DNA from: Synechococcales cyanobacterium GL140_1_metabat_312
GTDB taxonomy: Bacteria > Cyanobacteriota > Cyanobacteriia > Leptolyngbyales > Leptolyngbyaceae
Direction of reading: 5' to 3'
NCBI GenBank assembly: GCA_025351345.1
Contig: JANXWB010000076.1
Location: 1-40,853, forward strand
Length of the DNA: 40,853 nt
Below, one piece after another: positions 1-40,853 of this stretch. The notes beneath the pieces were generated by a model, which worked only from the letters and a program-made list of their open reading frames with translations, was not told the DNA's origin and did no database searches. Every line of letters begins with the position of its first letter. Positions within the stretch are counted from its first letter, which is position 1. Position numbers and translations under genes: made by a program.

Positions 1-150
1 GTTGAATTGCACGTTGCGCCAACGAGTCTCACGCTTAGTCAGGAAGACGTTATCATTCTCCAAGAAATTGGAAAATCATATTGGTGCCATTTGGTACTTT
101 GTTCACTACTACAACGCATCCTTACTTGTTTAGGACTACCAGATATTTAA
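1..150 (+). CDS. Open frame entering from the left edge, unknown, partial
   Basis: Frame 1 is open from the first base to a TAA at 148-150, giving about 49 residues beginning VELHVAPTSLTLSQEDV. It overlaps the first 70 bases of the GGDEF gene in another frame. I do not recognise it. The first 27 or so residues (up to EIGKSYW) look like plausible protein and the rest, rich in Cys and Leu, less so. It may be the C-terminus of an upstream gene, or the original N-terminal part of the PAS-GGDEF protein separated from it by a frameshift. Only sequence left of the window can decide. Confidence 0.25.
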   Translation, partial: VELHVAPTSLTLSQEDVIILQEIGKSYWCHLVLCSLLQRILTCLGLPDI

Positions 151-1196
151 CTGAAACTTGCTTGGGTGCGACGTTTCGCTATTTTGTTAAGCCGGATGGA
201 TTTTCGGGGTTCTCTTATCTCGATGAGCAAATTCAGAATCTCTATGGTCTAGATCGTGATCAATTACTAGAAGATGCACATTTAGTAGAAACAATTGCAC
301 ATCCAGAAGATCGTCACATCTTACAGAATCTACTGCAACAGATACTGACCCAAACCCAACCGATCGATATGGAATATCGGATCATTACGCCAGAAGGGCA
401 AATTAAATGGACTAAGGTGTATGCTCATCCTGAATTGCAAGATAATGGCGATTGGATTTGGAATGGCACGATTTTGGACATTACTGAACGCAAACAGGTT
501 CAGACTATTCTGGAAGACTATAACCGGACCCTAGAGCAGGATGTGAGTGAACGAACCCTGGAACTGGAGATGGAAATTCAGGAACGAAAACGGGCAGAAA
601 TTTCAGCGAAACGAGCAGAATTAGCTCTAAGACAAGCTAATCAAAAATTAGAATCTTTGGCGACATTAGATGGGTTGACTCAAATTGCAAATCGACGACG
701 CTTCGATGAGTTTTTACAACATACTTGGCGAATGATGATGCGGGAAGGTCGGGAAATGTCCGTAATTTTATGTGATGTTGATTATTTCAAAAATTATAAT
801 GATACTTACGGACATCAAGCTGGAGATGTTTGTTTACAACAAGTCGCGATGGCTATGCAACAGACCGTCCAACGTAGTGGTGATTTGGTGGCACGCTATG
901 GAGGCGAGGAGTTTGTGATTGTTTTGGCAAATACGGATGCAGAGGGTGCGGCCCGTTTAGCAGAGCGTATAAAGAGGACGATCGCTGCTCTAAAAATTCC
1001 CCATTCCACCTCTGATGTGAGTTCCTATGTCACTCTAAGTATGGGAGTGTGTAGTATGGTTCCGAAGCTAACGGTGTTACCGGAAAGTTTGATTTCTTGT
1101 GCGGATAAATCTTTATATCTTGCTAAGCATTATGGTCGTAATTGTATTGTTGCTGACTTAGAGGGTGCTCAACGACTAGATCTGCCGTTTCTTTGA
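81..1196 (+). CDS. PAS-GGDEF diguanylate cyclase
   Basis: Probable diguanylate cyclase, making cyclic di-GMP from two GTP in the cytoplasm. Residues about 30-140 form a PAS fold of the PAS_3 type (FRYFVKPDG, then EYRIITPEGQIKW and WNGTILDITERK), followed by a charged coiled coil at about 140-195 and a GGDEF domain at about 195-357. The active-site loop is GGEEF (274-278), the metal-binding aspartate is in CDVDYFK (D232), and an intact inhibitory I-site RSGD (265-268) sits five residues before GGEEF, so both catalysis and product feedback are expected. There are no membrane segments. The start is uncertain: the frame opens with TTG at 81, with GTG next at 84 and no clear ribosome binding site. 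The PAS domain begins very near the start, so the N-terminus may be incomplete. Confidence 0.85.
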   Translation: MVPFGTLFTTTTHPYLFRTTRYLTETCLGATFRYFVKPDGFSGFSYLDEQIQNLYGLDRDQLLEDAHLVETIAHPEDRHILQNLLQQILTQTQPIDMEYRIITPEGQIKWTKVYAHPELQDNGDWIWNGTILDITERKQVQTILEDYNRTLEQDVSERTLELEMEIQERKRAEISAKRAELALRQANQKLESLATLDGLTQIANRRRFDEFLQHTWRMMMREGREMSVILCDVDYFKNYNDTYGHQAGDVCLQQVAMAMQQTVQRSGDLVARYGGEEFVIVLANTDAEGAARLAERIKRTIAALKIPHSTSDVSSYVTLSMGVCSMVPKLTVLPESLISCADKSLYLAKHYGRNCIVADLEGAQRLDLPFL

Positions 1197-1218
1197 TTGA
1201 CTACTCTTTGATTGACTA
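1191..1218 (+). repeat. 13-bp direct repeat at the end of the GGDEF gene
   Basis: The 13-mer CTTTGATTGACTA occurs at 1191-1203 and again at 1206-1218, separated by two bases. The first copy contains the TGA stop of the GGDEF gene, so the second looks like a duplication of the gene's last bases into the downstream spacer. Confidence 0.6.
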
Positions 1219-1259
1219 AGAGAGCTTTGTAAGGTTCTTTCATTGTTGTCAAAAATTTT

Positions 1260-1336
1260 GATCCCGCTAGCCCCCTTAAAAAGGGGGAACAAGAATTTAA
1301 TTTCTAGTCCTCTTTTTAAAGAGGGATGTAAGGAGA
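1260..1336. repeat. MITE-like double-hairpin repeat
   Basis: Two adjacent palindromes lie in the spacer between the convergent GGDEF and leuA genes. The first is CCCCCTT-AAA-AAGGGGG (1271-1287) and the second CCTCTTT-TT-AAAGAGG (1309-1324), with GATCCC to the left and GGGATG to the right. From memory this matches a dispersed family of CCCCCTTAAAAAGGGGG-type elements common in filamentous cyanobacteria; this copy is degenerate. It may also act as a bidirectional transcription stop. It encodes no protein. Confidence 0.55.
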
Positions 1337-1382
1337 TTGAGTCTCGATCGTCACAACCTTCAAGTTTTAAAACATTCTCGCT

Positions 1383-3008
1383 TTATATGCTTGCGGCTTC
1401 TCGTCCAGCCTCTTGTTGTGCATGAGTACGATTGAGGCTACCGCTAGTCACGGTGCTATATAAACGGTTTAGGGCATTGAGATAGGCTTGGGCTGAGGCA
1501 ACAATGATGTCGGTGTTTGCCGATCGCCCAGAGAAGATACGTTCTTCATATTTCAGACGAATGGTGACTTCCCCGATCGCATCAATACCCGCTGTGACCG
1601 ATTGAACTGAAAATTCAATGAGATCATTCGGAACTTTTACCACCCGATTAATCGCCTTATAGATTGCATCCACTGGACCTGTTCCGATCGCAGCATCCAT
1701 CAATTCCTCACCATCGGGGGTCCGAATCCGAACAGTGGCGGTTGGTTGGGCATTATTGCCACAGGATACTTGAACCATTTCGAGCCGGAACAATTCAGGC
1801 GGCTGTTGGGTTTCATCATTCACAATGGATTCAAGATCCCAATCGGTGGTTTCTTTTTTCTTATCGGCTAGTTCCTTGAATCGAACAAAGGCTTTATTCA
1901 ATTCTTGATCCGCTAAGTCATAACCCAGTTCTTTCAAACGGGTACGGAAGGCATTACGACCGGAATGTTTACCCAATACAATTTGGTTGTCATTCAGACC
2001 GATCGACCGGGCATCCATGATTTCATAGGTTTGTCGATTTTTCAACATCCCATCTTGGTGAATCCCGGATTCATGGGCAAACGCATTTGCACCGACGATC
2101 GCTTTATTCGGTTGTACCAACATCCCCGTCAAATTCGAGACGAGACGAGAGGTCCGATAAATTTCTGTCGTATTGATTCCGGTCAATGGCGTTTCAGAAT
2201 CGACCGATCGACCCAAAAACGGATTGAAATACTGTCGCCGTACATGCAACGCCATCACCAATTCTTCTAATGCAGCATTGCCTGCCCGTTCTCCAATCCC
2301 ATTAATGGTGCATTCCAATTGCCGCGCACCATACTTAATCGCTTCGAGAAATGATGCGACGGCCAACCCTAAATCATTATGACCATGAACTGACAGAATG
2401 GCTTGATCAATGTTCGGTACATTCTGCTTAATTCCGCGAATCATATCCCCAAATTCACTCGGGGTCATATAACCCACGGTGTCGGGAATATTAATAGTGG
2501 TGGCACCCGCCGCGATCGCTTTTGTCACCACCTCATACAAATAAGCAGGCTCCGATCGGGCTGCATCCATAGGCGAAAATTCGACATCTTCCACAAAGGA
2601 TTTTGCATAGGCGACCATTTCCTCGGCGATCGTCAGCACTTCCGATCGGCTCTTTTTGAGTTGATATTCCAAATGAATATCGGAGGTTGAAATAAACGTA
2701 TGAATCCGTGAATGCACTGCGGGTTTCAACGCATCGGCTGCGGCCTTAATATCGGCGGGAATCGCCCGCGCCAAACTACAAATAATTGGGCCATTTTCCG
2801 TGCCAATCTGTTCGGAAATCTTTTTCACCGCCTCAAAATCCCCTGGACTGGCAAAGGCAAACCCAGCTTCAATCACATCCACCCCGAGCCTTGCCAGTTG
2901 ACGAGCGATCGCCATCTTTTCTTCCCCATTCAGGGTGCAACCGGGCGCTTGTTCGCCATCACGCAAAGTTGTATCGAAAATAATAATGCGATCGTCGTGG
3001 TTTCTCAT
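1383..3008 (-). CDS. leuA: 2-isopropylmalate synthase
   Basis: Condenses acetyl-CoA with 2-oxoisovalerate to 2-isopropylmalate, the first committed step of leucine synthesis. The 541-residue length is normal for a full LeuA. The TIM-barrel catalytic domain opens with [10 protein letters not shown] (11-20), carries the metal-binding HGHNDLGLA (208-216; H208 and H210) and [14 protein letters not shown] (236-249). The C-terminal regulatory domain that binds leucine occupies roughly residues 390-520, so feedback inhibition is expected. The longer length and this C-terminal domain argue against homocitrate synthase NifV. The ATG at 3008 directly precedes the conserved [14 protein letters not shown]. 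It is 242 bp downstream of bvdR on the same strand, so it probably has its own promoter. I saw no leader peptide or T-box in that gap. Confidence 0.97.
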
Positions 3009-3250
3009 GGCTCGTTGTTAGGTTCGAGGTAAATAGTTGGAAGTTGTCGAACGTTTCATCTATTGTAGTCGCTTTTGGCGATTATGTACTACAAAAATTA
3101 CAAGGCACTACGATAACTCTTTGACTCTAACTCTAGAGGAGCCTGATGATGGATTAAATCGCATTAAATAATTTGAATGCGTGGCCGCAAAAATAGACTG
3201 GGAAAATGATTAACTGAGTCTAGACCAAAAATAAAATCATCTAAACGCCT

Positions 3251-4237
3251 CTACCCCAAATCAATAGTTCTCCCTAGTTCCGCCGATCGTTTCGCCGCTT
3301 CTGCCACCTTCATTGTGTACAAACTTTGCTGAAGTGTCACATACAACGGCGCTTGATCAAACAAATGATCCAAAACCATGGCCATATCACGAGAGAACAA
3401 TCCTCGTCGTCCCGGCACCTCAATTTCACTACTGCCATTGGACTGAATCAACGTACCCCGATCGCCATCAAATACTAAAGCTCCAGTATTGCCTTGAATT
3501 TCAAGTTTACGCTCTGGCACCCAAACAGACTCACCTTTGCCATAGACGATATCCAAAAGCAATCCATTTTTAAATAGAAACTGTCCCGAACATAGGCAAG
3601 AATTGTAATAGGCTGGGTCAATTGAAGGCTGATAGGTAGCTCTGGCATTCACACTAGACACGTCACCAAACAAATGAGTAAACCGATGAAGCCGTGACAA
3701 CGCACCCATTAACGGAAACCCAAACATCTCATGATTAAAGGTCCATTTCTTTGGCGCTGGATTCTGCGGGACGACCGTTGTATAGCGTCCATAGAAGGGC
3801 TGGCCAATTTTTGGTAAATGGGAGATTAAGGATTGATGCAGTCCGCCTAAAAGTTCAATATGTTCAACATGTAATAAACAATTTTGATTCTTTGCGAGTG
3901 CAATTAACGACTCTGCTTCGGAGACCGATAATGTGAGCGGATACTCTACTACTACATGTTTTTTTGCAAACAATGCAGCCCGTGCGATCGCACCATGTTC
4001 ACTATTTAAATTTGAAATTACGACCAAATTCACATCCGGTGAATTAATCAATGCCTGCCAATTCTCAAAGGCCCGAGTTTGATGCGTTTCCACAAAACTT
4101 TTGAGCTTATCGGTAGTATTTCCTGCGACCCCAACCAACGTAGCTCTCGACTCTGCATTAACGACCTCGGCCCGTACCTTCGCCGCATACCCCGTTCCCA
4201 CTATCCCAATTCCGATCGTTGTCTTCAGTTGAGTCAT
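3251..4237 (-). CDS. bvdR: Biliverdin reductase BvdR
   Basis: NAD(P)H-dependent oxidoreductase of the GFO/IDH/MocA family that reduces biliverdin IX-alpha to bilirubin. The N-terminal Rossmann fold has GIVGTGYAA (11-19). Several stretches match my memory of Synechocystis BvdR closely: the EYPL segment (98-101), HVEHIELLGG (123-132), QNPAPKKWTF and FGFPLMGALSR. These separate it from sugar dehydrogenases of the same family. The length, 328 residues, is typical. The ATG at 4237 has AGGA eight bases upstream. It lies 77 bp after the flavoprotein gene on the same strand, so the two may be co-transcribed. PcyA, which competes for the same substrate, is encoded at 30701-31438. Assignment is strong; substrate is inferred from homology. 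Confidence 0.88.
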   Translation of the reverse strand: MTQLKTTIGIGIVGTGYAAKVRAEVVNAESRATLVGVAGNTTDKLKSFVETHQTRAFENWQALINSPDVNLVVISNLNSEHGAIARAALFAKKHVVVEYPLTLSVSEAESLIALAKNQNCLLHVEHIELLGGLHQSLISHLPKIGQPFYGRYTTVVPQNPAPKKWTFNHEMFGFPLMGALSRLHRFTHLFGDVSSVNARATYQPSIDPAYYNSCLCSGQFLFKNGLLLDIVYGKGESVWVPERKLEIQGNTGALVFDGDRGTLIQSNGSSEIEVPGRRGLFSRDMAMVLDHLFDQAPLYVTLQQSLYTMKVAEAAKRSAELGRTIDLG

Positions 4238-4314
4238 TACTAAATTCCTATAAATCCCTTAAGTTCACTTTAATACGATTATTTGTTTTTATTTGTTTTT
4301 TAGTTTATTTGATT

Positions 4315-5589
4315 TTAGAGGCGAAAGATACGATCGGACTGTCTTAAAACCTTACCCAAAACCGATCGAAGCTTACGCCATAGGTAGGAGACCAATCCCT
4401 TTGAGGCTTTCTCAAATTTGTAATAGAACAAAATATCAACGACATCTTCAAGTGTTAAAGGCCGGAGATAGTTCACCACCCGATCGACCAATCGGTCAGA
4501 ATCCGCCAAATATTTTTTCAATCCTAGCTTTTCAGAACGAGTCCAAGACTTCAAAAAAACCTGATGCATTTCCTGTTGGTAGCCATCAAAATTTTGCCCC
4601 GTTCCTTTCAGATAACGATCGATGTACTTCACCGAAATCTCGCTACTCTCCATCGCATGACGAATTCCCTCACCGCCCAAAAAATTAATCGTCGAAACCG
4701 CATCCCCAACGGCAATCACGGAGCCATCAACATACTTATCCTTCAATCCTAAACTATAACGAACCGTACCACCATGACGTTCAACAATAGAATAGTCTGT
4801 GGGTTTGATATGTTGATCAATAATCAATTGAATATAATGCTTTAATGGCTGCATTTCTTTAACAAATTCATGGGGCAAATTAACAATGCCCGCCCCCACC
4901 TTCAATCGTCGATTCTCCATAGGAAAAATCCACGAATACCCTTTCGGCATCCATTTATAACCCAAGAAAAATGTCAATGCATTAGCACTCCGATCGTAAG
5001 CCGCCTCATCCACTTCAATCAAAAATTCCACCCCCGTTCCCGTAATCAATTCTGGTTGATCCTTTGGGTTGGCATACATCAGCGATCGGTTAGGTCCCGT
5101 CGCATCCACCAACAAGCGAGCCTCAATCACCACATCAGTCCGATCTCGGCGAACTTGAACTATGGTCCGATCGCCACTCCGATCGCCTTTTTCACAAGCC
5201 ACAGTTTTATGACTAATATACAAACAATTCAGCCAGACCTCACTGCCATGGGCAATGGTTTCATCCGCTAAAAACGATCGTAACTTAGCAAAATCTAGAA
5301 CACTTCCTTGAATTTGAGGCGATCGCCATTTTCCAGTTTGATTTGACGTAACAATAGAAATTTCATTCCAAAAACTACCCACAACAGATTCAGGAATTTG
5401 ATATTTAGTTAATGTTTCATTTGGGGTTCCAGAACTCGAAAAACTATTAACATTAAAATTCTTATAGCGCTCAATAAGCAACACACGATGCCCCAATTGC
5501 GACAGCTTCCGCGCACAATGTCCACCCGCTGGCCCCGCACCCACAACCACAACATCAAAAGAATTGCTCACCGCTTCCATACTCGTCAC
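4315..5589 (-). CDS. Geranylgeranyl-reductase-family FAD oxidoreductase
   Basis: FAD-dependent oxidoreductase of unknown substrate. The ADP-binding motif is VVVVGAGPAGG (13-23), a glutamate ends the second strand (LLIER, 38-41), GYSWIFP (217-223) resembles the GYxWIFP of geranylgeranyl reductases, and the second FAD motif is GDAVSTINFLGGEGI (295-309). It differs clearly from the ChlP proteins I know, so it need not act on chlorophyll or tocopherol side chains; a carotenoid, quinone or lipid prenyl chain is possible. The C-terminal third is basic. The GTG at 5589 has AAGGG about ten bases upstream; an ATG three codons later (5580) is an alternative. It sits between a J-domain protein and bvdR. 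Confidence 0.75.
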   Translation of the reverse strand: MTSMEAVSNSFDVVVVGAGPAGGHCARKLSQLGHRVLLIERYKNFNVNSFSSSGTPNETLTKYQIPESVVGSFWNEISIVTSNQTGKWRSPQIQGSVLDFAKLRSFLADETIAHGSEVWLNCLYISHKTVACEKGDRSGDRTIVQVRRDRTDVVIEARLLVDATGPNRSLMYANPKDQPELITGTGVEFLIEVDEAAYDRSANALTFFLGYKWMPKGYSWIFPMENRRLKVGAGIVNLPHEFVKEMQPLKHYIQLIIDQHIKPTDYSIVERHGGTVRYSLGLKDKYVDGSVIAVGDAVSTINFLGGEGIRHAMESSEISVKYIDRYLKGTGQNFDGYQQEMHQVFLKSWTRSEKLGLKKYLADSDRLVDRVVNYLRPLTLEDVVDILFYYKFEKASKGLVSYLWRKLRSVLGKVLRQSDRIFRL

Positions 5590-5687
5590 TCTGAATTGCC
5601 CTTAGATATCGAGATATTGTTCTCAAATATTGTAATCTCGAATTGGATATGAAATAGACCATCAATAAAATCACTAGGATCTTAAAA

Positions 5688-6224
5688 TCACGATCGAGAA
5701 CTATAGTCCGAGAGCTTCCGCAGAGCATAATAAAAGCTAACTACGCTTACCAAAATTACTAATATTTGCGGATAAGCTGCAAACACCATCGCCAACTGCA
5801 ACATCAGAAATACTAAAACAACCACACCCGGCATCAAAACAAGACCATATATCCGAGCCTTAGTTGCTAAACTTAACCGATCGAACCATGTTTTCGATCG
5901 CATTGCATCATGAAAGCTGGATGCCACATTCCACACTTGGGGATCAGGCGATCGCTCAGATTTACTATCGGGTGTTCTAGCCTCTGTTCTACGATCGGCT
6001 CGTTTTTGTCGAAGTTTTTGCTGAGCTTGCAGCAGTGGAACCAACGTTTCGTAGGCCAGATTGAGCTGTTTTAACTTAGCCTCAGCGCGTTCCTGTAAAC
6101 GAGGACTGTGGGTAAACCTGTCAGGGTGCCATACCTGTACGAGATCCTTGTAGGCTTGCTTTGCATCCTCCAGCCCTACCGGAGGTACCAAGTCTAAAAC
6201 ATTACAACACTGGTGATAGTCCAT
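5688..6224 (-). CDS. Membrane-anchored J-domain protein
   Basis: An N-terminal J domain (about residues 3-62) contains the HPD tripeptide at 33-35 that stimulates Hsp70 ATPase activity. A charged Arg/Lys-rich linker follows, and then two hydrophobic helices at about 125-165 that should place it in the cytoplasmic or thylakoid membrane with the J domain in the cytoplasm. It lacks a Gly/Phe region, zinc finger and substrate-binding domain, so it is a class C (DnaJ-like) co-chaperone that recruits DnaK to a membrane site. The J domain begins at the first residues, which supports the ATG at 6224. The next gene on the strand, the flavoprotein, starts 98 bp further. Its client is unknown. Confidence 0.75.
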   Translation of the reverse strand: MDYHQCCNVLDLVPPVGLEDAKQAYKDLVQVWHPDRFTHSPRLQERAEAKLKQLNLAYETLVPLLQAQQKLRQKRADRRTEARTPDSKSERSPDPQVWNVASSFHDAMRSKTWFDRLSLATKARIYGLVLMPGVVVLVFLMLQLAMVFAAYPQILVILVSVVSFYYALRKLSDYSSRS

Positions 6225-6388
6225 ACCTAAATCATTGATTTAAAACCGTGCGCCCTTATGATCGTACCCCGCAACTCCCCACCGCGCACTAAAATTCAAC
6301 CCTGAACAATAACGTGAACAATTGGCACTTAGCCCTAGAATAGAGTTAGTCATATCCAAACCGTTGTAGATCCTCAAGTAGAGACCCC

Positions 6389-7609
6389 GTGAGCGCAAGA
6401 AGACTGAACGACGGAGAAAAGAAAATAATTGTGGGGCTATACCGCGAATCCGGTGAGACGGCCATGAGTCTTGCTGAGCAGTTTGGGGTGAGCAACACAA
6501 CGATTAGCCGCATTCTGAAGGCAGGCATTGAGAGCGTTGAATACGATCGTCTCATTCAGCAAAAGCGTCGAGGCGTTGACAATACTCCTACTCTAAACAT
6601 CACTATTCCAGCCCTCCTAGAGTTACCCGAAGCTCTAGCCATTCCAGAGCCTGTAACGATTCCAGACCCGGAACCCGTCTCACCCACCAACGAACTCGAT
6701 TCCTCTGGCAGGCGTTTGCGACGACGACGGACTACATCAGAACCGATCGTTGAAGCTAACCTTATTGAGATCAATGCTGAAATGACTGAGCCGATCGAAG
6801 TACCGACCATTGAACCGATCGCTAGAGAAATAACTACCGAAAAAGCATCTACTGAAAAGCAATCCATCGTCAGCGTAGTTCCAGCATTTGTACAAAATTT
6901 CCAGAAGAATTTCCAATCTCCCGATCGCATGAACGATCGTTTCCCGAGCCTGAACCCAATCTCGACACCAGCTAATGCAGAACCTAACGCAAAAGTTGAA
7001 CTAGAATCTAGCCTTGAAGCAGACCTTGAACCAGAATCGTTACCAGAACGCCCTGTGCGGAAAGTTATTCAGGTCGGCGTTCCAAAGCGTAGACCAGTTG
7101 AGTTAGACGATGATGATGACGACGACGACGATATTCTTCCTCCAGTCACCGAAGAAATCTCTGCAATACTAGATGAGGACTTTAGTGAAGATGAGGAGGG
7201 TGACGACGATGATGATAGTGATGAGGACGACGACGATGGAGAAACTTATACTGACGCGGAGGCTCAACGAGATTTAACGGCATTGCATATTCAACAGTTC
7301 ATGCGGGTCATTCCCCTAGATCAAGCGTTGATGCCTCGTATTTGTTATGTGGTCGTCGATCGATCGGCAGAACTAGTTGTACGCCCCTTGAAAGACTTTG
7401 GGGATACGGGCCAAGTCGCGATCAGCAGCGATCAGACCATGACACTCCCTATTTTTGACAATCCTCGCGGAGCTAAGCGGTTTGCCAATGCCCGAACAGA
7501 ACGAGTCATTAAAGTCCCTGACAGTCAAGTGTTTCACAAAACATCTGATAATTTGCGTTCTAAAGGAATTACCTATCTATTCATAGAAGGGCAGCTTTAC
7601 AGTCTTTAA
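6389..7609 (+). CDS. HTH protein with Asp/Glu-rich middle, cyanobacterial
   Basis: A 406-residue protein with three parts. Residues about 5-50 form a homeodomain-like helix-turn-helix (LYRESGETAMSLAEQFGVSN, then TTISRIL) of the sort found at the start of transposases. Residues about 235-285 are extremely acidic, with a run of nine Asp and further Asp/Glu blocks. Residues about 295-406 form a compact domain ending KGITYLFIEGQLYSL, which I recall as conserved in cyanobacterial proteins with the same HTH. No DDE/DDD catalytic core is present, so it is not a transposase despite the likely database label. A DNA-binding or nucleoid role is an inference. The start is GTG at 6389, immediately before the HTH. 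It is convergent with the membrane protein at 7740-8783. Confidence 0.7.
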   Translation: MSARRLNDGEKKIIVGLYRESGETAMSLAEQFGVSNTTISRILKAGIESVEYDRLIQQKRRGVDNTPTLNITIPALLELPEALAIPEPVTIPDPEPVSPTNELDSSGRRLRRRRTTSEPIVEANLIEINAEMTEPIEVPTIEPIAREITTEKASTEKQSIVSVVPAFVQNFQKNFQSPDRMNDRFPSLNPISTPANAEPNAKVELESSLEADLEPESLPERPVRKVIQVGVPKRRPVELDDDDDDDDDILPPVTEEISAILDEDFSEDEEGDDDDDSDEDDDDGETYTDAEAQRDLTALHIQQFMRVIPLDQALMPRICYVVVDRSAELVVRPLKDFGDTGQVAISSDQTMTLPIFDNPRGAKRFANARTERVIKVPDSQVFHKTSDNLRSKGITYLFIEGQLYSL

Positions 7610-7636
7610 TGAATCTTTATTAGAGACTACGATCAA

Positions 7637-7673
7637 ATAAAAAAGCGAACTCAGCTAGGGTCCGATTTTTTAT
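7637..7673. terminator. Imperfect bidirectional terminator
   Basis: Sixteen-base arms (7637-7652 and 7658-7673) flank a five-base loop with three mismatched or wobble positions. The arms start with A-rich and end with T-rich runs, so either strand can give a stem followed by U's. It lies between the convergent HTH gene and the membrane-protein gene. Confidence 0.5.
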
Positions 7674-7739
7674 TAAATGAAATAATGACTTAAAACAATC
7701 AATTGATTAAGATAATCATTCTAAGTCATTACCTTCAAA

Positions 7740-8783
7740 TCAGGTCCGACGACGAGACGATCGGCGTGAATGGCTCAGATCGTATTCCAACGTCGCTCCA
7801 ATCCCGAATAGAACAGCCGCAAAGATAAAAAATACCTCCAGCACCCCTCCACTACTATAATTGGCACTGACCAAAGTAGAGTACTTCACTGACATATCAG
7901 CAATGTACAGACTAAAGGCCGCAAACGCGATTACCCGCCAAGACTGAGACGCCCGTCCACCCCAAAATGCTGTCAGTAACGCCGTCGCAATCACCACAAG
8001 ACAAACATCTGATGCGACATAAATCCAATTAATGGCGCTCTTGTAAGGTCTCAGAAAGTTTTCGATTTTGCTAGCCCACTCTGGCGTTGCATTTGTCGGA
8101 GGTTCTGCAACAGGGACCGGAACTTTGAGGGTGGATGGCGCAGCTTGTGGTGTTGGTCTGATTTGTGGCGTTGGCTTGATGCTGGGCTTTGCAACAACAG
8201 GACTTGGCTTAATTGTTGGTGGGGCTGCCTGTGCGATCGCGGGCGCTTCAAAAAAGTTGAAATTCACGCTAGCACTGGGAGCATTTTTAGCCCCACTACT
8301 GACAAATATCGCAAAGACAATGCCCAATACTCCCACCACCATAACCATCGCCCATTGCAGCGGTTCTAAATTTAGCTGGCGCTTAATCACTGCCATGATC
8401 ATGCCATAAATCAAAAACAAATAGGCTGGAACATAGAACAAGTCTCCTAACGACACATCAGGACTCTGGCCCAGCACCACTTCCCAATAGGCAAAGAGGC
8501 AACTCCCAATGGCGTAACATCCCAATCCAATCCCAATCCCCAGCCACACATCCTTCCCGCTGACACTGTTAGAACCCAATACATTCCGCAAACAAAGTAA
8601 AGCAGCAGCAAAAAAGGCAACAACCTCAAAAAATGCCGTGATCGCTAAATAAGTCTGGCTTGGATCAGGAGCACTCTGAGTCAGAAAATACATAGCGGCT
8701 AGAAAAGCCCAAATCGCACCAGCAATATAAATACGCTGGGACGATCGCGCAGACGTTGAAGAGGATTTATCCGATCGGCTCAT
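7740..8783 (-). CDS. Polytopic membrane protein with proline-rich loop
   Basis: Unknown function. About eight hydrophobic helices are visible: near residues 17-37, 45-65, 80-102, 112-133 and 142-163, then after a long loop near 253-275, 285-302 and 313-333. The loop (about 175-240) is dominated by Pro, Lys, Thr and Ala (TIKPSPVVAKPSIKPTPQ) and looks like a flexible spacer. The first five helices with DVSLGDLFYVPAYLFLIYG resemble the membrane sensor modules found in front of cyanobacterial GGDEF proteins or kinases, but no output domain follows; the protein ends in a short Arg/Ser-rich tail. It could be a stand-alone sensor or transporter-like protein. ATG at 8783. Confidence 0.6.
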   Translation of the reverse strand: MSRSDKSSSTSARSSQRIYIAGAIWAFLAAMYFLTQSAPDPSQTYLAITAFFEVVAFFAAALLCLRNVLGSNSVSGKDVWLGIGIGLGCYAIGSCLFAYWEVVLGQSPDVSLGDLFYVPAYLFLIYGMIMAVIKRQLNLEPLQWAMVMVVGVLGIVFAIFVSSGAKNAPSASVNFNFFEAPAIAQAAPPTIKPSPVVAKPSIKPTPQIRPTPQAAPSTLKVPVPVAEPPTNATPEWASKIENFLRPYKSAINWIYVASDVCLVVIATALLTAFWGGRASQSWRVIAFAAFSLYIADMSVKYSTLVSANYSSGGVLEVFFIFAAVLFGIGATLEYDLSHSRRSSRRRT

Positions 8784-8878
8784 AGGAATTAACTCAACAG
8801 CAAAGGACTAGAATGACAAAAAATTAGACTATTAGCATAGACACTGTTATTACCACAGAGTAAGTGCGACAGGCACTA

Positions 8879-9556
8879 CTACTTCCATAAAGAAGCGGCA
8901 GGCGATCGCGCGAGCCAATCTAAAAATGCAGTGCGATCGACAGTGGAAAGATCTTGAAGTGCATCTAAAGCATTTCGGACAAACCCAGCATTACCGAAGT
9001 ACGCACGACCGAGGCGATGAATTTCTTGTAATAGATAAATGACCTGCGCCTCTCGCCAAGGAGGCAACTGTAAACTATTCAAGGGATCAGCCGTGAGAAC
9101 TTGCTGCACTTCATCTGGTGTCATCGCACCTTGAAACCGCCCTTTTTGGAATATCCCAGCAACATCCCTTTGAAATGCGGTCCCCTGCTTGGCACCCATC
9201 AAATCCTCAATATCTAAATAAGTTGTTTGAAGCATCAAGAGAGATGCCTGAATCAAAAGTGGCGAAACTCCTTCCTGAACAGGCATTCCCGATGGAGGAA
9301 TGTCAGAATTGAGTTGGTCTAGACGAATTTTCCCCCAGACACTATAGCGCTCCGGCTCTTCAAGCAAGACACAAGCCTTACCTTGATGGTCCGTTAAGTC
9401 TCTCCAAAGCGATCGGGCATCATCCTCTTGATGTGCTTGAAACACACTGAGTAGACGAAACGTCATGCTCTGATAGGTCAAGATTGGAATTTTCTGGTCT
9501 TTTCGAGGATGTTGAACACTGGAAATTTCAACATCTTGCCGCCGCAAAATAAACAT
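8879..9556 (-). CDS. Conserved cyanobacterial protein, function unknown
   Basis: A soluble 225-residue protein without signal peptide or membrane segment. It begins MFILRRQDVEISSVQHPRKD and contains CVLLEEPERYSVWGKIRLDQ. I recall close relatives in many cyanobacteria, catalogued I think as the Npun_F0813 family, with no experimental role known to me. The C-terminal half is helical (YLLQEIHRLGRAYFGNAGF). No catalytic motif is apparent. It is 95 bp upstream of the membrane protein on the same strand, so the two could be co-transcribed. Confidence 0.65.
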   Translation of the reverse strand: MFILRRQDVEISSVQHPRKDQKIPILTYQSMTFRLLSVFQAHQEDDARSLWRDLTDHQGKACVLLEEPERYSVWGKIRLDQLNSDIPPSGMPVQEGVSPLLIQASLLMLQTTYLDIEDLMGAKQGTAFQRDVAGIFQKGRFQGAMTPDEVQQVLTADPLNSLQLPPWREAQVIYLLQEIHRLGRAYFGNAGFVRNALDALQDLSTVDRTAFLDWLARSPAASLWK

Positions 9557-9789
9557 GACATTCTGTGAAACTGTGGGCTACTGGGATTAGCTCCCCCTTT
9601 ATATGTCAAAAGACTACGCTTGACACATTCCAGCTACAAGTTTTTGCATTTTTGGAGGAGATTAGAAAATCAGTCTTTACTCTGGCAAATTTGGATTAGT
9701 ATCTATAGTAGTTGGAAATTGAAACGTTCATCGGTCGTCAACCCTCCTACAGAGAAGTTGTTGTCGGGATCAAATCATCCATATTTTGG

Positions 9790-9862
<73 letters not shown>

Positions 9863-9926
9863 TTCTAATCCTAGGTTGCGCCTTGAGTTGCCCTTTGGTT
9901 CTTTACTCGAATTATTAATCTGAATC

Positions 9927-10550
9927 ATGACTGAACTGCTTAAAACCTGGATTGAGACCACGATGGCGAGTGCGGGGAATTTTGGTATTGCAATGCTGAT
10001 GTTTGCAGAGAATATTTTTCCACCGATCCCGTCGGAGCTAATCATGCCGTTGGCGGGGTTTACCGCCCACACTAAGCCAGAGTCAGGGTTGACAGTGACA
10101 TCGGTAATTATTGCGGGGGTCTTAGGCACGATGATGGGGACGATGCCCTGGTACTACTTAGGCGTTTGGTTGGGGGAAGAACGATTGCGGACTCTGGCCG
10201 ATCGCTATGGCAAGTGGGTGGCGATGACGGGAGAGGATCTCGATCGAGCTAATCGCTGGTTCTATCGCCATGGCGCAGTTGCGGTGTTTCTAGGACGGCT
10301 GGTTCCGGGACTGAGAACCGTTATTTCCTTGCCTGCCGGAATTGCTCGGATGCGTCTTGCTCCCTTTTTGGCTTATTCAACCTTAGGCAGTGGGATTTGG
10401 ATTGCGATTTTGACGGGCGCAGGCTACACCTTGGGTCAAAATTATGAACTGGTGGACCAATATCTAGCCCCCGTCTCAAAAATTGTGGTGGTGAGTTTGG
10501 GGGTGGCGTTGGGTGTATGGATCTGGAAAAAGAAGCATCCAAAGACTTAG
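9927..10550 (+). CDS. DedA family membrane protein (first of two)
   Basis: DedA/VTT-domain integral membrane protein of 207 residues. Signature parts are FAENIFPPIPSELIMPLAG (26-44) and FLGRLVPGLRTVISLPAG (121-138), the reentrant-helix segment with the conserved Gly-x-x-x-Pro-Gly-x-Arg pattern. Hydrophobic helices span about 55-82, 140-160 and 180-200. Work on DedA proteins links several to undecaprenyl phosphate or other lipid translocation and to proton-dependent membrane homeostasis; the substrate here is unknown. It starts 64 bp after the tRNA and precedes a second, only distantly similar DedA gene by 113 bp. Confidence 0.88.
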   Translation: MTELLKTWIETTMASAGNFGIAMLMFAENIFPPIPSELIMPLAGFTAHTKPESGLTVTSVIIAGVLGTMMGTMPWYYLGVWLGEERLRTLADRYGKWVAMTGEDLDRANRWFYRHGAVAVFLGRLVPGLRTVISLPAGIARMRLAPFLAYSTLGSGIWIAILTGAGYTLGQNYELVDQYLAPVSKIVVVSLGVALGVWIWKKKHPKT

Positions 10551-10663
10551 CTTTTATGAACTTGCAGATAAACTCGGGAAGAAATTGAGATCGAGTATCC
10601 GGATTTCTTTAAAATGAGAGCGCAAATTGACCTAGCTATACCTCCCAGTCATTAGAGAATTTC

Positions 10664-11377
10664 ATGCATTCCATCCTTGTTGACTCGATCGCCTTCCATC
10701 TCCCTTCCATGTCTCTGATTGCCAATGGCTTTTTTGATACTGCTAATTTAAAAAATCTGTTGATAAATCTGAATCAAACCAGCCCACTTCTCGGGCATTT
10801 ATTGATTTGGGGTATCATTTTTGCAGAATCAGGCTTATTAATTGGCTTTTTTCTTCCGGGAGATAGCTTACTGTTTACCGCTGGTTTTTTGTCGGGCCTT
10901 AGTCTGGCGCCGGGAGGGTCGACACTGTTGAATTTGGGTTGGTTATTGATGGGGTGCTTTGCCTGTGCCGTAATCGGAGATAATGTAGGCTATGCAACGG
11001 GATCGCGCTATGGGCGAAAACTATTCCAGCGAGAAAATTCTCGATTTTTCAAGAAAGAGTACCTAACTATGGCCCAGTCTTTTTATGAAAAACATGGAAA
11101 AATGGCCATTGTTTTGGCTCGGTTTACCCCAATTGTGCGGACCTTTGCCCCGATCGTAGCGGGCATTGGGGCGATGAATTATCGAACATTTTTGTTTTTT
11201 AACGTCATCGGCGGCTTTGTTTGGACCTTTGGGTTGTTGATTGGTGGGCATTACCTTGGAAAGTTGATTCCCGATGTAGATAAATATTTACTACCGATTA
11301 CTGTTGGGGTCATTTTGTTATCATTTCTGCCATCTGTTATTCACATTTATCAAGAGCGCAAGGCAAACCGCCATTGA
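10664..11377 (+). CDS. DedA family membrane protein (second of two)
   Basis: A 237-residue DedA/VTT protein of a different subgroup from its upstream neighbour. It has FAESGLLIGFFLPGDSLLF (53-71) with the acidic residue and the PGD turn typical of this subgroup, and ARFTPIVRTFAPIVAG (152-167), where Arg and Pro of the second reentrant hairpin are conserved. The N-terminus is uncertain: ATG at 10664 adds about fifteen residues over an internal ATG at 10709. The stop overlaps a possible TTG start of the ABC transporter, so translation of the two may be coupled. Confidence 0.88.
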   Translation: MHSILVDSIAFHLPSMSLIANGFFDTANLKNLLINLNQTSPLLGHLLIWGIIFAESGLLIGFFLPGDSLLFTAGFLSGLSLAPGGSTLLNLGWLLMGCFACAVIGDNVGYATGSRYGRKLFQRENSRFFKKEYLTMAQSFYEKHGKMAIVLARFTPIVRTFAPIVAGIGAMNYRTFLFFNVIGGFVWTFGLLIGGHYLGKLIPDVDKYLLPITVGVILLSFLPSVIHIYQERKANRH

Positions 11378-11379
11378 GT

Positions 11380-13182
11380 ATGCCATTGAATTCCTCTCCC
11401 CCCATCTCGACCGCTCTCTCGGCCAGCGCCCCACGCAAACCGGGACGATCGCACTATTGGCGATTGATGCCCTTGGTCCGTCGTCAGAAAAAGACCCTAT
11501 TTCGGGCTGTACTGTGTACTGTTTTATACAGTGCTATTTGGCCTGTCTTAGCGTATAAGTCTCAGATCTTATTTAAAGTAATCGGCCAAGGCAGCAAACC
11601 GGGTGATATTGATCCCATTCTTGGAATTATTGATCTAATTATTTTTGCAGTAAGTATTTTTGCCTTGCAGAAAGTGGCTCAGTTTGGTATGGATTCGTTG
11701 ATGGCCAGAGCCTCCCTTGCCATTGCCTTCGATTTGCGTAAAGAAACCTTTTCTAAATTACAATCTCAAAGTTTGAATTACTTTGAGACCTCGCAGACAG
11801 GGGACTTGAGCTACCGAATGACGGAGGACATCGATCGGATTGGCGAGGTGGTGTATAAGATTGCCCATCAGTTCTTACCCTGTGTGTTGCAGTTAATTGG
11901 GGTGTTGGGGTACATGATTTATCAGAGCTGGCAAATGACGCTGGCGACGTTGATCGTGGCTCCGATTATGGCCGTCTTGATTGGCTGGTTTGGTGAACGG
12001 ATGCGATCGTTTTCCAGGAGTAGTCAACAGCGTGTTTCAGATTTATCATCGTTGCTGGTCGAGACCTTTAGTGGGATTCGATTAATTAAAGCCTTTGCAG
12101 CCGAAGATTATTCTACGAAAAGATTTGCCGCTGAAGCAGAGCGCAACCGAGAGGCAAAATTTAGCACTGAACGACTACGAGCCATCGAATATCCGGTGGT
12201 TGGATTTCTTCAAGTTTTAGCCTTTTGTGTATTATTTTTTCTAGGCGTTTGGTTGATTGCGGGCGGTAAATTAAAGCCGGAAGAATTTGGCAGCTATTGT
12301 ATTGCCGTGACGATGTTGATTGACCCGATTAATTTGTTGGCTAGTAACTACAATGAATTTAAACAGGGCGAAGCGTCGGTCGATCGGATTTATGAATTAG
12401 TTGACTTAAAACCCACCATTACCGAACTCCCGACGGCAACAGACCTCCCCGCAATTAAAGGAAAAGTCGAGTTGCGTCAAGTCAGTTTCTTCTATCAAGC
12501 CGATCGGCCTGTATTAGAAAATCTAAGTTTAACGGCACAACCCGGAGAAGTGATTGCACTGGTGGGCGCGTCTGGAGCGGGAAAATCGACTTTGGTGAAT
12601 TTGATTCCCCGCTTTTATGATCCTCAAAATGGAATGTTGCTAATTGACGATTGTGATATTCGTAGTGTGACCTTGAAGAGTTTGCGTCGTCAGATTGGAA
12701 TTGTGCCCCAAGAAACCACCTTATTTTCTGGAACGATCGCCGAGAACATTGCGTTTGGTCAAACTAATATTGACTTTGCCGCAGTTGAAGAAGCTGCAAA
12801 AGTCGCTAATGCCCATCAATTTATTAGTCAATTTACTCAGGGTTATCACACTTGGGTGGGTGAACGGGGGGTGAATTTGTCCGGGGGACAACGACAACGT
12901 CTCGCGATCGCCCGCGCTGTACTTTTGAATCCCCGAATTTTGATTCTTGATGAAGCAACTAGTGCCTTAGATTCTGAATCTGAAGCATTAGTTCAAGAGG
13001 CGTTAGAACGAATTATGAAAGGTCGAACTGTATTCGTTATTGCCCATCGATTAGCGACCGTACGCAAGAGCGATCGGATTTTGGTGATGGAAAAGGGGAT
13101 GATTGTAGAGTCAGGACGACATGAGGAATTGTTGTCGAAGAATGGCCGATATGCTGGGTTTTACGCTCAGCAGTTTTCATAA
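11380..13182 (+). CDS. ABC exporter, permease-ATPase fusion
   Basis: Type IV (MsbA-like) half-transporter that should work as a dimer and export a lipid, drug or peptide. Six membrane helices occupy about residues 38-320, with the coupling sequences of the ABC_membrane fold (YFETSQTGDLSYRMTEDIDR). The nucleotide-binding domain from about 355 has Walker A GASGAGKST (near 397), Q-loop VPQETTLFSG, signature LSGGQRQRLAIARA (near 498), Walker B ILILDEATSALD (near 520) and the H-loop VIAHRLATV. I place the start at ATG 11380; TTG 11374, overlapping the stop of the DedA gene, is an alternative with AAGG about ten bases upstream. The substrate cannot be deduced. Confidence 0.9.
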   Translation: MPLNSSPPISTALSASAPRKPGRSHYWRLMPLVRRQKKTLFRAVLCTVLYSAIWPVLAYKSQILFKVIGQGSKPGDIDPILGIIDLIIFAVSIFALQKVAQFGMDSLMARASLAIAFDLRKETFSKLQSQSLNYFETSQTGDLSYRMTEDIDRIGEVVYKIAHQFLPCVLQLIGVLGYMIYQSWQMTLATLIVAPIMAVLIGWFGERMRSFSRSSQQRVSDLSSLLVETFSGIRLIKAFAAEDYSTKRFAAEAERNREAKFSTERLRAIEYPVVGFLQVLAFCVLFFLGVWLIAGGKLKPEEFGSYCIAVTMLIDPINLLASNYNEFKQGEASVDRIYELVDLKPTITELPTATDLPAIKGKVELRQVSFFYQADRPVLENLSLTAQPGEVIALVGASGAGKSTLVNLIPRFYDPQNGMLLIDDCDIRSVTLKSLRRQIGIVPQETTLFSGTIAENIAFGQTNIDFAAVEEAAKVANAHQFISQFTQGYHTWVGERGVNLSGGQRQRLAIARAVLLNPRILILDEATSALDSESEALVQEALERIMKGRTVFVIAHRLATVRKSDRILVMEKGMIVESGRHEELLSKNGRYAGFYAQQFS

Positions 13183-13250
13183 TTTATTGACGAGATGTAA
13201 CTGGAGATAATCAGATCACGTCAATGAATCAAATCTTCAAAAGGCCCGAC

Positions 13251-14174
13251 TCAGATCTCACCATCCACTCGTTCTAATTGCCATAAGATTTGATTTCGTT
13301 CTTCCCGAACTCGCGAAATCAACCAACTTCGCCAGATCCAATCCTCTTTTTTGGCACCGATCGTCTTTGCCGTCAATTGTACGATCGTCGCCAATTCCTG
13401 TGTAGTGAGTAAATAATTGCCCTTCGCGACTTCATCCGCAATTCTGAGCCGTTCAATCGTCTCGCGTAAATCTTTCATTTCACAATCCTCTTCAATTACT
13501 ACTTTTTCAATTACTTCAGATAGTACGGACGTGCGTAAATCTTTAGATGAATCAAGTTCATCCAGTGCAAAAAGCGGAAGTCCAACCCCATTGATCGGTT
13601 TAGCCTCTGATTTAATTTCGGGCTTAATTTCAGATTCAATCTCAAATTTAATTTCAGCCTTAATCTCAGGTTTTGCCGTTATTTTCACATCATCAGCCGA
13701 AAATTGTCGCAGCGGAATCGCGGAATTGTGGGAGAACGATCGGGCAATTACATCACAGCGCTCATTCCCTTCATCGCCCGAATGTCCTTTCACATAGCGC
13801 CATTCGACCTTACTAGAATGTAATTCATCGAGTTTTTCCCAAAGATCTTTATTCAGAACATCTTTTCCCGCCGACGTTTTCCAACCCTTTTTCTTCCAAC
13901 CGGAAATCCATTTAGTAATACCATTTTTTACATATTCACTATCGGTATACAGAAGAATGCCTTCCTTCTGACCCGATGCAATGTAATACTCCAATCCACC
14001 GATCGCCGCCTGCATTTCCATTCGATTATTTGTCGTAGCAGGAAATCGACCGCCCAACTCCTGAATACCGCCGCCTTCAAAATAGACAACCGTCCCCCAA
14101 CCTCCAGGTCCGGGATTTCCAGAACAAGCACCGTCAGTATAGATACGATCGATTTTGGCAATTGGCTGATTCAT
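13251..14174 (-). CDS. rnhA: Ribonuclease HI with C-terminal extension
   Basis: Cleaves the RNA strand of RNA-DNA hybrids, as in R-loops and Okazaki primers. Residues 8-145 are a complete RNase HI with the catalytic acids D14 ([11 protein letters not shown]), E53 (NNRMEM), D78 (LLYTDSEYV) and the last Asp in [10 protein letters not shown]. Typical RNase HI is about 155 residues; this protein has 307. The extra part holds an EIK/EIE repeat (about 166-190) and a C-terminal region (about 228-304) with a predicted small HTH-like segment, [18 protein letters not shown], then [21 protein letters not shown] recall related tails in other cyanobacterial proteins. The ATG at 14174 fits the family; an upstream GTG at 14186 would add four residues. 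Confidence 0.9.
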
Positions 14175-14186
14175 GATCAAAAACAC

Positions 14187-14571
14187 TAGACACTGAGCAG
14201 AACATCTGAACCATTATCTATCAAAAGATGTCTAATACAATCCGGCGTTAACTATGCATTCGTCAATTTTGAAATGCAAGTGCTAAACTTGAATCCAATT
14301 TACTCGTTTGCTGGATGAGATGAACAACCGGACGATCGCATGAACCACTAAATCGCATAGATTACTAGACTGTCGGTTGAAGAGGTACGATGTTTGAGAT
14401 AAGCCCGATGAATCGACCTAATAAATCGACAACCTCTGGTCAAAGACTCTGGTCAAAAAAGTGTCACTTTCAGTTGGCAAGATACAATTAGGATACGATC
14501 GCCTTAGATCAAAAATCGCCTTAGACCAAAATTAAGTCGCGATCGTTCACAGTTCTGGAGTACCGCACACA
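14187..14571 (+). promoter_or_regulatory. Upstream region of dnaK3 with short duplications
   Basis: This 385-bp spacer separates divergent rnhA and dnaK3 and contains no gene I can support. It carries three near-tandem duplications: AATCGAC at 14411 and 14424 (period 13), CTCTGGTCAAA at 14434 and 14447 (period 13), and TCGCCTTAGAYCAAAA at 14499 and 14516 (16 bases, one mismatch). TACAAT (14483-14488) is a possible -10 element. I found no convincing CIRCE element (TTAGCACTC-N9-GAGTGCTAA). Confidence 0.45.
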
Positions 14572-17013
14572 ATGGGAAGAGTCGTAGGGATCGACCTGGG
14601 CACCACAAATTCGGTTGTCGCCGTCATGGAAGGGGGTAGACCTGTTGTCATTGCCAATGCGGAAGGAATGCGCACAACGCCTTCAGTGGTGGGCATGAGC
14701 AAGGACGGCGATCGTCTGGTGGGTCAACTTGCCCGTCGTCAGTCAGTCCTGGATCCTCAGAACACGTTTTACAATGTCAAGCGCTTCATTGGTCGCAAAC
14801 ACACCGAACTAACTCCCGAAGATAAGCAGGTTCCCTACACGGTACGGCGGGACGAAAATAGCAATATTAAAATTAAGTGTCCGCGCTTAGATCGTGACTT
14901 TGCCCCGGAAGAAATCTCAGCTATGGTGCTGCGGAAACTGGCAGAAGAAGCATCGCGCTATCTGGGCGAACCTGTGACGGGCGCGGTAATCACCGTTCCC
15001 GCTTATTTCAATGACTCCCAACGGCAAGCCACTCGCGATGCTGGAAGGATTGCAGGCTTAGATGTCAAACGGATTCTAAATGAACCCACAGCCGCGTCTT
15101 TGGCTTATGGTCTCGATCGTCGCCAAAGTGAATTGGTTCTAGTTTTCGACTTGGGCGGCGGGACGTTTGATGTGTCAATCCTAGAAGTTGGGGATGGCGT
15201 TTTTGAAGTGCGATCGACCAGCGGCGATACTCAGCTTGGCGGCGGCGACTTCGACATGGCGATTGTCAACTGGCTAGCCGCACAATTTTTAGAAAAAGAA
15301 GGCATCGACCTGCGACGCGATCGGCAGTCTCTTCAACGTCTGACGGAAGCTGCTGAAAAAGCTAAAATTGAACTCTCTGGTGTCAATGTTACGGACATTA
15401 ATTTGCCTTTCATTACGGCCACAGAGGATGGACCGAAGCATATTGAAATGCGTTTAACCCGATCGCAGTTTGAAGCCTTGTGCAGTGAGCTGGTGAGTCG
15501 ATTACGGTTCCCCGTTAAGCAAGCGCTGCGCGATGCTGGATTTACACCCCGCGATATTGACGAAATTGTCTTAGTCGGCGGCGGCACTCGGATGCCCATG
15601 GTGCAGGAATTAGTCCGCTCGATTCTGGGTCGTGAACCCAATCAAAACGTAAATCCTGATGAAGTAGTGGCGATCGGTGCGGCAGTTCAGGCGGGTGTTT
15701 TGGCGGGCGAACTGAAGGATATTCTGCTGTTAGATGTGACTCCAGTCTCGATCGGCCTTGAAACAGTTGGCGGCTTGATGAAAAAGCTAATTCCACGCAA
15801 CACCACCATTCCAGTGCGGCGATCGGATGTCTTTTCCACCTCCGAAGATAATCAAACTTCTGTTGAAGTCAACGTCGTCCAAGGCGAACGGGAAATGGCA
15901 AGCGGGAATAAAACCCTGGGCAAATTCAAGCTCATGGGCATTCCGCCTGCACCGCGTGGGATTCCTCAAGTTCAAGTTTCCCTCGATATTGACGCAAACG
16001 GTATTCTGCAAGTCACGGCTATGGATCGCACCACGGGCCGCGAACAAAGCATCACTATTCAGGGCGCATCAACCCTGAGTCCTGATGAAGTGCAAATGAT
16101 GATTCGAGATGCCGAAGTCTATGCCGACAGCGATCGTTTGCGCCGAGAAAAAGTCGAAAAACGCAACCGAGCCGAAGCTATGGTGGTCCAAGCCGAACGC
16201 CAAATGCGAGAAGCAACCCTCGACTTCGGCATGAATTTTGTCGCCCCTTACCGATCGCGGATTGAACCTCTGAATCAACGGCTTCGCCAAGCACTCGGCG
16301 ACAATGATGAGCGACTGATTGACATTACAGAAGCGGATCTTAAAGATGCGTTATCTGACTTACAGCGCGAAGTTTATGAACGCAATCAAGAGTACGAAAA
16401 AGAAGGCGGATTCTTCGAGGCCGTGAAAGACTTCTTCTTGGATGACGACGACGATTATTATAACGATTACAACTCTCGACGAGATGGCGGCGGTGGAAGT
16501 TACGACTACAATTCCGGTTCTTACAACTATGGGAACCAATATGGCACGGGACGTTATGGGAATTCGGGCGCATTGCCACCTAGCCGTAATCCATCCTTTG
16601 ATGATTGGTCTGCGGGAAATCGTGGCACAAATAGCGGAGACTATAAGTCAGCGACCGATCGTTCTGGCAACTATGACGATTATCCTGACAATCGTAATGT
16701 CAACCGTGATTCTAATCGCTACGACGATCGATCCGGCTATGGTAATCAGAATCGTGGCGATGATCGCTATGACGATCGAAACTCTAATCGCGATGGTAGT
16801 CGCTATGATGATCGTCCTCCCAATCGTGAACCCGATCGTCCTTACAATCGTGAACCGGATGGCTATGACGATCGTAGCCGCCCCCGTCAGGACAGCACCA
16901 ATGAGGCTCGGAATGTTCGGGATTCAGGACGACGGGATGATGCTCGTGATCAGAAGAAAAAAACGGATAAACCAAACTATGACTACGACAACTGGGACGG
17001 CGATGAGTGGTAG
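14572..17013 (+). CDS. dnaK3: Hsp70 chaperone DnaK3 with long disordered tail
   Basis: ATP-dependent Hsp70. It opens [18 protein letters not shown], with the usual phosphate loops ([28 protein letters not shown]) and linker [16 protein letters not shown] before the substrate-binding domain. Bacterial DnaK is about 635 residues; this one has 813. From about residue 624 there is an Asp run, then about 190 residues of Tyr, Asp, Arg, Asn and Gly with repeated YDDR and DNR units, ending YDNWDGDEW. That tail and the dnaJ gene 50 bp downstream match the cyanobacterial DnaK3 type, which has been reported at thylakoid membranes. The usual EEVD-like end is absent. Confidence 0.95.
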
Positions 17014-17063
17014 CCATTTCCGTTGCTCCATTATCTGTTGCTAAATAGCCCGATTCATTTCCT

Positions 17064-18314
17064 ATGCAAAACTTCCGCAACTACTACGAAATTCTAGGTG
17101 TCGATCGTGACATTGAAAACGATGAAATTAAACGTGCTTATCGTCGCCTAGCTCGGACTTATCACCCGGATATGAATCCAGGAAATAAAGAAGCGGAAGA
17201 ACGCTTTAAGGATATTAATGAAGCCTACGAAGTGCTTTCAGATCCCGATCGGCGCGCTCGATACGACAAATTTGGGAACTTCTGGAAACAGAAAGGATTT
17301 TCAGGGGTCAACAAAGCCTGGGACTTTTTCAAGACTAAATCGGGCGATCAAAGCGAGGACCAATCTGAAGAAGACTTCAGCAAAATTCGGGACTTCAATG
17401 AGTTTTTCGACACCGTACTGAACAACCAAGAAAGTTCTCGCAAAGGGGGTCGCCCAAACCGAACCGATCGGCCTAGCCCTGGGGGCACTGACTACTCGGG
17501 CAATGCCGTCCGACCCAATAATCTAGGAAAAAATAGCCGCGATACCTACTTCAATGAGCCAGCTACTCGTCCAAACGCCTTCAATGAAGCTCGTAATTCT
17601 GAACCTCGCCGAGCCACTGAAAGCCCTCGTAATGACGGGGGACCCTCTCGAAATGACTCCCGTAATGACGATTGGGGCACTTCTAGTAAATCCCGAGATG
17701 ACAACTGGGGACCACCGTCGCAATCACCTAATAGCGGATATGATCAGACTAATGATCGACGGAACACCGATCGCCCCCAAGACCCCACACCCCGTAAATC
17801 CCAGCCTCGTGATGCCGAAGCCCAACTGACTGTGCCTTTAGAAAAAGCTTACAACGGTGGAAAAGAACGAATCCGACTCGAAGATGGCCGCTTACTAGAA
17901 GTGACGATGCCCGGTGGATTGGTATCAGGGCAGCGGATTCGGCTTGAAGGTCAAGGAATTAGTGGCGGTGATTTATATTTGACGATCGATCTAGTCGCCC
18001 ACCCCTTTTATCGGTTTGATGGCATAAACCTAGTCTGTCAAGTGCCATTGACGGTTCCAGAAGCCGTATTAGGGGGAGAAATTGAAGTCCCAACCCTCGA
18101 CGGTCTGGTGCGCATGAATATTCCCGCAGGGGTGAAATCTGGCCAACGCTACCGCCTTGCAAAAAAAGGCTATCCCGATGGCAATGGCAACAGAGGAGAC
18201 CAAATCGTTGAACTCCAATACGTGCTGCCCAAAACATTAAGTGATCGCGAAACCGAACTCTACGAAGAACTTCGACAAATCAATACAAGCAATCCGCGAT
18301 CGGGCATGTCTTGA
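17064..18314 (+). CDS. dnaJ: DnaJ (class B, no zinc finger)
   Basis: Hsp40 partner of the adjacent DnaK3. The J domain (about 5-70) has HPD at 34-36. Instead of a Gly/Phe stretch and cysteine-rich zinc finger, a low-complexity linker spans about residues 95-250, rich in Asn, Asp, Arg and Ser with repeats such as RNDDWG and RDDNWG. The C-terminal substrate-binding beta domains follow from about 253 ([20 protein letters not shown]; the [17 protein letters not shown] segment; [19 protein letters not shown]). The arrangement is closest to CbpA or DnaJ-B proteins with an expanded linker. It lies 50 bp after dnaK3 and is almost certainly co-transcribed; a terminator follows. Confidence 0.93.
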
Positions 18315-18330
18315 TCCGTTTTAGTCCAAT

Positions 18331-18370
18331 AAAAAAGCTTACCTAAGACAGTACTCAGGCAAGCTTTTTT
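18331..18370. terminator. Bidirectional terminator between dnaJ and petD
   Basis: Seventeen-base arms (18331-18347 and 18354-18370) around loop ACAGTA, with AAAAAAGCTT on the left and AAGCTTTTTT on the right. Two positions mismatch as A-C on the plus strand but form U-G pairs on the minus strand, so it should be stronger for petD transcripts while also serving dnaJ. Confidence 0.85.
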
Positions 18371-18387
18371 AAGTTAAAAATTTGGAT

Positions 18388-18870
18388 TTAGAACAGACCT
18401 AAAGTCAGTGCCTTATCAACTGGAAAGAGCGCACCTGCACCAAGGTACAAAGTAACGGCTGTCCCAAACAAAAACACAGCCATTGCCAAAGGACGACGGA
18501 ATGGATTTTGGAATTTGTTCACATTTTCTAAGAAAGGAATCGTGAACAGACCCAATGGCACAGACGCCATCAACACAACTCCAAGGAGCTTATTCGGCAC
18601 CAAACGGAGGATGTTGAACACAGGATACAAATACCACTCAGGAAGAATTTCCAAGGGGGTTGCAAACGGATCAGCAGGCTCGCCGACAAGTGCGGGGTCT
18701 AGTACTGCTAAACCAACGATCAATGCAAATGAACCCATGATCACAACAGGGAACATGTACAGCAAATCGTTAGGCCAAGCAGGCTCACCGTAGTAGTTGT
18801 GGCCCATGCCTTTCGCCAGCTTCTCGCGGACGATCGGATCGGTCATATCCGGCTTTTTCAAAGTAGTCAT
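18388..18870 (-). CDS. petD: Cytochrome b6f complex subunit IV
   Basis: Subunit IV of the cytochrome b6f complex in the thylakoid membrane, with PetB equivalent to cytochrome b of the bc1 complex. The 160-residue length and sequence are typical: [17 protein letters not shown], then [18 protein letters not shown], which carries the PEWY motif of the plastoquinol oxidation (Qo) site, and three membrane helices. The ATG at 18870 begins [21 protein letters not shown]. It lies 60 bp downstream of petB in the standard petBD order. Confidence 0.99.
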
Positions 18871-18930
18871 GGAAAGGCTCCTATGGGTGAGAAATCTAGT
18901 AGTAAATTCTTAAACTAAGACGCTTAAAAT

Positions 18931-19578
18931 TTACAGAGGACCAGAAATTCCTTGCTTACGAATCATGAGGAAGTGAAACAGCATGAAGACTGCGATCAAC
19001 CAAGGCAACACAAATGTATGTGCGCTGTAGTAGCGAGTCAGTGTCGATTGACCTACGCTAGCTCCACCGCGTAACAAGTCTGCAATCAGACTGCCCACAA
19101 CAGGAATAGCTTCTGGCACACCAGACACAATCTTGACAGCCCAAAAACCCACTTGATCCCAAGGCAATGAGTAACCCGTCACGCCAAAAGATACAGTCAG
19201 CACCGCCATCACAACGCCACTTAACCAAGTCAACTCACGGGGTCTTTTAAAACCACCCGTCAAGTAAACACGGAAGACATGGAGGATCATCATCAGGACC
19301 ATCATGCTAGCGGACCAGCGATGAACAGAACGAATTAACCAACCGAAGTTAACGTCATTCATGATGAACTGAACCGACGTGAATGCTTCAGCTACGGTTG
19401 GCTTGTAATAAAATGTCATCGCGAATCCAGTAGCAAACTGAATAAGAAAGCAAGTCAGCGTAATCCCACCCAAGCAATAAAAAATATTGACATGGGGCGG
19501 CACGTACTTGCTGGATACGTCTTCGGCGATCGCTTCGAGATCCAAGCGCTCCTCGAACCAGTCATACACGTTTGCCAT
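18931..19578 (-). CDS. petB: Cytochrome b6
   Basis: Haem-carrying subunit of the cytochrome b6f complex, moving electrons across the thylakoid membrane. The 215 residues match the usual length. C35 (IFYCLGG), which binds the extra haem c covalently, is present, as are the paired histidines in [17 protein letters not shown] and in [10 protein letters not shown] / [10 protein letters not shown] that ligate the two b haems. The ATG at 19578 begins [18 protein letters not shown]. Transcribed ahead of petD and divergently from ctpA, a neighbourhood seen in several cyanobacteria. The 186-bp spacer before ctpA must hold both promoters. Confidence 0.99.
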
Positions 19579-19764
19579 GGTTGGAAAGGGTTCCTAAAAT
19601 AAGTCCTGTTCATTAAAAATGTAACACATCCTAAACCCATCTTGCTGAGGGAAAGCGGGTTCTAGAGCGTTATTGGGCCATTCCGATTAGCGAACTAACG
19701 GTATCCCATGTTTCCCAGTATGATAACAAAGTGTTAAGTTTTCAAGTCTCTTCTCTCATACTCC
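19579..19764. promoter_or_regulatory. Divergent petBD / ctpA promoter region
   Basis: This spacer separates the two start codons and has no gene. TATGAT (19719-19724) is a good -10 candidate for ctpA, about 40 bases before its ATG, though I see no matching -35. For petB, TTGAAAAC with TTATCAT on the minus strand is possible but has short spacing. I assign no factor-binding site. Confidence 0.35.
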
Positions 19765-21039
19765 ATGCATAACCCTATTTTTCATGCCTTTTCTAACCGG
19801 ATTTACACGATCGCTAAGCGAGGGATGGTTGTAATTCTAATGGGGATCATGGTGGTGTTGATGAGTCTTGGAACGTCAGGTTCAGCGGCGGCGTTGACGG
19901 AAGATCAACGGTTACTCAATGAAGTGTGGCGGATTATCGATCGGGCCTATGTCGATGCTAGTTTTAATCATCAAAATTGGTGGGCAGTTCGAGAGAAATA
20001 TCTTAAAAAAAATATGCCCGATCGCGAGGCCACCTATGGGCTTATGCGAGAAATGCTGGGGCTACTAGGTGATCCCTTTACCCGGGTCATGAATCCAGAG
20101 CAGTATCGTAGCCTTCAAACCAGCACGTCCGGCGAACTGACAGGCGTAGGCTTACAAATTGCTTTAGATGCCGATCGAAATGTTCTCAAGGTAATGGCTC
20201 CCATAGCTGGATCTCCTGCTGAAAAGGCTGGCATTCAACCGGGGGACGAGATTCTTGAGATTGATGGAAAATCGACGGTGGGCTTAAGCTTAGATGATGC
20301 AGCGGGTAAGATGCGCGGCAAATTAGGCACCGTAGTAATTTTAAAGATTCTTCATGCAGGGGAGCCGGAACGAGAATACGATTTAGTCCGCGATCGGATT
20401 GAGCTAAATCCTGTCATGTCTGAACTGCGCACAACAGAGCATCACCGCGTTGGATATATTCGTTTAACCCAGTTTAATGCTAATGCCCAAGCCGAAGTCA
20501 CTAGTGCGATCACATCATTAGAAAAACAAAAGGCCGATCGTTATATTCTCGACCTACGAAACAATCCCGGCGGGTTGCTACAGGCTGGAATCGATATTGC
20601 TAAACTCTGGATTCAGGACGGGGCGATCGTCTACACCGTCAACCGACAGGGCGAGCTAGGCAGCTACTATGCAGAGCAGACGGCAGTAACCAATGATCCG
20701 ATGGTGGTGTTGGTGAACAAGGGGACAGCCAGTGCGAGTGAGATTTTAGCTGGAGCGTTACAGGATAATCAACGGGCAATCTTGATTGGGGAAAAGACCT
20801 TTGGTAAAGGCTTGATTCAATCGCTATTTAATCTTTCGGATAGTTCAGGTTTAGCGGTGACAGTGGCTCGATATGAAACGCCGAACCATAATGACATTAA
20901 TAAACTCGGCATCACCCCCGATCGCATCGTAGAACTCGGCCAAGTTTCCCCGAAAGACATCGGCAAAGATTTGGATCCGCAATACCGGGCGGCGATCGAG
21001 TTTCTGGAAACAATACCGGATCGCATTCAACCCAGCTAA
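19765..21039 (+). CDS. ctpA: Carboxyl-terminal processing protease CtpA
   Basis: S41 serine protease that matures the D1 protein of photosystem II by removing its C-terminal extension in the lumen. An export signal occupies residues 1-42 (basic start, hydrophobic core 21-36, then SGSAA). A PDZ domain lies at about 120-205, with GVGLQIALD and GIQPGDEILEIDG. The catalytic dyad is S323 in GTASASEILAGALQDN and K348 in TFGKGLIQS, 25 residues apart as in the D1 protease and E. coli Tsp. Of the two S41 genes here, its place beside petBD makes it the better CtpA candidate. The HD gene follows after five bases, so they form an operon. Confidence 0.92.
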   Translation: MHNPIFHAFSNRIYTIAKRGMVVILMGIMVVLMSLGTSGSAAALTEDQRLLNEVWRIIDRAYVDASFNHQNWWAVREKYLKKNMPDREATYGLMREMLGLLGDPFTRVMNPEQYRSLQTSTSGELTGVGLQIALDADRNVLKVMAPIAGSPAEKAGIQPGDEILEIDGKSTVGLSLDDAAGKMRGKLGTVVILKILHAGEPEREYDLVRDRIELNPVMSELRTTEHHRVGYIRLTQFNANAQAEVTSAITSLEKQKADRYILDLRNNPGGLLQAGIDIAKLWIQDGAIVYTVNRQGELGSYYAEQTAVTNDPMVVLVNKGTASASEILAGALQDNQRAILIGEKTFGKGLIQSLFNLSDSSGLAVTVARYETPNHNDINKLGITPDRIVELGQVSPKDIGKDLDPQYRAAIEFLETIPDRIQPS

Positions 21040-21044
21040 TTTTT

Positions 21045-22265
21045 ATGGCGACAGAACGGACCTATCACGATCCACTTCACGGCGCAATTACGTTGTCTCG
21101 AACCGATCGTACGGAAGCCCTGTTGGTCGAATTAATCGATACTCCCGCATTCCAGCGATTGCGACGGATTCGGCAATTAGGTCTGGCGAGCTTGACGTTC
21201 CATGGCGGCGAAGCTTCACGGTTTACTCATTCCCTGGGGGTGATGGCCATTACCCGGCGGGCCTTCGATCGCTTGTGTGTGGGAATGCCAGAGCTTTTGC
21301 CCTATCGTGCATTAGTGCTTTGTGCGGCACTTCTCCACGACATTGGCCATGGTCCCTTCAGTCATACGGGCGAGGAATTATTTCGGACCCATCATGAGAT
21401 TTGGACCTGCAAAATTTTGAATGAGTCGTTACCGATTCAGACGTTGCTTGATTCTCATGACCCCAGTCTCCGATCGCAGCTCGTTCAGATCTATCACAAG
21501 AGTCACCCTATTCCTTGTCTGTGGCAATTGATTTCTAGTCAACTCGATTGCGATCGGCTCGACTATCTAATGCGCGATAGTTACATGACGGGAGTTTCCT
21601 ACGGTCAGCTTGATCTCGATCGAATTCTTCTGGCATTACAAGTAGACCCTGTAACCCAGCAATTAGTTGTGGCGCGGAAGGGGTTAGGGGCGATTGAGCA
21701 TTATTTGGTGGTGCGATCGTTTATGTATTCTCAGGTTTATAATCACGGGAAAAATATTGCAGCAACCTGGTTGCTCGATCGGGCATTCACAAGGGCAAGA
21801 GACTTACTGGCGTCCGGGCAAGAGCTAGCAGTTGATGAAACGGTGCAAGCTTGGCTAAATGGGGCAGAAGTCCCGATGATGTTATCCGATTATTTGGCTG
21901 GGGACGACACCGTATTTCAATATCATTTACAACGCTGGCAGGCAAACCCAGACTCGATTCTGAGTGATCTTTGTCGCCGATACTGCGATCGGAATTTATT
22001 CAAAGCTCGTGAAGTCTCTCATCTAAACCCAACGCAGCAACAAGAACGTTTCCATCAAGCTCAAGAAGAGATGCGGGCGATCGGTTTAAATCCTTACTAT
22101 TACACCGGATTTCGAGTGGCTCGCAGCAAAGGCTACGCACTTTATCAAAAAGGTATCAAGCTCCAACAAAATGGAGAACTCACGGAAATTAGTGAGGTGT
22201 CTCCACTAATCAAAACGATCGCAACCACTCAAGAACGGTCTTGGGTGGTTGCGGTTGAGAGATGA
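21045..22265 (+). CDS. HD-domain phosphohydrolase (dNTPase-like)
   Basis: A 406-residue cytoplasmic HD phosphohydrolase related to SAMHD1 and bacterial dGTPase-like proteins. It opens YHDPLHGAI, has an RLRRIRQLGL segment, and the metal ligands are H62 (FTHSLGVM), H98-D99 (LLHDIGHGPFSH) and the Asp in SQLDCDRLDYLMRDS. This pattern suggests hydrolysis of dNTPs or another nucleotide to nucleoside and triphosphate, but the substrate is unproven. The start is five bases after the ctpA stop, so it is translated from the ctpA transcript. No functional link to D1 processing is known to me. Confidence 0.88.
   Translation: MATERTYHDPLHGAITLSRTDRTEALLVELIDTPAFQRLRRIRQLGLASLTFHGGEASRFTHSLGVMAITRRAFDRLCVGMPELLPYRALVLCAALLHDIGHGPFSHTGEELFRTHHEIWTCKILNESLPIQTLLDSHDPSLRSQLVQIYHKSHPIPCLWQLISSQLDCDRLDYLMRDSYMTGVSYGQLDLDRILLALQVDPVTQQLVVARKGLGAIEHYLVVRSFMYSQVYNHGKNIAATWLLDRAFTRARDLLASGQELAVDETVQAWLNGAEVPMMLSDYLAGDDTVFQYHLQRWQANPDSILSDLCRRYCDRNLFKAREVSHLNPTQQQERFHQAQEEMRAIGLNPYYYTGFRVARSKGYALYQKGIKLQQNGELTEISEVSPLIKTIATTQERSWVVAVER
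22221..22252 (+). terminator. Strong hairpin within the last codons of the HD gene
   Basis: A 14-bp stem (22221-22234 with 22239-22252) around ACGG pairs completely in plus-strand RNA with a single U-G. It ends 13 bases before the HD stop codon, and the convergent protease ends nine bases beyond it. No U-tract follows, so it may act as an RNA 3'-end stabiliser or a Rho-type or collision stop and not as a classical terminator. Confidence 0.45.
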
Positions 22266-22274
22266 AGTTGGAGT

Positions 22275-23576
22275 TTACTGATTTGAGGTCGTCGTCGGTT
22301 TTTGGCCTAGGTTTCGCTGGGAAATGAGTTTGGTTATGGTGGAGACGGCTCGGACGTACTGAGGGTCATCCAATGTGCCGAGTAAACGAGGATTGCTATA
22401 AAGCTTCTCCAGTTGTTCGCGGGTCAAGGGCAACAAAATATCTGGCTCAATTCCCTTGTGGCTGATGTCAGTGCCATTCGGAGTGTAGTAATGGGCAATG
22501 GTAACCGCCAAACCGGATCCATCAGACAGCGGATGAACCGACTGAACCAATGCCTTACCAAACGTCTGGGTGCCAATGATGGTGGCCCGTTTGTTATCTT
22601 TGAGTGCGCCAGTCAAGATTTCGCTGGAGCTAGCTGAATTTTTGTCCACCAACACTACAAGAGGCAAGTTGCTAATGGCAGTGCGATTGGCGACGAGTTC
22701 TTCACTGCCGCCTTTACGATCGACAGTTTTGACAATGGCCCCTTCATCCATCCACATCCGAGAAATTTCAACACTAGACTGCAACAATCCACCCGGATTA
22801 CCTCGCAAGTCGAGAACAAATCCATTGACGTTATCTTTCTGAAGGGTTTTAATTGCTTGACGCATTTGGTCTGCGGCATGGCTACTGAATTCACTCATGC
22901 GCATGAAGCCCACCCGCGTGGAACCTTCTTGAGCCACACTGTAACGGACGGCTTGAAGTTCAATTTTTGCGCGGACTAATGGGAAATTAATCAGTTTGCC
23001 ATTACGTTCGATTTTCAAGGTGACTCGGCTGCCGCCTTTGCCTCGAATTAAGTTGGATGCATCTTCGACACTCATGCCCTTGGTTGAGCGGCCATCAATG
23101 AACAAGACTCGATCGTTCGATCGGATGTCAGCACGGGAGGCTGGCGAATTGGGTAGCGGTTCGACGACAGTCAGAACTTTAGTCTTTGCGTCCGCTTCTA
23201 ATCGAATTCCGACCCCTTCGAGATCGCCGGACGTTTGGCTGGTGAGTGATTCAAATTGTTTCGCATCCATGAACCGAGTGTAGGGATCCTCTAAAAGCTT
23301 AAGAGCCTTACGAAGGGCACCATAGGCTTGCTCTTTGGAGTTGTAATCGGGAGTGATGAGGCTGGTGCGGACGGCTTGCCAATCATTTTTGTTGAAGGAG
23401 CCATCGACATACTCTCGATTGACAATTTGCCAAGCCTCGTCAAGGACGGCTTTTGGGCTGTCTTGTTGCCATGCAGCACGAACGGGAGAAGTAGGACTAA
23501 TCAGCGTTCCAGTGGCGGCCACGATCGCGAGACCTGTGGAAAGCAATGAAGCACGGAGAAAAGACTTGCGAATCAT
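22275..23576 (-). CDS. S41 C-terminal processing peptidase (CtpB-like)
   Basis: Second carboxyl-terminal protease, paralogous to CtpA. With the ATG at 23576 it has 433 residues and begins with an export signal (MIRKSFLRASLLSTGLAIVA, cleavage likely after PVRAA). The tail-specific N-terminal helices, a PDZ domain (about 115-195, GVGIRLEAD and DIRSNDRVLFIDG) and the S41 core follow. The catalytic pair is S316 in DKNSASSSEIL and K341 in TFGKALVQS, spaced 25 residues. The frame extends 48 codons upstream, but that part is not signal-like, and GGTGA lies seven bases before the chosen ATG. CtpB or CtpC cannot be told apart here. Confidence 0.9.
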   Translation of the reverse strand: MIRKSFLRASLLSTGLAIVAATGTLISPTSPVRAAWQQDSPKAVLDEAWQIVNREYVDGSFNKNDWQAVRTSLITPDYNSKEQAYGALRKALKLLEDPYTRFMDAKQFESLTSQTSGDLEGVGIRLEADAKTKVLTVVEPLPNSPASRADIRSNDRVLFIDGRSTKGMSVEDASNLIRGKGGSRVTLKIERNGKLINFPLVRAKIELQAVRYSVAQEGSTRVGFMRMSEFSSHAADQMRQAIKTLQKDNVNGFVLDLRGNPGGLLQSSVEISRMWMDEGAIVKTVDRKGGSEELVANRTAISNLPLVVLVDKNSASSSEILTGALKDNKRATIIGTQTFGKALVQSVHPLSDGSGLAVTIAHYYTPNGTDISHKGIEPDILLPLTREQLEKLYSNPRLLGTLDDPQYVRAVSTITKLISQRNLGQKPTTTSNQ

Positions 23577-23977
23577 AGAAAAATCACCGGAGAGTGAGGA
23601 AGTGCAAGCAATAGCTACAGGAAAGGAGTGTTCCCTAATGCTGAGGAAAAACCTGATGAATTGAGAAATGTTACCAAACGTTAATATTGTTACTAAAGAT
23701 TGGATTCCTAAGTCACTCAATTATCTTGCTATGACTGTATCGACTAGATGAAAGATGATGCAATGAATTGGAGGTGATGCGAAGACTAAAAATAAGATCT
23801 AGGTGACACGATGTCTAGGTCACAGTGCTTAACTAGAACCTTAGCTTTCAGTATAGACTACAGAAAAAATATTTGGATCCCTGGATTCCCTGTGACGATT
23901 TTTGAATTGGAAGTCATGATCAGAGAAAGTCTAAGAGTCGCCTTAACTAGCCTTAACCAATAAATTTATTTCCAGCT
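23577..23977. other. Spacer between divergent genes
   Basis: These 401 bp hold no coding frame I can support. The 7-mer TCTAGGT recurs at 23798 and 23814, within a pair of GGTGACA / GGTCACA segments that also form a small GTGAC/GTCAC dyad, possibly an operator. Otherwise it is ordinary AT-rich sequence carrying promoters for both flanking genes. Confidence 0.4.
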
Positions 23978-24883
23978 ATGTTGCATCTAAATCAATTTTC
24001 TTGGGTCTTGTCTGGGTTCATAAAAGTGGCGATCGTGGCGGTGGCGATCGCTGGCATCATCAAGCTTCAGCAGCCCCAGCTTCAGCAATTGTCGGCCCGA
24101 GACGTGGCATCGGCGGAAGATCAACGTCAAGAAGCACTAAATCTAGCGCTGATGAACCGATCGCCGAGTTTTGGTTTTGATAATGTTTTGGCAGACTGGG
24201 CGTTTTTAAATTTTGTGCAATATGACGGAGATACGGGGACTCGAAAGACGGTGGGCTATCCGTTGGCTCCGAAATATTTTGACATAATTACTCGTCTGGA
24301 TCCGCGCTTTGTAGATAGCTATGTTTTTCTCAGTGGCATCATGTCCTACCAAATGGGAATGCCAAAGGAGGCGATCGCTTTAATGGATCGTGGCACCAGT
24401 GCCTTGACTCCGAAAGACCATCCAAGAGCTTTTTTAGTTTGGCGATTGAAGGGATTGGATCAGCTTCTGATGGCGAACGATTTAAAGGGGTCGCAGTTTT
24501 CCTATGATCAAGCGGGGGATTGGGCGCTGGCTTCAAGTGATGCATCGGTTCGGCAAGTGGGACCAATTTTTAAACAAACGGCAGAGTTTATTCGGACGGA
24601 TCCAAATAATAAGACGGTGCTGCTATGGTCTTGGAGCGCTATTTACGATCAGGCGGTGGTGACGCGAGATGAGGTGACGCAGGCGCGGGCGAGAGAGATG
24701 CTGCTGAAAATTGGGGCGATCGAACGCAACGACGAAAAGGGTAATACCTACTTTGAATTGCCACCATCGCCCAAATCTGAACCAAAGTCCAAATCTGAAC
24801 CAGCTCCGACACCGACCGCAACACCCAGGGCAAGTCCAATCCCATCGATCGAACCTAGCCCTACGCTAAAACCTTCGATTTAA
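23978..24883 (+). CDS. Membrane-anchored TPR-like protein, unknown
   Basis: A 301-residue protein with an N-terminal signal anchor (about 9-27, LSGFIKVAIVAVAIAGIIK). A helical region at about 45-250 has pairs of helices reminiscent of tetratricopeptide repeats (YFDIITRLDPRFVDSYVFLS, then EAIALMDRGTSAL). The C-terminal tail is rich in Pro, Ser, Lys and Thr (SEPAPTPTATPRASP). I expect a periplasmic or lumenal orientation. Relatives occur in cyanobacteria as far as I recall, with no assigned role. It precedes the methyltransferase by 53 bp on the same strand and may share its transcript. Confidence 0.65.
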   Translation: MLHLNQFSWVLSGFIKVAIVAVAIAGIIKLQQPQLQQLSARDVASAEDQRQEALNLALMNRSPSFGFDNVLADWAFLNFVQYDGDTGTRKTVGYPLAPKYFDIITRLDPRFVDSYVFLSGIMSYQMGMPKEAIALMDRGTSALTPKDHPRAFLVWRLKGLDQLLMANDLKGSQFSYDQAGDWALASSDASVRQVGPIFKQTAEFIRTDPNNKTVLLWSWSAIYDQAVVTRDEVTQARAREMLLKIGAIERNDEKGNTYFELPPSPKSEPKSKSEPAPTPTATPRASPIPSIEPSPTLKPSI

Positions 24884-24936
24884 TGAGAGACTGACACAGT
24901 TCAGAGACTCTTGGCGCTGTTTCTATCCCAATTCCT

Positions 24937-26169
24937 ATGCCTACCCCAAATCCTAAATCTAATTTGCCTGCGATCGCCGCTCCTGATTTGCAATCTGTCA
25001 GTAAAACGGTCGCGAGTCTGTACGATACCTATCCCTTCCCCCCAGAGCCACTGGTTGATTCTCCGCCTCCGGGTTATAACTGGCGCTGGAACTGGGATAC
25101 GGCTTATAACTTTTGTGCGGGACGTAAACCCGATCGGCAAGATATTCGGATTTTAGATGCGGGCTGTGGGACGGGATGTGGTACAGAGTATTTGGTACAT
25201 TTGAATCCGGAAGCCCAGGTGACGGCGGTAGATTTGAGTCCGGGGGCGTTGGAAGTAGCGCGGGAACGCTGTCGTCGAAGTGGGGCGTTGGGGGCAGATT
25301 TTCAGCATTTAAGTTTGTTTGATGTCGATCAGTTACCGGGTCAATTCGACATGATCAATTGTGTGGGCGTATTGCACCATACCCCGGACCCGATTCGAGG
25401 CATTAAAGCATTAGCGGACAAGTTGGCTCCGGGTGGAATTTTTCATATTTTTGTCTATGGGGAATTGGGCCGTTGGGAAATTAAATTGATGCAGGAAGCA
25501 ATTGCAATACTGCAAGGTGACAAACGTGGGGATTACCGAGATGGTGTGGCACTTGGGCGAGAGGTGTTTGCGACATTGCCAGAGGGCAATCGGTTGAAGC
25601 AGCGGGAACTCGATCGGTGGTCGATGGAGAACCATAAAGACGAATGCTTTGCGGATATGTATGTTCATCCCCAGGAAATTGATTACAACGTCAATACGGT
25701 ATTAGATTTTGCAGCGGCATCGGGTTTGGATTTTGTTGGGTTTTCTAATCCAAAACTATGGGAACTCGATCGTTTAATTGGTCAGTCTCCCGAATTACTA
25801 GAACGAGTGAAAACGCTGAATCAGCGCGATCGGTACCGATTGGCGGAGATTCTAGATCCGAGTTCATTTACCCATTACGAGTTTTTCTTAAGTAAGCCCC
25901 CGCTTACTAAATTAGATTGGGCGAATGATGATGATTTGCTGAAGGCGATTCCAGAACGGAGTCCTTGTATGGAAGGCTGGGAAAGTAAGATGATTTTTAA
26001 TTGTGATTACCAAATTGTAAATTTAAGTGATCAGGGATTTGAATTTCTGAAAGCCTGCAATGAGAATACAACTGAGACGGTTGCGAGTATTATTTCAAGT
26101 GTAGGAATTGGCTTAGAGGAAGTTCGATCGTTGCAGCATCAGCAATTGATTTTATTAACCCCAAATTAA
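24937..26169 (+). CDS. Class I SAM-dependent methyltransferase
   Basis: A 410-residue soluble methyltransferase. Motif I is LDAGCGTGCGTEYL (from about 73), followed by the acidic ribose contact in VTAVDLSPGALEVAR and motif IV MINCVGVLHHTPDP. The N-terminal YDTYPFPPEPLVDSPPPGYN block is a feature I associate with a cyanobacterial subgroup. After the Rossmann domain (to about 215) there is a C-terminal extension of nearly 200 residues of unknown role, including a winged-helix-like end (FEFLKACNENTTETVASIIS). Substrate unknown; small molecules or quinones are as likely as macromolecules. Confidence 0.8.
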   Translation: MPTPNPKSNLPAIAAPDLQSVSKTVASLYDTYPFPPEPLVDSPPPGYNWRWNWDTAYNFCAGRKPDRQDIRILDAGCGTGCGTEYLVHLNPEAQVTAVDLSPGALEVARERCRRSGALGADFQHLSLFDVDQLPGQFDMINCVGVLHHTPDPIRGIKALADKLAPGGIFHIFVYGELGRWEIKLMQEAIAILQGDKRGDYRDGVALGREVFATLPEGNRLKQRELDRWSMENHKDECFADMYVHPQEIDYNVNTVLDFAAASGLDFVGFSNPKLWELDRLIGQSPELLERVKTLNQRDRYRLAEILDPSSFTHYEFFLSKPPLTKLDWANDDDLLKAIPERSPCMEGWESKMIFNCDYQIVNLSDQGFEFLKACNENTTETVASIISSVGIGLEEVRSLQHQQLILLTPN

Positions 26170-26180
26170 TTCAATGAGTT

Positions 26181-26522
26181 TTAGATGGATTTCCGAATTA
26201 TGGTTCTTCGTTTAGAAGCTTTCGGCATCCATTGACTAGCAATCAGGTCGCGAATTTCCCGATCGAAAAAATCCACCGCACGGGCTACGGCTTCTTGATC
26301 TGTACAGCTCTGGGATAGTGATTCAGTTCTAAGTTTTTCGTGTTTACTGAAATGCATTAAAAATAGTTCTTTTAAAACATCATTACTAATGTCTCGGTTA
26401 ATAATGGATGTCATTTCTAGTAACTCATCGCACCGATCGGGATTCAAGCGCACGTAGGGACTATCTTTCCAAAATTTAGTTGAATGTCCCTGATAAATAG
26501 TAATCAAATCTTGTCGTTTCAT
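26181..26522 (-). CDS. Small protein, unknown
   Basis: A 113-residue, mostly helical, charged protein (start MKRQDLITIYQGHSTKFWKD). The last third carries a basic stretch (KASKRRTIIRKS). There is no signal, membrane helix or recognisable motif. The ATG at 26522 is three bases after a short upstream frame. It is convergent with the methyltransferase, eleven bases away. I do not recognise the family. Confidence 0.55.
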   Translation of the reverse strand: MKRQDLITIYQGHSTKFWKDSPYVRLNPDRCDELLEMTSIINRDISNDVLKELFLMHFSKHEKLRTESLSQSCTDQEAVARAVDFFDREIRDLIASQWMPKASKRRTIIRKSI

Positions 26523-26525
26523 ATC

Positions 26526-26612
26526 TTACGTCCCTAAAATCTGCTCCAGCATATCGTAAGGTAGTACTTCTCTCAAGAATGCCCGATCGCCTGCTAAACT
26601 AGGATTAAGCAA
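26526..26612 (-). CDS. Possible 28-residue leader peptide
   Basis: A TTG-started frame encodes a 28-residue peptide containing AGDRAFLREVLPYDMLEQIL, ending TAA three bases before the ATG of the 113-residue protein. Its composition looks like protein, not random, and the spacing would allow translational coupling. The start codon is weak and no ribosome binding site is visible. It might also be the relic of a longer N-terminal gene part. Confidence 0.2.
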   Translation of the reverse strand: MLNPSLAGDRAFLREVLPYDMLEQILGT

Positions 26613-26651
26613 AATGTAAAGTTAAACACTTTGAATACTGATTCATAAATT

Positions 26652-26807
26652 ATGGAATGGACCTCTGAAGCTGAAGCAAGACTTAAAGAAATCCCATTTT
26701 TCGTGAGGCCCGGTGCGCGAAAAAAGATTGAGAAACTCGCTCAAGAGATGGGAGAGGTTTCAATTACGGCGGAAATTTACGATAAAGCAAAGGCTAAGTT
26801 TGGTTAG
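26652..26807 (+). CDS. PCP_red-domain small protein
   Basis: A 51-residue protein beginning MEWTSEAEARLKEIPFFVRP, then ARKKIEKLAQEMGEVSITAE. This matches the small domain found at the C-terminus of ChlB, the light-independent protochlorophyllide reductase subunit (Pfam PCP_red), with its conserved W, the IPFFVR-x-x-ARKKIE core and ITAE. Here it stands alone, without the catalytic subunits, as in other cyanobacteria. Stand-alone function is not established to my knowledge; a chlorophyll-biosynthesis accessory role is inferred. It is convergent with glsA, the two stops lying 14 bases apart under one hairpin. Confidence 0.85.
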   Translation: MEWTSEAEARLKEIPFFVRPGARKKIEKLAQEMGEVSITAEIYDKAKAKFG

Positions 26808-26827
26808 AAGAAGTAATCCTTCTAACC
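26802..26827. terminator. Hairpin covering both stop codons
   Basis: A perfect 9-bp stem GGTTAGAAG (26802-26810) / CTTCTAACC (26819-26827) with an eight-base loop contains the TAG of the small protein in one arm and the glsA stop in the other. No T-run follows on either strand, so termination efficiency is uncertain. Confidence 0.5.
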
Positions 26828-27757
26828 CGTTTGAAACAAACTGAGTTTATGGACATGGACGAGTTGTTCCAACAAGAAAAGTCCGCCGACTGAATTCCCA
26901 GTTTCATCAATCGCTGGACTATAGATTGCGATCGCTCCTGCTTTGGGTACGATCGCAATCAATCCACCGCTAACCCCAGATTTAATCGGCAGTCCAATGC
27001 GCATGGCATACTCACTCGAACTCTCGTATAGGCCACAGGTCATCATTAAACTATTAACAATGTGCTGATCTTGAAAAGAAATAATGGGATGAGGCAGCGC
27101 AATCAAAAGACCTAAACGAGCTAAATCTACGACGGTGCCTGATAAGCAGCAAATTTGATTATAGGTTTCAATCACCAAATCAATATCATCAAGATATCCG
27201 GCGCACTTTAGTAAATTTGCGATCGATCGATTGGTCTCATTGCCGAGCGATCGGACTGAAGACAACATTTCTTCATCCAGAATCAAATTACAACCTGCCG
27301 ATTGATTAAGCCAATATCGTAACGACTCACAGCGCGACGTCGGACTATTTCCGGGTAATAGCGAGGCTAAAAAAATTGCCCCACTGTTGATCATGGGATT
27401 ACGAGGACGGCCCCGATCGGAAGAAAGTTGAGCAATAGAATGAAAGGATTGGTCGGATGGGGTAATCCCAACCCTCGAAAACACCGCCTCATGTCCCACC
27501 CGAACCAATAGAAAAAGCAACAAAAATGGCTTAATCAAACTCATTAAAACAAACGGTTTAGCGACATCGCCAAGTTCCACAGATGACGATGAATTAGTTT
27601 GAATTGTAACCGCTAAAAGATCCGGCTGAATCTGAGAAAGAACGGGAATATAAGTCGGGAGTTTACCAGATTGAGCCTGAAGTTGAGTTGCGGTCAACCA
27701 CTGTTGTAAATGGTCTGTCGTAATACTTTTCAGATGATTGTGCGCATTTAATAACAC
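26822..27757 (-). CDS. glsA: Glutaminase A
   Basis: Hydrolyses glutamine to glutamate and ammonia; a serine-dependent beta-lactamase-like enzyme. Hallmarks are GKLPTYIPVLSQ (31-42), the S73-x-x-K76 dyad within VLMSLIKPF, PRNPMINSGAIF, GNETNRSIANLL and GVSGGLIAIVPKAGAIAIYSP. The 311-residue length is typical of GlsA. The segment around the dyad differs from the common QSISKVF, with hydrophobic replacements, but the catalytic residues remain. The ammonium transporter lies 0.9 kb away; no shared control can be seen. ATG at 27757. Confidence 0.9.
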   Translation of the reverse strand: MLLNAHNHLKSITTDHLQQWLTATQLQAQSGKLPTYIPVLSQIQPDLLAVTIQTNSSSSVELGDVAKPFVLMSLIKPFLLLFLLVRVGHEAVFSRVGITPSDQSFHSIAQLSSDRGRPRNPMINSGAIFLASLLPGNSPTSRCESLRYWLNQSAGCNLILDEEMLSSVRSLGNETNRSIANLLKCAGYLDDIDLVIETYNQICCLSGTVVDLARLGLLIALPHPIISFQDQHIVNSLMMTCGLYESSSEYAMRIGLPIKSGVSGGLIAIVPKAGAIAIYSPAIDETGNSVGGLFLLEQLVHVHKLSLFQTG

Positions 27758-27823
27758 CTGTCTTTATCTTCCCTAGGTGATTGAGTTTCATTATGCTACA
27801 AGACGGCAATATCCGATCGTTGA

Positions 27824-28276
27824 TCATCCCACTTCTGGATCTCGTCCATTAAACGGCTGAATCCACTGAGCCTTGAGGGCAAAATCTAACAGCAATGCTG
27901 CGATCCCAAACATAACAAAATTCTCCACAATAGCAATCCCCACCGCCCAAAGATTTTCGCGGTAAACCCAAAAAAGTTCAGCTTGAGCCAGTCCCCGCAC
28001 TAAAGCAAAGGCTCCGATCGCACCAGATTTTAAATGTTCATCCTGGCCTTGGCTGACTAAATGACGATAGGTAACGCCAAAAAGTCCACCGGAAAACCCC
28101 GCTATGAACACATCTAATACTAGGGTAGGCAGACGCATAAATTCAGGATTAACCAGCGCACCAATACCTGCAATGGCTGCGATCGCGAGTCCGGCTAGGA
28201 TACCTGCTTTGATGGATTCAAGGCGTTCATATTGCTTGTGGTCATGCTTCGTATCATATTCTTGCTTCGTTCTCAC
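27824..28276 (-). CDS. Small multi-pass membrane protein, unknown
   Basis: A 150-residue protein with a charged His/Lys/Glu N-terminus and about four hydrophobic helices near 24-44, 51-70, 84-102 and 108-130. Gly-rich helices (AGILAGLAIAAIAGIGALV; FIAGFSGGLFGVTYRHL) suggest close packing. I recall homologues in cyanobacteria without a known role. It is divergent from petN with a 69-bp gap, so their promoters overlap. Confidence 0.6.
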   Translation of the reverse strand: MRTKQEYDTKHDHKQYERLESIKAGILAGLAIAAIAGIGALVNPEFMRLPTLVLDVFIAGFSGGLFGVTYRHLVSQGQDEHLKSGAIGAFALVRGLAQAELFWVYRENLWAVGIAIVENFVMFGIAALLLDFALKAQWIQPFNGRDPEVG

Positions 28277-28345
28277 TCGTCACCTGACATCCTGTTATGA
28301 TGATTAGTAATGTTTGTTGTGTATTGTAAGCGAGCCATTAAAGCT

Positions 28346-28435
28346 ATGGATATTTTGTCGTTAGGTTGGGCAGGAATGTTTGCAGTATTTACCTTTTCGA
28401 TCGCGATGGTCGTCTGGGGCCGCAACGGGATTTAG
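28346..28435 (+). CDS. petN: Cytochrome b6f complex subunit PetN
   Basis: A 29-residue single-helix subunit of the cytochrome b6f complex, too short for routine gene calling. It begins [20 protein letters not shown] and ends VVWGRNGI, matching the near-invariant PetN (MDILTLGW ... MVVWGRNG). It sits in the thylakoid membrane and is needed for stability of the complex. PetB and PetD are encoded about 9 kb away. The next small gene starts six bases after the stop. Confidence 0.95.
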
Positions 28436-28441
28436 AGCTTC

Positions 28442-28588
28442 ATGAGTAGTTCACTGTTCACGACGCTTGAGTTGGTCGCTGCTGTGTTGATGGGATCTAT
28501 TACGGTAGGAGTGATTTATATTACTACCTCCGAATGGCGCGATCGTCGCCGCCGAGAAGATGAAGCTCGAAAAGCACGACGACGGTAA
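28442..28588 (+). CDS. 48-residue single-helix membrane protein, unknown
   Basis: The frame begins MSSSLFTTLELVAAVLMGSI and has one membrane helix (about residues 8-28) followed by a highly charged tail (EWRDRRRREDEARKARRR). The size and topology resemble small photosynthetic-complex subunits, and the gene lies six bases after petN, so both are on one transcript. A terminator follows at 28624. I do not recognise the family, and a link to cytochrome b6f is only inferred from position. Confidence 0.7.
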   Translation: MSSSLFTTLELVAAVLMGSITVGVIYITTSEWRDRRRREDEARKARRR

Positions 28589-28623
28589 TTCAAGACGGTT
28601 ATGTTACAAGGCTATTAAAATAG

Positions 28624-28656
28624 GAAACCCCGATCAGAATTTCCGATCGGGGTTTC
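28624..28656. terminator. Terminator between petN unit and amt
   Basis: A perfect 12-bp stem GAAACCCCGATC (28624-28635) / GATCGGGGTTTC (28645-28656) with a nine-base loop lies between the convergent petN unit and the ammonium transporter. The stem ends AAA/TTT and is followed by TT on the plus strand, so termination in both directions is plausible. Confidence 0.8.
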
Positions 28657-28678
28657 TTGCTATTAATCTAGAAGAGCC

Positions 28679-30166
28679 TTATTTCACTTGGGCAAACCCA
28701 GATGACAGCTCATCACCATAACCTTCTTCACCATGCTCGTTGATGTCGAGACCTTGGTATTCTTCTTCTTCCCTCGTACGCAACGGCATAACAAAGCTCA
28801 AGAGCTTCAGAATGACAAACGTACCGCCGCCAGCCAAGACATAAGTAATCAAAATCGCCATGATTTGGGTGATCACTTGACCGCCTGCACCGTCGATTAA
28901 GCCAACAGCAACATCTTTACCAAACAGGGGATTCACATCCTTTGTTGCAAAAACACCAGTCAGAATAGCTCCGATCGTTCCACCCACGCCGTGTATCGGG
29001 AATGTATCTAGCGAATCATCAAACTGAATTTTCGCTTTCAGGCTAACCGCAAAGAAACAAGCTGTTGTGGTTAATGCCCCAATCAACAAGGCTCCCAGAG
29101 GATTAACGAATCCGGCAGCGGGCGTAATGCCAACGAGTCCAGCAACCGCACCCGTCGCCACACCAACTGCGGTCGGTTTACCCCGCAGCACCCACTCCAA
29201 AATTACCCAAACGAGGGCCGCTGTGGAAGCCGAGATTTGCGTCGTGACAAAGGCATTAGTTGCAATTCCATTGGCCGCCAATGCGCTACCACCATTAAAC
29301 CCAAACCACCCAAACCAAAGCAACCCAGCACCCAACAGGATGTAAGGCACGTTGTGGGGAGCAGCAGGCTGGTTGGGATAGGTTTTACGGGGACCAATCA
29401 TCCAGGATGCCACCAATGCTGATACGCCAGAACTAATATGAACAACCGTTCCACCCGCAAAGTCAAGCGCCTTCATGCCACCGTTGACACCCAGGAAGCC
29501 ACCCACGCCCCACACCATGTGAGCAAAAATTGGGTATAGAACACCAGCCCACAGAACCATGAACCAGAAGTAGGCTTTAAAGCTGGTGCGCTCAACGATC
29601 GCTCCCGAAATCAACGCAGGGGTGATGATGGCAAACATCATCTGATAGACCATAAAGAGCTGGTGAGGAATCGTCGGTGCATAGGAACCAGCACCTTCAG
29701 TGGGACTCCCCTTAACCGCATCAACAAAGAAGACCCCCACATCCCCTAAGCTCGCCATCACATCTTTGGCAATGTAATAACCCGCTTCTGGCTTCACATC
29801 TTTCAGAAATGACCACTCAAACCCGCCGATAATTTTATTTCCAGGAGAAAATGACAAGCTGTAGCCCCATAGCGTCCAGATTACGCCCACAATGCCCATC
29901 ATGATGAAGCTCATCATCATTGTGTTTAGAACGTGTTTAGAGCGGACAAAACCGCCATAAAAGAACGCAAGGCCGGGAGTCATCAACAACACCAAAGCCG
30001 CAGAAATAAGCATCCAAGCCGTATCTGCACTGTTTTGAGCTGTGCCCGCCGCAGTAGCTGCTGCTTCCACGGGAGTCGGGTCAGCCGCCCAAGCCACGTC
30101 TCCCACCATAGGGACAAGTAGCAGCGCAATCGTCACCAAGCCTAGTTTAGAAATAAAATTCAACAC
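28679..30166 (-). CDS. amt: Ammonium transporter Amt
   Basis: Ammonium channel or transporter of the Amt/MEP family in the cytoplasmic membrane. Eleven hydrophobic helices follow a cleavable signal peptide (ending VGDVAWA-ADP). Family motifs include DTAWMLISAALVLLMTPGLA, FFYGGFVR, GVGGFLGVNGG, DFAGGTVVHISSGVSALVAS (with a pore histidine) and HGVGGTIGAILTGVFA with the second histidine. I place the start at GTG 30166, eight bases after GGAAGG; a GTG at 30187 would be longer by seven residues but without a ribosome binding site. No perfect NtcA site (GTA-N8-TAC) is found upstream. Amt1 and other paralogues cannot be separated by sequence alone. Confidence 0.95.
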   Translation of the reverse strand: MLNFISKLGLVTIALLLVPMVGDVAWAADPTPVEAAATAAGTAQNSADTAWMLISAALVLLMTPGLAFFYGGFVRSKHVLNTMMMSFIMMGIVGVIWTLWGYSLSFSPGNKIIGGFEWSFLKDVKPEAGYYIAKDVMASLGDVGVFFVDAVKGSPTEGAGSYAPTIPHQLFMVYQMMFAIITPALISGAIVERTSFKAYFWFMVLWAGVLYPIFAHMVWGVGGFLGVNGGMKALDFAGGTVVHISSGVSALVASWMIGPRKTYPNQPAAPHNVPYILLGAGLLWFGWFGFNGGSALAANGIATNAFVTTQISASTAALVWVILEWVLRGKPTAVGVATGAVAGLVGITPAAGFVNPLGALLIGALTTTACFFAVSLKAKIQFDDSLDTFPIHGVGGTIGAILTGVFATKDVNPLFGKDVAVGLIDGAGGQVITQIMAILITYVLAGGGTFVILKLLSFVMPLRTREEEEYQGLDINEHGEEGYGDELSSGFAQVK

Positions 30167-30174
30167 GCTCACAA

Positions 30175-30180
30175 CCTTCC
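30175..30180 (-). promoter_or_regulatory. Ribosome binding site that fixes the amt start
   Basis: GGAAGG on the minus strand lies eight bases before GTG 30166. It falls inside the longer frame, which argues against the GTG at 30187. Confidence 0.55.
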
Positions 30181-30187
30181 GAACCAC

Positions 30188-30700
30188 ACAAAGAATGATG
30201 AAACAGACAAAGAGACTAAAAAGTTTTCACAACTCTAAACAAAACACACATCAGTAACCCTACAAAAAAGATAAGAAACTCTAGTTTAAAGATAGAGAAA
30301 AACAATCTATAGAGTTGAATTTCATCAATTATGAAGGAATAATTCTGTGTTTTCTGATACATTTTAATTCTCACCTCGCAGAGCTTCAGGCGGACTCTCG
30401 CTGGGGGCACGGTTTTCAGTTTGATTTGTTGTTCAGCATTTTCTTGTAAATTTCACAATAATTTGAATCTGCTTGTTACGTAAATTTGCGGAGAGTGATT
30501 CACGCGACAGAACCGATCGGAGGTTCAAACCATCATTGTGGTGAAACTATTTTGTGCTTCTGAAGGATAATTCAAAGTCAAAAACCTGGGAATTTATAAT
30601 CCCAGGCTCACAATTAATAAAGATCGTATTGATCACAATTAATGAATCGTTAGTGAATCGTTTTTTGTCGCTAGAACGGTGCAGTGACCTATCTCTATTC
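30188..30700. other. Long spacer between pcyA and amt
   Basis: This 513-bp gap holds the pcyA terminator at 30580-30606 and the amt promoter. I looked for GTA-N8-TAC at every GTA in it and found none. The 10-mer CACAATTAAT occurs at 30610 and 30634, and GAATCGTT twice in 30644-30663. No coding frame is convincing. Confidence 0.4.
30580..30606 (-). terminator. Rho-independent terminator of pcyA
   Basis: On the minus strand CCTGGGA-TTATAAAT-TCCCAGG is followed directly by TTTTT. The 7-bp perfect GC-rich stem plus U-tract is a textbook terminator, 95 bp after the pcyA stop. Confidence 0.85.
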
Positions 30701-31438
30701 TCAAGGTAGTGGATTGGCCATATCAAAAAGAACAGTGGTCATGTACCGATCGGCCCAAGCGGTTCCAAACGCTTTTTCCAACACCCGTCTCGTCTTATCA
30801 TTTTCCTGTTGACGCGTGCAGTAGTAGCTCTGGGCCGCCACAATTTCATCGCTGCGTTCGGGAGTCGGCGGAGTATCGACGGCCAACTGACAGTGAAGTT
30901 GCAGATATTGGGTGACGCGAGTGACGAATCTGAGTTCTTCCTCAGCGCCCTCTGGATGAATAAACAGGCAATGAGGTGAGAAAATATCGCCCCATGTCGG
31001 AAATGTACGCACCTTTTTGAATTCAGATTGAGGTAGTGCTTCTAGCGCTTCACTGTAGGATAATGGAAGGGTCCGATCGCCACTAATGGGAGAAAGATCT
31101 GCAATGGCCATGCTGATTCCGGCTCGTCCTGCAACTAAATCAACCCCAAACATGGGTAGGGCATAGTCCGATCGGGGAAACATAACACAGTGGAGAATAT
31201 CTAAGCCATTACCAATTTTGGCCAGTTCTAAATGTAGCTTACGAAACTGAGGTGTTTGGTAGCACTTGTTCTCAATCACAAGGCGCTCTCCCTCTATCCG
31301 ACCTTCCACATAGCCTAAATCGTCAGGTAGAAAATAGGGCGTTAAGTCCAGAGATTCGGTCCAGATGGCATCGATCCGATCGGCCAATTGGCGAATCGTC
31401 GGGTTCTGTTCATCGCGAAGGGAAGTAGCAAGAGTCAT
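30701..31438 (-). CDS. pcyA: Phycocyanobilin:ferredoxin oxidoreductase
   Basis: Four-electron, ferredoxin-dependent reduction of biliverdin IX-alpha to phycocyanobilin, the chromophore of phycobilisomes and cyanobacterial phytochromes. The 245 residues align with Synechocystis PcyA throughout, including [40 protein letters not shown] and AIADLSP. The catalytic residues equivalent to Synechocystis E76, H88 and D105 are E71, H83 and D100. The ATG at 31438 gives the normal N-terminus [11 protein letters not shown]; the frame extends further upstream without similarity. It is divergent from the kinase gene and uses its own terminator. Confidence 0.97.
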
Positions 31439-31572
31439 GGCAAGTGTCAAGGTGCAGTTAATGTCTGAACTTATTCTTAACCATACCGTTTGGTGAGGGC
31501 AGATTCTAAAGTACAAGCGACTGTAACAAATTACGATGAATATCTCTCTATAGTGCTTAAGGACATTAACTC

Positions 31573-32373
31573 ATGGCTGGCCAACTTCTGGGCGATCGGT
31601 ACGAAGTCGAGAAACAACTGGGAAAGCAGGCCGGACGCTGGACGTTGCGGGCGCGAGATATTGTCACGGGAGATCAGGTGGTGGTGAAGCTGCTGTTTGT
31701 GGATGATGAATTGGATCCAAATGACTTAAAGCTATTTGGCCGGGAAGTCGAGACGCTCCAGACGATTAATCATCCTTGTATACCGAAATTTTTAGAATAT
31801 TTTGAAGAATCTTTACCGACTAGTCGAGCCATAGCTTTGGTCCAATCCTACGTCCCTGGGATGTCGCTTCAGAAAGTTCTCGATCGGGGCCGAATATTTA
31901 CAGAAGATGAGGTCCAGAAAATGGCGATTGTTCTCCTCAAAATCATTGGTCATCTCCACAGCCATAATCCGCCTATTCTCCATCGAGATCTCAAGCCCAG
32001 TAGCATTGTTTTAGGTCAAGATCGTCGCCCTCATTTGGTCGATTTTGGAACAGTAAAGGCATTGAAGAGCTTGGAAACAGTGAATTTCACCATTGTGGGT
32101 ACCTATGGGTATATGCCTCCAGAGCAATTTAGCGGACGGACGGTGTTGGCCTCCGATATCTATAGTGTGGGGATGACCTTAATTGCGATGTTAACAGGCA
32201 AGGCACCTACCGAATTACCCCGTAAAGGTGGCTATTACGATTTGAGCAGCGTCACTATTAGCGATGGGTTTACAAAGTGGCTCCAGCAAATTACAGAAAC
32301 AAATCTCTATCGGCGGTTACGATCGGTGGATGAAGCGCTTGAGGCATTAAAGACTTCGGGCATAGCCGTCTAG
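31573..32373 (+). CDS. Minimal Ser/Thr protein kinase
   Basis: A 266-residue Hanks-type kinase domain with nothing added. The glycine loop is atypical (LGKQAGRWTLRARD, about 16-29), the ATP-binding lysine is K39 in VVVKLL, the catalytic loop HRDLKPSSI (137-145) and DFG (157-159) are intact, and GTYGYMPPEQF (177-187) gives the activation segment and APE equivalent. There is no membrane helix, PASTA, WD or other sensor region, so it is a soluble kinase needing a partner for signal input. It is divergent from pcyA and convergent with the M50 protease, six bases apart. Substrates are unknown. Confidence 0.9.
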   Translation: MAGQLLGDRYEVEKQLGKQAGRWTLRARDIVTGDQVVVKLLFVDDELDPNDLKLFGREVETLQTINHPCIPKFLEYFEESLPTSRAIALVQSYVPGMSLQKVLDRGRIFTEDEVQKMAIVLLKIIGHLHSHNPPILHRDLKPSSIVLGQDRRPHLVDFGTVKALKSLETVNFTIVGTYGYMPPEQFSGRTVLASDIYSVGMTLIAMLTGKAPTELPRKGGYYDLSSVTISDGFTKWLQQITETNLYRRLRSVDEALEALKTSGIAV

Positions 32374-32379
32374 GTTTTA

Positions 32380-33000
32380 TTAGGACAGAAACGAAATAAT
32401 AGTCGCGACCAGAGTGGACGACACCACGCGTATACCCAGACCAACGGCTGGAATGCTGAAGATAGCAAACATCAAAAACATGCTTATTTCAGGAGTTTCA
32501 AGAGCCTTGAGCTTAGGGAAAAGCTGGCTGTAGACATGAAAACCATCTAGAGGCGGTACGGGAAGCATGTTGAGGGCAAACAGAGAAAAGTTAATTTGAG
32601 CCGCCATCAGGCAGAATTGTTCATTAATCATCGACGCCCCACTGCGCGCACCCATCACAGCAAGGACGACGGCCACAGCTCCCAAAATTAAATTTGATAC
32701 TGGACCCGCTAGAGAAACTGCGATATCGCTCCAACGAGCATGGCGAAATTTGGCGGGAGTGACGGGCATCAATCCCCAAGCCATACCGGAAACGCAAAGA
32801 AAAATGATCGATGTCCAGCCCATATGAACAATAGGATTCGGCGTAATATGGCCAGAGATAGTGGGCGTGTCGTCCCCTTGGGAAATCGCGGCAACACCGT
32901 GGGCCAGTTCGTGGATGACAATGGAGCCGATAATAATGAGGATGTAATGTCCAAAAAATAGAGGATCCCGAAATAATTGATAGATAAAAAGATTCTGCAT
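32380..33000 (-). CDS. M50 (site-2 protease family) membrane metalloprotease
   Basis: A 206-residue intramembrane zinc metalloprotease of the compact S2P type. The zinc-binding HELAH is at 30-34 within a membrane helix, and the third ligand D152 lies in NMLPVPPLDG (144-153). About five or six hydrophobic segments are present. No PDZ or CBS domain is attached, unlike RseP. Such proteases release membrane-bound regulators such as anti-sigma factors, but the target here is unknown. Confidence 0.88.
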   Translation of the reverse strand: MQNLFIYQLFRDPLFFGHYILIIIGSIVIHELAHGVAAISQGDDTPTISGHITPNPIVHMGWTSIIFLCVSGMAWGLMPVTPAKFRHARWSDIAVSLAGPVSNLILGAVAVVLAVMGARSGASMINEQFCLMAAQINFSLFALNMLPVPPLDGFHVYSQLFPKLKALETPEISMFLMFAIFSIPAVGLGIRVVSSTLVATIISFLS

Positions 33001-33129
33001 GAGGGGGTTCTATTTCGGAGATCTATTGTTCAGTCATGAGGTGACGATCGATATTTCTCATTATCTCCGATCGTTCTGGTTTAAACTAATTTTCCCTTAC
33101 GCTAGTATTTACTCACTATTTAGATAGTT

Positions 33130-34110
33130 ATGGACGGATTTCTTAATCTTCACAAGCCACTTACATTTACGTCCCATGACTGTGTAGCGCGACTACGGCG
33201 GCTATTAAAAACAAAAAAAATTGGTCATGCTGGAACCCTGGATCCGATGGCCGATGGAGTGTTGCCGATAGCGATCGGTCGAGCAACCCGATTATTGCAA
33301 TTTTTGCCGCAGTCCAAAGCATATCGAGCGATCGTCCGGTTTGGGATTATAACGACTACTGATGATCTCGAAGGCGAAGTGGTGTCCCAGACGGCTTGTC
33401 CTCAAATTACGTTGGATCAAATCAAAGCCTTGCTGCCCCAATTTATCGGGACAATCGATCAAATTCCGCCTGCCTTTAGTGCAATCCAAGTTGATGGGAA
33501 ACGGTTATACGATTTGGCTCGGGCGGGGATTGCGGTGGACGTGCCGATGCGGACGGTGGAGGTGTCTGCGATTAAGGTTTTGGATTGGCGCGGCGGCGAA
33601 TTTTCAGAAATTGATCTCGATATTACCTGCGGCGGCGGAACTTACATTCGGGCGATCGCTCGGGATCTGGGCGCGTCACTGGGGACTGGGGCGACTTTGG
33701 CGGGTTTGACGCGAACCCACAGCAGTGGTTTTGATTTATCGAATAGTTTGACGTTCGAGACGATCGAAGCGGCGATCGAAAATCAATCCTTGGTCCTAAC
33801 CGCTGTGGAACACCCCTTAATACATCATCCGTCAATTTTGCTGAACGATGAAGAAACTTGGCGCTGGTGCAATGGTCAGAAAATAGCGCCGCCAGATAAA
33901 GCGTTGCCGATCGGTCAAGTTTGCTGTGCAAAACGATTGAACCCTGAGACCCAACAGGAAGATTTCTTAGGCATTGCTGAGGTTAAAGCGCGGGAAGATT
34001 TTGTGTTTTTGCGTGCGAAAATGGCCTATGCGGAATGTCCCTGCGATCGGCCTTTGGAGGCATTGAGCTTAGAACCATTGAGCTTAGAATCAGACCACGA
34101 TCGGCTATAG
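33130..34110 (+). CDS. truB: tRNA pseudouridine(55) synthase
   Basis: Converts U55 of the T loop of tRNAs to pseudouridine. The N-terminus GFLNLHKPLTFTSHDCVARL and the catalytic motif GHAGTLDPMADGVLPIAIG (D38) are characteristic of TruB; GGTYIRAIARDLG is the second hallmark. The C-terminal region after about 250 is a short PUA-like domain with an additional low-complexity Leu/Ser tail (ALSLEPLSLESDHDRL). The length, 326 residues, is slightly above average. ATG at 33130. NTRC follows 74 bp downstream on the same strand. Confidence 0.97.
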   Translation: MDGFLNLHKPLTFTSHDCVARLRRLLKTKKIGHAGTLDPMADGVLPIAIGRATRLLQFLPQSKAYRAIVRFGIITTTDDLEGEVVSQTACPQITLDQIKALLPQFIGTIDQIPPAFSAIQVDGKRLYDLARAGIAVDVPMRTVEVSAIKVLDWRGGEFSEIDLDITCGGGTYIRAIARDLGASLGTGATLAGLTRTHSSGFDLSNSLTFETIEAAIENQSLVLTAVEHPLIHHPSILLNDEETWRWCNGQKIAPPDKALPIGQVCCAKRLNPETQQEDFLGIAEVKAREDFVFLRAKMAYAECPCDRPLEALSLEPLSLESDHDRL

Positions 34111-34184
34111 TTTCTAAGCGATGAAACCGAAGTCATTACGACTTTGTCCGCTTACTCTAGTTCACCTACTCTGCCGCTAACGTC

Positions 34185-35582
34185 ATGATGGAAAATACTC
34201 TTGAAAACGCGATCGAAAACGTCGTCATCATTGGATCCGGTCCTGCGGGATATACGGCGGCGATTTATGCAGGGCGAGCGAACTTAAAGCCGTTGATGTT
34301 TGAAGGACAACACATGGGCGGGGTTCCGGGCGGGCAACTCATGACGACGTTGGAGGTCGAGAATTTCCCTGGATTTCCGGAGGGCATTACGGGACCAGAG
34401 TTAATGGTGCGGATGAAGGCTCAGGCGGCACGGTGGGGTACGGAGTTGTACACAGAAGATGTGATTTCGGTGGATTTGAGTCAGCGGCCTTTTGTAATTA
34501 CTTCTACCGATCGGACGGTGCGCGCCCACAGTATTATTATTGCGACCGGAGCGACGGCCAAGCGATTGGGGTTGCCGAGTGAAGCGCAATATTGGAATTC
34601 GGGAATGTCGGCTTGTGCTATTTGTGATGGGGCTTCGCCAATTTTTAAAAATGTGCCGTTGGTGATTATTGGCGGCGGCGATACGGCGGCTGAAGAGGGC
34701 GTGTATTTAACGAAGTATGGGACTCATGTTCATATGTTGGTGCGGGGCGACAAATTACGAGCGAGTAAGGCCATGCAAGATCGGGTTTTGAATAATCCGA
34801 AAATTACGGTTCATTGGAATACGGAAGCGATCGATGTGTTTGGTGAGAATGGTTTTCTAACAGGCGTGAAGGTGCGCGATCGGTTAACCCAAGCGACTAA
34901 AGATATTCCAGCGAAAGGGTTATTTTATGCGATCGGGCATAGTCCAAATACTGATATTTTCAAAGGTCAATTAGAACTCGATGCGACTGGATATATTGTT
35001 CCGCAAATTGGGACGGTGAAGACGAATATTGAGGGTGTATATGCGGCGGGTGATGTGCAAGATCATGAATATCGCCAAGCGATTACGGCGGCAGGAACAG
35101 GTTGTGCTGCTGCACTTCTAGCAGAACGCTATTTGTCGATGAATGGTTTAGACGTTGAATTCCATCAAACTGAAAATCATACGGCTGAGACTACTGAAGT
35201 TGCGACTAAACAAACTCCTTCTGAAGCGCAGAAACAAACTACTTCAGCAAATTTTGATATTACGGCAACACGCTATGTGGGCGGCTATGCATTGCGTAAG
35301 TTGTATCACGAGACCGATCGGTTAATTATGGTGAAGTATTCGTCGCCGACCTGTGGACCTTGTCATAGTTTGAGTCCGATTTTAAGTAAGGTTGTGGGTG
35401 AGTTTGAAGGCCGAATGCATTACATTGAAATTGACATTACGGAAGATCCTGAAATCGCTGAGTCAGGGGGCGTAGTGGGCACTCCGACTATTCAATTTTT
35501 TAAGAATAAAGAGAAGGTTGCAGAACTTATGGGCGTAAAGTCGAAGAGTCAATATCGGGAGACGATCGAGACTTATCTTTAA
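34185..35582 (+). CDS. ntrC: NADPH-thioredoxin reductase C (TrxR-Trx fusion)
   Basis: Bifunctional NADPH-dependent thioredoxin system that reduces 2-Cys peroxiredoxin and other targets in cyanobacteria and chloroplasts. Residues 10-330 are thioredoxin reductase: FAD motif GSGPAGY (17-23), redox centre CAIC (144-147, in [14 protein letters not shown]) and NADPH motif [11 protein letters not shown] (161-171). A variable linker (about 335-360) joins it to a thioredoxin domain with active site CGPC (390-393). The gene symbol is that of NTRC and should not be confused with the nitrogen regulator NtrC. It starts at tandem ATG codons, 34185 and 34188. Confidence 0.96.
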
Positions 35583-35690
35583 AATTGAGAATATTGAATT
35601 GAGAGTTGAGAAAGGGACGATCGCGTTGCTTGAAAAATAGTTCACAAAGTTCTAAAAAGCAAGGAAATTGTCTCTTTCTAAGTCTCTAAA

Positions 35691-35861
35691 CCGATCGATG
35701 CGCCCGCCAGACTATTTCAACTTAATGTGCTCGATACTGAGTTGGCAATTTGTCGTGCCGCTTGGAAAGCACCTGCACCGCTCTATACCCGTGGAGTATT
35801 AGCGAAATATACCAAACTTGTTTCATCAAGCCCTTTGGGTGCGGTGACAGATTTGGGCTAG
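35691..35861 (+). pseudogene. ilvD: Remnant of the ilvD 3' end (dihydroxy-acid dehydratase)
   Basis: The plus-strand frame is open from 35682, after an in-frame TAA, to TAG 35859-35861. It reads as the last 55 or so residues of Ilv[19 protein letters not shown], then [20 protein letters not shown] and [11 protein letters not shown]. Compared with the IlvD end I know (RRAAW ... [26 protein letters not shown]), RR has become IC, APRYTRG is APLYTRG and SSSS has become SSSP, as expected of a decaying copy. There is no start codon with a ribosome binding site and the rest of ilvD, about 500 codons, is missing. A working ilvD must lie elsewhere because leucine synthesis is retained. A terminator follows. 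Confidence 0.85.
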
Positions 35862-35875
35862 GGCTAGGGATTAGT

Positions 35876-37093
35876 TTAAAGGGTGTTTGACAAGTCCGAT
35901 CGTTCTTGCCTAAATAGAGGGACGATCGGGCTTTTTACTACAGGTATTTTTAGGGTATGTGTATCTAGTGTTTTTATGAGTTTATGACCTATTTTCTCAG
36001 CAAGAAGAACAGGAACCGCATTGCCAATCTGCCGCATAGCTTCTCCCCAAACACCCTTAATCACAAAGTCCGGAGGAAATGTTTGCAGTAGTTTCGCCTC
36101 ACATACAGTCAAGTATCGGACCTTCCCATCTGCAAAACGAATCATGTTCTCCCCTCCCGGAACGCCGTGATCTCCAGCTTTGATCGTTTTTGCGGGTGAA
36201 TCTAGGGTGCTGCCCGTATGTCCTGGATAAATTCGTGCGCCATTACGAAATATGTGGTCACTTATTCCATGATTAGACTGAGGATTTGGCAGATTGTGAA
36301 GCGTGTCTCTAACCGTTTGCCAAGCCATAAAGGTTGGTTCAAATGCCCCATACTTCTCTGAAAGTCTAAACGATTTATCTTCTATTAATTTATCTATCAG
36401 TGGGCGATTAGATTTACATATTTTGTGCTTTTCCCAGTATTCTCCCGTAACATACATATCCCAAAATAGTTTTTCTGACGAATGAGTTTCTGCTGGGAAT
36501 GACCAAAGACAGTCTAAATCAGACCTAATCCCCACAATTATCACACGCTCTCGGGTTTGGGGCACTCCATAATTTGCTGAATTAATTAGTTTAAACTGGA
36601 CGTTATATGTTGTTCCTGAATAAGAGTGTCGGCTTACCTTACGGAGTTCATCTAGCTGCTGTCGCCAATCGAAAATTGCTTTTGTAATCAGATTTGGGTA
36701 GGTTAGGCTAAGAATAATGTAATCGAAATAGTCAGCAAATGTTTGGCGAAGTAACCCTTTAACATTTTCAAATATGAAAGCTTTCGGTTTAAGCTTTTCG
36801 ATCGCACGTATTGCATAGGGAAACATATCACGATCGTCCTGCTCACCTTTGTGTTTCCCCCCAAGGGAGAATGGCTGGCATGGAGGACCACCTGCAACAA
36901 TCTCAATATTGTCTAACATTTCTAGATTGAAGTCTCTTACATCCCCGAAAAAAATGTTTCTTGGCTCGAAATTTTCACATAGAGAGGCATAAGCATGTTT
37001 ATTAGACTCAACAAGTGCAGCGTGTTTTAAGCCGGACAATTCTAGGCCTTTTGCCAAACCACCTGCGCCAGAGAACAGTTCAAGAGAATTCAT
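35876..37093 (-). CDS. DNA (cytosine-5) methyltransferase of a type II system
   Basis: C5-type DNA methyltransferase of 405 residues. Motif I is LELFSGAGGLAKGLE (4-18), motif IV with the nucleophile C72 is GGPPCQPFS (68-76), motif VI is FENVKGL, motif VIII QTRERVIIVG and motif X GNAVPVLLAEK. The target-recognition region (about 205-320) should set the sequence methylated. The start overlaps the restriction gene by four bases (ATGA), so the two are translationally coupled. The last 19 residues (KSPIVPLFRQERSDLSNTL) are encoded antisense to the terminator of the ilvD relic and probably do not belong to the original enzyme. CGATCG is scarcer here than in the rest of the window. Confidence 0.93.
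   Translation of the reverse strand: MNSLELFSGAGGLAKGLELSGLKHAALVESNKHAYASLCENFEPRNIFFGDVRDFNLEMLDNIEIVAGGPPCQPFSLGGKHKGEQDDRDMFPYAIRAIEKLKPKAFIFENVKGLLRQTFADYFDYIILSLTYPNLITKAIFDWRQQLDELRKVSRHSYSGTTYNVQFKLINSANYGVPQTRERVIIVGIRSDLDCLWSFPAETHSSEKLFWDMYVTGEYWEKHKICKSNRPLIDKLIEDKSFRLSEKYGAFEPTFMAWQTVRDTLHNLPNPQSNHGISDHIFRNGARIYPGHTGSTLDSPAKTIKAGDHGVPGGENMIRFADGKVRYLTVCEAKLLQTFPPDFVIKGVWGEAMRQIGNAVPVLLAEKIGHKLIKTLDTHTLKIPVVKSPIVPLFRQERSDLSNTL
35893..35936 (+). terminator. Rho-independent terminator of the ilvD relic
   Basis: AGTCCGATCGT (35893-35903) pairs with ACGATCGGGCT (35922-35932) with one U-G, and a five-T tract (35932-35936) begins at the last paired base. It lies 31 bp after the ilvD stop, where the native ilvD terminator should be. 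It also lies inside the 3' end of the methyltransferase gene on the other strand. Confidence 0.8.
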
Positions 37094-37737
37094 CGTTGTT
37101 CCTCGATGGTTCTCAGATGACGTTCAATGTTTGAAAATATAATGCTTTCATTTTTAGGTGTACCGTTGCAACGCTCCGCCCAAGATCTCCCTGGATGTAT
37201 TACATCCCAGTCCGATTTTGCTTGTTCATATCTCCCCCGTCCGGGATCATGATTCCCGAATCCATCAACAGCAACATTCCAAAGCGGTCGATTGAGCTTG
37301 ATTAAAGCTGCCTCAATTGTGCCGATCATATCCGATCCTTCATCCTCAAAGATAACGAAACGGCACATGAAATCCTCAAGGGAAAGCCCTGCACCAACTA
37401 CAATATTCCTGCTATGTTCTCTCAAACGGTTGTTTAGCTCACGAGATTGATTTAGGGCACTATCTGAAATACGAGACTGCCGCCATCCTTTTGGAACAGC
37501 TTTACCAACATATATGGGATAGTTGTAAGCAAGTCGATTTAACTCTGAATACTTCTTATAAAGGGGATTCGGACCAATATAATAAAGCGCATAAACTCCA
37601 GTTCCCAGAAAGATTTCAGGAGGTAGAAGGGAATGAACGGGTGTACCGTTAAAAAATCTAACGGCATCTTTAACGAGTTCAGCAAAGGCGTCGTTTCTGT
37701 ATAGGTGCTTCTTTCTGTCAAAAGGGTTAGACTGCAT
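37090..37737 (-). CDS. Eco29kI-like GIY-YIG restriction endonuclease
   Basis: Type II restriction enzyme of the GIY-YIG superfamily. The two strand motifs are GVYALYY (47-53) and PIYVGKA (74-80), about 27 residues apart; a following helix (NNRLREHSR) supplies the catalytic arginine region, and NRPLWN the asparagine near residue 152. The family founders Eco29kI and NgoMIII cut CCGCGG, so that is the predicted site. The gene precedes its methyltransferase and overlaps it by ATGA. No controller-protein gene is seen. ATG at 37737. Confidence 0.85.
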   Translation of the reverse strand: MQSNPFDRKKHLYRNDAFAELVKDAVRFFNGTPVHSLLPPEIFLGTGVYALYYIGPNPLYKKYSELNRLAYNYPIYVGKAVPKGWRQSRISDSALNQSRELNNRLREHSRNIVVGAGLSLEDFMCRFVIFEDEGSDMIGTIEAALIKLNRPLWNVAVDGFGNHDPGRGRYEQAKSDWDVIHPGRSWAERCNGTPKNESIIFSNIERHLRTIEEQR

Positions 37738-37880
37738 CGTCTTAGAATTTGTTTAATTTATTTAAAGAGGAAAAGTTTTGCATTGACTACAGTGAAGACT
37801 AACTCCGAAGACAACAATAACTGAAATTACCCTCTTAGAGAAGTGCTACGATCGGATTAAACCATTTCCGAAACTCTACC

Positions 37881-40439
37881 ATGTCTAGAACTGCCTTCGA
37901 TTCACCAAAATATAAATCCTTCCAACTCCCCGGCGCAAAGCCTCAATATAATCCCGATCGCTATGGTCAAGTCACCCACATTGCCCTAGACCTAAAACTC
38001 GACATTCCTAATCAAATTTGTAGCGGAACCTGCACGACTACTCTAACTCCTATTCGTAATGGCATCACCTCGATCGTTATGGATGCGGTTGATATGGAAA
38101 TTATTTCTATTCAGATATTGAGCGAAGATCAAAAATATGATTACGATGGGAAGCAAATTAGGATCGAGCTTACCAATGAGATAACTATTGGCAAACCGAT
38201 CGATTTAGAAATTGCCTATAAATTAGACAAGCCCGATCGGGGAATGTACTTTGTTCAGCCAAATGAATATTTTCCAAATAAACCAACGCAAGTCTGGACC
38301 CAAGGCGAGGACGAGGATTCACGCTATTGGTTTCCCTGTTTTGACTATCCGGGACAGTTGGCGAGTTCTGAAATTCGGGTGGAAGTTCCCAGTAGTTTTA
38401 CGGCTATTTCTAATGGGAAATTAGACAAGGTTGAAGATAAATCAGATTCTAAAATTTATCACTGGATTCAAACCGAAGTTCACCCGACTTACTTAATGAC
38501 CTTAGCCGTCGGAGAATTCAGTGAAATTCGGGACGAATGGAATGGTAAGGACATCACCTACTACTTTGAAAAAGGCAAAGACCACGAAGCCCGTTTGACT
38601 ATGGGCAAAACCCCGCGCATGGTCGAATTCTTCAGCCAAACCTACGGCTATCCCTACGCCTATCCCAAATATGCCCAAGTTTGCGTTGATGACTTCATTT
38701 TCGGCGGCATGGAAAACACGTCTACAACATTGCTCACCGATCGGTGCCTGATTGACGATCGGGCTGCTATTGATAACCTCCGCGCCGAAACTCTGGTCGC
38801 CCACGAACTAGCTCATCAATGGTTTGGCGATTTGGTGGTGATTAAACATTGGTCCCATGCTTGGGTAAAAGAAGGTGCGGCGACCTATGCAGAAGTATTG
38901 TGGTTGACCCATGAATATAGTTCAGATTTAGGCCGATATTATTGGCTAGGACAGGCGCGAGAATATTTAGACGAAGACAGCAACCGCTATCGTCGGCCCC
39001 TCGTGACCCATGTTTACCGGGAAGCGATAGAACTTTACGATCGGCATATTTATGAAAAAGGTGCTTGTGTCTATCACATGATGCGGACTGAATTGGGCGA
39101 TGAATTGTTCTTTAAAACCATGGCCACGTTCCTGCATGACAATGCTCACAATACTGTGGAGACCATTGATCTGCTTCGGGCTGTGGAAAAAACAACCGGA
39201 CGCAATCTAACCTTCTTGTTTGATCAATATGTTTATCGCGGTGGACATCCTGACTACAAGGTTGAATACAGTTGGGATAATGATTCTAAGCTTGCAAAAG
39301 TGGCGGTGACGCAAACGCAGGTGAATGATGGAGAAACAGATGGATTGTTTGATCTGAAGATTCCGATCGGATTTACAAGCAACGCTGTCAACAAGACATT
39401 CACCGTCCGAATTCACCAGCGTGAACAAGCCTTCTATTTCCCATTGGAATCCAAACCTGATTTTGTTAGCTTTGATGTTGGAAACAATACGCTTAAAACG
39501 GTCGAACTTGCCTACCCATTGCCCGAACTCAGTGCCCAACTTGTGCAAGATCCTGATTGTCTTTCCCGTCTGAATGCCGCAGAAGCGATCGCGAAAAAAG
39601 GGAATCTCGAAGCCCTAAAAACCTTAGAAAAAGCACTGTCTACTGAAGTTTTCTGGGGAGTCCGGCTTGAAATAGTAGAGGCGATCGCCACCATTAAACT
39701 TGATCAAGTTGGCGCAGTGTTAGCCCAAGCGCTGCAAGATCCCGAAGCCCGTGTCCGTCGAGCGGCCATCATTGCCCTCGCTGACCAAAAGACTGCCGCC
39801 GCCTATCAATCCGTCAAAGCGATCGTCGAAATGGGAGATCCTAGCTACACGACTGAATCCAGTGCGATCGCAGCCCTGGGAACCTTTGCTATGTCAGGAT
39901 TACCCGATGCGCCCGATGAATCAGAAGTCCTAGGGATTTTGAAATCGGTTTTAGAAACGCGGGATGGTTGGAATCAAGTCGTCCGATCGGGTGCGATCGC
40001 GGCACTTAGCAAAATGAAAACGTCTAGTGCTGCCCTAGAACTTCTGCAAACTCACACCAATCCCAATATTCCTCAATCCCTCCGCTTGGCAGCCATTCGG
40101 GCGTTAGGGTCGATTTCAACGGGACAGAATCCACCCCAACTCGAACAAATTTTAAATCGTCTACGGGAATTGTCCTGCGATCGGTTCTTTTTCACCCAGC
40201 TCGCGGTTATTTCGTCTTTAGGACAAATGGAAACAACGAAAGCGATTCCATTACTCAACAGCTTTGTGAATCTTCCCGATGGCCGAGTCAAACGCATGGC
40301 CGAAGAAGCGATTCAACGAGTCCAGCGTAAATCTGGCAGCGATGCCTCGGTCAAGCAACTGCGTGAAGAACTCGATGGCCTGAAGAAAGATAATAAAACC
40401 CTGACCAGTCGCCTCGAAGCTTTAGAGGCTAAGGGCTAA
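37881..40439 (+). CDS. pepN: M1 aminopeptidase with C-terminal HEAT repeats
   Basis: Zinc aminopeptidase of the M1 (aminopeptidase N) family. The substrate-anchoring GGMENTS (about 274-280) and zinc motif HELAH (308-312) with the third ligand in WVKEGAATYAE (about 20 residues on) are intact. The M1 core runs to about 465, a beta domain to about 555. The C-terminus is made of HEAT repeats (about 560-805; e.g. ALQDPEARVRRAAIIALAD), replacing the helical domain of classic PepN, and ends in a leucine-heptad coiled coil (about 825-850, LREELDGLKKDNKTLTSRLE). No signal peptide is present. It is 852 residues long and followed by a terminator. Confidence 0.92.
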   Translation: MSRTAFDSPKYKSFQLPGAKPQYNPDRYGQVTHIALDLKLDIPNQICSGTCTTTLTPIRNGITSIVMDAVDMEIISIQILSEDQKYDYDGKQIRIELTNEITIGKPIDLEIAYKLDKPDRGMYFVQPNEYFPNKPTQVWTQGEDEDSRYWFPCFDYPGQLASSEIRVEVPSSFTAISNGKLDKVEDKSDSKIYHWIQTEVHPTYLMTLAVGEFSEIRDEWNGKDITYYFEKGKDHEARLTMGKTPRMVEFFSQTYGYPYAYPKYAQVCVDDFIFGGMENTSTTLLTDRCLIDDRAAIDNLRAETLVAHELAHQWFGDLVVIKHWSHAWVKEGAATYAEVLWLTHEYSSDLGRYYWLGQAREYLDEDSNRYRRPLVTHVYREAIELYDRHIYEKGACVYHMMRTELGDELFFKTMATFLHDNAHNTVETIDLLRAVEKTTGRNLTFLFDQYVYRGGHPDYKVEYSWDNDSKLAKVAVTQTQVNDGETDGLFDLKIPIGFTSNAVNKTFTVRIHQREQAFYFPLESKPDFVSFDVGNNTLKTVELAYPLPELSAQLVQDPDCLSRLNAAEAIAKKGNLEALKTLEKALSTEVFWGVRLEIVEAIATIKLDQVGAVLAQALQDPEARVRRAAIIALADQKTAAAYQSVKAIVEMGDPSYTTESSAIAALGTFAMSGLPDAPDESEVLGILKSVLETRDGWNQVVRSGAIAALSKMKTSSAALELLQTHTNPNIPQSLRLAAIRALGSISTGQNPPQLEQILNRLRELSCDRFFFTQLAVISSLGQMETTKAIPLLNSFVNLPDGRVKRMAEEAIQRVQRKSGSDASVKQLREELDGLKKDNKTLTSRLEALEAKG

Positions 40440-40479
40440 GGGGATTTAATCTAAGCGTTAAGGGGTTTGGAATAGCACT

Positions 40480-40515
40480 AAGGGCGATCGTAACCAACCG
40501 ATCGCCCTTTTTGTT
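40480..40515 (+). terminator. Rho-independent terminator of pepN
   Basis: A perfect 11-bp stem AAGGGCGATCG (40480-40490) / CGATCGCCCTT (40499-40509) with loop TAACCAAC is followed by TTTTGTT. Each arm contains CGATCG. Confidence 0.93.
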
Positions 40516-40609
40516 ACGAAGTCGTAATCTTACAGGACATAAAATCTGAAAAAGGATTACATTTCTTAATAATTAAGTGTTACATTCAGTAATGAATGAC
40601 AGTTCATTC
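40513..40609 (+). promoter_or_regulatory. Dyad-rich operator region before the DoxX gene
   Basis: Several inverted repeats lie between the pepN terminator and the DoxX gene: TTAC-GAAGTC-GTAA (40514-40527), an imperfect TTAC-N5-TTAA (40557-40569), CTTAAT-A-ATTAAG (40565-40577), TTAC-ATTCA-GTAA (40580-40592) and GAATGA-CAGT-TCATTC (40594-40609). They suggest sites for a dimeric repressor. Known DoxX genes are often under redox- or quinone-sensing regulators, but no regulator gene is visible here. Confidence 0.45.
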
Positions 40610-40644
40610 CATCCCCACATTTATTTCTTATAGAGCATTACTTC

Positions 40645-40853
40645 ATGCAACTTAACAAGATTTTATCTACCGTGTTTAAGACAGATGCCAATTCGAGTGG
40701 ATTGAATCAGGCCGCTTGGTTGGTATTTCGTGTGGTTGTGAGCGTCATGATGGTTCACAATGGAGTAAACAAGTTTGAAGACATCGAAGGCTTTTCGAGT
40801 GCATATGTTGAAGTCATTGGATTGCCATTTCCAATCTTCTTCAGCTACCTTGC
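40645..40853 (+). CDS. DoxX family membrane protein, partial
   Basis: The frame starts at ATG 40645 and runs off the right edge after 69 codons. The visible sequence MQLNKILSTVFKTDANSSGL leads into a membrane helix AAWLVFRVVVSVMMVHNGVN, then KFEDIEGFSSAYVEVIGLP, the pattern of the DoxX/DUF417 type (the G-x-x-K-F element after the first helix). DoxX proteins are small four-helix membrane proteins linked to thiol or quinone redox balance in other bacteria; the role here is unknown. The C-terminus lies outside the window. Confidence 0.8.
   Translation, partial: MQLNKILSTVFKTDANSSGLNQAAWLVFRVVVSVMMVHNGVNKFEDIEGFSSAYVEVIGLPFPIFFSYL

What the first reader, a model, noticed from the sequence alone, without database searches (positions are those of the whole stretch)
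35876..35960. Methyltransferase C-terminus read antisense through the ilvD terminator
The last 19 residues of the cytosine methyltransferase are encoded by the complement of the ilvD terminator hairpin and flank. The most likely history is that the module was joined next to the T-run (about 35937-35960), losing the native stop codon and reading on to a TAA at 35876. This fixes an insertion junction to within tens of bases and predicts a non-homologous tail on the enzyme. The ilvD-side terminator also points into the methyltransferase and could limit antisense transcription.
Basis: partly seen in the sequence, partly recalled or inferred. Interest (0 to 1): 0.6.

Follow-up and report, generated by a model that had tools for sequence, protein, structure and literature searches.

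The report
Methyltransferase tail borrowed from ilvD terminator
The last 25 or so amino acids of a restriction-modification methyltransferase are an accidental read-out of the back side of another gene's transcription terminator, and a sister species shows that this join is old and was later carried, with a scrap of that gene, to its present place.

Summary
Confirmed: the methyltransferase of an Eco29kI-type R-M pair (35876..37093, minus) ends in a tail encoded by the complement of an ilvD terminator hairpin (35893-35932). Family similarity ends near residue 376-378, also against M of pECO29. The tail resembles none of 81 relatives' tails (192 of 300 shuffles score as well). The ilvD part is about 25 residues, not 19.

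Corrected: the window holds no ilvD gene, only its 3' scrap (35692-35867). The intact gene is on another contig with the same terminator, similar up to 35953. In a congener (G001) the same methyltransferase meets an intact ilvD tail-to-tail, so the R-M/ilvD join predates the present locus. The window's lineage then had a reciprocal rearrangement: trxB, whose older neighbour is an ABC transporter gene, now precedes [ilvD scrap-M-R-M1 peptidase], and ilvD precedes that transporter gene. The ilvD 3' end is present at both joins, as in duplication associated with inversion.

New: the hairpin is the only terminator-like site found after trxB, whose own, seen in G001, has decayed. The methyltransferase gene has dS 0.085 between the two species against 0.30-0.56 for seven other genes, so it was probably exchanged recently. 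An ordinary read-out tail with a well-resolved history.

The parts
35876..37093 (-). C5-cytosine methyltransferase (M), 405 aa
   Evidence: ORF; PF00145 E 2.7e-58; 240 of 369 aligned core residues identical to M of plasmid pECO29
35966..37093 (-). Conserved M core, residues 1-376
   Evidence: Match to relatives ends at 376-378 in 51 of 80 loci;
35876..35965 (-). Non-homologous M tail (residues 377-405 and stop); residues 381-405 lie opposite DNA homologous to the ilvD 3' flank
   Evidence: Best tail-tail score 24, reached by 192 of 300 shuffles, 81 relatives; ilvD flank similarity to 35953
35951..35965 (.). Old ilvD/M junction, located to about 15 bases
   Evidence: End of similarity between the two ilvD 3' flanks against end of M family similarity
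35893..35936 (+). Intrinsic-terminator-like hairpin (15 pairs, loop 10) and T-run, native to ilvD
   Evidence: homologous hairpin after intact ilvD in G000 and G001
35692..35867 (+). ilvD 3' scrap (about the last 57 codons; early stop at 35859, native stop position 35865)
   Evidence: 152 of 171 bases identical to own intact ilvD, 150 of 171 to G001 ilvD; intact gene is ILVD_EDD by Pfam
35628..35691 (.). Rearrangement join trxB / ilvD scrap (filler)
   Evidence: Similarity to the G001 trxB flank ends 35627; ilvD similarity starts 35692
34185..35582 (+). trxB fused to thioredoxin, left neighbour
35597..35625 (+). Decayed remnant of the trxB terminator seen in G001
   Evidence: G001 has a hairpin with T-run at L070:3061; the window keeps the 3' arm but not the 5' arm or the T-run, and scores no hit there
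37090..37737 (-). Eco29kI-family restriction endonuclease (R), overlapping the M start
   Evidence: PF09517 E 1.1e-69
37738..37836 (.). Right edge of the R-M module before the M1 peptidase leader
   Evidence: Leader sequence shared with G003 begins about 37836
37881..40439 (+). M1 aminopeptidase with HEAT repeats, right neighbour
   Evidence: its first 158 bases or so follow R also in G001 C299, up to the contig end

Best explanation
In the ancestor shared with congener G001 an Eco29kI-type R-M module lay directly behind ilvD: the end of the methyltransferase gene was joined to the far side of the ilvD terminator's T-run. Without a stop of its own there, the methyltransferase reads about 25 codons backwards through the terminator (shown). 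In the window's lineage a reciprocal rearrangement then exchanged what follows ilvD and what follows trxB, leaving intact ilvD with its terminator in front of the ABC transporter gene and a second copy of the ilvD 3' end, still attached to M-R-M1 peptidase, behind trxB (adjacencies shown; order and direction inferred from G001, G003 and other family members). A single inversion that duplicated the ilvD end at both breakpoints is the simplest mechanism (inferred). The tail is probably neutral; the terminator, still foldable, now probably ends trxB transcripts and keeps them out of M (inferred).
For: G001 C299: intact ilvD (566 aa) and M (411 aa, same tail but one residue, plus six more) overlap by 4 nt tail-to-tail, then R, then the M1 peptidase start. 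G000 C45: intact ilvD, same terminator, no M, then the ABC transporter-PIN-acnB block that in G001 follows trxB (gene labels). trxB and that transporter gene lie within 300 bases on one strand in G003, G005, G007, G010, G011 and G015 (6 of 40 other genomes searched), and on one contig 2.8 kb apart in G001. Match to relatives ends at 376-378 in 51 of 80 loci and the tails of 81 relatives are unlike it. The scrap differs from both ilvD genes at 11-12% of its coding bases, so the join is not an assembly fold of the intact gene. In G001 trxB has its own hairpin and T-run; in the window it is decayed and the ilvD hairpin is the only one found at 35583-36100.
Against: The genomes are draft contigs, so the two junctions cannot be placed on one chromosome and the inverted orientation of the two ilvD ends is untested. 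The duplicated segment ends within about 15 bases of the old ilvD/M junction, a coincidence the inversion model does not explain. The scrap's coding part does not say which ilvD it came from: of the sites where the two ilvD genes differ it agrees with G001 at 8 and with G000 at 10; in the flank 35863-35891 with G001 at 8 and G000 at 2, and in 35892-35955 with G001 at 8 and G000 at 0, the last inside the exchanged stretch. The roughly 850 bases between ilvD and the transporter gene in G000 have only two short matches of under 50 bases in the four genomes of the genus, so what first followed ilvD is unknown. In 34 of 40 other genomes trxB and the transporter gene were not seen adjacent. Terminator function and tail neutrality are not measured.
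Confidence: 0.78

Rival explanations
1. The R-M module entered the window's locus by itself, at an ilvD gene that stood here, and the rest of ilvD was later deleted.
For: A 3' part of ilvD and its terminator are beside M.
Against: Intact ilvD with the same terminator is on another contig of the same genome; the sister species has the intact-ilvD/M join; trxB's older neighbour is the ABC transporter gene, not ilvD.
Confidence: 0.06
2. The block [ilvD 3' end-M-R] arrived in the window's lineage by horizontal transfer from a G001-like donor and recombined in front of the resident M1 peptidase.
For: M and its tail are 97% identical to G001 (dS 0.085), far closer than other genes; 194 bases from 35892 are identical. 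The scrap's flank 35863-35891 agrees with G001 at 8 of 10 decided sites.
Against: R (dS 0.44) and M1 peptidase (0.37), in the same block in both species, have ordinary divergence, and the scrap's coding part is as far from G001 as from G000. Only M looks recently exchanged. Transfer alone does not explain why the transporter block stands behind ilvD.
Confidence: 0.14
3. The tail is a functional, selected C-terminus of the methyltransferase.
For: Residues 377-401 are identical between the two species.
Against: With M at 0.027 changes per base, 73 identical bases have chance 0.14. The end moved (405 against 411 aa), and none of 81 relatives has a similar tail; M of pECO29 ends with an unrelated short tail, 2 of 13 aligned residues alike.
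Confidence: 0.05

Closest known systems
Eco29kI restriction-modification system (plasmid pECO29)
   Same: Eco29kI-family endonuclease PF09517 upstream of a C5 methyltransferase, start of M overlapping the end of R; M core 240 of 369 aligned residues identical (gene overlap also in PMC3039593, passages)
   Different: Different neighbours; different C-terminal tail, read out of ilvD's terminator
[quoted passage not shown]
   Same: Two reciprocal new joins with one flank segment present at both; mentioned for Helicobacter pylori and Thermus in passages of PMC3120642, PMC8963470, PMC4671568; the defining paper, Furuta 2011, is not held, so its definition is recalled
   Different: Inverted orientation not testable on contigs; here the copy is a non-coding scrap carrying a terminator
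Insertion with long target duplication (Nobusato 2000, seen only as a reference in PMC3874152)
   Same: R-M module beside a duplicated piece of a resident gene (description recalled)
   Different: The copies do not flank the module on both sides; they lie at two different loci

Membership tests
Eco29kI-type R-M system | Eco29kI-family endonuclease | tested here: met
   PF09517, 233.9 bits, cut-off 30.8
Eco29kI-type R-M system | C5 methyltransferase next to it, R before M with overlapping ends | tested here: met
   PF00145; R ends 37090, M starts 37093; same order in pECO29
Eco29kI-type R-M system | Recognition of CCGCGG | not testable with these tools
   Site of Eco29kI from PMC3039593 (passage); not inferred for this enzyme
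DNA duplication associated with inversion | Reciprocal exchange of two adjacencies | tested here: met
   ilvD/M and trxB/ABC in G001 against trxB/scrap-M and ilvD/ABC in G000
DNA duplication associated with inversion | Segment duplicated at both breakpoints | tested here: met
   ilvD 3' end at window 35692-35953 and C45 7596-7858, 84% identical
DNA duplication associated with inversion | The two copies in inverted orientation, bounding an inverted segment | not testable with these tools
   Copies are on different contigs (C66, C45)
Intrinsic (Rho-independent) terminator | Stable G+C-rich hairpin followed by a T-run | tested here: met
   the built-in scan with loop limit 8 did not list it
Intrinsic (Rho-independent) terminator | RNA 3' end after the hairpin | not testable with these tools
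   No RNA data

The most novel reading that the evidence does not exclude
The rearrangement handed trxB a working terminator that had already become protein-coding on the other strand: trxB lost its own hairpin, and one stretch of DNA now serves as trxB's terminator and as the reading frame of a methyltransferase tail, so either gene's end constrains the other.
Probability: 0.3. Interest if true: 0.45.

Novelty: new member of a known kind. Interest (0 to 1): 0.33.

Why it matters
It is a clean example of how a restriction-modification module's outer end is fixed by whatever lies beside it: the enzyme gains a tail from a neighbour's terminator, and the fused edge then travels with a scrap of that neighbour. 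The scrap marks where the module sat before, which helps in tracing the movements of such modules and the rearrangements around them. It also gives a testable case of one gene taking over another gene's terminator.

Tried and rejected
Tried: the built-in terminator scan, which did not list the hairpin. A test whether antisense terminators in M tails are a recurrent habit of R-M modules: of 33 chosen relatives plus L053 (34 in all), one (L119) has an opposite-strand hairpin overlapping the end of M and one (L116) has it beyond the stop, so it is not a habit. The 33 were picked from the 80 loci as closed M genes with R upstream; one of them (L111) has no R in its short contig; two open M genes (L106, L154) and the broken L142 were left out. 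A search for what originally followed ilvD, with the DNA between ilvD and the transporter gene, gave only two short matches besides itself. M1 peptidase's neighbour in G003 (argF) is next to tex in G000 and G001, so the peptidase's move separates G003 from both. G002 (69% complete) gave no trxB match at the limit used and only residues 1-293 of ilvD, so it did not help. Plasmid search: 39 records, 10 shown, all ending at residue 377. Phage search: 6 records, all shown, five ending at 376-377; the sixth (H16) was aligned to residue 403, but its own tail is ten residues unlike the window's (86 of 500 shuffles as good). L144, aligned to residue 399, was left out of the tail test because its frame is broken; its frame after the core reads another short tail. 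Repeats at the two joins: none within either stretch; the two stretches were not compared with each other for microhomology.

Literature: searches; one search returned nothing. Of papers I saw listings and passages only (PMC4671568, PMC3874152, PMC3039593, PMC3120642, PMC8963470). No statement is made that the pattern is absent from print.

Full report
Observation. The methyltransferase ORF runs from 37093 to 35876 on the minus strand (405 aa) and matches PF00145; the gene before it, 37737..37090, matches the Eco29kI endonuclease family PF09517. On the plus strand a 15-pair hairpin lies at 35893-35932 with TTTTT at 35932-35936; it folds at -24.1 kcal/mol against a shuffle mean of -14.35 (z -3.3). 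My finder saw no terminator-like site on the M strand at 35600-36100.

Where family similarity ends. In 80 loci from named genomes the match ends at residue 376-378 in 51, earlier in 7 and later in 22, up to 405. With five session relatives, 85 M genes were compared; 81 are closed and full, with a median of 10 residues beyond position 376. The window's 29-residue tail scores 24 against the best of them, a score that 192 of 300 shuffled tails reach; L105, the row matched to 405, scores 19. So the later ends are weak extensions. M of pECO29, the plasmid of Eco29kI, aligns over residues 1-377: 240 of 369 aligned core residues are identical, 2 of 13 in the tail. The tail of G013, the next closest session relative (68%), is different.

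ilvD. The same genome carries an intact ilvD on contig C45 (Pfam ILVD_EDD), 84% identical to window 35692-35953 including the hairpin, and unlike it beyond. The window copy is a scrap: about 57 codons, no start, a stop two codons early. M residues 381-405 lie opposite ilvD-derived DNA; the junction is at about 35951-35965.

The sister species. In G001, contig C299, an intact ilvD (4756..6456) meets M (6453..7688, minus, 411 aa) tail-to-tail with a 4-nt overlap; R and the start of the M1 peptidase follow, up to the contig end. M is 97% identical and its tail differs by one residue and six extra residues at the end. The join of M to the ilvD terminator is therefore shared by both species and is not tied to the window's locus.

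The rearrangement. In G001 trxB is followed, after 2.8 kb that hold an HNH gene, by an ABC transporter gene, a PIN gene and acnB. In the window's genome that block follows ilvD instead. In G003 trxB and the transporter gene are fewer than 40 bases apart, and they lie within 300 bases on one strand in five further genomes (G005, G007, G010, G011, G015): 6 of 40 other genomes searched. The G001 order at trxB is thus probably the older one. The change needs two breaks and leaves the ilvD 3' end at both new joins. This is the pattern called DNA duplication associated with inversion; I saw it mentioned in passages of PMC8963470, PMC3120642 and PMC4671568, and the original paper is not held. Orientation cannot be checked on contigs. 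The scrap differs from the intact gene at 19 of 171 bases, so an assembly artefact is unlikely.

An exchanged methyltransferase. Between G000 and G001, M has dS 0.085; R 0.44, trxB 0.45, M1 peptidase 0.37, ilvD 0.35, truB 0.51, ABC 0.56, hdrB-like 0.30 (truB is my label, from no call). A run of 194 identical bases begins at 35892, inside the tail (0 of 2000 shuffles of the columns reach it). The simplest reading is a recent exchange of M between the lineages that stopped near the hairpin. The identical tail is therefore no sign of selection: 73 unchanged bases have chance 0.14 at M's divergence.

Terminator reuse. G001 has a hairpin with a T-run directly after trxB. In the window the 3' arm remains but the 5' arm and T-run are gone, and the ilvD hairpin is the only terminator-like site my finder saw at 35583-36100. 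It probably now ends trxB transcripts before they run into M. This is inference from sequence.

Verdict. The kinds of event are known; the case is well resolved but of modest novelty.

Noticed in passing
35892-37108: The methyltransferase gene is far less diverged at silent sites from congener G001 (dS 0.085) than its own endonuclease partner (0.44) and six other genes (0.30-0.56): one half of an R-M pair seems to have been exchanged without the other.
   Followed up: partly
L052:8492-8632, L071:1-141, L072:1-179: In G001 the first part of the M1 peptidase gene occurs on contigs C299, C10 and C15; on C15 it runs into a transposase frame (DDE), which suggests a second, broken copy of this edge.
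   Followed up: no
L107 from 1050, L109 from 4001: Two relatives (records titled Verrucomicrobia and Akkermansia) carry 75-85 residue C-terminal extensions of the methyltransferase that share a LLDKPNP stretch, so some relatives may have a conserved extra tail.
   Followed up: no
L142:4001-4345: A Thiotrichales relative has a broken methyltransferase frame (114 aa before a stop) next to an endonuclease match covering only residues 1-74.
   Followed up: no
L003:5152-5664: A 170-aa ORF between intact ilvD and the ABC transporter gene has no Pfam match and its DNA has only short matches elsewhere in the genus.
   Followed up: partly
L070:4129-5037: An HNH endonuclease gene (PF14279) sits between trxB and the ABC transporter gene in G001 but not in G003, where the two are fewer than 40 bases apart.
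   Followed up: partly
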